Shown here piece by piece: positions 1 to 64,000 of a stretch of 64,000 bases of DNA. A program made the translations under genes and the position numbers. The notes under the pieces were generated by a model, which was given only the letters and a program-made list of their open reading frames with translations, did not search any database and had not been told where the DNA came from. The DNA is from Oscillospiraceae bacterium (GTDB lineage: Bacteria > Bacillota > Clostridia > Oscillospirales > CAG-272): positions 51,495 through 115,494 of the forward strand of contig SVUA01000003.1 in NCBI GenBank assembly GCA_015063485.1, read 5' to 3'. Every line of letters begins with the position of its first letter. Position 1 is the first letter of the stretch.

Positions 1-54
1 AGAGTTTATTCGTCGATATTTCGTTCAATTTTTCATTTTGCACTTTGCATTTAT

Positions 55-77
55 CCCCCCCGATAAACCGCAATTTA
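55..77. repeat. Right end of a dispersed intergenic element (family with CCGATAAACCGCAATTT end)
   Basis: cccccccgataaaccgcaattt matches the right ends of the copies at 2.6, 26.7 and 43.9 kb; the rest may lie outside the window. Confidence 0.5.
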
Positions 78-134
78 TAAAGTAATAAATAATAAAAAAC
101 AAAGGGGAGCTTTCAAAGCTCCCCTTGCGCTTAA

Positions 135-2195
135 TTAAGCGTTAGCCTTTTTATAATTTTCAACTATCTTCGCGGAGATATTTCCGGGAACAATGTCGTA
201 TCCCGTCACATCAAAATCGAATGAGCCTCTTCCCTGCGACATAGCGCGAAGGATTATGGGATACTCGGAAAGCTCTGCCTGCGGAGCTACCGCATGGACT
301 GTGGTATAGCCCTTCTTATTCTCGGCAGGGTCCATTCCCATAACTGCGCCGCGGCGCTTGTTAAGGTCGCCCATAACGTCACCAACGAGAGAATCGGGAA
401 TAGTGATATCAAGGTCTCCGACCGGCTCAAGAAGCACGGGAGCTGCAAGCTCAAGGCACTTCTTATACGCGATACTTGCCGCGGTCTTGAAGGAAATTTC
501 GTCTGAGTCAACGTCGTGGTAAGAGCCGTCGTAAAGGTCAGCGGCAAGCTGAACGAGCGGGAATCCCGCAACGCCCTTAAGCATAGCGTCCTGAAGTCCC
601 TTTTCAACTGCGGGATAGAAATTCTTCGGAACTGTTCCGCCGACTACCGATACGGTAAAGGTAAGTCCCTCGTCCTCTGCGGGAGCGAATCGGATCTTAA
701 CGTGTCCGTACTGACCCGAACCTCCGTTCTGCTTCTTATGCTTTCCTTCAACGTCAACGGGCTTCGTTATACGCTCGCGGTAAGCAATCTTCGGAACGTC
801 GTAATTAACGGCAACTCCAAAGCGATTCTTAAGCTTTGCCGCAAGAACTGCCAAATGCATATCACCCAGACCGTAAATAAGCATCTGCTTTGTTTCCGCG
901 TTGTTTTCAAAGCGGAGAGTACGGTCCTCCTCAAGCATCTTCGCAATACTCTGGGATATCTTACCCTCGTCCTTTGCGGAAGCGGGGATCATAGCCTTCG
1001 TAAAGTAAGCCTTCGGATAAGAGATAGGAGCGTATGCCATATCCTTATTCCAAGTAAGCGTATCGTTCGTATTGGTATTCGCAAGCTTTGCGACCATACC
1101 GATATCACCGCAGGCAAGCTCGTCTACCTCTGTCTGCTTCTTGCCGTTCAATATGTAGATATGAGCAAGCTTCTCGCTCTCGCCCGAGATATTGTTAGTC
1201 ATTATTATATCACGCTTAACCGTACCGTTCATGACCTTAAAGAAGGACATTTTACCAACGAACGGGTCAGCGACGGTCTTGAATACGAAGAGAGAAGGCG
1301 CGCCTTCGGGAACTATCTCGGACTTCGAGCCGTCTGCAAGTGTTTCTTCCTTCTTTGCGGTATGTCTGGGGAAGGACTCCGTTATCTTATCGAGCATCGT
1401 CCAAACGCCCCAAAGCTTTGTAGCCGCGCCGCAGAATACGGGAACGATATCACCGTGGATTATACCCTCGTGAACGGCGTTAATAGCTTCCATATGGGTT
1501 ATCTCTTCGCCCTCGAAGTACTTCATCATAAGGTCTTCGCTCGTACTTGCAACTGCTTCCATAAGCATATCTCTGTACTTTGTAACTGCTTCTGCCGATT
1601 CCTCGGGGATTATTTCCACGAAATGACGTCCGTTTGCATCGAATACGTGTGCGGACTCGTCAATAAGGTCGATACAGCCTTTTACCTCACCGTCCTTTAC
1701 CATAGGAATGGTAAGGGGGCAGATATGCTTTCCAAAGGTCTCGTGGAGCGAGTCGAGAACGCGAGCAAAACGTGCCTCGTTATCGTCGAATTTGTTTATA
1801 AAGAACGCACGAGGCAATTTTGCCGCGTCTGCGTAATTCCACGCAAGCTCTGTTCCTACTTCGATTCCCGCCTTACCGTCAACAACGATAATAGCGCTGT
1901 CCGCAACGCGGAGCGCCTGACAAGTCTCTCCTACGAAATCAAGATATCCGGGGGTATCGAGAAGGTTGATCTTAACGTCTTTCCAAGTCATATTGAGCAA
2001 AGAAGTCGAAAGCGAGAATCCGCGCTTTACTTCTTCCGCGTCGTAGTCGGAAACGGTATTTCCGTCCGCGATCTTTCCGAGTCTGTCCGTTCCTCCCGTG
2101 AGATATATCATAGCTTCGGCAAGCGAGGTCTTACCCGCGCCTCCGTGTCCGAGCAATGCGATGTTTCTGATTTGTTTGGTGTCTACAACAGCCAT
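135..2195 (-). CDS. Elongation factor G-like translational GTPase (FusA2-type)
   Basis: GHGGAGKTSL P-loop, DTPGYLDF, NKFD motifs and EF-G C-terminal domains; start moved to MAVVDTK, which has GGAGG upstream. Confidence 0.9.
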   Translation of the reverse strand: MAVVDTKQIRNIALLGHGGAGKTSLAEAMIYLTGGTDRLGKIADGNTVSDYDAEEVKRGFSLSTSLLNMTWKDVKINLLDTPGYLDFVGETCQALRVADSAIIVVDGKAGIEVGTELAWNYADAAKLPRAFFINKFDDNEARFARVLDSLHETFGKHICPLTIPMVKDGEVKGCIDLIDESAHVFDANGRHFVEIIPEESAEAVTKYRDMLMEAVASTSEDLMMKYFEGEEITHMEAINAVHEGIIHGDIVPVFCGAATKLWGVWTMLDKITESFPRHTAKKEETLADGSKSEIVPEGAPSLFVFKTVADPFVGKMSFFKVMNGTVKRDIIMTNNISGESEKLAHIYILNGKKQTEVDELACGDIGMVAKLANTNTNDTLTWNKDMAYAPISYPKAYFTKAMIPASAKDEGKISQSIAKMLEEDRTLRFENNAETKQMLIYGLGDMHLAVLAAKLKNRFGVAVNYDVPKIAYRERITKPVDVEGKHKKQNGGSGQYGHVKIRFAPAEDEGLTFTVSVVGGTVPKNFYPAVEKGLQDAMLKGVAGFPLVQLAADLYDGSYHDVDSDEISFKTAASIAYKKCLELAAPVLLEPVGDLDITIPDSLVGDVMGDLNKRRGAVMGMDPAENKKGYTTVHAVAPQAELSEYPIILRAMSQGRGSFDFDVTGYDIVPGNISAKIVENYKKANA

Positions 2196-2512
2196 TGGTT
2201 TGTCCTCCTTTCTTCCGCGCTCTTGCATGGAAGATATAAAAATTTAAGATTATATTTAACGGTAACACCGAAAATATCGAGATAAAAAATCCCTATATCT
2301 TAATTATACAATATTTGGATTCAAATTTCAAGAGCAAATTTTGTGTTTAATGAGGTTAGAATATAGAAATCAAGTAAGTTTTTTTGTGAAAAATAGACAA
2401 AAATCCGTTTTAGCGTACTAAAATACACTTCAAATAACGAAAACCTTGAAAAAACACTTGCATAATCGCGCGGAAAATTATATAATGTATAGAGATATCT
2501 TGTGTTATTACT

Positions 2513-2641
2513 TCAAATTTTGATTTCCAAAGCGATTCGCGGTTGCGTCCCGCGAATTTGCGAGTAACAAGTAACTCGGTCAAAACACGCTTTGTTGCGT
2601 CTTCTGCTCATTACTTCTTCTCCACGATAAACCGCAATTTG
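2513..2641. repeat. Dispersed intergenic element, copy 2
   Basis: Left end AAATTTTGATTT, right end CGATAAACCGCAATTT; interior shared in inverted orientation with 26613-26760. Confidence 0.6.
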
Positions 2642-2672
2642 TTTAACTTATACTTTACTTTCGGAGGACAAA

Positions 2673-4127
2673 ATGTCAAACAACAAGCTTCAAAAATACA
2701 TAAACGGACGTTCATGCGCGATACTCGGTCTTGGAGTATCGAATCTTCCGCTCGCCGAAATTATACTTTCGTCGGGCGCGCCACTTACGATAATAGACAA
2801 AAAAAGCGTTTCCGAACTCGGAGACTCGGCACTTGAATTGCAAAAGCGCGGCGCGAGATTTGTTGCGGACGCTTCATTTGCCAATATAGACGGAGAGCTG
2901 ATTTTCCGCTCTCCCGGTATCCGCCCCGATATCGACGGAATCAAAAAAGCAACGTCTTTAGGCGCAGAGCTCACGAGCGAAACGGAGCTTTTTATGAAGC
3001 TCACCGACGCTACGACATACGCCATTACAGGAAGTGACGGAAAGACCACGACTACAACACTTACAGGCAAATTTCTTGAAGCGCAAACCAAGCTTAATTG
3101 CAAGGGCAGAGTGTTCGTCGGAGGAAATATCGGCAATCCCCTGCTCCCTGTTTGCTCGAATATGACATCAGACGATACAGCCGTTCTTGAGCTTTCAAGC
3201 TTTCAGCTGATGACCTTTTCCCGTGCTTCAAAATACGCGGCGATAACGAATCTGTCACCCAATCACCTTGATTGGCACAAGGGCGGAATGCTTGAATATG
3301 AGGAAGCCAAAAGAAAGATGATCGGCAAGGAAACAATAAGAGTTGTGCTTAACGCTGAAAGCGAGGTAACCGCCCGCATTGCTCTTGAGGAGCTTGAACG
3401 CGCCGAGCGAGAGATAATAGTTTTTTCCTCCAAGCGTACGAAAGAGGAGCTTTGCGAATTTACAAAAACTCTCGGAGCGAAAAAGGGACTTTTGCGCCTC
3501 GTTTTCGAGCGTAACGGAGTTATCGTGATATCGGACGGCGAGCATGAAGAGGAGCTTCTCTGTGTGTCGGATATCGTTCTCCCCGGAAGACACAACGTAG
3601 AGAATTATATGACGGCTATGGCTCTGACCTATGGCAACGTGCAAAAGACGGTATATACCGACATTGCAAAAAGCTTTGGCGGGGTCGAACACAGACTTCA
3701 GCTCGTACGTACGCTTGACGGAGTTGATTATTACAACAGCTCGATAGATTCCTCTCCCTCAAGAACGGCGGCAGCGCTCTCTGCTCTCCATGGCAGAGAT
3801 ATCGTCATTATTTGCGGCGGTTACGATAAGAAGATCCCCTTTGAGCCCTTGGCAAAAAGCCTTTGTCAGAGTGCGCGCGCCGTTGTCCTTACGGGCGCGA
3901 CGGGTGATAAAATAAAGGAAACTATCCTTTCTTGCCCCGATTTTGACCCTCAAAAGCTCACCGTCGTATCAAATCTCGATTTCGAGGGAGCTGTAAACGA
4001 CGCGCGCCGTCTGGCAACCGCAGGCGGCTGCGTTCTTCTCTCCCCTGCCTGCGCAAGCTTCGATGCCTTTAAAAATTTCGTCGAACGAGGCAAACGCTTC
4101 TGCGATATAGTAAACGGTTGGGTATGA
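2673..4127 (+). CDS. murD: UDP-N-acetylmuramoyl-L-alanine--D-glutamate ligase
   Basis: GSDGKTTTTTL, ELSSFQL, NLSPNHLDWH and YNSSIDSSPSRT motifs; GGAGG upstream of ATG. Confidence 0.93.
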   Translation: MSNNKLQKYINGRSCAILGLGVSNLPLAEIILSSGAPLTIIDKKSVSELGDSALELQKRGARFVADASFANIDGELIFRSPGIRPDIDGIKKATSLGAELTSETELFMKLTDATTYAITGSDGKTTTTTLTGKFLEAQTKLNCKGRVFVGGNIGNPLLPVCSNMTSDDTAVLELSSFQLMTFSRASKYAAITNLSPNHLDWHKGGMLEYEEAKRKMIGKETIRVVLNAESEVTARIALEELERAEREIIVFSSKRTKEELCEFTKTLGAKKGLLRLVFERNGVIVISDGEHEEELLCVSDIVLPGRHNVENYMTAMALTYGNVQKTVYTDIAKSFGGVEHRLQLVRTLDGVDYYNSSIDSSPSRTAAALSALHGRDIVIICGGYDKKIPFEPLAKSLCQSARAVVLTGATGDKIKETILSCPDFDPQKLTVVSNLDFEGAVNDARRLATAGGCVLLSPACASFDAFKNFVERGKRFCDIVNGWV

Positions 4128-4153
4128 AGAGATGCGAGAATTCGGGGATACGA

Positions 4154-4187
4154 CTTACTTTTCTTTTTCGCGAAAAAGAAAAGTAAG
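4154..4187. repeat. Perfect loopless palindrome CTTACTTTTCTTTTTCG|CGAAAAAGAAAAGTAAG
   Basis: 17-bp arms read directly; related palindrome at 43723-43748. Confidence 0.85.
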
Positions 4188-4361
4188 CAAAAGAAAAAGC
4201 AAAGCATGGGATTTATTTATAATAACCGTTTGTAGATAACTAAATTTTATAGTTTTTCTCTAAGAAAGAAAGTGGTCGGACGCCTGTTGCGGCACCGACC
4301 ACACTTTCTTTGGCGCTCGACTCTTTCTTTCAAGAAAGGGGCGAACACGTCCCCCGCGTTC

Positions 4362-5345
4362 TTACACCGTAAGAACGACTTTTCCGATATTTTTACCTTG
4401 ATATAGTATATCGTGCGCAGCTTCTGCCTCTTGAATGGGAAGGACCGCATGTATAGTAGGCTTAACGAGTCCTGCCTCTATCTTCGGATAAACGTCACGC
4501 ACGATACCCGCGAGTATCTCTGCTTTGGTTTCGGGCGCGCGGGAGCGGAGCGTACTTCCAATAATACGCACGTTACGGACATAGATATTTTTCAGGTCTA
4601 TCTCGGTCTTTGTACCCGCGAGAGCGGCTATCATTATCCAACGCGCGCCGTGAGTAAGATAATGTATGCACTTGCCCATTATCTCACCGCCAAGACAGTC
4701 GATAGCAACGTCCACCGAGTGTCCGTTTTCAAGCTCCTCCTTAAGAACGAGTGAGATATCCTCTTTCGTGGTGACCACCACTCTGTCGGCATTGAGATGC
4801 TTGATATTGTTCGCGATCTCATCGGTAAGAACGGTAGTAATGACTCTGATACCGAAAGCCTTTGCCATGGGAATTATTACACTCGCAAGACCCGATGCGC
4901 CCGCGTTCATAAGAAGGGTATTCCCTTCTTTTATTTTTCCCTCAATAAAGAGATTGAGATATGCCGTAGCAAACGCCTCGGGGATAGCCGCCGCCTCGAC
5001 CATAGAGCAATTCTTCGGAACGGGCATAAGCATATCGTATTTTACGGTCACGTATTCAGCGTAACCGCCGCCGCCAAGAAGCGCGCAGACCTTGTCGCCA
5101 AGCTTCCAGCTCGATCTTTCACTTGCTTCTTTGCCGATCTCAACTATCTCTCCCGAAATTTCAAGTCCCATCCATTCGGGACAGCCCGCGGGAGGCGGAT
5201 AGTCTCCCTCTCTCTGCATGAGGTCGGCGCGGTTGAGAGCCGCCGCTTCAATTTTAACGAGTACCTCATCCGACTTCATTATCGGGTCGGGTACGTCGCT
5301 CCAGTGTAAGCTTCTGTCGTTTTTATCAACAAGTATTGCTTTCAT
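4362..5345 (-). CDS. NAD(P)H-quinone oxidoreductase-like zinc-type alcohol dehydrogenase (MDR family)
   Basis: MDR/QOR architecture: MKAILVDKNDRSLHWSDVPDP, AALNRADLMQREGDYPPPAG, NAGASGLASVIIPMAKAFG. Confidence 0.85.
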   Translation of the reverse strand: MKAILVDKNDRSLHWSDVPDPIMKSDEVLVKIEAAALNRADLMQREGDYPPPAGCPEWMGLEISGEIVEIGKEASERSSWKLGDKVCALLGGGGYAEYVTVKYDMLMPVPKNCSMVEAAAIPEAFATAYLNLFIEGKIKEGNTLLMNAGASGLASVIIPMAKAFGIRVITTVLTDEIANNIKHLNADRVVVTTKEDISLVLKEELENGHSVDVAIDCLGGEIMGKCIHYLTHGARWIMIAALAGTKTEIDLKNIYVRNVRIIGSTLRSRAPETKAEILAGIVRDVYPKIEAGLVKPTIHAVLPIQEAEAAHDILYQGKNIGKVVLTV

Positions 5346-5357
5346 TTTTATTTCCCC

Positions 5358-6191
5358 TTAATACAACATATTATCTCTGACCGCTTTCATGGCGCGGAGC
5401 TTAGGCTGATCCTTGGAATTTGCGTTTTCGTAATGATCCATGCAAAGATACATACAAACGCCCAAAGCCGCGCCTATCTGCCTCGTAAGCTTACCGTATT
5501 TTCCGCTCGCGAGATAAAGGAACGGACGGTCAAGCTCTTTACGCAAACGGTATATCGTATTGATACACACTTGCTGTTCCTCGACGGTATTAGCCTCGGT
5601 AACTATCTTTACAACGTCAGTTCCTCGTTTTATCTGCTCACGAGCCCACGTGAGCGTTTTTTCTTCGTCAAAGAAGCAACGAACGTGGCAGGACATAAGT
5701 ACCTCACAGCCGAGCGCGTGTATCTCATCGATGAGCTTTTTCTGCTTTTCGATAACGGCGGGATCGAAGGAAAGCTCGTACTCCGCCTTTCCGAAAACGT
5801 CGCCCATAACGTCGCAAAGCGTTGCTCCGCAGCGCGCTCCCATGAGAAGAAGCTCCATGCACTCCTCGTCTGAAAGTCCTTGGCTCTCATGTCCGCGATA
5901 AGAGGTTATGTATATCGGTTTGCCCTCGCAGAACCCGAATAGCTTTTTGAGGCTCTCCTCGTTTCTGTATTCGGGCAAAAGATTGCAGAGCTGTATGCCG
6001 AACGCCTCCGCGCCGTCATAATGCGCGTCGTAGATGCGATTCTTCGCCGTCTCAAGCGTCTTTTCTTGTATCATCGCGCAAAGAAGCGGGCGCGAATAGG
6101 TCAAAAATGTGGGCTTCAGCGTTCCCATGTTTCTTTCGTTCTGAATACTCATATCACTTATCTCCGTATTTTCTTCTCTCCATAGCATCAC
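5358..6191 (-). CDS. Type I 3-dehydroquinate dehydratase-like (AroD-fold) protein, divergent; start may be MSIQNERN
   Basis: Overall resemblance (TYSRPLLCAMIQ.., GADVVKI-like GTDVVKIV) to class I DHQase; canonical catalytic residues not all conserved. Confidence 0.6.
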   Translation of the reverse strand: MMLWREENTEISDMSIQNERNMGTLKPTFLTYSRPLLCAMIQEKTLETAKNRIYDAHYDGAEAFGIQLCNLLPEYRNEESLKKLFGFCEGKPIYITSYRGHESQGLSDEECMELLLMGARCGATLCDVMGDVFGKAEYELSFDPAVIEKQKKLIDEIHALGCEVLMSCHVRCFFDEEKTLTWAREQIKRGTDVVKIVTEANTVEEQQVCINTIYRLRKELDRPFLYLASGKYGKLTRQIGAALGVCMYLCMDHYENANSKDQPKLRAMKAVRDNMLY

Positions 6192-6927
6192 GGCCGCCGT
6201 CGATAAGCACGTTCGTTCCGTTAAAGAACTGACCCTTATCGGAAGCCAAGAAGATAACGAAATCGATTATCTCTTCCGGCTCAGCCGCGCGCGCGAGCAT
6301 AGTTCTCATATTTGCCATAGCCTCTCTTGTGAGAACAGGACCGGGGGATACGCACATCGAGCGTATGCCGTACTTCGCGCCATACTGCGCGATAGCCTTT
6401 GTAAGTCCGCCCATAGCCGCGCTCTTTGACGCCGAATACGAAATATTGTGTCCGCTTCCCTCCTGCCCAGTGATCGAACCGATGTGAACGATAAGACCGC
6501 TCTTCTGCTCTCTCATCTGCTTGAGTACCGCGTGATCGAAATATATCTGTCCGCGGAGATTTACGTCAAGACCCCAATCGTAGATCTCGATCGGAACGTC
6601 GGGAAATTCGATACTGCTCGGAATTCCGTGAACACGGGTCTCCGCGCCGCCCGCAAAGTGAGTGAGAACGTCGATGCTTCCGAAAGCCTCAACTGCCTTG
6701 TCTCTTGCGTTGCATACCTGCTCGTAGTCGCGAACGTCGCAAACGACACCGATAGCCGAGCCCTCACGTATAGCGTTTATCTCGGCGACAGCGCGGTCGA
6801 GCGCTTCGGGATTGATTTCGCAAAGGACAGCGTTTCCGCCCTCCTCAACGTATCTCTTGCACATAAGAAATCCCATTCCCGATGCCGCACCGGTGGAAAG
6901 TACTGTTTTGTTTTCAAATTCTTTCAT
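6154..6927 (-). CDS. Short-chain dehydrogenase/reductase
   Basis: TGAASGMG, YSASKSAAMGGLTKA, SPGPV motifs; start at MKEFENKTV. Confidence 0.9.
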   Translation of the reverse strand: MKEFENKTVLSTGAASGMGFLMCKRYVEEGGNAVLCEINPEALDRAVAEINAIREGSAIGVVCDVRDYEQVCNARDKAVEAFGSIDVLTHFAGGAETRVHGIPSSIEFPDVPIEIYDWGLDVNLRGQIYFDHAVLKQMREQKSGLIVHIGSITGQEGSGHNISYSASKSAAMGGLTKAIAQYGAKYGIRSMCVSPGPVLTREAMANMRTMLARAAEPEEIIDFVIFLASDKGQFFNGTNVLIDGGRDAMERRKYGDK

Positions 6928-7113
6928 AATATTCTCCTTTGTGCTTTGTTTTTTTACAATACAATTATAACTCATATTTTTCACGGTAACAATGCAAAAA
7001 CCGATACACTTTTAACATTTTTGATACTTTTTGTCTGTTTTTTGTTTAAAACGCTTGATTTTTTTTACAAAAAAAGTATAATTAAAGCAAAGACTGAAAA
7101 GGAGGGCGTAAAT

Positions 7114-7872
7114 GTGAATATTTGCTCCGTAACTGTTACACGCATAAGTTCGATAATTAACGTTTATTCCGAAGAAGGCAGATATTTGGAAATAAAAAAC
7201 CGCCCATATTACGGCATAAGCTTTTGCAAAAACGGTAAAATAGAATACGTAAAGAACGGTATTAAGACCGTATCGGACAACACCTGCGCCATTATACTTC
7301 CAAAAGGTCAGAATTACTCGTTATTCGGTACAAAAACGGGCGAATTTCCTTTGATAAATTTCGATACCGACCAAAATATCACCGACGATGTTTTGCGAAT
7401 ACCTCTGCAAAACCCCGAAGCTTATATCCTTGAATTTGAACGTTTGCGCACTTCATGGCAAAATCCATACGGTCAGGCAAAAGCGATGAGTATTTTTTAC
7501 GACGTGTTGGACAGGATGTCGCACGAGGGAAACAACGAAAGCATCTTGCTATCACCTGCTCTTAAATACGTTTCCGAGCACTTTTCCGAGTCTTCGCTCT
7601 CAAACGAATCTCTTGCAGTCGCGGCAAATATAAGCGAGGTATATCTGCGCCGTCTTTTCGTAAAAACATTGAGAATTACGCCAAAACAGTATATTCTTGA
7701 ATTCAGGATACGGCAAGCAAAGCAGCTCCTCTCCGAAAAAGCGTTTACCGTTACAGGCATCGCCGAGAAATGCGGATTCGCAAGTGTTTATCATTTTTGC
7801 CGAGCGTTTAAGACAATAACGGGACAGACTCCTACCGAATACGCCTCAACCGCCGAGCGAACAAAAGGATAG
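7114..7872 (+). CDS. AraC family transcriptional regulator (GTG start)
   Basis: C-terminal double HTH (SLAVAANISEVYLRRLFVK...GFASVYHFCRAFKTITGQTPTEY); GGAGG 8 nt upstream of GTG. Confidence 0.85.
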   Translation: MNICSVTVTRISSIINVYSEEGRYLEIKNRPYYGISFCKNGKIEYVKNGIKTVSDNTCAIILPKGQNYSLFGTKTGEFPLINFDTDQNITDDVLRIPLQNPEAYILEFERLRTSWQNPYGQAKAMSIFYDVLDRMSHEGNNESILLSPALKYVSEHFSESSLSNESLAVAANISEVYLRRLFVKTLRITPKQYILEFRIRQAKQLLSEKAFTVTGIAEKCGFASVYHFCRAFKTITGQTPTEYASTAERTKG

Positions 7873-8082
7873 TTACTTTTTCTTTTGAAAAAGCAACCTG
7901 AACTAACCTTGCGGTAAGTCCTTAAAGAAAACAAAACATTTTTTACACAGCGTTAGTCAGTCCTCAAACAATGTTTTTTATTAATATACTGAAAATTAAC
8001 AAAATGTCCTTGATAATCAAAGCCTTTATTGATATAATAAAAAGGATAAAATAATACCTTTGTTAAAGAAAGGAATAATAAA

Positions 8083-9096
8083 ATGTTCAAAAAGATCACC
8101 GCGCTTATTTTAGCGATTTTGCTCTGCCTCTGTGCGCTCGCTTCTTGCTCAACGTCGGGCGAGGAAGTTCCCGACGGAATGAAATCAGCATATATTTCGG
8201 GTGAGCCCTTCCGCTTGTACATACCTGAAGGCTGGGTATCCAACACACGAAGCGGTGTTTCGGGCGGATATTCTCCTTTGTACGCAGGAGTCAGCGTCAG
8301 CGCGAGATATGATTCAAATATTTCGGCAGACACCGACGTTGCGGCTTATCTTGAAGAATGTTCGGCTAAATATGCAGAAACTCTTGATTCTTACGTAAAC
8401 ACGGGTATATCCGAAGCACTTCTGGGCGGTAAGGACGCGCGCCGTCTTACTTATAATGCAAAGGACGAGGACGGAGTTTCCATGACCTGTTCACAATTCT
8501 GTGCAAAGGACGATAACGGTATTGTTATCTCGCTCTATACCTATTGCCCCACAGAGCTTTTGGAGAAAGCAGAGAACGATATCGAATCGGTTCGCGCGAA
8601 TTTCGTTATCCTTAACGAATCTCCCGTCATTAAAAACGATGAGGTGATCGACAAAAACACTCCCGCGGGTATGAAGATAGCTTCCGATAAGAACGCGGCG
8701 TACAGACTTTACGTTCCGACATCATGGACATGCGAAGCAGAAAATCTTCGCTCCGAGGCTCGCGTTGCTTCTGACGGCTCTAACGTGACCGTAACTCTTT
8801 ATGAGCCGAGCGTTTCGATGTCGATAGAGGATTATTTCGACCGTTGCGCTGAAGACTATCAAAAGGGACTTCGCGGTTACACTCTTATCGAGGCAAATGA
8901 CAGAACGGTCTCGGGCAAGAGCGCGAAGAGCTACACCTACTCGGCAGAGTACGGCAATGCGAAATACCGCATCATGCAGACGGTATTCAGCGACGGAAAG
9001 ATAATGTATTCTATTACCTATACGGCACTCGACGAGAATTTTGATACGCACATGACGGACGTTGAGCTTATTCTTAACTCCTTCAGATTCCGTTAA
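8083..9096 (+). CDS. Hypothetical lipoprotein with two related domains
   Basis: Signal peptide with lipobox LASC; MKSAYISGEPFRLYIPEGW and MKIASDKNAAYRLYVPTSW repeat. Confidence 0.8.
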   Translation: MFKKITALILAILLCLCALASCSTSGEEVPDGMKSAYISGEPFRLYIPEGWVSNTRSGVSGGYSPLYAGVSVSARYDSNISADTDVAAYLEECSAKYAETLDSYVNTGISEALLGGKDARRLTYNAKDEDGVSMTCSQFCAKDDNGIVISLYTYCPTELLEKAENDIESVRANFVILNESPVIKNDEVIDKNTPAGMKIASDKNAAYRLYVPTSWTCEAENLRSEARVASDGSNVTVTLYEPSVSMSIEDYFDRCAEDYQKGLRGYTLIEANDRTVSGKSAKSYTYSAEYGNAKYRIMQTVFSDGKIMYSITYTALDENFDTHMTDVELILNSFRFR

Positions 9097-9106
9097 AGAG
9101 GTATTT

Positions 9107-10267
9107 ATGCGCGATATTTATATGGACAACAGCGCGACGACCCCCCTTTCAAAAGCGGCTAAAGATAAGATATCCGAGGCTGTCGAGGTGTTTGGAAACC
9201 CCTCCTCGCTTCACTCTGCGGGTCAGGCGGCGCAAAAGCTCGTTGATGAGGCAAGAGCGCGCCTGCTCTCTGCTCTCGGCGTAAGACAAAGGCAAGGGAG
9301 CTTTGTTTTTACCTCGTGCGGTACGGAGGCGACCTCGTTTGCACTCTTCGGTTGCGCTTACGCAAAGACAAGAAGAGACGCTACGAGAATTCTGACGACC
9401 GACTCGGAACACCCATCTGTCGCGCGCGCCCTTGACAGACTCTCTCTTGATGGCTTTGAGATAGTCAAGATACCCACGAAAAACGGGGTTCTTGATAAAG
9501 AGGCGCTCAAAAAAGCGCTTGATAAAAAGATATTTCTTGCAACCTTTATGCTCGTGAATAACGAAACGGGCGCGATATACGATGTAGCTGGAGCGTTTGC
9601 GGAGATAAAACGCGCTTATCCCAACGCGATAACGCATTGTGACGCGGTCCAAGGCTTTATGAAGCTTCCGTTTACCCCCACCGCTTTACATGCCGACCTT
9701 ATCACCGTAAGCGGTCACAAATTACACGCGCCCAAAGGCGTGGGCGGACTTTATATTTCAGCCGAGATGCTCAAGGCGAAAAAAATAGTTCCCTTCCTCG
9801 TCGGCGGCGGACAGGAGAGCGGTATGCGCTCGGGAACTGAAAACGTGATAGGAATTTCTGCGTTTGGAGCGGCGGTAAACGATATCATGGGCAGAAGAGC
9901 CGAGATATCTAAAAAGATTTCGAAGCTTCGCGAATACGCGGAAGAGAAGCTTTCAAAAATTGACGTTCGCATAAACCGCCCGAGCGGAGAATATCTGCCG
10001 AGCATTATAAATATAACCCTGCCAAGCATCAAGAGTGAAACTATGCTCCACCACCTTTCAGCCGACGGTATATACGTCTCAAGCGGCTCGGCTTGCTCGT
10101 CACATTCGGCACACCCGAGCGAATCGCTCATAGCGTTCGGTCTTACACCAAAAGAAGCCGATTGCTCATTGCGTATAAGTCTTTCGGAGTATAACGAAAA
10201 GGAAGATATCGACGCGCTTGTCGCATCATTGTCAGTAGGTCTTGAAAGACTTGTAAGAATACGATAA
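9107..10267 (+). CDS. Cysteine desulfurase, NifS/IscS-like
   Basis: MDNSATTPLS, SGHKLHAPKGVGGLYI, SGSACSSHSAHPS motifs. Confidence 0.92.
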   Translation: MRDIYMDNSATTPLSKAAKDKISEAVEVFGNPSSLHSAGQAAQKLVDEARARLLSALGVRQRQGSFVFTSCGTEATSFALFGCAYAKTRRDATRILTTDSEHPSVARALDRLSLDGFEIVKIPTKNGVLDKEALKKALDKKIFLATFMLVNNETGAIYDVAGAFAEIKRAYPNAITHCDAVQGFMKLPFTPTALHADLITVSGHKLHAPKGVGGLYISAEMLKAKKIVPFLVGGGQESGMRSGTENVIGISAFGAAVNDIMGRRAEISKKISKLREYAEEKLSKIDVRINRPSGEYLPSIINITLPSIKSETMLHHLSADGIYVSSGSACSSHSAHPSESLIAFGLTPKEADCSLRISLSEYNEKEDIDALVASLSVGLERLVRIR

Positions 10268-10311
10268 TAAGATAAACAAAACGAGCCTCATAACTCTAAA
10301 CTGAAAACCAA

Positions 10312-10363
10312 CAGAAAAAGAGCAGACATATAAGATTTGTGTCCTATATGTTTGCTCTTTCTG
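10312..10363. terminator. Stem-loop downstream of cysteine desulfurase
   Basis: CAGAAAAAGAGCAGACATATA ... TATATGTTTGCTCTTTCTG inverted repeat. Confidence 0.5.
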
Positions 10364-10452
10364 TCGTTATATGGGTTTGGGATTCGCCCAAATGATGTGT
10401 CTGGAGAGTTTGCAGAAAAGTTGCGAGTACTCATAAAAAACGAAAATTATGG

Positions 10453-10500
10453 AACACAAGGAACCGTCCCCTGTGTTATAGAACCGTCCATTGTCTTATG
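10453..10500. repeat. Half copy of REP-like repeat (AACACAAGGAACCGTCCCCTGTGTTA)
   Basis: Same 17-mer AACACAAGGAACCGTCC as the right arms of the hairpins at 11238 and 12613. Confidence 0.75.
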
Positions 10501-11031
10501 TTACTGAATTAATGTTTCATAATCTTTGATTAACTTCAACGCTTGTTTTTTGGGCAAAACAGTAATCAAATGATTATATAATTTTTTGTTAAACCCAACT
10601 TTTATTCGTGTTTTAGATGGTTTCCATAAATTCATTTTTGAACGATAAGCTTCGTCAAATGCATCATATGACAGGAATATGAAAAATACATTTGAACCGG
10701 CTTTAGAATTAAGAATACCGTGTACGTAATATCCAATTCCGCAATATTTGCATTTTTCATAGTCTAAAAAGATGGGTTTTGAAAAGATAGTCTTTATTTG
10801 TACGCCTTTGTCTTGAAAAGTTCCCCATGAAAAAAGTTGAATACTTTCTTTCTTAATAAAAACTCCCCAAGCACAAGCACATCCAATGCCAGCGACAACA
10901 AAGAATATTGAACCTGCATTAACAGAGACAAAGCATAACAAATATAAACCAAACATTAACGGAGCAAATATAAAAAACAGCGAAACAACAGCGGCATACG
11001 CCGTTATTTTTGAGCCAAGATATTTTTTCAT
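10501..11031 (-). CDS. Small membrane protein in RHS locus (possible orphan immunity protein)
   Basis: Two N-terminal hydrophobic segments; GAGGTG upstream of MKKYLGSK; sits directly after an RHS-core fragment. Confidence 0.6.
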   Translation of the reverse strand: MKKYLGSKITAYAAVVSLFFIFAPLMFGLYLLCFVSVNAGSIFFVVAGIGCACAWGVFIKKESIQLFSWGTFQDKGVQIKTIFSKPIFLDYEKCKYCGIGYYVHGILNSKAGSNVFFIFLSYDAFDEAYRSKMNLWKPSKTRIKVGFNKKLYNHLITVLPKKQALKLIKDYETLIQ

Positions 11032-11051
11032 ATACACCTCTAATATACATT

Positions 11052-11229
11052 TCAGCAATTACCTGAGAGCCATTAAGGAAATATTCGTGCTTGACTCCGT
11101 TGTAGGTCTTGCTCGTTCTTATTCCGTCGGCGTTGTAGGTGAATTCGAGGAAGGTATCAAGTTCACCGTCATCCCATACGTTCGATACGCTTACAAGCTG
11201 TCTGCCCTCCCATTCGAGCGCATAGCCGG
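11052..11229 (-). pseudogene. RHS core fragment (copy A)
   Basis: GYALEWEGRQLVSV...TYNADGIRTSKTYNGVKHEYFLNGSQVIAE, closely matching 13615-13880. Confidence 0.85.
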
Positions 11230-11237
11230 AACACAGA

Positions 11238-11275
11238 GGACAGTTCCATGTGTTATGGAACACAAGGAACCGTCC
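11238..11275. repeat. REP-like hairpin
   Basis: ggacagttccatgtgtt atgg aacacaaggaaccgtcc; arms match at 15/17. Confidence 0.8.
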
Positions 11276-11327
11276 CCTGTGTTATCAAGCTGCGACAGGT
11301 AGGTTTTCACGCTAACCGTCCCCTGTC

Positions 11328-11708
11328 TTATTTAGATAATAGAGCCTTTATTACTTTACCACTATCCTGCTCAATAATTACAAAACCACCTCTGGAAAAC
11401 AAGTAGCCTTTATCAACGAGCCATAATCGGTTTTCTTGATCATATGTCACCGTTGTAATGCCAAAACCTTTATGTTGTGCTAAATTATCAATGATTCTAG
11501 AACCTATTGCTTTAGCCGTGGAAGCATCAGGAATATAACCAACTTCCGGAAAATAATTGTTTTCTTCTGTAAATGTGCTTATGAATTCCTTTAAATCAGC
11601 ACTTTCCGGATTTGAAACGAGAAATGACTGAAATATCGACGAGATTATTAAAACAAGGAGTATTACTGTTTCAATGATGCAAATGTTCCGCAAAAGATTT
11701 TTTTTCAT
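11328..11708 (-). CDS. NTF2-fold-like immunity protein (Imm-NTF2-2-like), single N-terminal TM
   Basis: GYIPDASTAKAIGSRI...RLWLVDKGYLFSRGGFVIIEQDSGKVIKALLSK pattern; directly follows the RHS tip gene. Confidence 0.6.
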   Translation of the reverse strand: MKKNLLRNICIIETVILLVLIISSIFQSFLVSNPESADLKEFISTFTEENNYFPEVGYIPDASTAKAIGSRIIDNLAQHKGFGITTVTYDQENRLWLVDKGYLFSRGGFVIIEQDSGKVIKALLSK

Positions 11709-11715
11709 TTTATTC

Positions 11716-12624
11716 TTACCTCCATTCAGCATGAATCGGACTATTGGGGTCCCATGGAATATCATTCGCAGGTATTACAGAAATCCCTTTATTGCTATTG
11801 TTTCTATTTTTATATGTGTATTTTTTTAAAAATCCTCCAGGTGTAACGAGGTAACTGTCCATCCTAAAAAAATTTGACCAGCCAATATCTTTCATAAATC
11901 CTGTTGAAAAATCTTCGTTCTTATATTTAGGGTCATAATTGCCATGTGTATGAATAGTTGAAACAATTGGAAAATTTGTAAAAATATTTGGAAGTACAGA
12001 TTTTCCGTTTATTCCAACAAATGTAAAAGTATAAGAATATTTTACGGATATAGTAAATTTTGGCACTTCTTTAATTCCTAATATTGACAAATACCAAGGA
12101 GCTGGTTGCATAGTAATATCTATTGCTAATGTTTTATAAATCGCTGAACCATATTCTTGCTTTTTATTAATAGATTTTGCATTATAATACCTTGCAAAAT
12201 CTATTGCAGCCTCATCTGGCGTGTCAAATAAATCTCCAGGTTTATTACCCAAATAATCCACTTCGTTTACAGGATTATTACTACAATATGCAAACATATT
12301 ATTGCCCAATAATCCTTGACCGGTGGAAACATATCCATCCCCATTAAGGAACCTACCCATATCGGGCGAGTAATATCTACTCTGGAGATAGTACATCTGG
12401 GTTTCAATATCGTAGAAATATCCACGGTAGCGGAAAGGATTGTAGCTTTCAAGTATGGTTTTGTCAAATCCTGTCGAGTTGCATACGACAGTGCATCTGC
12501 CCCAAGCGTCGTAAACGTATTTGCCGATTCTGTATCCCGTATCGTCATATACAGCAACGATATCGCCCTGCAGGTTCTTTTCAAAGAAGAAGCAGTCGAA
12601 AGTTCCCTCGGTGGACAGTTCCAT
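11716..12624 (-). CDS. RHS C-terminal fragment with DUF4329-like tip
   Basis: RHS core end (GDIVAVYDDTGYRIGKYVYDAWGR...YYLQSRYYSPDMGRFLNGDGY) followed by DTPDEAAIDFARYYNAKSINKKQEYGSAIYK...IHTHGNYDPKYKNEDFS. Confidence 0.8.
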   Translation of the reverse strand: MELSTEGTFDCFFFEKNLQGDIVAVYDDTGYRIGKYVYDAWGRCTVVCNSTGFDKTILESYNPFRYRGYFYDIETQMYYLQSRYYSPDMGRFLNGDGYVSTGQGLLGNNMFAYCSNNPVNEVDYLGNKPGDLFDTPDEAAIDFARYYNAKSINKKQEYGSAIYKTLAIDITMQPAPWYLSILGIKEVPKFTISVKYSYTFTFVGINGKSVLPNIFTNFPIVSTIHTHGNYDPKYKNEDFSTGFMKDIGWSNFFRMDSYLVTPGGFLKKYTYKNRNNSNKGISVIPANDIPWDPNSPIHAEWR

Positions 12625-12650
12625 GTATTACGGAACACAAGGAACCGTCC
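12613..12650. repeat. REP-like hairpin
   Basis: ggacagttccatgtatt acgg aacacaaggaaccgtcc, near-identical to 11238-11275. Confidence 0.8.
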
Positions 12651-12739
12651 CCTGTGTTACTCTGTTAAAAAAGTTTTCCCCTTGCTATATAAGCAGTATA
12701 AGTAAGCAATACCTGTTTTTATAAGTGTTATTATTTGTG

Positions 12740-13600
12740 TTATGTTATAGAACCGTGCCCTAACTTAATTCCCCAATACACTTTGGCAGGGGAAAATTTA
12801 TCTCCTTCACGGTCTACCCACATATTATCCCAACCATCAGGCTTTTGAGAAACCTCACAATATATAATGGTTTCCGGACAATGTGAAAACGCGGCATCTT
12901 CGATGTTTTGAATGTCTTTGTGCAAATATATCTCAGAAAGACTTTTGTTCCCGAAAAAAGCATTACAACCTATTGACCTTATGCTTTTCGGAATATTTAT
13001 TGTTTTCAATGTTTCTATCTCACAAAACGCAAAATCTCGTATGCTTTCTATGCCTTCGGGTATTACGCTATCTTTACAACCGTATATCACGCTATTAATG
13101 CGTCGATCTATAAGACAATTTCCCTCCGAATAGTAGTATGCATTATCTTTGTCAACCTCAAAGACAGAAAGCTTATTGCACAATGAGAACACTTCAATAT
13201 CGGATATCGTGTTTATATCTTTGCCAATAATAACTTTTTCTAAATTTTCACAACCGTAAAAAGCTCTTTTTTCAATAGTTTGTATTCCTTGGGGGATCGT
13301 GACGGTTTTTAGTGTATGACAATCAGCAAAAGCCCACGTTCCGATGTGTAATATAGGCATACCGTTAGGCGCAGAAGATGGCAATATAAGATTTTCAGAG
13401 TCCCCTTGATAATCAAGAATATAATATTCATCATGGAAAATTTGTTTATCATTCTCCCAATGAGATATTCGTTCAAGTATCAACCCGGATAAATCATATT
13501 CTTCTTTTTCCTTGGAACAACCATAAAATGTAGGAAGTAATAATACAAGTGATAATATTAATACAATGCTAAAAATTCTCTTCATCAATAAATCCTCCAA
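12740..13600 (-). CDS. BspA-like leucine-rich repeat lipoprotein (LRR_5); start probably MKRIFSIV
   Basis: Lipobox FYGC; LKTVTIPQGIQTIEKRAFYGCENLEKVIIG-type repeats. Confidence 0.85.
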   Translation of the reverse strand: MEDLLMKRIFSIVLILSLVLLLPTFYGCSKEKEEYDLSGLILERISHWENDKQIFHDEYYILDYQGDSENLILPSSAPNGMPILHIGTWAFADCHTLKTVTIPQGIQTIEKRAFYGCENLEKVIIGKDINTISDIEVFSLCNKLSVFEVDKDNAYYYSEGNCLIDRRINSVIYGCKDSVIPEGIESIRDFAFCEIETLKTINIPKSIRSIGCNAFFGNKSLSEIYLHKDIQNIEDAAFSHCPETIIYCEVSQKPDGWDNMWVDREGDKFSPAKVYWGIKLGHGSIT

Positions 13601-13880
13601 TCATCCTGAACAAATGCTCAACGTTATTTTCCGTCCAAGTCTCCGCAAGTACCTGCGAGCCGTTAAGGAAATATTCGTGCTTGACTCCGTTATAGGTCTT
13701 GCTCGTTCTTATTCCGTCGGCGTTGTAGGTGTATTCGAGGAAGGTAGCAACGTCTGTGTAGTCACTAACCGAACCAACGCTTACAAGCTGTCTGCCCTCC
13801 CATTCAAGAGCGTAGCCGTACATATCGAAGCCGTCTTCCCACATTCGAATGGGATTGCCTACCGCATATTTTCCATCGCT
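13600..13880 (-). pseudogene. RHS core fragment (copy C)
   Basis: KYAVGNPIRMWEDGFDMYGYALEWEGRQL...EYFLNGSQVLAETWTENNVEHLF. Confidence 0.85.
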
Positions 13881-13942
13881 CAATTTTATTTTATCATTGT
13901 TTTTTTTATTTGTCAATAAAAATCTCAAAAAAACACAGAGAA

Positions 13943-14746
13943 CTATATAAGCCGTTCGCGGAGGAATGCGAGGATCTTTTTTTCCTCTCTGGAGACCTTG
14001 ACCTGCGTAACGCCGAGCGCATCGGCTACCTGCTGCTGTGTCATATTCCGATAGAAGCGAAGCGCGACTATCCTCTGCCACTGCTCTGACATTTCCGAAC
14101 AAGCCTTTTGCAAAGCTACGCGGTCGTTGATTCGGTTTATTTCGCTTGACGCTTCAACATCGACAATAGTTTCTCCGACTGTCATCGTATCGTCCTCGCC
14201 GTACGCGCTGTCCGAGAGAGAAACGATAGGAGAAATAGCGTCCATAGCAATAGTTGCTTCCTCGGGTGTAACTCCGCAAAGTGATGCAAGCTCCGAAAGT
14301 CTTGCTTCTCTTCCCTCCTCCGCAAAGATCCGATTCTTTTCGCTCAAAAGGAGCGCGCCAAGTTTTTTGTAATACCGCCCGACCTTGATAGGACCTTCGT
14401 CGCGCAAATGCCGCCTTATCTCTCCGAAAATGAGGGGCACTGCGTAGGTGGAAAAATTCGTTCCCCTCTCGCAATCAAACCCCCGCGCCGCCTTTATCAT
14501 TCCGATAGTTCCTATCTGTATAAGATCCTCAAGCTCTACTCCGCGCTCACAAAAGCGCAAGGCTATCTTGCGCACGAGCCCCATATTAAGCTTTACAAGC
14601 TCCTCAAGCGCCCACTCGGAGCGTTCTCCCTCTCCCGCCTGAGCTAAAATTATAAGCTCACGGTTTGCCGAATACGCAGAGCCTTCAGAGGCGCTTAACG
14701 TCGGCAGAGCCGTTTGTGAAGTACAACAGTCGTCCCCTTGCCACAC
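13943..14746 (-). CDS. sigF: RNA polymerase sporulation sigma factor SigF
   Basis: Sigma-70 regions 2-4; gene order spoIIAA-spoIIAB-sigF. Confidence 0.92.
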   Translation of the reverse strand: MWQGDDCCTSQTALPTLSASEGSAYSANRELIILAQAGEGERSEWALEELVKLNMGLVRKIALRFCERGVELEDLIQIGTIGMIKAARGFDCERGTNFSTYAVPLIFGEIRRHLRDEGPIKVGRYYKKLGALLLSEKNRIFAEEGREARLSELASLCGVTPEEATIAMDAISPIVSLSDSAYGEDDTMTVGETIVDVEASSEINRINDRVALQKACSEMSEQWQRIVALRFYRNMTQQQVADALGVTQVKVSREEKKILAFLRERLI

Positions 14747-15177
14747 CTTGATCTCACCTTAACCTTATCACAAAAACTTTCCATAACCGTAAAGCCCATT
14801 CCGCTTCGCTCATTTGCGGCATCGGTCGTGTAAAGAGGCATTCTCGCCTGTTCAACGTCGGGGATACCGCACCCGCGGTCAGCTATCTCAATACGAACGC
14901 TCTTGTCTCCGTTTGCGTGGAGTATAAGCTTTGCGGTTATGTATATCTCACCTACGGTGTCACGGTAGGCGTGAACTATGCAGTTCGTTACCGCCTCGGA
15001 GACGGCGCATTTTATGTCGGCAAGTTCGTTTACGCTTGGGTCTGCCTGAGCGCAAAATACAGATATCATCGAACGGGCAAGCGATTCATTTACCGACAGT
15101 GAGGGAAGTTTTATCTTTATTTGGTTTATTACCTCCTCTCCCCTTTTCTTTTTTTCATTTTCATTGTTCCGATTCAT
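14695..15177 (-). CDS. spoIIAB: Anti-sigma F factor
   Basis: GHKL kinase motifs EAVTNCIVHAY, DRGCGIPD, GMGFTVMESFCD; operon context. Confidence 0.92.
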   Translation of the reverse strand: MNRNNENEKKKRGEEVINQIKIKLPSLSVNESLARSMISVFCAQADPSVNELADIKCAVSEAVTNCIVHAYRDTVGEIYITAKLILHANGDKSVRIEIADRGCGIPDVEQARMPLYTTDAANERSGMGFTVMESFCDKVKVRSRCGKGTTVVLHKRLCRR

Positions 15178-15517
15178 TTTTTACCTCCTCCGGGTCATTT
15201 TCAATACGTACTATTCGCGAAAGTCCCGCAAGCTCGAATATCTTTACTATCCTTTCGTTCGGATTGCGCAAGGCAAACGCTCCTCCTAGCTTCTGCATAA
15301 GAGAGTATCTGCCCATGATAAGTCCAAGACCCGAGCTATCCATAAATTCAATTTTCCCAAGCTCTAAAATGAGCTTTTTCGGACGCAGACGGCATATCTC
15401 CTCGTCCATTTCAGTTCGCACGTTTACCGCGCTGTGATGGTCTATCTCGCCAAGCAAACGAAATTCTAAAACTTCGTTTTCAAAGCGGCTTTCGTATCGG
15501 CAATTACTTTTTGTCAT
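15161..15517 (-). CDS. spoIIAA: Anti-sigma F factor antagonist
   Basis: STAS domain, EFMDSSGLGLIMGRY; operon context. Confidence 0.92.
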   Translation of the reverse strand: MTKSNCRYESRFENEVLEFRLLGEIDHHSAVNVRTEMDEEICRLRPKKLILELGKIEFMDSSGLGLIMGRYSLMQKLGGAFALRNPNERIVKIFELAGLSRIVRIENDPEEVKNESEQ

Positions 15518-15603
15518 TTTAACCTCCGTTTTTTTATTTACGGTATATATTTTATCATACGTGATCTGCGAAATTTGTCACAATAGGTCGGTCAAGAGAC
15601 GCG

Positions 15604-15635
15604 CAAGTGGAACTTTTTAAAAAAAGTTCCACTTG
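15604..15635. repeat. Perfect inverted repeat CAAGTGGAACTTTTT-AA-AAAAAGTTCCACTTG
   Basis: Read directly; core GGAACTTTTT/AAAAAGTTCC recurs at 50678-50700. Confidence 0.8.
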
Positions 15636-15786
15636 ACCCCTCAAAAATTTTCTTGAAATTTGTTTTAACGTTTACTGAGCTTTATCTGCTTTTAACGGAC
15701 AGTCGAAAAAAAAGAAAAGCAAGTAAAAGCAAAAAGGATAAGGCATAGAATCGTCTATACCTTATCCCATTATGTTTTTTATGCGT

Positions 15787-16113
15787 TTACTTCGCTATCA
15801 TCATTTTTAATTCTTCTATCTCGCGGCGAAGATTTGCGTTCTCGAATTCAAGCTCGTCGACGGTATTCTCGGCGATATCGAGCTTACCCTCGACAGACTT
15901 TAGCTTTCTCTGCGTTTTTATACGCTCCGAGCAATAATCAAGAGCGCAAAGGAGTGCCGCCTCGGTCTTGGAGCAACGGCTTCCGGGACCGAGTATCTCC
16001 TTCATCTTACGGTCTACCATTCCAACAAGAGCCTCAACGGTCTCGGGAGATTCCTCGGCAACAACGTTCATCTGAACGTCGGATATCGTAATAGTGTACT
16101 TCTGTTTCATCAA
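15787..16113 (-). CDS. zapA: Cell division protein ZapA
   Basis: Short N-terminal ZapA domain plus coiled coil. Confidence 0.8.
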   Translation of the reverse strand: MMKQKYTITISDVQMNVVAEESPETVEALVGMVDRKMKEILGPGSRCSKTEAALLCALDYCSERIKTQRKLKSVEGKLDIAENTVDELEFENANLRREIEELKMMIAK

Positions 16114-16251
16114 AAAACCTCCAAAATTTACGAATTACCACTTGCAAAAAGCGGAAAATGAGTGTATAATATTAATCATCTATATTATAATATAAAATCC
16201 CGAATTTTTAAAGGGGTTTTGAAAAAATTTTACAGAAAGAAATAAAAAATC

Positions 16252-17046
16252 ATGGGATATTTAAGAGACAGCCACAGAATAGTGGTAAAGGTCGGAACTT
16301 CAACGCTCACACACAACACGGGACACCTTAACCTCCGCAGGATAGAAAAGCTTGTCAAGGTGCTTTCGGATATGAAAAATCACGGCATTCAGGTAGTCCT
16401 CGTTTCGTCGGGTGCGGTCAGCGCGGGAGTCGCAAAGGTCGGCTTTGGACGTATTCCCTCCTCTACCGAGGAAAAGCAGGCTATGGCGGCTATCGGTCAG
16501 AGTGAGCTTATGAAGATGTACGACAGATTTTTCTCGGATTACGGTCACACCGTAGCGCAGATACTTATGACAAAGGACGTTCTCTCCAATCCTGTCCGCA
16601 GAAGCGCGGCGGAGAATACGTTTAACCGTCTGCTTGAAATGAATTGCATTCCGATAGTAAACGAGAATGACTCGGTCTCAACCGACGAGCTTACGAAATT
16701 CGGCGGTAACGATATACTCTCGGCGTACGTATCACAGCTTTGCGGTGCGGACGTGCTTCTCAATCTTTCGGATATCGACGGACTTTACGACTCCGACCCT
16801 CGTACAAATCCCGAGGCAAAGCTCATTGAACGAGTCGAGACACTTGACGATTCCGTTTTCGCCATAGCGGGCGGAGCGGGAAGCTCTCGCGGTACGGGCG
16901 GAATGATAGCAAAGCTCAACGCCGCAAAGATAGTTACCGAATCGGGAATACCTATGTTCATTCTCAACGGTAAAGACCCCGAGATACTTTACGAGCTGCT
17001 TGACGGCGGTCATATCGGAACTTATTTCGTGGCGGATAAAAAATGA
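16252..17046 (+). CDS. proB: Glutamate 5-kinase (no PUA domain)
   Basis: VVKVGTSTLTH, VSSGAVSAGV, NENDSVSTDEL, GTGGMIAKLNAAKI motifs. Confidence 0.93.
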   Translation: MGYLRDSHRIVVKVGTSTLTHNTGHLNLRRIEKLVKVLSDMKNHGIQVVLVSSGAVSAGVAKVGFGRIPSSTEEKQAMAAIGQSELMKMYDRFFSDYGHTVAQILMTKDVLSNPVRRSAAENTFNRLLEMNCIPIVNENDSVSTDELTKFGGNDILSAYVSQLCGADVLLNLSDIDGLYDSDPRTNPEAKLIERVETLDDSVFAIAGGAGSSRGTGGMIAKLNAAKIVTESGIPMFILNGKDPEILYELLDGGHIGTYFVADKK

Positions 17047-17702
17047 AAAAGGAATCGATTCAACACAAACAGGAACGAATGGCGCAGATAGTCGAAAAGC
17101 TTGAGGGCATATATCCCGAAGCGGTATGCGCACTTGAGTACGGCGGTGAGCCGTGGAAGCTTTTAGTTATGGCTCGTCTGTCGGCTCAATGCACAGACGC
17201 GCGTGTTAATATCGTCTGCCGCGACTTGTTTGCAAAGTTCCCAACGCTTGACGCTCTCGCGAATGCTCCTCTTAAGGAGATAGAGGACATCGTCCGCCCC
17301 TGCGGACTCTTCCGCACAAAAGCGAAGAGCATTAAGGAAGCGTGTATTGCCGTCCGCGACGTTCACGGAGGAATAGTTCCCGACAACATGGAAGATCTGC
17401 TCAAGCTCTCGGGAGTCGGCAGAAAGATAGCAAATCTCTTGCTCGGCGACATCTACGGAAAGCCCGCGATCGTTGCGGATACGCATTGCATACGCATCTG
17501 CGGACGATTCGGAATGTATGACACGTCTCTTAAAGATCCTCACAAGGTCGAAAAGATACTTTCGGAGATCGTTGAACCGGAAAAGCAGTCGGATCTCTGC
17601 CACAGAATAGTTCAGTTCGGCAGAGATACCTGTATGGCAAGGTCACCGAAATGCGACGTATGTCCGCTTTCTGACCTTTGCCCTTATACAAAAGAAAAAT
17701 GA
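17043..17702 (+). CDS. nth: Endonuclease III
   Basis: HhH LSGVGRKIANLLL, VADTHCIRI, C-terminal 4Fe-4S cysteines; ATGA overlap with proB. Confidence 0.92.
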   Translation: MKKESIQHKQERMAQIVEKLEGIYPEAVCALEYGGEPWKLLVMARLSAQCTDARVNIVCRDLFAKFPTLDALANAPLKEIEDIVRPCGLFRTKAKSIKEACIAVRDVHGGIVPDNMEDLLKLSGVGRKIANLLLGDIYGKPAIVADTHCIRICGRFGMYDTSLKDPHKVEKILSEIVEPEKQSDLCHRIVQFGRDTCMARSPKCDVCPLSDLCPYTKEK

Positions 17703-17714
17703 TATTCATTTAAA

Positions 17715-17946
17715 AATTGCGGTTTATCGGTGAGATCGTTATATCGTTTGATTGGTTTAAATCGTTTGTATTAGGACCGTCGAGGACGCCGGTCCCTACA
17801 AGATAAATTATGATCGTTAGGGCTTTCCATCGCCTCACGGCGAGGAATATGTGTACAAATTTTTCTACACTGTAGGGACCGGCGTCCTCGACGGTCCGTT
17901 CCCATTCGGTTAAATTTATGCGAACATAACCCACCGATAAATCAAA
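17715..17946. repeat. Dispersed intergenic element, copy 3, with internal 27-bp perfect inverted repeats
   Basis: Ends AATTGCGGTTTATCGG / CCACCGATAAATCAAAAT; IRs 17774-17800 and 17871-17897 around a 70-bp core. Confidence 0.85.
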
Positions 17947-18060
17947 ATAATTTAACCACCTCAAAAAGAAAAACCAACAAAAAGCATTTAACCACTTGAC
18001 TTACAGAACAAATTAAATTATAATATTATCAGTAAATTTTATCAAACGGAGGAATTACAT

Positions 18061-19005
18061 ATGTATAGACTTGGTGTTGACCTTGGCGGAACTAATATCG
18101 CCGTCGGTCTCGTTGACGAAAATATGACTCTCGTCGCAAAGAAGAGCACTCCCACAGGAGCAGAGCGCACAGGTGAGCTTATAGTTGATGATATCGCTAT
18201 GCTCTGCAAAGCTGTTTGCGAAGAAAACGGAGTTTCTCTCTCAAATGTGGCTTGTATCGGTATCGCTACCCCCGGTATCGCAAATACCGCAACGGGAGTG
18301 GTCGAGTACGCAAACAATCTCCCCTTCAAGAAATTTCCTATTGCCGAGCTTCTCAAAGCGCGTGTTGGAGTTGCTAACATTAAGATCGCAAACGACGCGA
18401 ACGCAGCCGCTTGGGGTGAGGCTGTCGCGGGTGCGGCTAAGGGCTCTTCAAATAATGTAATGATAACGCTTGGCACGGGTGTCGGCGGCGGTATCATTAT
18501 CGATAACAAGATATACGCAGGCTTTAATTGCGCGGGCGGAGAACTTGGACATATCGTTATTGAGGTCGACGGTGTTCCCTGCTCTTGCGGAAGACGCGGC
18601 TGTTGGGAGGCTTATTCCTCGGCTACCGCTCTTATCCGTATGACACAGGAAAAGATCGACGAGTGCAGAGCTAACGGCAGAGACACTATTATGTTTAACG
18701 CTGAAAAAGTATCGGGCAGAACCGCGTGTGACGCTATGCGCGCAGGTGATGCGGCGGCTAAAGAGGTATATGACAAATACGTCAAGTATCTTGCTTCGGG
18801 TATTACCAACATTATAAACATCTTCCAGCCCGAAGTTATCTCGCTCGGCGGCGGAGTATCCAATGAGGGCCAGTCGCTTATCGATTCGATCCTTCCTATC
18901 GTTCGTAAAGAGCAGTACGGCGGCGGTATCGTTGCTATGACCGATATCCGTATCGCAAAGCTTGGCAACGACGCGGGTATCATCGGAGCGGCTATGCTTG
19001 GCTGA
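18061..19005 (+). CDS. ROK family glucokinase
   Basis: GVDLGGTNIAVGLVD, GIATPGI, CSCGRRGCWEAY zinc motif. Confidence 0.92.
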   Translation: MYRLGVDLGGTNIAVGLVDENMTLVAKKSTPTGAERTGELIVDDIAMLCKAVCEENGVSLSNVACIGIATPGIANTATGVVEYANNLPFKKFPIAELLKARVGVANIKIANDANAAAWGEAVAGAAKGSSNNVMITLGTGVGGGIIIDNKIYAGFNCAGGELGHIVIEVDGVPCSCGRRGCWEAYSSATALIRMTQEKIDECRANGRDTIMFNAEKVSGRTACDAMRAGDAAAKEVYDKYVKYLASGITNIINIFQPEVISLGGGVSNEGQSLIDSILPIVRKEQYGGGIVAMTDIRIAKLGNDAGIIGAAMLG

Positions 19006-19022
19006 TATTGAAATTAAACCCA

Positions 19023-19054
19023 AAAGGACTTGAGTTAAACAACTCAAGTCCTTT
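19023..19054. terminator. Bidirectional rho-independent terminator
   Basis: AAAGGACTTGAGTT-AAAC-AACTCAAGTCCTTT followed by T run; between convergent genes. Confidence 0.9.
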
Positions 19055-19060
19055 TTTGAT

Positions 19061-19858
19061 TTAAAGCTCAAATTTTTTATTTGTTTTTGGGTCTGTAAGT
19101 GTCGGATATTCTGAAATTTTAAGTCCGTATTTGTTAACTAACCATTCAGCCAAAGGAAGACTTCCTTCATCATAAGCATTATTTGGGGCATGCGCGTCAA
19201 GTCCAAAGACTGCCTCACAGCCCTCTTCGCCCGCTATCCTCCAAAAGCTCTCCTTGGGATATATCCGTCTCGACCTTATCCCGAGGAAATTTATCTCCAA
19301 TGGCAGACCATACTCCTTTGCGCTCTTGCATATTCTTCTCATATGTCGGTCGTAAATTTCATCGTCTCCGAAAAAGTTAAATACATCGGGATGGGCAACG
19401 TAGGAAAACACTCCGCTCTCGATTCCCTCAATAACGTTATCGGCATACTGACAAAGCTTTTCTTCCGAAAGATTCGGAGTGCAAACGTACGGGGATTGCG
19501 GAGGATACTCGTTATCAACGTAGTGCTGACCGAGTATAAGATATTCCGCGCCAAGACCGTTTACGATATTGAGCATATCTCTGAAATAAAGCGGATAATA
19601 CTCCATTTCAAAGCCGACGTATATCTTGATATCGTTCTTGTATTCCTCGCGAAGAGCGCGTACCGTATCCATATAATCCTTCGCTTGAGACATAGGAACG
19701 CGGTAGGTCGATTCATGCCCATCGGGAAAAGCGAAAGGAGCGTGCTCCGAAAAGCCCATATGCGTGATACCGCCCGCTATCGCCCTCTCGATATATTCAC
19801 GCTCACTTCCGCTTGCGTGTCCGCATCTGTGCGTATGCGTGTGAAGATTGACTTTCAT
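19061..19858 (-). CDS. PHP-domain histidinol-phosphatase-like protein
   Basis: NLHTHTHRCGHASG, GFSEHAPF, GQHYVDNE. Confidence 0.85.
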   Translation of the reverse strand: MKVNLHTHTHRCGHASGSEREYIERAIAGGITHMGFSEHAPFAFPDGHESTYRVPMSQAKDYMDTVRALREEYKNDIKIYVGFEMEYYPLYFRDMLNIVNGLGAEYLILGQHYVDNEYPPQSPYVCTPNLSEEKLCQYADNVIEGIESGVFSYVAHPDVFNFFGDDEIYDRHMRRICKSAKEYGLPLEINFLGIRSRRIYPKESFWRIAGEEGCEAVFGLDAHAPNNAYDEGSLPLAEWLVNKYGLKISEYPTLTDPKTNKKFEL

Positions 19859-19862
19859 TATC

Positions 19863-20612
19863 TTATTTCTTTTTAACTATTACATAAGGCTCGTCATCGG
19901 TTATCTTGCGAACGTGAGGACAGGTGATCTCCTGTCTGTACGTAGGAGCTACGAAGCGTACCGCGTTGCGAATAACAGACTGTACCTCGGGGACTTTGAA
20001 GGTCGGGAAGGTCTCGTGCCCCGGCTGGAAGTAGAATATCTTTCCGTTTCCTCTCTGGTAAAGACAGCCCGAACGGAATACCTCTCCGCCCGAATAGTTA
20101 CCGATAAGCAAAAGCTTGTCGGGCTCGGGAATACTGAAAGGCTCACCATAGGTCTCCTCGCCATCAAGACAGAAATAACGGTCTATATCCTTTGTAATGG
20201 GGTGAGAGGGATCGATGACCCAAAGCACCTCGCTGTCTCCGGTCTCTCTCCAAGTGAGACTGCAAGGCGTACCCATGAGAAACTTAAAAGGCTTAGAGTG
20301 GTGAGCGGAGTGAAGGAATATAGCTCCCATACCTGACCATACGGCATCGCGTACGAGCGCGGCTACTTCATCGGGAACATTTTTGTGTAACATGTGTCCC
20401 CACCAGATAATAACGTCGGTCTCATCGAGTATCTCCTTTGTAATACCGCAGTTTTCGTCGTCAAGAGTTGCCGTTCTTACGACGATATCCTCTTCTCTTC
20501 CGAGAAATTCCGCGATAGCATTGTGAATACCGTTAGGATATATCGACGCAACGGTTTCACTCTCACGCTCGTGTTTAAATTCATTCCATACCAATACTCT
20601 AATCATTTTCAT
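19863..20612 (-). CDS. ThuA-like (trehalose utilization) domain protein
   Basis: VLVWNEFKHE, VIIWWGH, GAIFLHSAHHS, FYFQPGHETFPTF. Confidence 0.85.
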   Translation of the reverse strand: MKMIRVLVWNEFKHERESETVASIYPNGIHNAIAEFLGREEDIVVRTATLDDENCGITKEILDETDVIIWWGHMLHKNVPDEVAALVRDAVWSGMGAIFLHSAHHSKPFKFLMGTPCSLTWRETGDSEVLWVIDPSHPITKDIDRYFCLDGEETYGEPFSIPEPDKLLLIGNYSGGEVFRSGCLYQRGNGKIFYFQPGHETFPTFKVPEVQSVIRNAVRFVAPTYRQEITCPHVRKITDDEPYVIVKKK

Positions 20613-20627
20613 ATCTCCTTTTTTTAA

Positions 20628-21941
20628 TCATTTCAATTCAACGACACCTATGCCGTCCTCTCTGACGGTTATCTTCGTTCCGTAAGGCGCGGACATTTCC
20701 GCGTAACGCTCGATAATTCCATGGTCCTTTGAGAATCTCGGATTTCCGAGACGGTAACGAGGCTCGCCAAAGCCAAGCTCGATAGGCATAAGCTCAAGGT
20801 GTGTAAGCTCTCCGTCCTCCATCTCGAAGTAAGGAATAACAGCTTCCATCATTCTGTGGTCGGTAAGCAGACCAACGGTGTAGTTTCTTGAACGCTTGCG
20901 GTAGATCTCGCAGAGGGGATCGTCCGAGGTAAGTCCGTACTTTTCATACATATCCTCGGGAGCGAAGGTCACGCTCTCGTTGTGGAGCATAAAGTCGCCG
21001 AGCGAATAGAAGATAGGACGGTTCTTGTATATCTCAAGAGGTCTGAGGAGGTGAGGACCGTGACCGAGGACCGCGTGCGCGCCCATGTCGATACAACGGT
21101 GAGCGAACTCGATAAGGAAGTCTGCGGGGGTCTCCTTGGTCTTGCCCGAAAGCTCGTGTCCATGGATACTTACGAGGATATAATCTGCCTGAGCCTTTGC
21201 CTCATAAATAGCCTGTTCAAGACGCTTCATATCCTTTTCAACAAGCTCTACGTGATACTTGGTCGTCTCACCAAGGTGGAATTCTATATGTCCGCCAAGT
21301 TCCACCGACGTATTGTTTTCTTTAAGAGCAACGTAGCCCTCGGCTCTCGATATGTCGCGCTCTGCGTTGATTCCGCTTACGTTCGCTATCTCGTTAAGTA
21401 CGTCAAGCTGCTCCTGTGTGACCTCCATATATCTTCTGGTTCTGAGAGCGTTTACACCCGGACGGCCGATTATTCTGCGCGACTGACGTCCCACCATAGC
21501 CGAAGGTCCTGCGATAGAGGAAGCCATGGAAATAAGCGCGACTCTTGCATTGTGAGTGTCAAGATAAGCGGGAGCTGCCGCCTCGTCAAGATTCATTCCG
21601 ACGCCCGCGTGTACGAAATCTGTTTTTTTAAGCGCCTCAAGAGTAGAGAGCAGACCGCCGTAGCTCCAGTCAAACGTGTGGTTGTTGGCAAAATTCAGCA
21701 TATTAAAGCCGTATGCCTTTGCTATATCAAGCGTTTTGGGATCGGAATTGTGATACGAGCCGCCGTTAAACTGACCGCCGTAAATGCCGTCCTTGTAAAT
21801 TATAGACTCAAAGTTAAAGAAACGCGCGTCACCCTTGCAGATGTAATCTCTTACTTCCTTGAAGCCCTCATATTCGGTAGAGATATTTCTCTGAATGAGC
21901 ATGTCGCCCGCGGCGGTAAATTTAGCCTTTGGTAATTTCAT
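20628..21941 (-). CDS. CapA family (poly-gamma-glutamate capsule synthesis-like) protein
   Basis: AAGDMLIQ, NLxNNHTFD, HGHE, GHGPHLLRPLEIY motifs. Confidence 0.88.
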   Translation of the reverse strand: MKLPKAKFTAAGDMLIQRNISTEYEGFKEVRDYICKGDARFFNFESIIYKDGIYGGQFNGGSYHNSDPKTLDIAKAYGFNMLNFANNHTFDWSYGGLLSTLEALKKTDFVHAGVGMNLDEAAAPAYLDTHNARVALISMASSIAGPSAMVGRQSRRIIGRPGVNALRTRRYMEVTQEQLDVLNEIANVSGINAERDISRAEGYVALKENNTSVELGGHIEFHLGETTKYHVELVEKDMKRLEQAIYEAKAQADYILVSIHGHELSGKTKETPADFLIEFAHRCIDMGAHAVLGHGPHLLRPLEIYKNRPIFYSLGDFMLHNESVTFAPEDMYEKYGLTSDDPLCEIYRKRSRNYTVGLLTDHRMMEAVIPYFEMEDGELTHLELMPIELGFGEPRYRLGNPRFSKDHGIIERYAEMSAPYGTKITVREDGIGVVELK

Positions 21942-22063
21942 AAAATTGTTCTCCTTTGTTTTGTATGCTTTTTATTTACAGTATAATAATACCTCAAATT
22001 GATCAAAAAGTCAATAAATTTAACAAAACTTATCGTTTTTATCAAAAATGATACAATCTTACA

Positions 22064-22300
22064 AATTGCGGTTTATCGAGCAGATTTGTTATATTGATTG
22101 ATTGGTTTAAATCGTTTGTATTAGGACCGTCGAGGACGCCGGTCCCTACAGTGTAGAAAAATTTGTACACATATACCTCGCCGTGAGGCGATGGTAAACC
22201 CTAACGATCATATTTTATCTTGTAGGGACCGGCGTCCTCGACGGTCCGTTACCATTCAGTTAAATTTATGCAAATACAACACACCGATAAATCAAAATTT
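22064..22300. repeat. Dispersed intergenic element, copy 4; same flanks as copy 3 but inverted core
   Basis: IRs 22124-22150 and 22221-22247; core 22151-22220 is the reverse complement of 17801-17870 at 66/70. Confidence 0.85.
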
Positions 22301-22305
22301 TCAAA

Positions 22306-23163
22306 TTATGAAAACCTCTGTGCGTACGCGCATCTGCGGCAAAGCTCCTCGGAAGCCGTTTTGCTTTCAAATCCCTTTAACATATCACACACTCTTTTTG
22401 ATGCAAGAATATCCGAAATATCCGAATCAAAGATATTTCCAAGAGTAATCACTCCGTCACTATCCAAGCAACACGGCACGACAGAGCCATCGCAAAGTAT
22501 ACCAAAATGATCGCGCAAACCATAGCAATACACGCTATCGCCTTGCATTTGTGCCGAAAGGTCGGGCCACTCAAAGCGCTCTCCCCATTCAATATGTAGC
22601 TTATCTCGTATCCTGATCCCTCTTGTGTTCTCTGCCCATTCGCACCCCCGAAAACGTGAACGCAAAATTGAAACTGTCTTTTCGTTCAGTCCGCCGTCAG
22701 AGCCGCGATTCCATAGACGCAATACTACTATAACGCCCGCATTAGATGCGGCATCGGAAAAATCGCATACCTCGCTCATGTAGCGAAGATGATCCTCTTT
22801 CGCTCCCTCTTCAAAGCTGTGGAGAGAAACGCTTACCTTGTGAACACCCGCCGACAGTATTTCATTCTGACGCTTTGAAAGAAGAGTTCCGTTAGTCGTA
22901 ATGATCGACTTAAACTCTTTTTCTTTTGCCATTTGCAAAAACAGAGGCAGATCGGGGTGAGTCAGTGGCTCGCCCATAAGATGATAATAAATATATTTCG
23001 TCTGTCCCAAAAGCTGCGAAAGAATGCGCTCAAATTCGTTTGCCGTCATTCTTCTTTTCTCTCGCGAGTGCCCGTGACAAAAGGAACAGCTCATGTTACA
23101 AATATTTGTTATTTCAACGTAGACCTTTGAATACATAGCTATCCTTTCTGTTTCCTCTATCAA
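22306..23163 (-). CDS. Radical SAM protein with SPASM-like C-terminus
   Basis: CNMSCSFCHG, later CDGSVVPCCLDSDGVITLGN and CRRCAY. Confidence 0.88.
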   Translation of the reverse strand: MIEETERIAMYSKVYVEITNICNMSCSFCHGHSREKRRMTANEFERILSQLLGQTKYIYYHLMGEPLTHPDLPLFLQMAKEKEFKSIITTNGTLLSKRQNEILSAGVHKVSVSLHSFEEGAKEDHLRYMSEVCDFSDAASNAGVIVVLRLWNRGSDGGLNEKTVSILRSRFRGCEWAENTRGIRIRDKLHIEWGERFEWPDLSAQMQGDSVYCYGLRDHFGILCDGSVVPCCLDSDGVITLGNIFDSDISDILASKRVCDMLKGFESKTASEELCRRCAYAQRFS

Positions 23164-23172
23164 ATTTCCAAA

Positions 23173-24534
23173 TTAAAAAATCTGATAGAACGGTACTTTC
23201 TTTTTCTTTTCTTCGGGTTTCTTTTCTTCAAATTTCTCTTCTTTGATAACCTTTGGCTTCTTCTCAACCCTTACGGCCTTCTTTTTAGGTCTGACAGTCT
23301 GCGATCGCGCTGTTTCTTCCGCAAAGTTTTCATTAGTGAGCTCAAATTCTATCTCGCCAAGACTGTCCATAAGCAAAAAATCATCTAAATTTATGCAGAT
23401 CACTCCGCTTAAAGAACGCTTCGCGCCATAGCTTATCACTATCTTTTTAGCCTCGCCTACAAGTCCGCGGAAGCTCTCCGAAAGCCCGATCTCGCTCTTT
23501 TGATCGCCATACACCGTCTGTATGAAATATTCCTCACCGCCCTTGCGCGCAAGAATATCTATTTTCTTTCCGCCGTTATCGTAAACGCTTACGTCGTAAC
23601 CTCTGTAAATAAGCTCGTTATACACTGTGTTTTCAAGATTTTGACCCATATCTACCTGTCCGTCCATGCGACGAATCGAGTTAAATGCCACGTCGGTATT
23701 ATAGATCTTCGTGTAAAACACAAGTGTGCGCAAGGCTCTGCTCGAAAACTGCTCCGCGGTTTCGATAACATACGCTTCCTTAAGATAATCAAGATATTTC
23801 ATTATCGTATTTATTGAGCAAGAGCCGTGTTCAGCGGTTATACGGTCGTATATCGCCTTTTCCGAAAAGATCTTACCGTTTGACTGTAAAACAAAATCAA
23901 CAAGGCTTAAGAAAAGGTCTTCCTTACGGATCTTGTAACGTCTTATAATACCATCGATGATCGCTCCGTCAAGCTCGTCAAGATAGCGAAGCTGAGCATC
24001 TTTTCCATCAAATTCAAAGCGTTTTGGTAAACCGCCAAGCTCGAGATAATCGTCAACCGTCACATTCTTTCCAAGCTCGTCCGCATATTCAAGTATCTCC
24101 TTGTAAACGAAAGGTCTTATCCTAAAGGAAACGTACTTTCCGCCAAGCGCTTTTTCAAAGCTCTCGCTCATAAAATCCCTATCCGAGCCGATAACGAAAA
24201 GCGAATATCCTAGTACTTGAAGCGCAGCGCAAGCCGCTTCCCAACCGCTCATCACCTGCATCTCGTCAAAAAAGAGATAGCTTTTTCCTCGCTTTACTCT
24301 TTCCTCTACGTATCCAAGCAACGCATCGGGAGTTTTAATATTAGCAGACACGCGCTTGTCACCGAAATTCAAATAGATGATATTATCGGATCTTTCACTT
24401 ATCTCAGCCATTATTTGATTCAAAATGACCGATTTACCCGAATCCTTTATACCCGTAATTATCTTTATTTGCTCCGAATCGTAAAATTTGCGTATTTTTT
24501 CAATATAATGCTCTCTTTTTATCATAGCGTACAC
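23173..24534 (-). CDS. AAA ATPase with DUF4143-like C-terminal domain
   Basis: GIKDSGKSVILNQ Walker A, YLFFDEMQ Walker B, NTVYNELIYRGYDV. Confidence 0.85.
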   Translation of the reverse strand: MYAMIKREHYIEKIRKFYDSEQIKIITGIKDSGKSVILNQIMAEISERSDNIIYLNFGDKRVSANIKTPDALLGYVEERVKRGKSYLFFDEMQVMSGWEAACAALQVLGYSLFVIGSDRDFMSESFEKALGGKYVSFRIRPFVYKEILEYADELGKNVTVDDYLELGGLPKRFEFDGKDAQLRYLDELDGAIIDGIIRRYKIRKEDLFLSLVDFVLQSNGKIFSEKAIYDRITAEHGSCSINTIMKYLDYLKEAYVIETAEQFSSRALRTLVFYTKIYNTDVAFNSIRRMDGQVDMGQNLENTVYNELIYRGYDVSVYDNGGKKIDILARKGGEEYFIQTVYGDQKSEIGLSESFRGLVGEAKKIVISYGAKRSLSGVICINLDDFLLMDSLGEIEFELTNENFAEETARSQTVRPKKKAVRVEKKPKVIKEEKFEEKKPEEKKKKVPFYQIF

Positions 24535-24612
24535 CTCTTATTTTTATTTACAGTTATATTATATAAAAAATCTCTTAAATTGTCAAGATAATTTTTATTT
24601 GTAGTGAAAACT

Positions 24613-24662
24613 TAAAAAACACAAAAAGACGGTTCTTTTGATGAACCGCCTTTTTGTGTTTT
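24613..24662. terminator. Rho-independent terminator
   Basis: aaaacacaaaaagacGGTTCttttgatGAACCgcctttttgtgtttt. Confidence 0.85.
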
Positions 24663-25629
24663 ATTTTACAATGCTTATTTTGATATCTCCCGTATCGGTC
24701 TCTATCTCGCACTTTCCACCGCTCATAGATTTGGGAACTTCAATATCCCCTGTATCTGTCTTTGCAAAAAATATCTTGTCGGACAAAAGCGTTCCCGTTA
24801 CGCGTCCCGTATCGGTCTCTACCGATATTTCTCTCGCGTCACATCTGTCAAAAGTGACCTTACCCGTCTCCGTATCAATATCAAATATCTCGGACGCGAT
24901 AACGTTTTTCAAAGCGATATCTCCCGTGCCACACTCCGAGAAAAGATTCTTGCAATTAAGACCGTCTAATTTCACGTCTCCCGTGCTCGTGCGAAGCTTA
25001 ACGTCACCCGTGCAGTTTACCGAGACCGCGCTCACGCGTCCGGTCGATACCCAAAGGTCAAGCGCACCGGCGGAGATATTCTCAAGAAGTATTCCGCCCG
25101 TACTCCTCTTTATCTTTATCATTCCGTTAGTGGAAGCTTTACACTCCACGTCTCCCGTGCTGCCTAAAATATCAATACTTTCAAACGTAATATCACTCGG
25201 CAGAGCTATTCTTCCCGTAGAATTTTTCAATGATAATGAAATATTTTTGTTTTTTGGCAGATATACGGTTATCATCGGATTTCCGCTCCAACCGATATTT
25301 ATATGATCATACCATTTTTTAGTGCTTACCGCGCTTACGGATAGTTTCCCGTCCACTACACTGACCGAATGCTTCATTTTTTCTTCTTCATAGCAAACTA
25401 TCTTGCATTTTTCATCATCTGACGCAACAAAAACTATATCCGCCGTATCGGTATTTACCGATATACTGTTGTAATCGTCGCTTATCTCATAGGTATTAGT
25501 TTCATATTTATTCGTTGTAAGCTTCAAAAAATCCCATTTAAGCAAAGTCATCACCCCCGCGAAAATTATAGCGCCAAGAAGAACGAGCGAAGCCCCCACA
25601 ATAATCCATATTTTAGTCGCTTTTTTCAT
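24661..25629 (-). CDS. DUF4097 family beta-strand repeat protein
   Basis: Repeated STGDV/DTGDI beta-helix motifs; N-terminal TM; follows DUF1700 and PadR genes. Confidence 0.88.
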   Translation of the reverse strand: MKKATKIWIIVGASLVLLGAIIFAGVMTLLKWDFLKLTTNKYETNTYEISDDYNSISVNTDTADIVFVASDDEKCKIVCYEEEKMKHSVSVVDGKLSVSAVSTKKWYDHINIGWSGNPMITVYLPKNKNISLSLKNSTGRIALPSDITFESIDILGSTGDVECKASTNGMIKIKRSTGGILLENISAGALDLWVSTGRVSAVSVNCTGDVKLRTSTGDVKLDGLNCKNLFSECGTGDIALKNVIASEIFDIDTETGKVTFDRCDAREISVETDTGRVTGTLLSDKIFFAKTDTGDIEVPKSMSGGKCEIETDTGDIKISIVK

Positions 25630-26228
25630 TATGCCTTCTCCTTTCCCACAAAACAGAATTTAATACCGAGCGCCGCCTTTTTCGTAAGCCACACAACGCC
25701 TTTCGTAGCCGCAAGGCAACCGATGAACGCAAATATAGCCAATCCTCCCAAGGTAATACCCGCGCCTATAATTGCGATTCCAACAGGAATCTTGCCCAAA
25801 GCTATAAACAAAACTCCTCCCGCAACGCCGCCTATCGCGACGCCGACAAATGCGGCAAAAACAGACCAAAAAACAGCTATTACCGACCATATCACCGCGT
25901 AAAGCGATATAACGACGGCAAACGCCGCTATCAAAAGTGCGAGCCAGATAGGCGAGCCGAGCGCCAAAAGTACTATCTCCCACGCACGAAGCTTTCTTTT
26001 AGGTTTTATTTTCTCCTTTGCGACCTTTATAAGAGGCGTTTCCGATATTATCTGCATAGCTATCTCGTCGACCGAGCCTACCGCCGTGACCGCTTCCTCC
26101 TCGGAAAGTCCCTCTTCCATTCGGTCCTCTATCATTTCGCTGTAAAAGCTCAACCGTTCCACGACGTCGTTCTTCGGCAAGCCTGATAATCTATCGTGCA
26201 GCTCTAAAAGAAACTTAAGCTTGGTCAT
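25629..26228 (-). CDS. DUF1700 domain membrane protein
   Basis: FLLELHDRLSGLPKNDVVERLSFYSEMIEDRMEEGLSEEEAV; hydrophobic C-terminal half. Confidence 0.88.
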   Translation of the reverse strand: MTKLKFLLELHDRLSGLPKNDVVERLSFYSEMIEDRMEEGLSEEEAVTAVGSVDEIAMQIISETPLIKVAKEKIKPKRKLRAWEIVLLALGSPIWLALLIAAFAVVISLYAVIWSVIAVFWSVFAAFVGVAIGGVAGGVLFIALGKIPVGIAIIGAGITLGGLAIFAFIGCLAATKGVVWLTKKAALGIKFCFVGKEKA

Positions 26229-26541
26229 TTGCTCTCTCCTCCTTTGTTACAAATTGATACATAGACAGCATCTCCTTCCACTCATTCTTGAACTCTTCAA
26301 TGCGCCGAAGTCCCTCGTCGGTAATACGGTAATATTTCCGAAGCCTGCCGCCGTGCTCCGCCACTCGCACGGTCAGCATATTTAAAGTCTCAAGGCGTTT
26401 CAGAATAGTGTATAAGGTAGATTCCGACATTTCGATATACGGCTTCATGTCCTTGATTATCTTGTAACCGTATGAATCCTCGTTTTTTATCGCGGCTAAT
26501 ACGCAAACGTCAAGCATACCGCGTTTTAATTGAATATCCAT
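26215..26541 (-). CDS. PadR family transcriptional regulator
   Basis: LDVCVLAAIKNEDSYGYKII...ESTLYTILKRLE...GRLRKYYRITDEG. Confidence 0.92.
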   Translation of the reverse strand: MDIQLKRGMLDVCVLAAIKNEDSYGYKIIKDMKPYIEMSESTLYTILKRLETLNMLTVRVAEHGGRLRKYYRITDEGLRRIEEFKNEWKEMLSMYQFVTKEERANDQA

Positions 26542-26612
26542 ATCATACCTCCTGTTACATAATACATCATATCACGAAGTATTGGTTTTGTCAAGAGGGT
26601 TAGGGAAAATTT

Positions 26613-26760
26613 CAAATTTTGATTTATCGGTGAGATGAAGTAATGAATAGAAGACGCAACAAAGTGTATTTTGCGTAGCAAATTCGCGGGACGCAACCGC
26701 GAATCACTTTGTTGACGGAGGTGGCGAGTTTTTAACTCGCCACCGACTAACCGCAATTTG
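26613..26760. repeat. Dispersed intergenic element, copy 5
   Basis: Left TTTTGATTTATCGGTGAG, right CCACCGACTAACCGCAATTTG; interior is reverse complement of copy 2 interior. Confidence 0.65.
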
Positions 26761-26820
26761 TTTCATTCAAAAAGCCTTGCGAAAAATTCGCAAGGCTTTT
26801 TGTATTATTTTTATTATCTT

Positions 26821-27660
26821 TTATCCCGGAAAATAGCAATGCTTAACAGGGTTCTTTAATACGATAGACTCTTCATCACCCGATTCAAAAGCTTCGCCCG
26901 TGAGATTAAAGTAGCACTCGGCAGGCACTTCAACACCGTCAGTTCCGACCTGCAAGGTAACGCCCTTAGACTTCAGATGGTCGATCTGCATATTGTATAT
27001 TCTCGCATCCGCGTTAGCGTTCATCGTAATAGCGGGAGCGGAGGTATTAAAGCAGCTGTCCTGAAGGATTATCTCGTGTACCTCGGGCTCTTTGCCGATA
27101 ACGTAATCGGGTTCTTCAACGGTAGCATCCATAACGACTGCCGTACCCTTGCAATCCGCAACGAGATCCTGCATAATGAAGTTGTTCGAACCCATAGTAA
27201 TAACTACGCCGTTCTCACCCGTAAATCTGCTGTTATACAAGCGGACCTCGTGAGTAAACGAAAAACGAAGAGCTTTTGCGAACTCAATACCGTTTATATT
27301 AACGTGGAAAGCATTGTAAAGCATCACGTCGCCGACAAACTTACCGTTTCCGCGGATAGTGATGTACTGATCCTGAAAAACGTAAGTGTGCTTGTCGGCC
27401 TCGGAAAGATTTTTGTTCGCGAGAAGGAAAAAGTCTCCCGTCGCTGTCAATGTAGCATTTTCAAGCACAAGGTCGGTCATAGGGTGTATCCACAAAGTCT
27501 TGTCGACAGTGTAGTTGCCTTTAAGCACAACTCTGCCTATGTCAAGCTCTTTAGACGTGTCAAGTGCCTTTTGTATTCTTTCGGTATCACTTCCCTCAAA
27601 ATCCTCGGGAGTAACGTATCCTCTCAAACGCATATCTAACATATTATTGCACCTCCCCAT
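26821..27660 (-). CDS. Right-handed beta-helix protein (pectate lyase/GH28-like)
   Basis: TERIQKALDTSKELDIGRVVLKGNYTVDKTLWI, beta-helix pattern. Confidence 0.65.
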   Translation of the reverse strand: MGRCNNMLDMRLRGYVTPEDFEGSDTERIQKALDTSKELDIGRVVLKGNYTVDKTLWIHPMTDLVLENATLTATGDFFLLANKNLSEADKHTYVFQDQYITIRGNGKFVGDVMLYNAFHVNINGIEFAKALRFSFTHEVRLYNSRFTGENGVVITMGSNNFIMQDLVADCKGTAVVMDATVEEPDYVIGKEPEVHEIILQDSCFNTSAPAITMNANADARIYNMQIDHLKSKGVTLQVGTDGVEVPAECYFNLTGEAFESGDEESIVLKNPVKHCYFPG

Positions 27661-28984
27661 CTATGACCAACGTGCTCTCAGGCGCGACGTCGATCGGTGT
27701 TTTAGCACTGTTATACTTAAATCCGTCAATAGTTACCTTTGCGTCACCGCTGAGGACGACACATCTTCTTACCAGATCTGCATTAACGTCACGGAAATTA
27801 ACTTCTCCTGTAATATTTGCCAGTCTGATAATAGTTCCCTTATATTCCTCGGGCTTAAGCATTCTGTCTACAAGTATATCCTTCTGAGTAGCGCCGTGCC
27901 ACATATGCTCAAAGGTAACGTCCTCAAACGTACAGCGTCCGTCGATTCCAACAATGTTGCGGTTGTCGCTGTAAGTCTTTATGTTGGTGAATTTCGAATG
28001 GCTCAAGGTATTGCTCACGTGTATGGTATTGCCGCTGCGTGAGGTAATATTTTTCGCGGTTATATTTCTCGTCTCTCCATGCGCTGCGGGACGAAGGCTC
28101 GAATAATTCGTACTGCCGATTCCTACGCAAGCGTTGGTAGGCTTCTTCTTCGTATAGTCGGAAACGTCCATAATGGTATCGATATCAACGTTATAAATAT
28201 TGTTTCCGTCGTGGTTGAGAATACGCACTACCATACAGTAATACGGGTCTGCCTTTACGTTACGGATCTTGATATCGTGAATATCGGTGTCCTTGCCCTC
28301 GACCTTACGATCAAGCTCACCCCTGCCAAGAAGCGCGGTCATAGCGATAACGTCGTCACCCGTACGTCCTGTGATATTCTGAATATCGAAATTATTACAG
28401 CCGACACGCAGATCGATTCCGTCCATGTTGTTGACATGAGGGATAGCAAAGAAATCTATGTCCTTGATGGTAACGTTGCGGCAACAGATGTGACATACCG
28501 CCCACCAACGCTGATTCTCGATATGGACGTTTTCAAGTCTCAAGCCGTTTACGTTTATCCAAAGGAACATATTGTTACGCCAAAGGCTCGGCTGACGGAA
28601 TCTGTTTGTGGTCTTCTCCAACAGATGATTGTGTACGCCGCCGTCAAGGATAACGTTGCCTTGTCCGATAATGGCAATATTTTTCTGCTCATTTCCAAGC
28701 TTTGTGGCTTTTTCAAGATCCCAAGCATATAGGGACGCAAACATATTGTCATATACGCCCGTCTCCTGCACCATATAGCAGTTGTCAAGAATAATGGTGA
28801 AATCGCTGGGCACTTTTATGCTCACAGGGATACGCCATTCACTCTTTCCTGTTCTTGCGTTGTAACGCGGTATAACGATCTTACGACAACCGTCTTCCTC
28901 CGCCGCCGCGATCGCGTTCTGAATAGTTTCGCTGTCGTTTGCTCCAAACAGCTTCTCGTCATTGGGAGAGATAAATTCCTTCAT
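27644..28984 (-). CDS. GH28-like right-handed beta-helix glycosidase/lyase
   Basis: DSETIQNAIAAAEEDGCRKIVIP, NIAIIGQGNVILDGG, NMDGIDLRVGCNNFDIQNITGRTGDDVIA. Confidence 0.75.
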   Translation of the reverse strand: MKEFISPNDEKLFGANDSETIQNAIAAAEEDGCRKIVIPRYNARTGKSEWRIPVSIKVPSDFTIILDNCYMVQETGVYDNMFASLYAWDLEKATKLGNEQKNIAIIGQGNVILDGGVHNHLLEKTTNRFRQPSLWRNNMFLWINVNGLRLENVHIENQRWWAVCHICCRNVTIKDIDFFAIPHVNNMDGIDLRVGCNNFDIQNITGRTGDDVIAMTALLGRGELDRKVEGKDTDIHDIKIRNVKADPYYCMVVRILNHDGNNIYNVDIDTIMDVSDYTKKKPTNACVGIGSTNYSSLRPAAHGETRNITAKNITSRSGNTIHVSNTLSHSKFTNIKTYSDNRNIVGIDGRCTFEDVTFEHMWHGATQKDILVDRMLKPEEYKGTIIRLANITGEVNFRDVNADLVRRCVVLSGDAKVTIDGFKYNSAKTPIDVAPESTLVIDGEVQ

Positions 28985-29520
28985 ACGAGTCCTCCTGTCA
29001 GTTTTTATGCGTATTTTTTATTTTTTTATAATATGCGCGTTCGCATATTTATTTACGTTGTAATTATAGCATACCTTTTTATATTTTTCTTGCCAAAAAA
29101 CGAAAATTTCGTGCTATTTTTTTACCACATTCTGGTGAGATCAGATATCTATTGCTTTATTACAGCCTAATTATAACACATAACGATTTGAATTACAATA
29201 GTTTTTCAAAAGCGGAGCAAAACAGCACAAACAAATACGTTTTTCACCAAAATCGGTTAAAAAAAGAAAGAAAATCGGGCAAAAAATTAAAATCCGAGCT
29301 CGTATCGTATAAACAAAACGGATACAAAAAAGCCTTGTGGAAGTAATTAGCCATACAAGCAGAGAATAACCCCACAAGTAATAAAGCAAGCCACCACAAG
29401 ACTTTTCTTTATAGATACAAGAGCCACAAGTAAAAAGAAAAAGCCTTGCAGAATTATCTTCTACAAGACTTATTTCTATATCTGTTCAGCTTTTATTATT
29501 AAAATAATAATGGTTTAAGC

Positions 29521-29552
29521 CTGTTGGAACGATTGAGTGGGAATGATGTGTT
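29521..29552 (+). pseudogene. Relic of a guaA 3' end (KPVGTIEWE stop)
   Basis: aag cct gtt gga acg att gag tgg gaa tga = K P V G T I E W E *, same peptide as the C-terminus of guaA at 31763. Confidence 0.8.
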
Positions 29553-29572
29553 GTCCTTGGTGAGAGAGATAA

Positions 29573-29612
29573 AGAAAAGCCCTGTGAAAGTTAATTCACA
29601 AGGCTATTTTTT
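29573..29612. terminator. Terminator after guaA relic
   Basis: agccctgtga aagttaat tcacaaggct atttttt. Confidence 0.7.
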
Positions 29613-29677
29613 CTCTTGATGAGAATATTCGATTTTGGCTTTTTAAGCTGTTATCGATTGGGTTTGGACATATCAAG

Positions 29678-29690
29678 TTATTCCCACTCG
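29678..29690. repeat. Putative att direct repeat TTATTCCCACTCG
   Basis: Identical to 31763-31775, which begins at the guaA stop codon. Confidence 0.65.
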
Positions 29691-29916
29691 CTTAAATTAG
29701 CATTATATTGAGTAAATTTAGGTATTTTCGCGCGGTTTTTCGGGGGATTTGACCGCTATTTTCCGCCTGTCTATGGAGTCTGCGAAAAAACGGTATCAAA
29801 TTGGTATCACCGATACCACCCGAAAACACACTTTCTCTGTTTGCTTTATTATACTATACGTGTAGTATACTTGCTTGATACTCCTCTTGCTTTTATTATT
29901 TTATTGTTTTTTACAG

Positions 29917-30309
29917 TTACACAATTGCTGATACCTCTGAAATGCCGACATCCCAAGTAAGTGTTTTTTTGTAATACATGAGTTCATAACATTTTCCTGG
30001 ATAAATGATATGATGAATCGTATTTGATGACATTAACATAGAGAATCGCACACAAAATGTAATTTCTGTTGGTTTAGTAATATTGATAGAGCGAGCTGTT
30101 TCTCGGTCAATTTTTGCCAATTCTTTACCTGTTTTAGCGTCGCATACAATAGCATATTTAGCACTTCTATCTTTGGAAGTGAATTTTAGCATTGTTGGAG
30201 TAGTTGCGGTGTTAGTATTAACTCCTTTGATTGGATAACCACAGTTGGGACAAGCACTCGCTTGATTTGAAACTTGTTTTCCACATTCTGGACACTTAAT
30301 AAGAGCCAT
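29917..30309 (-). CDS. Zinc-ribbon domain protein
   Basis: CPECGKQVSNQASACPNCGYP. Confidence 0.8.
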   Translation of the reverse strand: MALIKCPECGKQVSNQASACPNCGYPIKGVNTNTATTPTMLKFTSKDRSAKYAIVCDAKTGKELAKIDRETARSINITKPTEITFCVRFSMLMSSNTIHHIIYPGKCYELMYYKKTLTWDVGISEVSAIV

Positions 30310-30480
30310 AATTACATCCTTCCTAAAGCAAAATATTGTATTGCTTTTAATTCAAAACATAGTTTTTCAGTTCGCTTTATTATACAATGAAAATGGAATA
30401 ATTACAAGAGTTTTTGCTAATAAATCAAATCTTTTTTGTTTATTCTTAATTTTGATTATTCATAATCCACCATACTCTTT

Positions 30481-30915
30481 TCAATCTTGCATTGCACGGC
30501 GAATGTTAACATCTTCCATATCATTAAAAACTTGATATAATCTATCAAACAAAGCATCTATTTCTTCTTTGTTACATCCATTAAACCCAAGAGCTTCATA
30601 GTCATAACATTGTGCCATTTTTTGCAAAGCAGAAATGACTCTATACAATGCTAAATCCATATCGTAAGAGTCTAAGTATACGCCTCTAATGTTCTGATAT
30701 CTTTCGACGATTGAAGCATATCGCTCGATATACATTTTTACATCTGAAACCGAATTTACATCTTGCCACTGCAACCGAACATTTTCGCAATCTCGCTTCC
30801 ATTGTCTTTTCATATCTTTGTCATTGCCCCAACAACTGTCAAGTTTGTGTTTTACATTATATTTATCGTTAAATTCAGTTAATTTTTCTTTGATATAACT
30901 TTTTATATCATTCAT
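30481..30915 (-). CDS. Hypothetical protein in guaA-adjacent island
   Basis: 144-aa ORF, island context; no recognised family. Confidence 0.55.
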   Translation of the reverse strand: MNDIKSYIKEKLTEFNDKYNVKHKLDSCWGNDKDMKRQWKRDCENVRLQWQDVNSVSDVKMYIERYASIVERYQNIRGVYLDSYDMDLALYRVISALQKMAQCYDYEALGFNGCNKEEIDALFDRLYQVFNDMEDVNIRRAMQD

Positions 30916-30933
30916 AGAAAACCCTCTTAATAT

Positions 30934-31422
30934 TTATTTCATATAATCGGCGCAAGCCTTTTCAAGCAGAAGAAAATCGTTGCAGCGCTTGGCGAGAGAT
31001 GAAGCATCGCCCTCCTTGATTTTAATCTTATAAACGTTCTGCGCGTTCTTCCAAATCTTCTCTTGGATTGACTTGATATAACGGTACTCGGCGAGAAGCA
31101 AAGCGCGGTAGTGCGGATCACGCTCACTTCTGATATCAACGTACTTGGTTTCGCTCAGCGGCACCGGGAACATATTGTTCAGATTGATAACGGCATAGTC
31201 CTTGATCTTAATAAAATCAAGTCCTTCCTTCATAAGCTTGTGCTTGTCCTTAAACGAGGAAAGCGGCGCGAAGTAATCAAAACCGTTGATTCGCAAAACG
31301 ATACCGATATATTTTCTCTCGTTCTTCTGCCCGGACTTCTTGTTCTGAAATAGATGCGGAGCATATGCTGAGAGATATGTAATATAGTTTGCGTTAATCT
31401 CGTAAAGCTTAAGGTTGTCCAT
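30934..31422 (-). CDS. Type III toxin-antitoxin system ToxN/AbiQ-like endoribonuclease toxin
   Basis: LKLYEINANYITYLSAYAPHLFQN...RKYIGIVLRINGFDYFAPLSS...VINLNNMFPVP...YRALLLAEYRYIK; GGAGGACTCA-ATG start, shorter than the ORF-track start. Confidence 0.85.
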   Translation of the reverse strand: MDNLKLYEINANYITYLSAYAPHLFQNKKSGQKNERKYIGIVLRINGFDYFAPLSSFKDKHKLMKEGLDFIKIKDYAVINLNNMFPVPLSETKYVDIRSERDPHYRALLLAEYRYIKSIQEKIWKNAQNVYKIKIKEGDASSLAKRCNDFLLLEKACADYMK

Positions 31423-31443
31423 TGAGTCCTCCAAAATAGCAAA

Positions 31444-31468
31444 TGAGGGCAAGTGTGCCTTGCCCTCA
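31444..31468 (-). terminator. Attenuator hairpin between antitoxin RNA and toxin
   Basis: TGAGGGCAAG-GCACA-CTTGCCCTCA perfect 10-bp stem followed by TTTGCTATTTT on the minus strand. Confidence 0.85.
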
Positions 31469-31578
31469 TCACATAACTTTCGCATTCTGAGTAGCGAAAC
31501 ACTCACTTGTAACTTTCTTGAAAGAACCAAGAGAAGTTCGCTTAGTAAGTTTCTCATTTAGGGCTGAGATACACCCAC
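31444..31578 (-). ncRNA. Putative type III antitoxin RNA (ToxI-like), two 36-nt degenerate repeats plus a partial third
   Basis: Minus strand GAAA(C/G)TTA recurs at 31553, 31517 and 31481, exactly 36 nt apart, between promoter and attenuator. Confidence 0.75.
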
Positions 31579-31584
31579 ACTTAT

Positions 31585-31613
31585 ATTATAACCTTTTTAT
31601 GCTGTTTTGTCAA
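31585..31613 (-). promoter_or_regulatory. Consensus sigma-A promoter for the toxin-antitoxin operon
   Basis: TTGACA-17 nt-TATAAT on the minus strand. Confidence 0.88.
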
Positions 31614-31762
31614 CACAAAATGGATATTTTCAATAAATCAACGACAAAAATTTTCACATTCCTGCCGTTGTTTATTATTCTCTTTGGTATCAGAACGGTA
31701 TCAAAAATCCGTTTGAAGTGCCGAAAATCCTTGATATATAAGGCTTTTTAGACTTCTGTTTA

Positions 31763-32767
31763 TTATTCCCACTCGATAGTACCAACGGGCTTCGGCGTAA
31801 GATCATAAAGAACTCTATTTATACCCTCAACCTCGGCGGTGATGCGCGCGGTGATCTTATGGAGCACAGCGTAAGGGATCTCCTCGATAGTTGCGCTCAT
31901 TGCGTCCTTGGTATTTACGGCACGGATTATTGCGGGCCAACCCTCATATCTGCTCTCGTCCTTAACACCAACGCTCTTTACGTCGGGAACAACTACGAAA
32001 TACTGCCATACTTTCTCTGCAAGACCATTCTTATCGAACTCATCGCGCAAAATAGCATCAGCCTCACGAAGAGCATGAAGTCTGTCTCTCGTGATAGCGC
32101 CAAGGCAACGAACGCCAAGTCCGGGTCCCGGGAACGGCTGACGGTATACCATTGCGTGAGGAAGTCCGAGAGCCTCACCTACAACTCTTACCTCGTCCTT
32201 AAAGAGAAGCTTAACAGGTTCAACAAGTCCATCGAACTTAAGGTCCTCGGGAAGTCCGCCGACGTTGTGGTGCGACTTTACAGCCTTTTTACCCTCTGCC
32301 TGCTTAATGCTCTCGAGTATATCGGGATAAATAGTTCCCTGCGCGAGATATGCAACTCCGTCAAGCTTTCTTGCTTCGTCCGCGAATACATTTATAAATT
32401 CCGCACCGATTATCTTTCTCTTCTTTTCGGGGTCTGAAACACCTGCGAGAAGATCGAGGAAGCGGTCAGTAGCATCTACGTACACGAGGTTCGCGTCAAG
32501 CTGATTCGTGAAAAGCTCAACGACGTTTTCGGACTCATTTTTACGCATAAGACCGTGGTTTACGTGAACGCACACAAGTTGTTTGCCGATAGCCTTAATA
32601 AGAAGTGCGGCAACGACGGAAGAATCCACTCCACCTGAAAGGGCGAGAAGGACCTTTTTGTCACCTACCTGCTCACGAACCTCGCGGATCTGTTCCTCAA
32701 TAAACTTATCGGCGAGCTCCTTGGTTGTAATACGTTCCATTGTTTCGGGGCGCTTGTTGTTATCCAT
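31763..32767 (-). CDS. guaA: GMP synthase ATP-pyrophosphatase subunit (no N-terminal glutaminase domain)
   Basis: LALSGGVDSSVVAALL PP-loop, AQGTIYPDILES, QPFPGPGLGVRCLG, KPVGTIEWE C-terminus; 334 aa. Confidence 0.92.
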   Translation of the reverse strand: MDNNKRPETMERITTKELADKFIEEQIREVREQVGDKKVLLALSGGVDSSVVAALLIKAIGKQLVCVHVNHGLMRKNESENVVELFTNQLDANLVYVDATDRFLDLLAGVSDPEKKRKIIGAEFINVFADEARKLDGVAYLAQGTIYPDILESIKQAEGKKAVKSHHNVGGLPEDLKFDGLVEPVKLLFKDEVRVVGEALGLPHAMVYRQPFPGPGLGVRCLGAITRDRLHALREADAILRDEFDKNGLAEKVWQYFVVVPDVKSVGVKDESRYEGWPAIIRAVNTKDAMSATIEEIPYAVLHKITARITAEVEGINRVLYDLTPKPVGTIEWE

Positions 32768-32958
32768 TTATTTATCCTCCGTTTTTATAGATCAAAAAAG
32801 AAAACTTTTTCACATTATATATTTTAGCACATTACGAAAAAAGTAGCAATATTTTTTTGAAAAATTTTTTATCATTATTCCGATTTTTCCGTATTGAACA
32901 AAAAACATTTTCAAAAAACCTCTCAATTTTCGCAAATTGAGAGGTTTTTTGGACAAAA

Positions 32959-33783
32959 TTATATATTCTTTTGTGCGGGATAAGCGCGATAAAGGTGGAC
33001 GATATTAAGGTCCTCGTCCATATCGAGTCCGTGAGAGCCGCACTTTGCGCCGGGTTCTTTGTTGTCAAGTTCATGACAACCGTGGTCCATAGCAAATCCA
33101 ACGAGGGTATCGTGACCCTTCCAATGCTTCTTAACGAGGTGACAAAGAGCCGAAAACTCATGCGCGTTCGAGCGAAGCTCCGCGAGAGCCTCGATGCTTT
33201 CAGGTCCGTACTTGTGCATACGAGCGTCATAGTTTCCGTTATAAACGCAAACCACGTCGTATTTATCCTCAAGCAATACCTCCGCCGCCTTTGCGTTGAT
33301 CTCGTCTATCGTATCGTAAATGAAGTAATCCATTTCGCGCTCAAGATATATTTTTGACATACTGCACTCGGTCTGCGCGATTATAACGGGCTTCTTTCCG
33401 GCGCGGATAAGCGCGTCAAAAAGCGTATCGATCTTTATTACGGGCTTTTCATATCTTCGGATACCGTGTACCTCGGGCTGTGCGCCCGTATACATAGTGC
33501 CAAAGCAAACGGGAGTGACCGAGGGCATAACAGTGCAGAAAGGAAGAGCCAGCTCTGTTTTGCTCGTTGCGACGTCGAGGAGCTGAGGGTATTTCTCATA
33601 TACCCACTGCGCGATAGCATCGGGGTTATACATAAGTATTCTATCCGCCTTTTTTCCTCCGAAAGCTTTGTCAACGTATTCGCAAAGCTCAGGTGAAGCA
33701 GGAGCGGCTTTTTCAGGCGCATCGATACCGATAGCATAAGCGAGAGCCGCGCAAAGTGTGTCCAAGGATTTTTCGTTTGTCAT
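32959..33783 (-). CDS. Alkaline phosphatase superfamily/type I phosphodiesterase-like protein
   Basis: VMPSVTPVCFGTMYTGAQPEVHGI, DHGCHE. Confidence 0.7.
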   Translation of the reverse strand: MTNEKSLDTLCAALAYAIGIDAPEKAAPASPELCEYVDKAFGGKKADRILMYNPDAIAQWVYEKYPQLLDVATSKTELALPFCTVMPSVTPVCFGTMYTGAQPEVHGIRRYEKPVIKIDTLFDALIRAGKKPVIIAQTECSMSKIYLEREMDYFIYDTIDEINAKAAEVLLEDKYDVVCVYNGNYDARMHKYGPESIEALAELRSNAHEFSALCHLVKKHWKGHDTLVGFAMDHGCHELDNKEPGAKCGSHGLDMDEDLNIVHLYRAYPAQKNI

Positions 33784-33924
33784 TTTTTCAGATTCCTTTC
33801 AAAATATATTTGTTAAGTATTCTTACTTATACATTTTAACACATTTCGAGAAAAAATCAATAATTTTTCGAATTTTTATACGTTATTTGTTATATTAAAA
33901 ATCGATTTGCAGAAGTATTATAAA

Positions 33925-34160
33925 AGTTGCGGTTTGTCGGGGAGCAGTTTGTTCGCACCCCCATTAGCCTTCTCCAGCGGAGAAGGTGGATTTTGCGAAG
34001 CAAAAGACGGATGAGGAGATCACCATTTAGGTTTTTCAAGACGTGTTCTCCTCATCAGTCGCTATCGCGACAGCTTCTCCGCTGGAGAAGCCTCGGTTTA
34101 AACCGTTTCCTTCGTGCGTAGCCATTTTGTCAAATCAAACCCACCGACAAATCAAAATTT
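33925..34160. repeat. Dispersed intergenic element, copy 6, with nested palindromic arms
   Basis: Ends AGTTGCGGTTTGTCGG / CCACCGACAAATCAAAATTT; internal AGCCTTCTCCAGCGGAGAAG / CTTCTCCGCTGGAGAAGCCT. Confidence 0.75.
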
Positions 34161-34191
34161 GAAAATTTCAACATATTATGTAATCCGACGG

Positions 34192-35625
34192 TCAAATATC
34201 TATCTTCGCAAGTCCCGCTTCCGACGTTTCCTTGTAGGAAACAGAGAGGTCACGTCCCGTTTCCTTCATTGCCTTCATTACCTTGTCAAAGGATATCTTT
34301 CGGCTATCCCACAAAAAACTTGCAAGGCTAACGGCGTTTATAGCTCTCATAGCCGCTACCGCGTTTCGCTCGATACAAGGTATCTGAACGAGTCCGCAGA
34401 TAGGGTCGCAGGTAAGTCCGAGATGATGCTCGATAGCTATCTCCGCCGCGTATTCTATTTTATCTATACTCAATTCAAACAATTCGCCAAGAGCAGCCGC
34501 CGCCATAGCGCACGCGCTTCCTATCTCCGCCTGACAGCCGCATTCCGCGCCCGATATCGACGCGTTCGTTTTTATCAATGCGCCTATAACGCCCGCCGTT
34601 TCAAGCGCGCGGATTATCTCATTGTCGCTGTATCCGTTCTTCTGCTGTTGATAGTATAACACAGCGGGTAAAACGCCCGACGCTCCGCACGTAGGAGCTG
34701 TTACGATAGTCTCGCCCTGCGCATTCTGCTCACTCACGGCATACGCGTACGCGCAAACCATTCTGTTTTCTCTCGTCTGCGCCGACTCGTCTATATGCTG
34801 ACTGTTAAAGAGAGCCTTGGCCTTCTTTTTGACGTCAAGTCCTCCGGGAAGTACACCCTCGTCCGCAAGTCCCTTTTGTATAGACGTTTTCATTGCGTTC
34901 CATACCGTATGCATATATCCGCGAAAATCGGGAGCTTCGTTTCTCTCTGCGTATTGCCAAATTCTTATATTCTGCTCTTTGCAATACTCTGAAATATCGG
35001 AAAATGTACTTAATGCAAAAACGCGTTCTTCCTTTTTTACTTCGTCGTTGGCGAAAGCAATACTACCGCCGCCAACACTCTTAACACACGCCTTATCTAT
35101 CTCCCTGCCGTCCTTATATGCAAACAGACGCATAGTGTTCGGGTGAGGAATATCGGTCTCAAAATAATCAAGCTCAACGTCGCAAGGAATAGGCGCGAGA
35201 GTCTTTTTCACGACCGCATCCGTGCCGTGTCCCCTTCCCGTCTTTGCAAGCGAGCCGTAGAGTATTACCTTAAAGCGATCCGCCTGAGCGTTTCTCTGCT
35301 TGAATATGATACACGCGCGTTCAGGACCTATCGTGTGAGAGCTTGACGGTCCTCTGCCTATCTTGTAAAGCTCTGTTATCGATGCCATTCCGTCCACCGA
35401 CGTTTCGTGACGAACCTCAGAAGGCTCGGAAACGAGCAGTTCCTCTACCGCAACGTTAAGTATGCGCGCCGTCATTATCAAATTTTTAGCTGACGGCTGT
35501 GATAGTCCCGTCTCCCACTTGGATATTGCTCTGTCACTTATACCAAGATATTCGGCAAGCACCTTTTGCGATATTCCCTTTTTAGTTCTGACCTCTTTTA
35601 GCTTTTCACCCTGAAAATCTCTCAT
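34192..35625 (-). CDS. L-serine dehydratase (Fe-S) with N-terminal XRE-type HTH domain
   Basis: N-term LKEVRTKKGISQKVLAEYLGISDRAISKWETGLSQPS; then ITELYKIGRGPSSSHTIGP and APTCGASGVLPAVLYY, GLTCDPICGLVQIPCIERNA. Confidence 0.92.
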   Translation of the reverse strand: MRDFQGEKLKEVRTKKGISQKVLAEYLGISDRAISKWETGLSQPSAKNLIMTARILNVAVEELLVSEPSEVRHETSVDGMASITELYKIGRGPSSSHTIGPERACIIFKQRNAQADRFKVILYGSLAKTGRGHGTDAVVKKTLAPIPCDVELDYFETDIPHPNTMRLFAYKDGREIDKACVKSVGGGSIAFANDEVKKEERVFALSTFSDISEYCKEQNIRIWQYAERNEAPDFRGYMHTVWNAMKTSIQKGLADEGVLPGGLDVKKKAKALFNSQHIDESAQTRENRMVCAYAYAVSEQNAQGETIVTAPTCGASGVLPAVLYYQQQKNGYSDNEIIRALETAGVIGALIKTNASISGAECGCQAEIGSACAMAAAALGELFELSIDKIEYAAEIAIEHHLGLTCDPICGLVQIPCIERNAVAAMRAINAVSLASFLWDSRKISFDKVMKAMKETGRDLSVSYKETSEAGLAKIDI

Positions 35626-35731
35626 GACATACCTCTTTATGTAACGAATTTACTTAATTATACATAAAAAATATCCAACTATAAAGGCTTTTTGATTTAT
35701 TTGTTGTTGCCAATATCAACCGTGAGTTGAT

Positions 35732-36211
35732 TTATTTATGATACCTTGTTCCCTTTCGAATGTTAAATGCTCTGTAAACGCCCTCAAGGAGCAAAACGCG
35801 CATAAGCTGATGCGGAAAGGTCATTTTCGATACCGAGAGACGCATATACGCGCTTCTTTTAACGCTATCGGCAAGTCCAAACGAGCTTCCGATAATGAAA
35901 ACTATCTCCCCCGCTGTCTGCTCTATCTTGCCGATCCTCTCGGCAAGTTCCTCGGACGAGAGCTGATTTCCTTCAACACACATAGCTATCCTGTACGCGC
36001 GCGGAGAAATGCTTTTTTCTATCTGCAACGCCTCGCGCTCAAGAGCCTTTTGTATCTCGGTGTCCGACGGGTCGTCGGGGAGCTTTTCTTCCTTTAGCTG
36101 TACCGTCTCAAAACGGCAAAAGGCAGAAAGCCTTTTTTCATATTCAGCAGCGGCATCGCGCAGATAGCTCTCTTTAAGATTTCCTATAACGATAAATTTT
36201 ACGTTAAGCAT
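35732..36211 (-). CDS. rlmH: 23S rRNA (pseudouridine1915-N3)-methyltransferase
   Basis: KESYLRDAAAEYEKRLSAFC, FIIGSSFGLADSVK, HQLMRVLLLEGVYRAFNI. Confidence 0.93.
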   Translation of the reverse strand: MLNVKFIVIGNLKESYLRDAAAEYEKRLSAFCRFETVQLKEEKLPDDPSDTEIQKALEREALQIEKSISPRAYRIAMCVEGNQLSSEELAERIGKIEQTAGEIVFIIGSSFGLADSVKRSAYMRLSVSKMTFPHQLMRVLLLEGVYRAFNIRKGTRYHK

Positions 36212-37012
36212 TTATATGTCCTCCGAAAAGCATAGCTCTGTCGGTTCGTCCGCAGAAGCGACCGCCACGGTAACACGCGTGTCCGAAATGGCGCACTCGG
36301 CTTCGTCAAGAGCAAGATGCGGCTCGTTGTTCTCTTCGCTGAGGTGAGCGAGAAGAAACGCGCGCGTTCCGCTCTGCGCCAAGGACGCGGCAAAAGCCGC
36401 GCTGTCGGGATTTGATAGATGTCCTCGGTTCGATCTTATTCTCAATTTTAGATCGTACGGATAAGGACCTTCCATAAGCATTATGGGGTCGTGATTCGAT
36501 TCAAGCACGACCGCCTCGCAGCCGCAAAGTCCCTCTCTGACCGAATCCGAAACGTAACCGATATCGGTAGCAAGTCCGATATAGTGAGTGCCGTCGCAGT
36601 CCTCAAAGCTTATCCTGTAACCCACGCTCATGCGGCTGTCGTGCGGCGTACGGAAGGACGACACGGTAAGCGCGCCGACCGTCTCCGTAAACATAGCGTC
36701 GTGTCTTACGAGATTTTCGTGTAACGGTCCGCGCGGCAATCTGTCAAAGCGTTCAGCAGACTTTGCCATTATATGTATGGATATTGAGTGCTTTTTAGAA
36801 AGTACCTCAAGAGCGGACACGTGATCGCTGTGCTCGTGCGTTATAAAGATCGCGCCGATATCCGAAAGCGCAACTCCGATATCCGAAAGTGCACGGCACA
36901 GCGAACGCGCGCTCTTTCCCGCATCTATAAGTATTGAGCTTCCGCAAGCGCTTATATATATCGAATTTCCGCCCGAGCCTGAATAAAGAGTTACTATCCT
37001 ACAATTTTTCAT
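36212..37012 (-). CDS. walJ: MBL-fold metallo-hydrolase, WalJ/YycJ-like
   Basis: LYSGSGGNSIYI, FITHEHSDHVSAL, ESNHD, NRGHLSN, LLAHLSEENN. Confidence 0.85.
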   Translation of the reverse strand: MKNCRIVTLYSGSGGNSIYISACGSSILIDAGKSARSLCRALSDIGVALSDIGAIFITHEHSDHVSALEVLSKKHSISIHIMAKSAERFDRLPRGPLHENLVRHDAMFTETVGALTVSSFRTPHDSRMSVGYRISFEDCDGTHYIGLATDIGYVSDSVREGLCGCEAVVLESNHDPIMLMEGPYPYDLKLRIRSNRGHLSNPDSAAFAASLAQSGTRAFLLAHLSEENNEPHLALDEAECAISDTRVTVAVASADEPTELCFSEDI

Positions 37013-37019
37013 ATCCGTA

Positions 37020-37445
37020 TCATGCTCCGAACAAGCCCTTAATTACGAAAAGATCAAACGCGTCAAACGCAAACGTAAAGAGAAACGCAAACGCGACGAT
37101 AAGCAGCCAACGCGATCTTTCCGAGCGTTTTTTAGCGTCCTCTATAAACTTCGTTTTTTCTTCCTCGCTCCATTCAAGCGGAAGCATCTCGCGCGTGATA
37201 CCATTTCGCGAAAAGCCACGGTTGTAAATAACGTAGCCTATCACCGAGGTAGCGGTTATCACGGCATATATTCCAAACACTATGTAAAACTCGGGACGCT
37301 GCATAAAGAAACGGTAAATGACGAGAACCGCTACCGTTACCACGATAAGCACCGCAATTTTAACCAACGCCTTTTTAGCCGCTTTTTTCCTTTGCTCAAG
37401 CGTCATATCGTCATTCTGCGGTGAATTTATTCTTCTTTCCGACAT
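37020..37445 (-). CDS. Hypothetical membrane protein
   Basis: Three hydrophobic segments; packed between walJ and galK. Confidence 0.65.
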   Translation of the reverse strand: MSERRINSPQNDDMTLEQRKKAAKKALVKIAVLIVVTVAVLVIYRFFMQRPEFYIVFGIYAVITATSVIGYVIYNRGFSRNGITREMLPLEWSEEEKTKFIEDAKKRSERSRWLLIVAFAFLFTFAFDAFDLFVIKGLFGA

Positions 37446-37461
37446 TTTTTCTCCTCGATAT

Positions 37462-38745
37462 TTAAGCAATACAGGTTGCTCCTACGGGACGTATGCGGAG
37501 AACGATACACTTTCCTTCCCCGAATACGCTGTCCATAAGCGCGCGGAAGCCCTCAACTTCACTCATAGGTACGAACGCCTGTATAGTTCCCGCAAATCCG
37601 CCGCCGTGAACACGCCAAGCGGCACTCTTGCCCGAAAGATATCCGTCCGCCAAGCAAAGAGCCAAAGACAATCCCTGCTCACGAAGATTTTTCGTTGTAT
37701 AAACGTTTTGCAGATAGCAGAACGAGGATCTGCCCGAAGCTATCACCTCGGAGAAAAACGCATCTATATCGCCTTCCATAAGCGCCGCCTTCTGCTTCGC
37801 GACTCTCTTGTTTTCATTAAAGAAGTGGAGCGCGCGGAGTATCGCTCTGTCTCCGAGCTTTTCGCGAAGAACGGGTATCTCACGCACAAGCTCATTCTCG
37901 TCAAGTTCACGAAGAACACTCTTGCCGAAATGAGCGGCTACCGCCTTCATTTCGGAGGGTACGGAAGCGTAATCATCGGTAAGATCGGCGTGGTTTCCGC
38001 CTGTGTTTACGATACAAAGATTGTATCCCTTTGCCGAGATATCAAGATCCACCTTTTCTATTTCGGGTTGCTTTGGGTCTGCAAAATCGATAGCTACGAT
38101 ACCGCCGACGGCGCACGCGACCTGATCCATAAGTCCGCAGGGCTTACCGAAAAATTCATTCTCGGCATACTGCGCAAGCTTTGCTATCTCAACGTTAGAT
38201 ACCTCTCCGTCGTTATATATGTAGTTGAGTATGTTTCCGACCATATCCTCAAACGCGGCAGAAGAGGAAAGACCGCTTCCTTTTAGCACGTTTGACGTGG
38301 TGTACGCGTCAAATCCGCCGATTTTCAAGCTCTCTTTAGCAAATCCCGCGCACATTCCCGCAATAATAGATTCTGATGTGCCGTATTTTTCTTTGACAGG
38401 AGTGTTGTAGACAGAAAAATCAACGACATCCTCGGGAAACCCCTCGCTCTTTATGCGAATAACGCTGTCCTCTCTCTTTGATGCAACAGCTATAATATCA
38501 AGGTCGATAGAAGCCGCTACGACACAACCGTGATTGTGGTCGGTGTGGTTGCCCGAAAGCTCACTTCTGCCCGCAACGCTATAAAGACCGACTTCTCTGT
38601 CCTCTCCGTAAAGTTTTGCAAATTCGTCGATAGCCTTTGTGTAGCGTTCCTTTTGGAAAGAGACCGCTCCCTCTCCGTAAACGTAAGCAAATTTTTCGTC
38701 AAGCGCTCCGCTTGCAATGTAGCCTTTCATCTGGATCGTGTTCAT
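37462..38745 (-). CDS. galK: Galactokinase
   Basis: GRSELSGNHTDHNHG, LKGSGLSSSAAFE, WRVHGGGFAGTIQAF. Confidence 0.92.
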   Translation of the reverse strand: MNTIQMKGYIASGALDEKFAYVYGEGAVSFQKERYTKAIDEFAKLYGEDREVGLYSVAGRSELSGNHTDHNHGCVVAASIDLDIIAVASKREDSVIRIKSEGFPEDVVDFSVYNTPVKEKYGTSESIIAGMCAGFAKESLKIGGFDAYTTSNVLKGSGLSSSAAFEDMVGNILNYIYNDGEVSNVEIAKLAQYAENEFFGKPCGLMDQVACAVGGIVAIDFADPKQPEIEKVDLDISAKGYNLCIVNTGGNHADLTDDYASVPSEMKAVAAHFGKSVLRELDENELVREIPVLREKLGDRAILRALHFFNENKRVAKQKAALMEGDIDAFFSEVIASGRSSFCYLQNVYTTKNLREQGLSLALCLADGYLSGKSAAWRVHGGGFAGTIQAFVPMSEVEGFRALMDSVFGEGKCIVLRIRPVGATCIA

Positions 38746-38965
38746 ATCTTTTATTCTCCTTTACGATTTATTTTTTAATTAAATATTCATAATAATTATA
38801 TCATCTGTGATTTATTTGAGCAAGAGGTTTATAATAAAATTATTTTATTTTTTACAAATGACGGCTTTTCTCTTGAAAAAATCATTAAAATGTTATATAA
38901 TTATTGTATTGGATAGCTTTTCTCTGCCAATTCTTGATTTTTTACAAAGAAACGAAAGGACGACG

Positions 38966-39775
38966 ATGAGTAATTTCAGAAAATTTACCGAGTTTTGCGC
39001 GGGAATTTCGGTGTTTGCCGCGATAATGTACGTTTTAAGGCAGTACCTTGAATATAACTTTAAAGACGTTGAATCAACGAAGGAAAAGCTTAAGATATTT
39101 TTCGACCCGTCCTCTTCAAGAGACTATCGCGGATATATACTTCTTGCCGCGCTTCTACTCTTAGCAATAGCGGTAAGCCTTGTGTTCAAGCGTGTTCCCG
39201 AGCTTTCGTTCTTTTTATCCGCGCTTCCTCTTCTTTACGTTATATATCTGTACGACGCGGGCAGACTTTACGAAAGACCTATGCTCTTTTTCTGCCTTTC
39301 GATAGTTCAGATAACGGGTAATCTCTTTGATTCGCTCAAGCTGTCCGAGAAAGGACGCAAATACAGTCCCGTCATCACCTCGTTTTTTGCCTCGCTGATT
39401 CCTCTGCTCTGCTGTCTTTTAACGCTCTGGAGAAAAGGAGAGGTAACAAATATCCCGCTCGACAAGCTATATCCATTCGACCTTGAGATAATGCGTAATA
39501 TTGACGATATAGACGTGTCTCTGTTTAAAACGATAGCTGTAATGTACGGAGTTATCCTGCTCATAAGCATTATCTTAAGAGGCGTTCACTTTATAGACTT
39601 TTTCCTATCTCTTGTTCCGCTTGTATTCGTTATATATAAGCAGTCGACCGAAGCTCTCGGTCCTCATCATGAAATAATAATGGCGGCGGCTATACTCTGC
39701 TCGATAACACACCTGTGCCTTACCGTCGGAGCGCGCTCGAAAGCCTTCTTAAAAGAAGGATCTCAAGATCTCTAA
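38966..39775 (+). CDS. Hypothetical polytopic membrane protein
   Basis: Multiple hydrophobic segments; start at MSNFRKF. Confidence 0.6.
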   Translation: MSNFRKFTEFCAGISVFAAIMYVLRQYLEYNFKDVESTKEKLKIFFDPSSSRDYRGYILLAALLLLAIAVSLVFKRVPELSFFLSALPLLYVIYLYDAGRLYERPMLFFCLSIVQITGNLFDSLKLSEKGRKYSPVITSFFASLIPLLCCLLTLWRKGEVTNIPLDKLYPFDLEIMRNIDDIDVSLFKTIAVMYGVILLISIILRGVHFIDFFLSLVPLVFVIYKQSTEALGPHHEIIMAAAILCSITHLCLTVGARSKAFLKEGSQDL

Positions 39776-39831
39776 AAATTGTAGATAACGGTTAAATCAA
39801 CCTATAAATAATAAAACGAAAGGACATTTCT

Positions 39832-41196
39832 ATGAAAATAATAAGAACTATTCCAAAAGAAAACAAATTTTTCGTCGAAGAAACAGTTGAAAACGGCAAC
39901 GTCCGCAAGAGCATTGAACGAGGCGTTATAAACGTATTTGACGAGTTCAAGTATCAAGAGGTGCTTGGATTTGGCGGCGCGTTTACCGAGGCTGCCGCGT
40001 ATAACTATTCTCTGCTAACAGACGAGCAGAAAAAAGACTTTATGGAAAAATATTTCGATAAAGAAAAAGGAATCGGCTATAATTTCTGCAGGACCTGTAT
40101 CAACTCCTGCGATTTTGCTATTGACATATATACCTACGTTGAGGACGGAGACGAAACTCTCGAAACGTTTAATATCGACCGCGACAGAAAATATATAATA
40201 CCGTTTATAAAGGATGCCCAAAAATACACTGGCGAGGAGCTTACGATATTCGCGTCTCCGTGGTCGCCCCCTGCGTATATGAAAGATAACAACTCCTCAA
40301 CAAACGGCGGAAAACTCAAGGAAGAATACAAGCCTATTTGGGCAAAATATTACGCTAAATACATAAAGGCTTTCAGAAACGAGGGCATAACCGTGTCCGC
40401 GATATCGGTACAGAACGAGCCCATAGCTTATCAGCCTTGGGAAAGCTGCTACTACTCTCCGGAGGACGAGCGCGATTTTGTCGAAAAACATCTCGCTCCC
40501 ACGCTTGATAGCGAAGGGCTTTCTGATATAAAGATAATAGTTTGGGATCACAACAAGGAGCGCGTGTACGACAGAGCAAAGCGCATATTTACATCGAAAG
40601 CCGTTGAGGAGCGCGTTTGGGCAGTCGGACACCATTGGTATTCGGGAGATCACTTTGACGGTCTGCGCCTCGTTCACGAAAGATTTAACAAGCCTCTCAT
40701 ATCAAGCGAGATATGCGGAATAATAACCGATAATGTTTTCAATATTGCTGAAAACTATGCAAAAGAGCTCTGCGGAGACTTTAATAACTTTACCGCCGCA
40801 TTTTGCGACTGGAATCTGCTCCTCAATGAAATAGGCGGTCCTTTCCACAACAGAGACAGAAGCTTGCCTGACACCGAAAAACTCGTTTACGAGAACAAGG
40901 GCGTCGGCTGTTACGCTCCCGTGCTCTACGATTCAAACAAAAAAGAACTCATCTACACGCCTATCTATTATTACATCGGTCATTTTTCGAAGTGCGTAAA
41001 GCGCGGCGCGCGCCGTATTGCTACAACGAAGTTTGCGGACAGTATTCAGACTTGCGCGTTTGAAAACCCCGATGGCTCTTTGGTAGTTGTAGTCGCAAAC
41101 ATCAGCGATAACGAGCTTCCCGCGGTTATAAGACATGAGGGCATCTGCACCTCACTTCCAATGCCCGCACACTCTATCGCAACGGTTCTTTTGTAA
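39832..41196 (+). CDS. Glycoside hydrolase family 30-like (glucosylceramidase-like)
   Basis: GFGGAFTEAAAYN, SPWSPPAYMKDN, VQNEPIAYQPWESC, SSEICG. Confidence 0.9.
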   Translation: MKIIRTIPKENKFFVEETVENGNVRKSIERGVINVFDEFKYQEVLGFGGAFTEAAAYNYSLLTDEQKKDFMEKYFDKEKGIGYNFCRTCINSCDFAIDIYTYVEDGDETLETFNIDRDRKYIIPFIKDAQKYTGEELTIFASPWSPPAYMKDNNSSTNGGKLKEEYKPIWAKYYAKYIKAFRNEGITVSAISVQNEPIAYQPWESCYYSPEDERDFVEKHLAPTLDSEGLSDIKIIVWDHNKERVYDRAKRIFTSKAVEERVWAVGHHWYSGDHFDGLRLVHERFNKPLISSEICGIITDNVFNIAENYAKELCGDFNNFTAAFCDWNLLLNEIGGPFHNRDRSLPDTEKLVYENKGVGCYAPVLYDSNKKELIYTPIYYYIGHFSKCVKRGARRIATTKFADSIQTCAFENPDGSLVVVVANISDNELPAVIRHEGICTSLPMPAHSIATVLL

Positions 41197-41202
41197 TAAA
41201 AT

Positions 41203-42552
41203 ATGATATTTACTAAAGACAGATCATTTTATAAAACGCTTATACTTCTCGCCATTCCGATAGCGCTTCAAAATCTCATCACCTTTTCGGTAAACCTTGC
41301 AGACGGAGTTATGGTCGGCGCGCTTGGAGATGCCGCGGTGTCGGGAATGTATATGGGCAACCAGATACAGACCTTGCTTCAGGTCGCAAACGCAGGAATA
41401 GAGGGTGCTATCCTTATTCTTGCGGCGCAGTATTGGGGGAAACGCGATACCTCGTCGATCCGAAAAATAGTTGCCATAGGCGCACGCTTTTCCCTTCTCG
41501 TTGGAATCGCACTTACAACGATTTGCGCCATATTTCCAAAAGAAGTCATCAGCCTATTCACTAAAGATATAACCACGATCCAAGCAGGTGCAGAATATTT
41601 GCGCATCGTCTGCTTCTCTTACGTGTTCTTCTGTATTACACAGTCGTTTATAGCCGCTATGCGAAGCGTTGAATCGGCAAGAATAGGACTTTACGTTTCT
41701 ATTTGCTCTCTTATAACGAACGTAGGACTTAATTATCTCCTCATATACGGAAAATTCGGTTTTCCCGCACTCGGCATAAAGGGTGCGGCTATCGCCACCG
41801 TGATATCCCGTATGGCAGAAACAGTAATTATCGTTCTTTACGTTTTCGTTATCGATAAAAAGCTCAAATTCAAAATCTCCGATATCTTCTCGTCGGATAA
41901 TCTATTGCTCAAGGATTTCGTAAGATACGGTGCGCCTATAATAGCAGGACAACTCGTATGGGCAACGAATATGCTGGCAAGCTCTGCTATCATGGGCAGA
42001 CAGACTGCTATCGGTGCGGTGGCGGCGATGAGCATAGCCGGTACGCTAAATAACCTCGCATACGTCGTAATGAATGGTATGTCGGGTGCTGTCGGTATCA
42101 TCACGGGCAAAACGATCGGCGCTGGCAAAGAGGACAAAATGCGTGAATACGCAAAGACCGTGCAAATGCTCTTTCTTATGCTCGGTATAGTTACGGGAGC
42201 AGCGGTATTTTTGCTCAAAGAACCTTTTATATCACTATATGCGGTAAGCGATGCGGCAAAAGCCGAAGCCGTAAAATATATCAACGTGTTATCGGTAACT
42301 ATCATCGGAACGTGCTACCAAGCCGCCTGCCTTTTCGGACTTGTAAAAAGCGGAGGAGATATCTCTTTCGTTTTCAAAAACGATTTTATATTCGTATTTC
42401 TCATAGTGCTTCCGTCAGCTATCATAGCAACGGTGTTTGGCGCTCCCGCATGGGTCGTGTTCGCGTGCCTCAAATGTGATCAGATACTAAAATGCTTCGT
42501 TGCTATTGTTAAAGTTAATAGCTATAATTGGATGAAAAATCTAACAAGATAA
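41203..42552 (+). CDS. MATE family efflux transporter
   Basis: ALQNLITFSVNLADGVMVGALGDAAVSGM; polytopic. Confidence 0.9.
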   Translation: MIFTKDRSFYKTLILLAIPIALQNLITFSVNLADGVMVGALGDAAVSGMYMGNQIQTLLQVANAGIEGAILILAAQYWGKRDTSSIRKIVAIGARFSLLVGIALTTICAIFPKEVISLFTKDITTIQAGAEYLRIVCFSYVFFCITQSFIAAMRSVESARIGLYVSICSLITNVGLNYLLIYGKFGFPALGIKGAAIATVISRMAETVIIVLYVFVIDKKLKFKISDIFSSDNLLLKDFVRYGAPIIAGQLVWATNMLASSAIMGRQTAIGAVAAMSIAGTLNNLAYVVMNGMSGAVGIITGKTIGAGKEDKMREYAKTVQMLFLMLGIVTGAAVFLLKEPFISLYAVSDAAKAEAVKYINVLSVTIIGTCYQAACLFGLVKSGGDISFVFKNDFIFVFLIVLPSAIIATVFGAPAWVVFACLKCDQILKCFVAIVKVNSYNWMKNLTR

Positions 42553-42555
42553 AAC

Positions 42556-42590
42556 AACGGCTCTGCGCGGATATCCCACGCAGAGCCGTT
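42556..42590. terminator. Rho-independent terminator
   Basis: AACGGCTCTGCG...CGCAGAGCCGTT. Confidence 0.85.
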
Positions 42591-42613
42591 TTGTATCTTT
42601 CTTATAGTAATTT

Positions 42614-43579
42614 TTAATCAAGAAGCTGCGACATAAAGCGGAAAACAATATCTTCATGTCCCTTCAAGCCCTCGTGCCCATAATCGGGATATATAACGAC
42701 CTGCTTTTCCGAGGTTATCTTGTTATACATCGCAAACTGCGTAGAGGGAGGACAGGTAGTATCCATCAAGCCCGTTGCCATTAACACCTTTGCTCGAATC
42801 CTTGGCGCTAGATACTGAATGTCGATATATCCGAGCTTTGTAAATATTTCTTCCTCGCGCGAGTGTGTGGGATCGAAATGGCGGAAGTAATATCTGAGTC
42901 CTTCATACGCGCCCTTGTTGAGATCCATTTCAAACACGCGCTTATAGTCGGACAAATAAGGGTATGTAGGAGCGCAAAGACGAATAGAAGGAACTAACGC
43001 GGCGCACGCAACGGTAAGCGCGCCGCCCTGTGAGCCTCCCATAGCACCAACTCTTTTCTCATCAACATAATCGAGTCCCATAATTATGCGAGCAAGCATA
43101 GCGGTATCAAGAAAAAGCTCTCGGCAATGCAGATCCTTAGGATCTCCGTCAAGACCTCTTACAAACTGCGTAGTGTGCGTAGTTCCAAGAGTTCCGCCTA
43201 CGTCTGTCGATCTTCCGCCTTGTCCGCGGCAATCCATACTTGCAATGACAAAGCCCTCGCAAGCATAGCGCAAAAGCGAGTTCCATTCACCGCCGTCACC
43301 GGAAAGCCCATGGAATTTCAAAATAGCGGGAGCTTTTCCCTCAAGCTTTTTAGGCCTTGCGACTTTTGCGTAAATTCTCGCGCCCTTGGTAGATGTGAAT
43401 GTCAGTTCAAAAAAGTCCGCAACTCTTGATGGAAAGTCGTACGGCTTGAACTCCGCGTTCGGCTCTATTGAATTCATCTCGGCAAGAGCTTCGTTCCAAA
43501 ATTCGTCAAAATCGGCAGGACGAGGATTTCTGCCATTATATTCTTTTAATTTTTCAACAGACATATCAACGCATGCCAT
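42614..43579 (-). CDS. Acetylxylan esterase/cephalosporin-C deacetylase-like (CE7)
   Basis: RPADFDEFWNEAL, GGSQGGALT, MDTTCPPSTQFAMYN, YPDYGHEG. Confidence 0.88.
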   Translation of the reverse strand: MACVDMSVEKLKEYNGRNPRPADFDEFWNEALAEMNSIEPNAEFKPYDFPSRVADFFELTFTSTKGARIYAKVARPKKLEGKAPAILKFHGLSGDGGEWNSLLRYACEGFVIASMDCRGQGGRSTDVGGTLGTTHTTQFVRGLDGDPKDLHCRELFLDTAMLARIIMGLDYVDEKRVGAMGGSQGGALTVACAALVPSIRLCAPTYPYLSDYKRVFEMDLNKGAYEGLRYYFRHFDPTHSREEEIFTKLGYIDIQYLAPRIRAKVLMATGLMDTTCPPSTQFAMYNKITSEKQVVIYPDYGHEGLKGHEDIVFRFMSQLLD

Positions 43580-43693
43580 ATTTGTATTCTCCTTTTCAGG
43601 TGATTTTTTATTGTTTTAATATTATATCTCAAGTAAATTCTAAAGTCAATACCCTTTTGTTTTTTCGTATCACATAATACATTTTAAATTTAA

Positions 43694-43956
43694 AATTTTG
43701 ATTTGTCGGGGAGGACGCGATTACTTTCTTTTTCGCGAAAAAGAAAGTGGAGTTGCAAGCAACTCTGTCAAAGAAAAAGCAATACAAAAAATTATTATGT
43801 AGCCATTATGGCTATGCAAAACCTTATTTTTGAAAGTTTTTTGAGGGAGTTTGAGGGAGCGAGCATGAACTTTGTTCATGCCCCGTAGCGAAGCGAAGGA
43901 GTTTTTCAAAAAAGTTCCCTCATCGCGTCCCCCTCGCCACCGACTAACCGCAATTT
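43694..43956. repeat. Dispersed intergenic element, copy 7, containing a second nested GAGGACGCG...CGCGTCCCCC element
   Basis: Left TTTTGATTTGTCGG, right CCACCGACTAACCGCAATTT; inner palindrome 43723-43748. Confidence 0.65.
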
Positions 43957-43970
43957 ATTTAAACAACAGA

Positions 43971-44003
43971 CCCACGGCTCTGCGAGATGCGCAGAGCCGT
44001 GGG
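43971..44003. terminator. Rho-independent terminator
   Basis: CCCACGGCTCTGCG...CGCAGAGCCGTGGG. Confidence 0.8.
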
Positions 44004-44008
44004 GTTGT

Positions 44009-44149
44009 TTATAAATTCACCGTCTTATACGACTTGCCGTCAAGGTCGCAAAACGTAAGTATTCTGTTTTCATAAATGATATAGCTCTTCGCCGAATTTT
44101 CCTTGAGTATCGACACAGAGCCGGAATTTACATAAAGATTTCCGTCTGC
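44009..44149 (-). pseudogene. Truncated duplicate of yfcE-like phosphodiesterase 3' end
   Basis: GNLYVNSGSVSILKENSAKSYIIYENRILTFCDLDGKSYKTVNL* vs C-terminus of 47045-47602. Confidence 0.85.
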
Positions 44150-44152
44150 GTA

Positions 44153-45856
44153 TCACTTCTGGTGTTTCTGTTGAGACGGTCCCTTATTGGGGGCTCCCGT
44201 AAATTCGATATCCTCGGGAGACGGATAGTATTTCGGCTTCGTAAGATCGCGCTGATAAAGTCTTATGTGCTCCCCCTTAGGCAAAAGCTCGATCATGTCG
44301 CCTCCGCGCCAAAACTCCGTATATTCTCTACCCGCAAAGAACTCCTTTTTCTCTACAGTCTGCATCGAAAATACGAGTTCAAGAATGTCTCCCACATTCA
44401 AGTTCTTTACATATACTGTATCTTCATTCATACAGATCTCCGCAGGTTTTCCGTTCAACAGCAGACTCCACTCGCTTCCCATCCAATCGTAAAGGCGGAA
44501 GCCTGCGTTCATAGCTGTCCTTGCTTCAAATCGGATATTACCGTTATCAGGCATTTCATCGCAAAGGCTCCATGCCTCCGTCTCTTTTTTGGTATGGATA
44601 TTGACGATCAATACACCGTTCTCGTCCGTAACGATATTATCCCACAGGATGCCGAGCGCGATCGGTCCCGTTCCAACGCAGCAGCCCGCAATAGAACGAA
44701 AGCGCGTCAAGGAGATACTATTCGGCTCGGAACCGCCCGTATATCCGCCAAGTAATCGCTTATCAAGATCGTGATAGGTCTTTCCGTCCTTGTCGGGCAG
44801 TGTGTTGTCAACTGTCACGTATCCCGTATATTTTATCTGATTTTCCGAGAGCTGATTTCTACCGAAACGATTTAGATCGTCCCAATATTCGCTCTTTCCG
44901 CAAAGTATCAACTCATAAGAACAAAGAATCATATCCTTGATACAGCAGGTCTCGCAATGCTCCTCCGATTGATCCATCCATTGCGCGTATTCGGGCACCC
45001 AGCCAAACGAGGAGGTCAGAGAGCGAGTATACTTATATATCCTCTCACCCGCATTCAAATAGCTTTCCTCACCCGTAACTCTGCCAAGATAGATAAGCCC
45101 CGCCGCTACCCAGCACGCCGAATGAACGTGTCCGAAATATTCGTACTTGTAATTGAAGTAACGTGACGGACCGAGTAAATAATTGGCAATACCTCTCGCA
45201 AGATCAAGCGCCGTATCATCGTTTGCGATTACGAAACGATCGACAAGCGCGTGGAGCATTACTGCGTTACGGATCGCTTGCTCTCCGCGTCCTGTATGGC
45301 GGCTGAGATCAAATCCGCCATCCATAAGATATACGTCGTTCGGAAATTCGTATATCGGCTTTTTCTCATAGGAATCCCCCGACCAGAAAGTCTTGACCTT
45401 TCGCTCGATTACAAGAGAACGCATGCCTCTTACAAGCTCTGATGCTCTTTTTTCAGCCTCTGTGTCATTAGGATCATTTCGTACCATTCGGTTAAGCGCG
45501 GGCAGAATATACCCCATCTCGTGAAAAGAGGAGTGCATCGTATGCGTCCACGGATATTTTTTGTGATAACGCAGACCGTGTTCTCCCCAACACGACAGCA
45601 CTTGACGGCGAAATCCGTCGTAAAGCTCATCTGATTTATCCGAGCTTCCCAATATTCCTATCAGGCTGTCGACAGCTTCAAACCACGAGCCGACAAGTTC
45701 TGCATCGTCCACACGGCAGTGCTCCGCCTCTGCGGGCTTTTTGTGTGGCAAGGTCAGCCAGAACGGTAAGTAATCGTATGCCCTGTCGGTCATTCCGTCA
45801 ATGTAATTCAGTGCCAGCTTTGCGTCCTCTTTCAGATCATATTGCTGATATTTCAT
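44153..45856 (-). CDS. Six-hairpin glycosidase-like/DUF1680-like (GH127-type) protein
   Basis: EHCETCCIKDMILCSYELI, alpha-barrel pattern; adjacent AraC regulator. Confidence 0.7.
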   Translation of the reverse strand: MKYQQYDLKEDAKLALNYIDGMTDRAYDYLPFWLTLPHKKPAEAEHCRVDDAELVGSWFEAVDSLIGILGSSDKSDELYDGFRRQVLSCWGEHGLRYHKKYPWTHTMHSSFHEMGYILPALNRMVRNDPNDTEAEKRASELVRGMRSLVIERKVKTFWSGDSYEKKPIYEFPNDVYLMDGGFDLSRHTGRGEQAIRNAVMLHALVDRFVIANDDTALDLARGIANYLLGPSRYFNYKYEYFGHVHSACWVAAGLIYLGRVTGEESYLNAGERIYKYTRSLTSSFGWVPEYAQWMDQSEEHCETCCIKDMILCSYELILCGKSEYWDDLNRFGRNQLSENQIKYTGYVTVDNTLPDKDGKTYHDLDKRLLGGYTGGSEPNSISLTRFRSIAGCCVGTGPIALGILWDNIVTDENGVLIVNIHTKKETEAWSLCDEMPDNGNIRFEARTAMNAGFRLYDWMGSEWSLLLNGKPAEICMNEDTVYVKNLNVGDILELVFSMQTVEKKEFFAGREYTEFWRGGDMIELLPKGEHIRLYQRDLTKPKYYPSPEDIEFTGAPNKGPSQQKHQK

Positions 45857-46827
45857 ATAATCGTATCCCTCTCATTCATTTTTTTAATATATGATAACGG
45901 AGAAAGACCAATCTGCTTTTTAAAGGTATTGGAAAAATGGTTGGCGTTATTGAAGCCCACCGCGCTCCATATATGCTTAAGCATTCGCTCGCTCTCCGTA
46001 TCTATCATTTCTCTTGCCCTCTCAATACGGCAAATGTTCAAATATTCCTTAAAGGATCTGTTAAAGCAGCTCTTGAACAGACGGCAAAAATGTCCCGTAC
46101 TGTATCCGAAATACGCTGATATCTCCTCGGTCGATATACTGCGGCTTATATTTTCGTCTATAAACGAAGAAACTCTTGTCATAAACTCATACTGATAAGG
46201 AATGGCATCCTTATCCTCGGCTTCAAGCTTATCTCTTACAAGAACGGAATACATTCTGACAAGTTCGCCAAATACCGCAATGGGCCACTCTGTACGGCGT
46301 TGCTCCGCCTGCTCGATGATAGCATCTATACAATCACACAATTCTGCACTGCACGACTGCTCATGCGAGATAAAATTAGAAAAGCGAAGTCGGCGCAGCT
46401 TATCAAACAAAAGCTTATTGTTTCCTTTCTCTGCGGGAAAGAGATCGGTCGGCTGAAAAATAAGACACACCCTCGAAAATTCCGCCGTTTCATCAGGTAA
46501 GTAGATACCGTGATTCTCAAACGGGTTTACAATCAGTATATCGTTTTCCGTTACCGAATACGTTTTGTTTTTTATTATCACGTTCGCATTTCCTCGGCAG
46601 ATACGCAATATCTCGATTCCCTCGTGAAAATGGTATGGAGAAAGAGCGTAATCCGTGCTCAAGAATCGGCTCATGGAGCTGAGCATGTAATTCTTATTCG
46701 GGCGAATCACGTTGTTGAACGATATCAAAGGAGTTCGTATGCGGTCTTTATAATCGTCCTTGAGTATGCACATCGGCATAACTGAAAAATCGTCCAAATT
46801 TATACGTTTATATTGATGGTCGCTCAT
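45853..46827 (-). CDS. AraC family transcriptional regulator with cupin-like N-terminus
   Basis: YHFHEGIEILRI; EEISAYFGYSTGHFCRLFKSCFNRSFKEYLN. Confidence 0.9.
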   Translation of the reverse strand: MSDHQYKRINLDDFSVMPMCILKDDYKDRIRTPLISFNNVIRPNKNYMLSSMSRFLSTDYALSPYHFHEGIEILRICRGNANVIIKNKTYSVTENDILIVNPFENHGIYLPDETAEFSRVCLIFQPTDLFPAEKGNNKLLFDKLRRLRFSNFISHEQSCSAELCDCIDAIIEQAEQRRTEWPIAVFGELVRMYSVLVRDKLEAEDKDAIPYQYEFMTRVSSFIDENISRSISTEEISAYFGYSTGHFCRLFKSCFNRSFKEYLNICRIERAREMIDTESERMLKHIWSAVGFNNANHFSNTFKKQIGLSPLSYIKKMNERDTII

Positions 46828-47044
46828 AAATCTCCCCTCCGTTTTTTATCACAATGAAAGAATAACACACATCTCAAAAAAAGTCAACTTAAAGCAGTAA
46901 GAATATCAGTCTACTTCAAAAACATATCAAGCTATTTCAATATCTTTTCCCACTCTATATAAAAAGACACTTGCGAAAAATATCCTGCAAGTGCCTTGAA
47001 ATGAATTTATATTATATTCATTATATTTATTGTATATATTGATT

Positions 47045-47602
47045 CTATAATGTTACCGTCTTATAGACCTTTCCGTCAAGGTCGCAGAAGTTAAGCGTTC
47101 TGTTTTCATAAATGATATAGCTTTTCTCCGAATTTTCCTTGGGTATCGAAACAGAGCCGGGGTTTACGTAGAGATTGCCCTCACCAAACGGCTCGCACAC
47201 AGGGATATGCGTATGTCCGTGCAAAAGGATATCGCCCTTTTTGAGCGGCGGCAACGCACCCGTATTGAATTCATGTCCGTGGGTTGCAAAAAAGGTCAAA
47301 CCGTCGGCGCAAAGATACGCGTACGAGGCAAGAACAGGAAACGAAAGCACCATTTGGTCGACTTCGGTATCGCAATTCCCTCTCACGCAAAGTATCTCAT
47401 CTTTTATACCGTTAAGAAGCTCGATCACTTTCTTCGGCGCGTAACCGCTTGGCAAGTCGTTTCTCGGCCCGTGATAAAGTATATCTCCAAGCAATATCAA
47501 TCTTTCCGCTCCGCTCTCTCGGTATCTCTCTATAAGCTTTTCGGTACATTCCGCGTCACCGTGAATATCGGACGCTATAAGCCATTTCACACGCTTGATC
47601 AT
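47045..47602 (-). CDS. yfcE: YfcE-type metallophosphodiesterase
   Basis: ASDIHGDAECTEKLIE, LGDILYHGPRN, RGNCD, THGH, LHGHTHIP, NPGSVSIPK. Confidence 0.9.
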   Translation of the reverse strand: MIKRVKWLIASDIHGDAECTEKLIERYRESGAERLILLGDILYHGPRNDLPSGYAPKKVIELLNGIKDEILCVRGNCDTEVDQMVLSFPVLASYAYLCADGLTFFATHGHEFNTGALPPLKKGDILLHGHTHIPVCEPFGEGNLYVNPGSVSIPKENSEKSYIIYENRTLNFCDLDGKVYKTVTL

Positions 47603-48849
47603 CTGACACTTCCCTCGCCGTCGATAAGATATTTTTCGGTCGTAAGCGCAGACAAGCCCATAGGACCTCTTACGTGAAGCTTCTGCGTTGAAATGCCTAT
47701 CTCCGCGCCAAAGCCGAACTCTCCGCCGTCGGTAAAGCGAGTGGACGCGTTTACGTAAACAGCCGCGGAGTTTACCTCGCGCTGAAATCTCTCGCCGTGA
47801 GCCTTATCCCCCGTAACTATCGCTTCGCTATGTCCCGTACTGTATTTATTGACGTGAACTATGGCGTCGGTAAGAGTGTCTACCACGCGAACTGCCACAA
47901 TATAGTCGTTGTATTCGGTGTAAAAATCCTCTTCGGTAGCTTCTGTCGCGTCGGGGATAAGAACGCGTGTCTTTGCGCAGCCGCGTATCTCAACGTCAAA
48001 ATTCTTCATTTTCTCCGCAAACGCAGGTAAAAATTTTGCCGCAACACCCGCGTGAACGAGAACCGTCTCTATTGCATTGCATACTGACGGGCGGCTGCAC
48101 TTTGCATTGACCGCAATATTTAGCGCCATTTCCATATCGGCGCTATCGTCAACATAAAGATGGCAGTTGCCCGCTCCCGTTTCGATAACGGGTACTTTAG
48201 CGTTCTCAACAACGCTCTTTATAAGACCCTTGCCGCCGCGCGGGATAAGAACGTCTACCTTTCCGCGCATCGTCATAAGGATATTCGCGCTCTCGCGCTC
48301 GGTAGAGGTAACAAGCTCGATACAGTGCGGATCAAATTCGCAGGAGTCAAGAGCTTTTTTCATGACCGAAACGAGAGCGGTATTGGTGCATATCGCTTCC
48401 TTGCCTCCGCGAAGAACGACAGCGTTACCCGTTTTGAGACAAAGAGCCGCGGAATCAACAGTCACGTTAGGACGCGCCTCGTAAATGATAGCCACCACGC
48501 CGAGCGGAACGCGTACACGTTTAATGTGTAAGCCCGACGGACGCTCCCACGCGTCTCCCGTTCCGATAGGGTCGTCAAGCTTCGTTACGTCAACGAGGGA
48601 TGCGCATATACCCTCTATGCGCTTTTCGTTGAGCATCAGTCTGTCTATCATCGCCTTTGCAACGCCGTTAGACTCTGCCGCCTCAAGATCGCGCTTGTTT
48701 TCATTTACTATCGTTTCTGTGTTTTCGCGCAAAGCCTCGGCTATCTTCAAAAGAGCCGCGTTCTTTTGCTCCGTACTTGCAAGCGCGAGCTTTGCCGCAG
48801 CCGCCTGCGCGTTATTGCATAAGCTTTCTATCTGTTCGTAAAGCTCCAT
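47599..48849 (-). CDS. proA: Gamma-glutamyl phosphate reductase
   Basis: RVPLGVVAIIYEARPNVTVD, SVCNAIETVLVHA, GAEIGISTQKLHVRGPMGL. Confidence 0.95.
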   Translation of the reverse strand: MELYEQIESLCNNAQAAAAKLALASTEQKNAALLKIAEALRENTETIVNENKRDLEAAESNGVAKAMIDRLMLNEKRIEGICASLVDVTKLDDPIGTGDAWERPSGLHIKRVRVPLGVVAIIYEARPNVTVDSAALCLKTGNAVVLRGGKEAICTNTALVSVMKKALDSCEFDPHCIELVTSTERESANILMTMRGKVDVLIPRGGKGLIKSVVENAKVPVIETGAGNCHLYVDDSADMEMALNIAVNAKCSRPSVCNAIETVLVHAGVAAKFLPAFAEKMKNFDVEIRGCAKTRVLIPDATEATEEDFYTEYNDYIVAVRVVDTLTDAIVHVNKYSTGHSEAIVTGDKAHGERFQREVNSAAVYVNASTRFTDGGEFGFGAEIGISTQKLHVRGPMGLSALTTEKYLIDGEGSVR

Positions 48850-48907
48850 AATTAAAAACCGTCCTTAAATTTTATTTCTTGATCGATGTATCATAAAACA
48901 ATTAACT

Positions 48908-49414
48908 TTATTTCACGTACGCCTTTTCTATCTCGCAGATATACATACGATGGTAGTCTTCAGCCGCGTAATTTGACAATAAAGCTTTGTCTATAAAGCG
49001 ATCCTTTTCGATATCCTGCGCGTAAAGCTTTCTGCAAACGAGCAAAAGCTGCGCTTCCTTAATACACGGAACGCCATCAACGTCAGCAGTCGAAAGTCCT
49101 GCTTTTGCAAGCTTATCGCAGTCGCGTCCGCTCTCTCTTCCGCAGAGAGTGAGCGCACTTCTGTATTCTTCGTCCAAAAACGCAAAGGATATCCTATCCT
49201 CCTTCTCAACAAGAGAGTAGGTGTGTCTTTGAGGTCTTATAAACGCCGTGCAAACGCATTTGTTCCATAGAACGCCAAGCGTACCCCAGCTTGCCGTCAT
49301 TGCGTTGACTCTGCCGTTTTCTTCGTCATTTGCGGTTATAAGCATCCAATTCTTGCCTATAAGCTTCATGGCATTTGCAATCTCGTAAGGCGATATCTCC
49401 TTGAAATCTTCCAT
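48908..49414 (-). CDS. Flavin reductase-like protein
   Basis: NAMTASWGTLGVLWNKCVCTAFIRPQRHTY. Confidence 0.85.
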   Translation of the reverse strand: MEDFKEISPYEIANAMKLIGKNWMLITANDEENGRVNAMTASWGTLGVLWNKCVCTAFIRPQRHTYSLVEKEDRISFAFLDEEYRSALTLCGRESGRDCDKLAKAGLSTADVDGVPCIKEAQLLLVCRKLYAQDIEKDRFIDKALLSNYAAEDYHRMYICEIEKAYVK

Positions 49415-49619
49415 ATAATACCTCCAAATATATCTCACTTTATATGATATCAAAAAATCCTCGTTTCGTCAATGTTTTTTGAAAATCAAGCCTAAATATT
49501 AAAACATAATTCACAAATGTTCATACTTTATACAAATAATACTGTCGATATAAGTAACAAAAAAATGTATAATTATATATCATTATATAATAATTATTCA
49601 TTTGGAAAGGATATACCTA

Positions 49620-50657
49620 ATGCAAAACAATCTCGAATTTATAAGAAAGCTCCCCATTCCTATGGATCTAAAGGAGCAATATCCGCTCAAAACTGAATAC
49701 AAGGAAAAGAAAAAAATACGCGACACGGAAATTGCCGACGTATTTACAGGAAGATCGGACAAGCTCGTCCTTATCATAGGACCTTGCTCGGCAGACCGCG
49801 AGGACGCGGTGCTTGACTACACGCTCCGTCTCGCAAAGATTCAGGAAAAGGTCGCGGATAAGCTCATTATTATCCCCCGAATCTATACGAACAAGCCTCG
49901 TACCACAGGTGACGGATATAAGGGTATGCTCCATCAGCCCGCCCCCAACCGCGCAGAAGATATGCTTGAGGGTATTATCGCTATCCGCCGTCTCCACACC
50001 CGCGCTATCGAGGAAACAGGTCTTTTCTGCGCAGACGAGATGCTCTATCCCGAAAACTACCGCTACCTTTCCGACTTACTTTCCTACGTTGCCGTGGGAG
50101 CTCGCTCAGTCGAGAACCAGCAGCACCGCCTCGTAGCAAGCGGTATAGATATTCCCGTAGGTATGAAGAATCCCACGGGCGGTGACATCTCGATAATGCT
50201 CAATTCAATTACCGCAGCGCAGCACTCTCACACCTTCCTCTATCGCGGTTGGGAGTGCGTTTCAAAGGGAAATCCCCTCGCTCACGCTATTTTGCGCGGA
50301 TACGTCGATAAGCACGGCAAATCTCTGCCCAACTATCACTTCGAGGATCTTATCTCGCTTTATGAGGATTATGAGACAAGAAATCTTCAGAACATGGCGC
50401 TTATCGTTGATGCAAACCACGCAAACTCAGGCAAAAAATACGAGGAACAACCCCGTATATGCAAGGAAGTTCTTCACGCTTGCCGTCATTCCGACAAGGT
50501 TCGAAGCTACTTCAAGGGCTTCATGATAGAAAGCTATATCGAGGACGGCTGTCAGAAGATAGGCGCGGATTCGGTATACGGAAAATCCATCACCGATCCC
50601 TGTCTCGGCTGGGTTAAGACCGAACGCCTTATCTACGACATAGCTGAGCTTATATAA
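49620..50657 (+). CDS. 3-deoxy-7-phosphoheptulonate (DAHP) synthase
   Basis: LIIGPCSADRE, YTNKPRTTGDGYKGMLHQP, GMKNPTGG, VDANHANS, SVYGKSITDPCLGW. Confidence 0.93.
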   Translation: MQNNLEFIRKLPIPMDLKEQYPLKTEYKEKKKIRDTEIADVFTGRSDKLVLIIGPCSADREDAVLDYTLRLAKIQEKVADKLIIIPRIYTNKPRTTGDGYKGMLHQPAPNRAEDMLEGIIAIRRLHTRAIEETGLFCADEMLYPENYRYLSDLLSYVAVGARSVENQQHRLVASGIDIPVGMKNPTGGDISIMLNSITAAQHSHTFLYRGWECVSKGNPLAHAILRGYVDKHGKSLPNYHFEDLISLYEDYETRNLQNMALIVDANHANSGKKYEEQPRICKEVLHACRHSDKVRSYFKGFMIESYIEDGCQKIGADSVYGKSITDPCLGWVKTERLIYDIAELI

Positions 50658-50677
50658 TGACGCATATAAAATTTGAT

Positions 50678-50700
50678 GGAACTTTTTTGAAAAAAGTTCC
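50678..50700. terminator. Inverted repeat GGAACTTTTTTGAAAAAAGTTCC
   Basis: Follows DAHP synthase stop; motif shared with 15608-15631. Confidence 0.5.
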
Positions 50701-50762
50701 CTCACTCCCTCTCAAAAACTTCTTGAGGGAGATTATTTTGGAGTCGAACTGTGTTCGGCTCT

Positions 50763-52604
50763 TTATTTTTTGTTTTGTACGTAAGGAAGCTCGGTCATAC
50801 GCAATTTTGAACAGCCGTAAGGATACAATTCCACCTCGCACTCTTCTCCCATCGGTCTCTTTGATTCGGGAAGCCTTGCGCACACGGTATCGTATCCGTA
50901 CGCATAGCCCCAATCGATAGGCGTTACCTTTGCCTTAATAACGAGAGCGGGTGATTCGGACGAGAACGGTATATCTCCAACCGAGTGCTCCTCAACGGTA
51001 AATTCCTTCGAAGAATACGCAAAATTCCACTCGGATACTCCTTTATAATGATAATCGCAATATGGGAATTTCCTCTCAACGTCATTTTTTGTATATTCTT
51101 TGAGATTTACCTCCGCTTTTATCGGCAGAGCGAAAACGAGCGGACCGTACTCAACGTATCGAAGCGACCTGCTCGGTGATGTGGCAAGTCTTGCCTGTAC
51201 GTCAAACGATATAAGTATCTCGGTCTTTCCTTCATTAAATCCACCAAACGTAAGCATATCTTGCTTTTTAACGAGCTTTCCGTTGACAGTTAGACCTTTC
51301 GCAAATGAGGGGACTCTTATATGTAACTTCATCGCGGTCTTTTTATCTGCCTCAACGGTATATTTGAATGTGTTTTTAAAGGGATATTCAGTATCAAGTC
51401 TTATTTTTATCTTGCTTCCGTTCCATTCGGAGTTAAGCTCTGCGGGAACAGGCATAGCACAGACCACACCGTCATTGGCTCTCATAAAGGTACTGAGCAC
51501 AAGCTTTGGCCAACCTTGACCGAAATTTGCGGTACAACAACCAAAATGAGGCTCAAGTCCGAAAACGTGCGCGTCCCTGCCGTTAGTACGAAACACGGGA
51601 TTCCCCAAAAACGGAGTGCAATCTATCTGATTGCTCATCTGTACGTATTGATGCGCCCACATATCGTCGGTCACCGCCGCGGGAAGCGAGTTAAACGACA
51701 CCTTTTCAAGAAGCTGTGCCCACCTTTTGTCTCCCGTATAAGCGTATAAATGCTCTAACGAAAACATAAGCTCAACGACAGCGCAAAGCTCCACACCTTG
51801 AATCGCGCTTATTCCCGAAAGACATTCGTCTCCCGTAAACATACCTGTTGGCATAGCGTTGTATTTCATAAGCTCGCTGTAAAGCTTATCCGCAAGCCCC
51901 GTGTATTCTTCTCCGAGGAGCTCACACGAGACAGCTTCTGATTTAAGCATCATGGCAAGATTTACAACGTGAGTTTCATGAGTCCATTTGTTAAGAGGAC
52001 GCGCCCATACGTCCATATGCTTTTCATAGTCTGTTCCCTGCTCTTTCAATATCTTTGCAAGGTCCTTTATCCATTCCTCGCCATAACGGTCATACAGCCA
52101 ATTCAGCGCTATAAAGCTCTCAAACCAGCGGCGTTTCGCCCAAGAAAATAGCGAGATCTTACCATTCTTCAAAAGCTCGTAATAGTTTTTCATGATTCTG
52201 TAAACGACGTCGGGAATACGCGCATCGTTTGAGCATTCCGCGTAATTTACAAGCACCTTTGATATAAGCTGGACCGCCCACGTATCGTATTTTTCTCTGG
52301 GCGTACTTCCATTCGGACATATCCAACCGTCTGCATCTTGATTAGCGATTATACAGTCTACGTATCTTTTTGCTCTTTGCTTCATATCGTCATCGTCAAG
52401 CAGATACGCAAGCGGAATAAATCCGTCGAGCCAATAAGGAACTCTCTCCCACCCCTCGCGATCACCGCCTATCCACATAGAATCTCGTACGTCTGCCCAA
52501 ACTCTGTCAAGCTGTCCCGCAAGACCTTGTGCCTGTAACCTTAACTGTCGCTCCGTCCAACCGATAGGTCTTATCTCGTTTGAAGTAAAAAAGCCGTATT
52601 TCAT
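50763..52604 (-). CDS. GH127-like (DUF1680-type) glycoside hydrolase
   Basis: LAGQLDRVWADVRDSMWIGGDREGWERVPYWLDGFIPLAYL; HFGCCTANFGQGWPK. Confidence 0.8.
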   Translation of the reverse strand: MKYGFFTSNEIRPIGWTERQLRLQAQGLAGQLDRVWADVRDSMWIGGDREGWERVPYWLDGFIPLAYLLDDDDMKQRAKRYVDCIIANQDADGWICPNGSTPREKYDTWAVQLISKVLVNYAECSNDARIPDVVYRIMKNYYELLKNGKISLFSWAKRRWFESFIALNWLYDRYGEEWIKDLAKILKEQGTDYEKHMDVWARPLNKWTHETHVVNLAMMLKSEAVSCELLGEEYTGLADKLYSELMKYNAMPTGMFTGDECLSGISAIQGVELCAVVELMFSLEHLYAYTGDKRWAQLLEKVSFNSLPAAVTDDMWAHQYVQMSNQIDCTPFLGNPVFRTNGRDAHVFGLEPHFGCCTANFGQGWPKLVLSTFMRANDGVVCAMPVPAELNSEWNGSKIKIRLDTEYPFKNTFKYTVEADKKTAMKLHIRVPSFAKGLTVNGKLVKKQDMLTFGGFNEGKTEILISFDVQARLATSPSRSLRYVEYGPLVFALPIKAEVNLKEYTKNDVERKFPYCDYHYKGVSEWNFAYSSKEFTVEEHSVGDIPFSSESPALVIKAKVTPIDWGYAYGYDTVCARLPESKRPMGEECEVELYPYGCSKLRMTELPYVQNKK

Positions 52605-52744
52605 AAAAACCTCCTCTGTTTTTAATATTGCAAAAACATTATTGACATATTTGACTTCATATAGTATAATAGCAGATATAACGGTATATTTCAATTGCAA
52701 TATCCGAAAAATATATTGCAAAAATCGATATAGGAGATATCTTT

Positions 52745-53518
52745 ATGATCCTTGATTTTTCTCCCTCGCCAAACTTTTACGCCTGCTCGACAAAAGTGTT
52801 TTTGCAAAATGAGATACACGTAACGCGCCGCTATAAAAGAAGCGTATTGATCTTAATGCTTGGCGGAGTACTGCGCTTTATGGAGGACGGAAAAGAAATA
52901 ACACTTGAAAAAGGCGAATATTATATTCAACGCCAAGGTCTTTTTCAGGAAGGAGTACCGCTTGACGATCCGCCGATCTACTTCTACATAGAATTTTACG
53001 GTCATTATTCGGACGGCGAAAACGGTCTTGCCCTGCGCGGAAGCTTTTCTCCCGAAAAGCTTTCGGCAATAACCGAAGGACTTGAAGCTATTTTTAAAGA
53101 GCATAAGGCAAATTTCTTCTTGTTGAACTCATATATGTGCCGCATATTCAGCGAGCTTCTGGAAGGTGTTCCGACATTAAACGAAAAAACCAATACCGCC
53201 CGTCTTATAAAAAACTTCATAAGCTCCCGTTATTATTCGCAGACAAAAATATCCGACATATCAAAAAAATTCGGATACGCCGAGGATTACGTTATACGCA
53301 TCTTCAAAGAAATATACGGTATAACTCCGCACAAATATCTGACGAATATTCGCTTGGAGCACGCAAGATGGCTTCTCGAAAACACCGATAAAACGGCTGA
53401 TGAAATAGCAGTAAGTATAGGCTATAACGATTTTTCCACCTTCTTTCGCGCATTTAAAAACGCATACGGAGTTTCGCCAAGCAATATACGGAGAGCAAAT
53501 CAAAAACAAGGAGTATGA
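52745..53518 (+). CDS. AraC family transcriptional regulator
   Basis: KISDISKKFGYAEDYVIRIFKEIYGITPHKYLTNIR...GYNDFSTFFRAFKNAYGVSPSNIR; divergent from GH127-like gene. Confidence 0.9.
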   Translation: MILDFSPSPNFYACSTKVFLQNEIHVTRRYKRSVLILMLGGVLRFMEDGKEITLEKGEYYIQRQGLFQEGVPLDDPPIYFYIEFYGHYSDGENGLALRGSFSPEKLSAITEGLEAIFKEHKANFFLLNSYMCRIFSELLEGVPTLNEKTNTARLIKNFISSRYYSQTKISDISKKFGYAEDYVIRIFKEIYGITPHKYLTNIRLEHARWLLENTDKTADEIAVSIGYNDFSTFFRAFKNAYGVSPSNIRRANQKQGV

Positions 53519-53543
53519 CGGTTGTCATACTCCTTGCTTTTGA

Positions 53544-54551
53544 TCATAAAAGAGTTATATTATGCGCTTTGCAAGCCTCGATCATTTCAACGGGCCACAC
53601 CGACGTTTGAACCTCTCCGACGTGCGCCTTTTCAAGTAAAAGCATACACAGGCGCGACTGACCGATACCTCCGCCGATAGTAAGCGGAAGAGTTCCGTCA
53701 AGTATCATCTTGTGATACGGGAAAGCTCTGCGCTCATTTGCGTTTGCGATATTGAGCTGTCTGTCCATAGCCGCGGCATCTACGCGGATACCCATAGACG
53801 AGATCTCAAGCGAGCGGTCAAGCACGTTATTCCAAACGAGGATATCACCGTTGAGCGCCCAGTCGTCGTAGTCGGGCGCGCGGCTGTCATGCGGCTTGCC
53901 CGACTTGAGCGCACCGCCTATCTGCATAATGAAAACTATGCCGTGTTCCTTTGTGATAAGGTCCTCTCTCTCCTTGTCGGTCTTGTCGGGATACATATCC
54001 TCAAGCTCCTGACTTGTGATAAAGAACACCTCCTCCGCCATCTCTCCCGTAAGCACGGGATAATGTTCGGAAAGCTTTGCCTTCGTTCTCGCAAGCGCGC
54101 GAATGATACCTCTTACGGTCTCCTTGAGATAATCGATAGTGCGGTCTGACGCTTCGATAACCTTTTCCCAGTCCCACTGGTCAACGAAGATCGAATGTGT
54201 GTTATCCGCCTTGTCGTCTCGGCGAATAGCGTTCATATCGGTATAGATACCCTCTCCCGAGCCGTATCCGTAACGGTAAAGAGCCATTCTCTTCCACTTC
54301 GCAAGTGACTGGACTATCTCCGCAGTACCCTCTACCTCTTTCATTGTAAAGGACACCTTGCGCTCAACACCGCTGAGGTCATCGTTGATACCGCTTCCCT
54401 GCTTTACTATTATGGGCGCGGTCACGCGGTCGAGATTCAGTTCTCTCGCAAGCTCCTTTTGAAAGGTGTCTTTTATTAACTTTATCGCTCTCTGCGTATC
54501 GCGAAGCGAGAGCTTCGGGTCGTAATTTTTTGGGAAGATCAGTTCTGACAT
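53544..54551 (-). CDS. asnA: Aspartate--ammonia ligase
   Basis: SFTMKEVEGTAEIVQSLAKWKRMAL, FVDQWDWE, GGGIGQSRLCMLLL. Confidence 0.95.
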   Translation of the reverse strand: MSELIFPKNYDPKLSLRDTQRAIKLIKDTFQKELARELNLDRVTAPIIVKQGSGINDDLSGVERKVSFTMKEVEGTAEIVQSLAKWKRMALYRYGYGSGEGIYTDMNAIRRDDKADNTHSIFVDQWDWEKVIEASDRTIDYLKETVRGIIRALARTKAKLSEHYPVLTGEMAEEVFFITSQELEDMYPDKTDKEREDLITKEHGIVFIMQIGGALKSGKPHDSRAPDYDDWALNGDILVWNNVLDRSLEISSMGIRVDAAAMDRQLNIANANERRAFPYHKMILDGTLPLTIGGGIGQSRLCMLLLEKAHVGEVQTSVWPVEMIEACKAHNITLL

Positions 54552-54582
54552 AACGATCTCCTTTCACTTTTGTTTTTTCTTT

Positions 54583-55956
54583 TTATCTGATGTTTCCAAC
54601 TGTTCTCGGATAGAGTATAACGTCGCGAATGTTCGACATTCCCGTAACGTACATGATGATACGCTCAAAGCCAAGTCCGAAGCCCGAGTGAGGAACGCTT
54701 CCGAACTTACGAAGATCAAGGTAATCCTTGTAATCGTCAAGGTTCATGCCTCTTGCCTCCATAGCCGAAACGAGCTTATCGTAATCAGCCTCTCTCTCGG
54801 AGCAACCGATTATCTCTCCGACACCGGGGACGAGAAGGTCGGTAGCGGCAACGGTCTTTCCGTCGGGGTTCTGCTTCATATAGAATGCCTTGATATCCTT
54901 GGGATAATTCGTAAGGAATACGGGTTTTTTGTAAATTTCCTCGGTGATATATCTCTCGTGCTCGGTCTGGAGGTCAAGCCCCCACTCAACAGGGTACTCA
55001 AACTTTACGCCCGAAGCTTTGAGCTGATCGATTGCCGTCGTATAATCAACGATAGCGAAATCGTTGTCAACGACGCTCTGGAGCTTCTCGCGAAGTCCCT
55101 TTTCAAATCTCTGCTCGAAGAATGCAAGCTCATCGGGGCACTTTTCCATAACGTCTCGGATAACGTACTTTATCATATCCTCCGCGATCTCGATAATATC
55201 GGGAAGCTCCGCGAATGCCACCTCGGGCTCGATGTGCCAGAACTCCGCAACGTGTCTTGGCGTGTTGCTGTTTTCAGCACGGAAGGAAGGACCAAATGTA
55301 TATATCTTTCCAAGTCCCATAGCCGCGACCTCTCCCTCAAGCTGACCCGAAACAGAAAGTCCCGCGCGCTTGCCGAAGAAGTCGTTTGCGTAATATTCCT
55401 CTGCGTTCTTATACTCGGTATTGTAACCAATAGTCGTTACCTGAAATACCTCGCCCGCGCCCTCACAGTCAGAGCCCGTAAGAAGAGGGGTGTTGATATA
55501 GGTATAGTGATTTTCTTGAAAATATCTGTGAAGAGCCGCTGCCATTATCGAACGGATACGGAGGACTGCGTTAAAGGTGTTGGTACGAACTCTGATGTGA
55601 GGGATCTCACGGAGAGTCTCAAGCTTCTGGAATTTCTTCTGCAAAGGATAGTCCGCAGGACAGTCGCCAAGCACCTCGATGCTTACGGCGTTTATCTCAA
55701 CTCCGCCGCCGTTCATAGCGGGGACGACAGTTCCAACTACCTTGAGTGCAGACCCTAAGTGTGTTGCCGCTACGGGCATCTCAAGAGTCGCCTTGTCAAC
55801 GACTATCTGCAAGTGATTAAGCGTCGTTCCGTCGTTGAGCGCAAGGAACGCCATATTCTTCGAGTCACGCGCAGTGCGTACCCAACCGCAAACGGTCGCC
55901 TCCTGTCCAACGTACGCGCCGTTTTCCATAATATCGCGAATATCAATGTGTTTCAT
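54583..55956 (-). CDS. asnS: Asparagine--tRNA ligase
   Basis: CGWVRTARDSKNMAFLALNDG, GPSFRAENSNTPRHVAEFWHIEPE, GFGLGFERIIMYVTGM. Confidence 0.95.
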   Translation of the reverse strand: MKHIDIRDIMENGAYVGQEATVCGWVRTARDSKNMAFLALNDGTTLNHLQIVVDKATLEMPVAATHLGSALKVVGTVVPAMNGGGVEINAVSIEVLGDCPADYPLQKKFQKLETLREIPHIRVRTNTFNAVLRIRSIMAAALHRYFQENHYTYINTPLLTGSDCEGAGEVFQVTTIGYNTEYKNAEEYYANDFFGKRAGLSVSGQLEGEVAAMGLGKIYTFGPSFRAENSNTPRHVAEFWHIEPEVAFAELPDIIEIAEDMIKYVIRDVMEKCPDELAFFEQRFEKGLREKLQSVVDNDFAIVDYTTAIDQLKASGVKFEYPVEWGLDLQTEHERYITEEIYKKPVFLTNYPKDIKAFYMKQNPDGKTVAATDLLVPGVGEIIGCSEREADYDKLVSAMEARGMNLDDYKDYLDLRKFGSVPHSGFGLGFERIIMYVTGMSNIRDVILYPRTVGNIR

Positions 55957-56082
55957 TTTTTATACCCTCTCTTTATTTTATCTTTATTATTTATGAGGAC
56001 GCATTCGACCCTTTCTTAAAAGAAAGTGTCGAGCCCCAAAGAATTTCTTAAAATAGAGTTTTCTTTTATGTTTAGTTTTTTT

Positions 56083-56150
56083 ATGTTTAGTTTTCTTTTT
56101 GCTTACTTTTTCTTTTATGTTTAGTTTTCTTTTTGCTTACTTTTTCTTTT
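56083..56150. repeat. 34-bp tandem duplication
   Basis: atgtttagttttctttttgcttactttttctttt at 56083-56116 and 56117-56150. Confidence 0.85.
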
Positions 56151-56191
56151 TTAAAAGAAAAAGTAAGTCGCGTCCCCCCACGCGTCTACAA

Positions 56192-56468
56192 ACAAAAAAC
56201 ACAGTCAGCTCGATCCTAAATAGGACGAACGACTGCGCTCGCGGTACCACCTATCTTACCGTAAAAAACGGTCTCCTCTACCCTCCCGTAACACGAAAGG
56301 ACGCCATTCTAACGCATAGCACGCGGCGCACCTACTGACAGAACCTCTGCGTTCAGATTGCAGCTCCGAAGTGTTCTTCGCGGGAGATCATTCTGCGCGG
56401 CTCACACCTTTCCGCACTCTCTGTAAGCGATATATCCCGTTACTTTTCTTCATCTTCGCTTTTATACA
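56192..56468 (-). ncRNA. T-box leader upstream of asnS-asnA
   Basis: Minus strand AGGTGGTACCGCGAGCGCAGTCGTTCGTCC antiterminator motif followed by terminator stem and T run. Confidence 0.9.
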
Positions 56469-56474
56469 TATGAT

Positions 56475-56503
56475 AGTATAATACTTTTTTCCCATTTTGT
56501 CAA
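56475..56503 (-). promoter_or_regulatory. Sigma-A promoter of T-box operon
   Basis: TTGACA-17 nt-TATACT on the minus strand. Confidence 0.85.
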
Positions 56504-56529
56504 GGAAAAATACAAAAAAACTCAAAAAA

Positions 56530-56560
56530 GTATCGTCGACGGATATTTCCGCCGACGATA
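56530..56560 (-). terminator. Terminator of the repeat-tail membrane protein gene
   Basis: GTATCGTCGGCGGAAATATCCGTCGACGATAC TTTTTT on the minus strand. Confidence 0.8.
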
Positions 56561-56581
56561 CCTTTATTTTTTAAGTTATTT

Positions 56582-58075
56582 TTACTTTACTTCAGTCTCT
56601 TCTGCTGCGGGAGCTTCTTCTGCAACGGGAGCTTCCTCAACTGCGGGAGCTTCTTCTGCAACGGGAGCTTCCTCAACTGCGGGAGCTTCTTCTGCAACGG
56701 GAGCTTCTTCTGCAACGGGAGCTTCTTCTGCTGCAGGAGCTTCCTCAACTGCGGGAGCAGCGTCTACAAAGCTACCCGAGATAATGCTCTTCATCTGCTC
56801 CTTGGTGAGATCCTTACAAAGAACCTTCTTAAGAACGATGAGAGCGATCTCAGCTACGAGCATGATTATAGCGCCTACGAGAACGAGAGTAAGAGCAGCC
56901 TCTTCGTCACTGTTGAGAACGAGGAAAGAGAAATCACCTTCAGCAGCAGTAGACGTAGGATCAATATATCCGTGCTTTGCACCTGCAAGATACTTGGGAA
57001 TGATAGCAACGATCAAAGCGATAATAGCGCCCGCAATGCTGCAATCGGACTTCTTCTGCGTACAAGAAACACGAGCGATAGAAGCGATGAAGTACGAGAT
57101 AACAGCGAGAAGAAGTACCCATGTTACCAATACCGCAACGCCATCCATGAAATATGCGTTATTGATCTCAACTTCCTTCTTTGCCATTTCAGCAAGGTAA
57201 ACAATGTCGCCAACCTTATCGAGATACTTAGCAAAAGCTCCGCCAAGGAATGCGCCGAATACGTTAGCCTTTATCATGTTAAAGAAGAATACGAGGAATC
57301 CAATGATACCAACGACAGAAATACCCTGTGCAATATTGAGATATGTAACCTCTGCCTTAGAGTAGTTGTGGAGTCTCGAAGCCGCGGTGTTGAGAACTGC
57401 CGCGATTATAGTTACTACAAATATACCGATAAGACCGCTTCCGTAAGACATTCCGGGAATAAGAGTCTGGAATACCATAAGGGTCATGATAAGGGTAAAC
57501 GAGGTAAGGAGCAATCCGCCTACCTTTCCGACTGCTTCGCCGGGCTCCTTGATATTCTTCAGAGCCGCTACCAATGTCTTTATCGTCTTAACGATCATGG
57601 TGATAGGAAGCGCAATGGTCATACCAAGTACGCCAAAGATAGCAATGAAAACTATGAAAACAGTAAAGATCTTTGCAAAACCGTCAGCTTCACCTTCTTC
57701 ATCGTCAGTACTGCCTGCAACGGTAGTAGCGATAGCAAGAGCCGTCATTACGGTCTTCTGTCCGTCTTCGCTTTCAAGCTTTTCTTCAAGCTTTTCAAGC
57801 TTTTCGCTTCCTTCGGTATTCTTGTCACCCGCGAGAGAAACGATATCAACTATCATCTTTCCGCTCTTGAAAAGTCCGACTGCGCTGATCTCGACTTCGT
57901 CGGGGATATCAGCTTTGATGCCAATGTCGACCATCATTTCGACGATATCTGCCTTCTGAGCTTTCGTTTCAAGCTTGATGATGGGCATAAAACTCATTAT
58001 AAGCGCAACAACGGTCAAAAGAACGCAGACCCAGACCTGAATGGTCTTCATTTGCTTCTGGGGTAAGTTAAACAT
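56582..58075 (-). CDS. Polytopic membrane protein with C-terminal EEAP(V/A)(A/V) repeat tail
   Basis: Multiple TM segments, then tandem 6-aa repeats; start MFNLPQ preceded by GGAGG. Confidence 0.75.
56594..56758. repeat. Coding tandem repeat, roughly 18-bp unit ([12 protein letters not shown])
   Basis: gggagcttcttctgcaac-type units repeated about eight times. Confidence 0.85.
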
Positions 58076-58220
58076 AGTATTTTCCTCCATAATTAATATT
58101 TAGTAATACAGTATTATTATACACCCCGCAAATATTTTTGTCAATAGCTTTTTTCACATTTGTTCAAAAAACGATAAAGAAATTCACACAGGCTTCACTT
58201 AAAAACTTCGTATTTATTGA

Positions 58221-59513
58221 TTAATTATTGAAGCTCCAAGCAAAAAATGCCTTCCTATATTCATTTATTTTTTGTTCCGCAACAGCGATCTTTTCTTTGT
58301 TTTGCTCCATAAGAGCCGTCGCGTGTTTTTTGGTTAAGCTTTGATATTTCGGAAAATATTCCTGCAACAGAAAACGAGCGTATTTTACTGCTCTGAACTG
58401 TCCGAACACAAGATAATTCACTCTATCTATCGCAAGGACCGCCACGCAATCACCTATGCGTATAGCGTCCTTGACTTCGTCCTTGCTTTTTGCGAATACT
58501 ATCGAATATTGCTTATTAAAGGCAGTATCCTTCCCTTTGTAAGTATGCGCGTCCGAAGCACCCACAACGGGAATAGATACTCCCATCTCGCGCAACTCTT
58601 CCCAAAGAGCTATCTGCAGATTGCTGCCATTCTGTCCCTTGCTATCGCAAGCCGCTATGAGCTCGAGCGCATCAAAAAAGTTGTTCTTGAGCAAATATCT
58701 CGTCGTCGCCTCGGGCATATGATACTCCCCAAAGGTAGTCCAATACGGATGCGCCATTATAGCGACTCCGTTTGCCTTGCGTATCTGCTCTGCTATAAAA
58801 ATACGGTACGCGCAGTCTCTTCGGTCAGCAACGTCCGCGTCAAAGGATACGGAATCCATAATACGAGTTATCTCGCGCTCAACGTATTCATCCTGTGTTT
58901 CTATGATCTTATTTACACTATCGTCTCCGTCAAAATTAATAACGTGAAAATAGCCCATGCCCTTGTTGTGAACTTCCTCACCTTTAAATACGGTAAACTG
59001 GTCGGTAAGAGCCTCGAACGCGCTCTTACCTTCAAGAGACGGAGCATATTTATGGTGATCTGTGATCGCGATAAAGTCATAGCCCGCCGATCTATATGCG
59101 CACCCGACCTCAAACGGCTCTCCCTCTCCGTCCGAACGGTTTGTGTGCAAATGCGTATCTCCCTTGTAAGCATCCAAGAAAGCAAGATCTTCTCTGACCG
59201 CATATAGTTGCGTGCGATAGATGCGAACTCCGTCGCACTCTATCTTCACGTCATATTTCTGCTCTTCGGAAAATGTATATTCGACCCAATAAAGTCCCGC
59301 TTTCTCACGTGTCATTTTTTCATACGGATATCTCGTTTCCTCGTCAATGCGATATTTTTCAGTGTGCTTTATACCGTATATCTCCATAGGTTGTATCTTA
59401 ATGGAAATAACTTGCTCAGAACTTATCGCTTTGCTTGAAAATCTTACGTAGACCTTTTGCTTCTTTTGCGCAGAAAAGACCTTTGGAAATACTTTTATAT
59501 TCATTTTTTTCAT
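58221..59513 (-). CDS. PHP-domain metallohydrolase (CehA/McbA-like)
   Basis: GDTHLHTNRSDGEG, FIAITDHHKYAP, GVAIMAHPYW, VVGASDAHT. Confidence 0.85.
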   Translation of the reverse strand: MKKMNIKVFPKVFSAQKKQKVYVRFSSKAISSEQVISIKIQPMEIYGIKHTEKYRIDEETRYPYEKMTREKAGLYWVEYTFSEEQKYDVKIECDGVRIYRTQLYAVREDLAFLDAYKGDTHLHTNRSDGEGEPFEVGCAYRSAGYDFIAITDHHKYAPSLEGKSAFEALTDQFTVFKGEEVHNKGMGYFHVINFDGDDSVNKIIETQDEYVEREITRIMDSVSFDADVADRRDCAYRIFIAEQIRKANGVAIMAHPYWTTFGEYHMPEATTRYLLKNNFFDALELIAACDSKGQNGSNLQIALWEELREMGVSIPVVGASDAHTYKGKDTAFNKQYSIVFAKSKDEVKDAIRIGDCVAVLAIDRVNYLVFGQFRAVKYARFLLQEYFPKYQSLTKKHATALMEQNKEKIAVAEQKINEYRKAFFAWSFNN

Positions 59514-59767
59514 TTGATATACCTCGAGCTTTTTGATTTATGATTATAGTATAACATACCCTTATGCGATTTGTCAAATAAAACCTTTTTGTTGATTTTA
59601 AACGGCAAGGATAAAAAACTTGCCCCTTTTCAATAAACGTAAAGTTTATTTTTTATCAAAAAATCATTTTTATAACAAAACATAAACATTTCAGAAGCAA
59701 AACGCAAAAACAGAGGGCGTATAATAGAGCCATCAAATCAAGAAAAAAACAAAGAGAGGTTTTTATT

Positions 59768-60151
59768 ATGAACAAGAACGATCAACAGTTCGCGGTGCAG
59801 AATATCCGCATGCAGTATATGGAAAAAGAGTCTACCGAGCTTGATGCGCTCCGCGGACTTGATGCAAAGGTAAAGCGTCCCGCAAACGTATTCGCATATG
59901 TTTTCGGCAGCATCAGCGCGATTATTACGGGTACAGGTATGAGCCTTATAATGACCGATATCGGCACGACACTCGGAATCGCAAGTACAATGGTTTTCGG
60001 CATCGCCATTGGCATTGTGGGACTTGTAATGGCTCTTATCAATTACCCCATATACAAGGGTATTCTCAGCAGCCGCAAGAAAAAGTACAGTGCGGAGATC
60101 CTTAAGCTCAGCGATAAAATAATGAAAACAAACAACGTAAGCGAGACATAA
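59768..60151 (+). CDS. Small two-TM membrane protein, paralog of 63099-63473
   Basis: Shared pattern ...LRxLDAxV...GxGM...GIxxGIVG...YPxY...R.K..EIL.L.D..MK; AGAGAGG RBS. Confidence 0.75.
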   Translation: MNKNDQQFAVQNIRMQYMEKESTELDALRGLDAKVKRPANVFAYVFGSISAIITGTGMSLIMTDIGTTLGIASTMVFGIAIGIVGLVMALINYPIYKGILSSRKKKYSAEILKLSDKIMKTNNVSET

Positions 60152-60392
60152 AACACGGCTCGATTCGACTTTTATCAATGTCGTTCTCTGCACAATATTC
60201 TCATTCGGGCTCAGTGTGATCAGCCGTGTCGTTCTCAAAAAGACAAGTTTAGTATAAAATATCAGGCAACGCTGAAAAACAGTGTTGGCTTTTCTGATTT
60301 TTTTCGAAAACAGCGAAAACGTAAACAAAACTTTAACATTTCTATGTTACAATAGAGGTATAAAAGCAAAATACGCCTTGGAGGATAAAAAT

Positions 60393-61064
60393 ATGTTCAA
60401 AATTTTGGTAGTTGAAGACGACAGAGATCTAAACCGAAGTGTTTGCGCTTTTCTTAATAACAGTGGCTATATTGCCGTTGGCTGTCTTTGTGCAGAGGAC
60501 GCATATGACGAAATGTATAAGACCACCTTTGACCTCATCATATCGGATATTATGATGCCGAATATCGACGGCTTTGAATTCGCAAAGACGGTGCGTTCGC
60601 TTAACAATGACATTCCGATATTGTTTATGACCGCCCGTGACGATTTTGCATCCAAGCAAAGAGGATACCGCATAGGCATCGACGATTATATGACCAAACC
60701 TATCGACCTTGACGAGCTGTTTCTGCGTATCGGCGCACTTCTTCGCCGTTCAAAAATAGCCTCAAGCCGTCGCCTTGAGGTAGGCAACTTCGTTATGGAT
60801 GCTGACGAGCGTACCGCTATGCTCGGTGACGAGGAAATATCTCTAACTCAAAGAGAGTTTGACCTTTTATATAAAATGCTTTCATATCCGAAAAAGACCT
60901 TTACCCGTACACAGCTGATGGACGAATTCTGGGACGTGGATACACAAACAAGTACGAGAACGGTCGACGTGTATATGACCAAGCTCCGCGCGAAGTTTTC
61001 GAACTGCGATTCCTTTGAGATACAGACCGTTCACGGTCTTGGCTACAAGGCGGTGATAAAATGA
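60393..61064 (+). CDS. OmpR-family response regulator
   Basis: ILVVEDDRDLNRS, DLIISDIMMPNIDGFE, TRTVDVYMTKLRAKF. Confidence 0.93.
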   Translation: MFKILVVEDDRDLNRSVCAFLNNSGYIAVGCLCAEDAYDEMYKTTFDLIISDIMMPNIDGFEFAKTVRSLNNDIPILFMTARDDFASKQRGYRIGIDDYMTKPIDLDELFLRIGALLRRSKIASSRRLEVGNFVMDADERTAMLGDEEISLTQREFDLLYKMLSYPKKTFTRTQLMDEFWDVDTQTSTRTVDVYMTKLRAKFSNCDSFEIQTVHGLGYKAVIK

Positions 61065-62137
61065 CACATGGGCACAGATACCGCAAGGCGCTGAGGTTTC
61101 TCTCCCATTTTCTTATGTTCTTTATCGTCGTCGCTTTCGTCACGACCTGCTGTATGATGCTCTTCGTCACGCTTATGGCGGATTCGCTCGGCTTGACACT
61201 TACGGGCGAAAATCTCAACAAGGCGGCTAAGCTGACCTTTTTGAACGTTATATTGATAAGTCTTCTCTTCACCGTAATAGATTCGATAAGACGCTATTTT
61301 GCCATAGAGCGCCCGATAAAGAAGATCGGAGAGGCGGCGGAGCGTATAATCGAGGGCGACTTTTCAGTAAGGATACCTCGCTTGAACGAGGCGTATGGCG
61401 AGAACAGCCTGAACAGAGTTATAGACTGCTTCAACAAGATGGCGGAGGAGCTTTCGGGAACAGAGACTCTGCGTACAGATTTCATCGCGAACGTATCGCA
61501 TGAGCTGAAGACCCCTTTGAGCGTTATGCAAAATTACGCGGTCATGCTTCAATCAAAATCGCTTTCGGAGGAAGAACGCATCGAATACGCACACGCGATA
61601 TCCGAATCCTCAAAGCGCTTGGCGGCTCTCATCACAAACATACTAAAGCTCAATAAACTTGAAAATCAACAGATAACGCCAATATCCGAATCCTATGATC
61701 TCGGAGAGCAGATCTGCGAATGTCTCCTTTCCTTTGAGGACGTGTGGGAGAAAAAGAATATAGGTATAGATACAGACATTGAAGACGGAATAAAGGTCTG
61801 CGCCGATCCCGAAATGATGAGCCTTGTATGGAATAATCTTTTCTCAAACGCTTTTAAATTCACGGATAACGGCGGAAAGGTCTGTGTAAAGGTCTTTTGC
61901 GACGGAGAGGATGCCGTCGTCAAGATCGAGGATACGGGTTGCGGTATATCGGGAGAGGTAGGCGCGCATATCTTCGATAAATTTTATCAGGGAGACACCT
62001 CTCACGCAAGTGCGGGTAACGGACTCGGACTTGCGCTTGTAAAAAGAGTCGTGGATATAACCAAAAGCAGTATCTCGGTCGACAGTGAGGTCGGCAAAGG
62101 AACTGCTTTCACCGTAAAAGTAAGGAGGGATAGCTGA
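61061..62137 (+). CDS. Sensor histidine kinase
   Basis: HAMP-like region, FIANVSHELKTPLSVMQNYA, NNLFSNAFKFTDNGG, GNGLGLALVKRVVD. Confidence 0.93.
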   Translation: MTHGHRYRKALRFLSHFLMFFIVVAFVTTCCMMLFVTLMADSLGLTLTGENLNKAAKLTFLNVILISLLFTVIDSIRRYFAIERPIKKIGEAAERIIEGDFSVRIPRLNEAYGENSLNRVIDCFNKMAEELSGTETLRTDFIANVSHELKTPLSVMQNYAVMLQSKSLSEEERIEYAHAISESSKRLAALITNILKLNKLENQQITPISESYDLGEQICECLLSFEDVWEKKNIGIDTDIEDGIKVCADPEMMSLVWNNLFSNAFKFTDNGGKVCVKVFCDGEDAVVKIEDTGCGISGEVGAHIFDKFYQGDTSHASAGNGLGLALVKRVVDITKSSISVDSEVGKGTAFTVKVRRDS

Positions 62138-63024
62138 TGGAGCGTTGGAAAAAGGTCGGGAAAGCTCTGCTTTTTCCGCATATCGCAGTAATGATATTGC
62201 TTTTGCCGATCGCAACTGCGTCGCTCTTGTGCGCTTTTTTGATCTTCGGGTCGGAACACCCCGTATCATACGCGGCGTATATGGTTGCCTTTTATACTCT
62301 TTGCGTGTGGTGTATCCGTATTCCAAACCTTATAAAATTCGTAAAAAAAGTACAACAAGATAACCGCCTTGTAAACCGATTGACGACCGACGCGCATCTG
62401 CGCGTAAAGATATCGCTGCATGGCTCGATAGCATTTAACCTCGCGTATGCGGTCTTTCAGTTCGGGCTCGGACTTTTTCACGGATCGTTCTGGTTTCATT
62501 CGATCGCGGTGTACTATCTCTTGCTTGTGATAATGCGCACCTTTCTGCTCAAAGACGTCCGCCGCGCTACCCCTGGCGAAAATAGGGAGTCGGAGCTTCA
62601 CCGCTACCGTTTTTGCGGTATCATACTTCTGATAATGACACAGGCACTCATTTCAATGGTGTTCTTTATAACCTATTTCGGAAGAGGCGTAACTCACCAC
62701 TTTATCACCACTATCGCGATGGCGGCGTTCACATTTACGGCGCTCACCGTAGCTATAGTCAATATCGTAAAATACAGACGGTATAACAGTCCGCTTTTCT
62801 CGGCATCAAAAGCTATAAGCCTCGCTTCCGCTCTCGTTTCAATGCTGACACTTGAAACGGCAATGCTCACGGCTTTCGCAAGCGAGGACAATACCCCTAT
62901 GTTCCGCACTCTAATGACGGGGCTCACGGGAGTAACGGTCTGTCTGCTAATAATCGCAATGGCGATATTTATGATAGTAAAGTCAACAAAGGAACTAAAA
63001 AAGATAAAGAATAACATTTCATAA
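62137..63024 (+). CDS. Polytopic membrane protein co-transcribed with two-component system
   Basis: Hydrophobic segments; start overlaps histidine kinase stop. Confidence 0.7.
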   Translation: MERWKKVGKALLFPHIAVMILLLPIATASLLCAFLIFGSEHPVSYAAYMVAFYTLCVWCIRIPNLIKFVKKVQQDNRLVNRLTTDAHLRVKISLHGSIAFNLAYAVFQFGLGLFHGSFWFHSIAVYYLLLVIMRTFLLKDVRRATPGENRESELHRYRFCGIILLIMTQALISMVFFITYFGRGVTHHFITTIAMAAFTFTALTVAIVNIVKYRRYNSPLFSASKAISLASALVSMLTLETAMLTAFASEDNTPMFRTLMTGLTGVTVCLLIIAMAIFMIVKSTKELKKIKNNIS

Positions 63025-63098
63025 ACAAATCGTTATTCTTTCTATAACAAAAGAAAGCTATAATATATCCGTAAAATAAAGAGAGAGTGAGAAAAGAA

Positions 63099-63473
63099 AT
63101 GGATAATAATCAAAATAAAGATACTTTCAATTATACCTATTCGGCAAATGAGCAAAAGGAGATCGCAAAGATCCGTGAAAAGTATGCTCCCGAATCGGAA
63201 AATAAAATTGATCAGCTTCGCAGACTCGACGCAAGCGTGACAAAAAAAGGAACTGCGTGGTCGATAATCATGGGCGTTATAGGTTCACTTATTTTGGGTG
63301 TAGGAATGTGCTGTGCTATGCTCTGGAATATGTTCGTTATCGGAACAGGCATCGGACTTGTCGGCATAGCACTTGTAGCACTCGCATATCCCCTTTATAA
63401 CGCGATAACCCAAAAAGAGCGCGAGAAGATCGCGCCCGAGATACTCAGACTTACAGATGAGTTGATGAAATAA
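63099..63473 (+). CDS. Small two-TM membrane protein, paralog of 59768-60151
   Basis: IDQLRRLDASVTKKGTAWSIIMGVIGSLILGVGM...YPLYNAITQKEREKIAPEILRLTDELMK. Confidence 0.75.
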   Translation: MDNNQNKDTFNYTYSANEQKEIAKIREKYAPESENKIDQLRRLDASVTKKGTAWSIIMGVIGSLILGVGMCCAMLWNMFVIGTGIGLVGIALVALAYPLYNAITQKEREKIAPEILRLTDELMK

Positions 63474-63542
63474 ACAGAAAATGAAAGATCGCTCGTTATA
63501 TTAGCCGAAATAGGCAGTTAAAAAGAAAATCTGCCACCTATT

Positions 63543-63584
63543 AAAAAGGACAGAGAATTTTTTACGTTCCCTGTCCTCTTTTTC
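63543..63584 (+). terminator. Rho-independent terminator
   Basis: AGGACAG...CTGTCCT followed by CTTTTTC. Confidence 0.7.
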
Positions 63585-63619
63585 TTGATAAACACTGACT
63601 TGATTCAAAACGCGAAGAT

Positions 63620-63741
63620 TTACTCACAAAGGATAACCTTACACGGTTTTCCTGTTTTTTCTGCATATTTTATAACTGACAATGTTCCCTTTGATCTTCC
63701 GTTCCAGAATGCAACGATTTTATCTGCATAATCCACTATTT
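63620..63741 (-). pseudogene. 3' remnant of a SLOG/DUF2493-like gene
   Basis: KEIVDYADKIVAFWNGRSKGTLSVIKYAEKTGKPCKVILCE*, no intact 5' part. Confidence 0.6.
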
Positions 63742-63814
63742 CTTTGGTACAATATAAGCGTAGCCCTATACCGAGCAAAACGGTATAGTCAGCTATGCTT
63801 ATATTGTACCAAAG
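63742..63814. repeat. 73-nt palindromic element
   Basis: CTTTGGTACAATATAAGC ... CTATACCG AGCAAAA CGGTATAG ... GCTTATATTGTACCAAAG; perfect 18-bp outer arms. Confidence 0.85.
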
Positions 63815-63913
63815 AAAACGCCCCGTGAAAAAATCCCGAATTTATTTTCGAAAAAGTGCTGGACTTTCCCTTTCTTCTGTGGTATTGTTGTGTGCTAACA
63901 GGAGGTACGACAA

Positions 63914-64000
63914 ATGAAAAGTATGATAAAAGAGCTATGGCACGGAAATATTAATCCGCAGACAGACAGCAGAAACAACTCCCCGGAAATGAAAGAGCTT
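63914..64000 (+). CDS. 5' end of a DUF6809-like small protein, truncated by window edge
   Basis: MKSMIKELWHGNINPQTDSRNNSPEMKEL; GGAGG upstream. Confidence 0.5.
   Translation, partial: MKSMIKELWHGNINPQTDSRNNSPEMKEL

Follow-up and report, generated by a model that had tools for sequence, protein, structure and literature searches.

In the window, a stretch of 64,000 nucleotides from an Oscillospiraceae bacterium, the interval from guaA to a small cargo gene carries on its minus strand a promoter, a 107-nt RNA region, a hairpin, a GGAGG sequence and a 162-aa open reading frame. The promoter, TTGACA-17-TATAAT (31585..31613), matches the consensus at 12 of 12 positions and is kept in close relatives, and the predicted transcription start (~31578) lies directly 5' of R1, the first module of the antitoxin. 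Between antitoxin and toxin stands an attenuator hairpin that resembles an intrinsic terminator with a T-rich tail (31442..31470); its arms, ATGAGGGCAAG and CTTGCCCTCAT, form 11 perfect pairs (a scanner counted 12 pairs over 31470-31442), slightly better than the perfect 10-bp hairpin claimed in an earlier sequence-only reading of this DNA. The promoter, the Shine-Dalgarno GGAGG (31428..31432, read from the sequence) and the 162-aa frame (31422-30934) named in that reading are all present at the coordinates given for them. The order of promoter, antitoxin, Rho-independent attenuator and toxin in the window is that of the ToxIN family.

The 162-aa frame, toxN (30934..31422, minus strand), encodes an endoribonuclease of the ToxN/AbiQ family. 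The search against PF13958 (ToxN_toxin), proposed earlier as a check on a ToxN/AbiQ-like protein, returned 160.2 bits against a cut-off of 25, and the AbiQ model of PADLOC gave 128 bits; only the ToxN_toxin and AbiQ models match this toxin, with no match to CptN or TenpN. In sequence searches it matches PDB entry 4ato (E=3e-20) and also 2xd0, 7d8o and 4glk. An AlphaFold2 model of the protein from a 36-sequence alignment (pLDDT 90.8, pTM 0.86) compares with the four solved ToxN/AbiQ structures at TM 0.75-0.81, with other structures far lower. The catalytic positions of ToxN_Ec are K33, T52, S53 and K55 (PMC8860590). Their counterparts in the window toxin are R36, S55, S56 and K58, of which R36, S56 and K58 are invariant and S55 is kept in more than 90% of the sequences in the 36-sequence alignment. 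The change of K33 to arginine is likewise found in E. coli clusters 4 and 5, and AbiQ has a serine in place of T52. Family HMM, active site, fold, operon layout, pseudoknots and attenuator agree with the type III, ToxN/ToxI-like assignment made from the letters alone, and the operon is almost certainly a ToxIN-type toxin-antitoxin system.

Upstream of toxN, three H-type pseudoknot units follow one another on the minus strand, their parts given here in the order S1, loop, S2, S1', loop, S2'. Module R1 (31546..31576) consists of the pseudoknot GGGU-GUA-UCUCA-GCCC-UAAA-UGAGA (31576-31552) and the tail box GAAACUUA (31553-31546); R2 (31510..31539) of GAAC-UUC-UCUUG-GUUC-UUU-CAAGA (31539-31516) and GAAAGUUA (31517-31510); and R3 (31474..31504) of GAGU-GUU-UCGCU-ACUC-AGAA-UGCGA (31504-31480) and again GAAAGUUA (31481-31474). 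All three share the ToxI fold pattern, with an S1 of 4 bp, an S2 of 4-5 bp and an xAxUUA tail, and the last S2 pair of R3 in the window is U-U. The boxes reported earlier as lying 36 nt apart, GAAACTTA at 31553 and GAAAGTTA at 31517 and 31481, do follow one another in exact 36-nt steps, a spacing that falls within the ~34-38 nt of ToxIN H-type pseudoknot units. The count of two full repeats that accompanied them does not hold, because the boxes had been taken as unit starts. The three GAAANUUA boxes are instead the 3' ends of units, with R1 upstream of the first box, where no unit had been recognised before, so that three pseudoknots precede them. The description of a minimal, divergent two-repeat system must be revised likewise, since the modules are complete and three in number, and their divergence is old and conserved rather than reduced or degenerate. 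In a pseudoknot scan, none of 1000 dinucleotide shuffles of this stretch attained the combined three-unit score, and three units of any kind appeared in only 10 of 1000. The pseudoknot-free minimum-free-energy fold, which is more stable than that of shuffles, pairs the ends of R1 otherwise and R2 with R3, and the pseudoknot fold therefore rests on comparative evidence. The automatic finder of unit chains over-calls in AT-rich upstream sequence, and it served only as a guide, the results resting on the curated alignment. An Rfam search matched no family to the window antitoxin, nor to homo-repeat ToxI control loci; because the controls were missed as well, this search is uninformative and was dropped as evidence.

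The comparative evidence comes from 89 ToxN loci, collected by scanning 85,462 prokaryote genomes once and viral contigs once. R1, R2 and R3 occur in the same order in 61 of these loci, giving with the window 62 loci and 54 distinct antitoxins. In the alignment of these 54 sequences, standard pairs fill 99.8% of the S1 and S2 cells in R1, 99.6% in R2 and 90.5% in R3, the shortfall in R3 being due to its last S2 pair; pairs 2-4 of S1 in R2 are changed on both sides in 17, 15 and 13 of the 54 loci. A separate alignment of 31 sequences is 99.8% paired, has six pairs changed on both sides and gives a covariation of 0.153 against 0.080 in shuffles (0 of 500). Although such shuffle statistics can be inflated by relatedness, slid controls, which preserve relatedness, are only 36-54% paired. 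In structural register, the same module is 81-86% identical between loci, while modules within one locus average 54-60%, and those of the window are 50-67% identical to one another. Ordinary tandem repeats show the reverse pattern, with identity within a locus above that between loci. By these comparisons, R1, R2 and R3 are orthologous units across loci, and we consider it very probable that selection has maintained these three heterotypic modules as the antitoxin. A covariance model of the antitoxin, searched in ~535 genomes, gave matches above 80 bits in 11, of which 10 precede toxN, complete in nine and represented in G078 only by its start, where the contig ends. The remaining match (L157, G450:C122:473-585) has antitoxin, terminator, RBS and ATG, lacks toxN and has broken stems in all three modules. 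This copy is a decaying orphan antitoxin, and the loss of its stems where the toxin is missing supports an RNA selected through the toxin.

Three other readings of the upstream region have to be weighed against this evidence. The low identity between modules, 0.50-0.67 in the window, and the blank result of Tandem Repeats Finder would both be expected of an ordinary tandem-repeat antitoxin in decay. We rejected such a degenerate array and hold it to be highly improbable, because three modules are kept with compensatory changes in 54 distinct loci, whereas true decay, as in the toxin-less G450 copy, breaks the stems of every module; the arrangement has long been kept across many gut bacteria. 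A structured leader that regulates toxN in cis, as a riboswitch or attenuator and without any RNA antitoxin, would fit the 5' position before the attenuator hairpin, but three serial ToxI-like pseudoknots with ToxN-type boxes adjoin a ToxN gene here, and antitoxins stand at homologous positions in characterised systems (PMC5086642). We regard this as very unlikely, if slightly less so than decay. Least credible of all is a coding role, in which the region would give ToxN an N-terminal extension or act as its leader peptide. A 207-aa frame starting at 31557 is indeed open in the window and in one relative, L003, yet stops in the toxN frame occur in 59 of the 61 relatives, indels of 1-4 nt between modules shift the toxN frame among relatives, and the placement of promoter and attenuator also argues against translation. 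We rejected this protein-coding reading, in line with the earlier warning that the 31557 start would misread RNA as protein, and the open frame is best taken as a coincidence of the closest relatives.

Such an antitoxin escapes the usual means of detection. Tandem Repeats Finder (score 30) reported no array in the window and none in any of the 61 three-module relatives; it was positive in 39 of 143 surveyed loci, including AbiQ of pSRQ900 (35 nt x 2.9) and an E. coli ToxIN (38 nt x 2.9). Detection by this program has been used as a criterion for type III systems (PMC8860590), and a non-repetitive form of the antitoxin is therefore easily missed. The tandem array of like repeats that counts among the ToxIN criteria is absent from the window antitoxin, which is type III by its toxin, layout and fold and not by repeat identity. 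The tree, built from 124 ToxN proteins, has a clade of 78 (support 98/88) into which every one of the 58 three-module rows falls, together with 13 of the 14 remaining heterotypic rows, the latter including Treponema loci with three different unlike modules (L060, L061, L064 and L085) and two-module loci (L073-L077 and L080). Also inside this clade are L078 and L083 with two near-identical repeats each, and the groups adjoining it are mostly homo-repeat; the bootstrap of the tree is unsettled, which leaves the number of origins uncertain. Outside the three-module group, the closest branch from the window's own family is L004, with two R1-like modules and R3. Two-module loci in the wider clade (L074-L080 and L105) and those with near-identical repeats indicate that this toxin type does not depend on three unlike modules. 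The ToxN loci L074, L076, L077 and L080 have two unlike modules only (GGUAACGCUCUACC... and GACUACUCUUGGUC...) and possibly form a 2:2 complex. In L158 (G451:C26 16004-19079), a two-module antitoxin before toxN is joined on the same contig by two further solo copies, of which the one ~260 nt upstream has its own promoter-like sequence and a terminator-like hairpin and no toxin gene directly behind. In another locus, on a viral contig, a drum RNA (RF02958, 71 bits; L094:2123-2258) lies ~0.9 kb upstream of the ToxN gene.

The operon shares with the ToxIN systems of Pectobacterium atrosepticum, Bacillus thuringiensis and E. coli (2xd0/2xdb, 4ato and 7d8o) the ToxN fold and active site, the order of promoter, antitoxin, attenuator and toxin, the ~36-nt units able to form H-type pseudoknots and the A-rich boxes between units. 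In contrast to these systems, in which one unit is repeated, the units of the window differ in sequence, stand in a set order with one copy apiece and escape Tandem Repeats Finder. Known ToxI arrays have 36 nt x 5.5 or 34 nt x 2.9, and E. coli clusters have 3-5.6 repeats (PMC5086642, PMC8860590). AbiQ/antiQ of Lactococcus lactis pSRQ900 (4glk) is similar in its toxin family, in the serine at the nucleophile position (Ser51 in AbiQ) and in its near-three-unit antitoxin, but antiQ consists of nearly identical repeats of 35 nt x 2.8-2.9 (Tandem Repeats Finder 199 on L140). CptIN of Eubacterium rectale is also a type III system with a pseudoknot antitoxin from a gut clostridium, and it differs in its toxin family, its 45-nt repeats and its 2:2 assembly (PMC4627078). 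The antitoxins of Clostridioides phage pCD1602_4 and of related viral contigs (L143, L090 and L092) also combine more than one pseudoknot type, but they alternate two repeated types, unlike the three single-copy modules described here. These alternating ToxI arrays (L090:1-248, L143 and L092) run A-B-A-B-A or A-B-A, and those of L090 and L143 remain visible to Tandem Repeats Finder. The toxin, the layout and the pseudoknot fold are thus already known from the ToxIN family, and it is the single-copy heterotypic antitoxin that lies outside the repeat criterion. The literature that we searched, which did not extend to the main 2012 type III survey, contains no description of a single-copy heterotypic ToxI, and its ToxI/ToxN papers make no mention of degenerate, divergent, imperfect or non-identical repeats.

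The best explanation, which we consider probable with good confidence, is a functional ToxIN-family operon in which three non-identical ToxI pseudoknots, strung together in fixed order, make up the antitoxin. The xAxUUA tail is present after R1 in 46 of 54 loci, after R2 in all 54 and after R3 in only 13. Among the A-rich sites cut by known ToxN enzymes are AA^AU and GAA^AU (PMC8860590). Two internal boxes would suffice to release three modules because R1 starts the transcript and R3 ends near the attenuator, and the three modules per transcript equal the 3:3 stoichiometry of the solved ToxIN complexes. Transcription would begin at R1; judging from the layout, most transcripts would end at the attenuator and give an excess of antitoxin, and readthrough would give ToxN. 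From the conservation of the boxes and the known specificities of ToxN enzymes, ToxN would then cleave the precursor in the two A-rich boxes that follow R1 and R2. The three modules would keep ToxN inactive, most simply in a closed ring that holds three ToxN and a single copy each of R1, R2 and R3, until phage infection or loss of the cassette cuts the supply of antitoxin and frees ToxN, by analogy with relatives. As the modules are too unlike for recombination or slippage, their number would stay at three.

That the modules assemble one of each per ring is, by analogy with the solved complexes, a possibility to which we give somewhat less than an even chance, and two alternatives compete with it. 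In one, the modules are functionally equivalent, their divergence is selected only against repeat loss by recombination or slippage, and the rings are random mixtures. Copy number does vary in homo-repeat relatives (1.9-4.2) and is always three in the heterotypic loci of this group, and L078 and L083 manage with two like repeats. However, every module retains a sequence and loop letters of its own from one locus to the next (0.81-0.86), beyond the needs of pairing, which suggests module-specific contacts, and we think equivalent modules unlikely, though worth taking seriously. In the other, the precursor stays uncut and a single RNA of three linked pseudoknots wraps three ToxN, the divergence reflecting fixed positions 1, 2 and 3. 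This would agree with the unchanging number and order of modules throughout the 54 distinct loci, with the loss of the cleavage-like box after R3 in most loci and with the abundance of partly processed ToxI forms in ToxIN_Pa (PMC5772629). Against it stand the near invariance of the boxes at the two internal junctions, their likeness to the sites cut by ToxN enzymes, and the separated repeats in the solved ToxIN complexes that the consulted papers describe, and we judge an uncut precursor to be the less likely of these two alternatives. Taken to the whole large ToxN clade, the proposal that a repeat antitoxin was replaced by three specialised pseudoknots, which form an ordered, asymmetric 3:3 ring from one transcript, is slightly more tentative than the one-of-each ring itself.

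The toxIN operon lies at the guaA end of a ~2.1-kb cassette between direct repeats of GAGTGGGAATAA (window 29678-31774). The attL-like copy (31763..31774, minus strand) forms the last codons of guaA and is followed by the left end of the cassette (31762-31635), which is shared in other genera. The attR-like copy of this 12-mer (29678..29689, minus strand) closes the right end (29858-29678), which is conserved; past it, homology to relatives ends. Behind toxN lie a 144-aa cargo frame (30481..30915, minus strand) that is also present in L003 and L012, matches nothing in Pfam or PADLOC and is swapped for other genes in related cassettes, and then a 130-aa cargo frame with an N-terminal zinc ribbon (29917..30309, minus strand; PF13248). 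Other genera have the same two ends at guaA, and there too toxIN lies directly inside the left one, but different genes fill the space from toxN to the right end; the DNA common to cassettes of different genera is ~90% identical. In a genus-mate that lacks ToxN, a sigma-factor-like gene comes after the same left end. Within the ~2.1 kb no integrase gene was seen, and the cassette looks like one moved by an integrase in trans, for which toxIN is plausibly the addiction module. Just past the right end, a 29-bp fragment (29519-29547) that resembles the guaA 3' end (83% identical) lies inverted and may mark the border of another element.

Both the definition of type III antitoxins and the search for them have relied on tandem repeats, and a conserved non-repetitive form implies that many stand unrecognised beside annotated ToxN genes. 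Three unlike natural pseudoknots for one toxin make the rules of ToxN-RNA recognition, the order of ring assembly and the reason for repeats open to experimental test. A compact, integrase-less cassette at guaA that carries toxIN suggests an addiction role in very small mobile elements of gut clostridia. The ordered, asymmetric ring, if true, would be the first type III complex that is both ordered and heterotypic, and it would represent a class that repeat-based discovery has missed.
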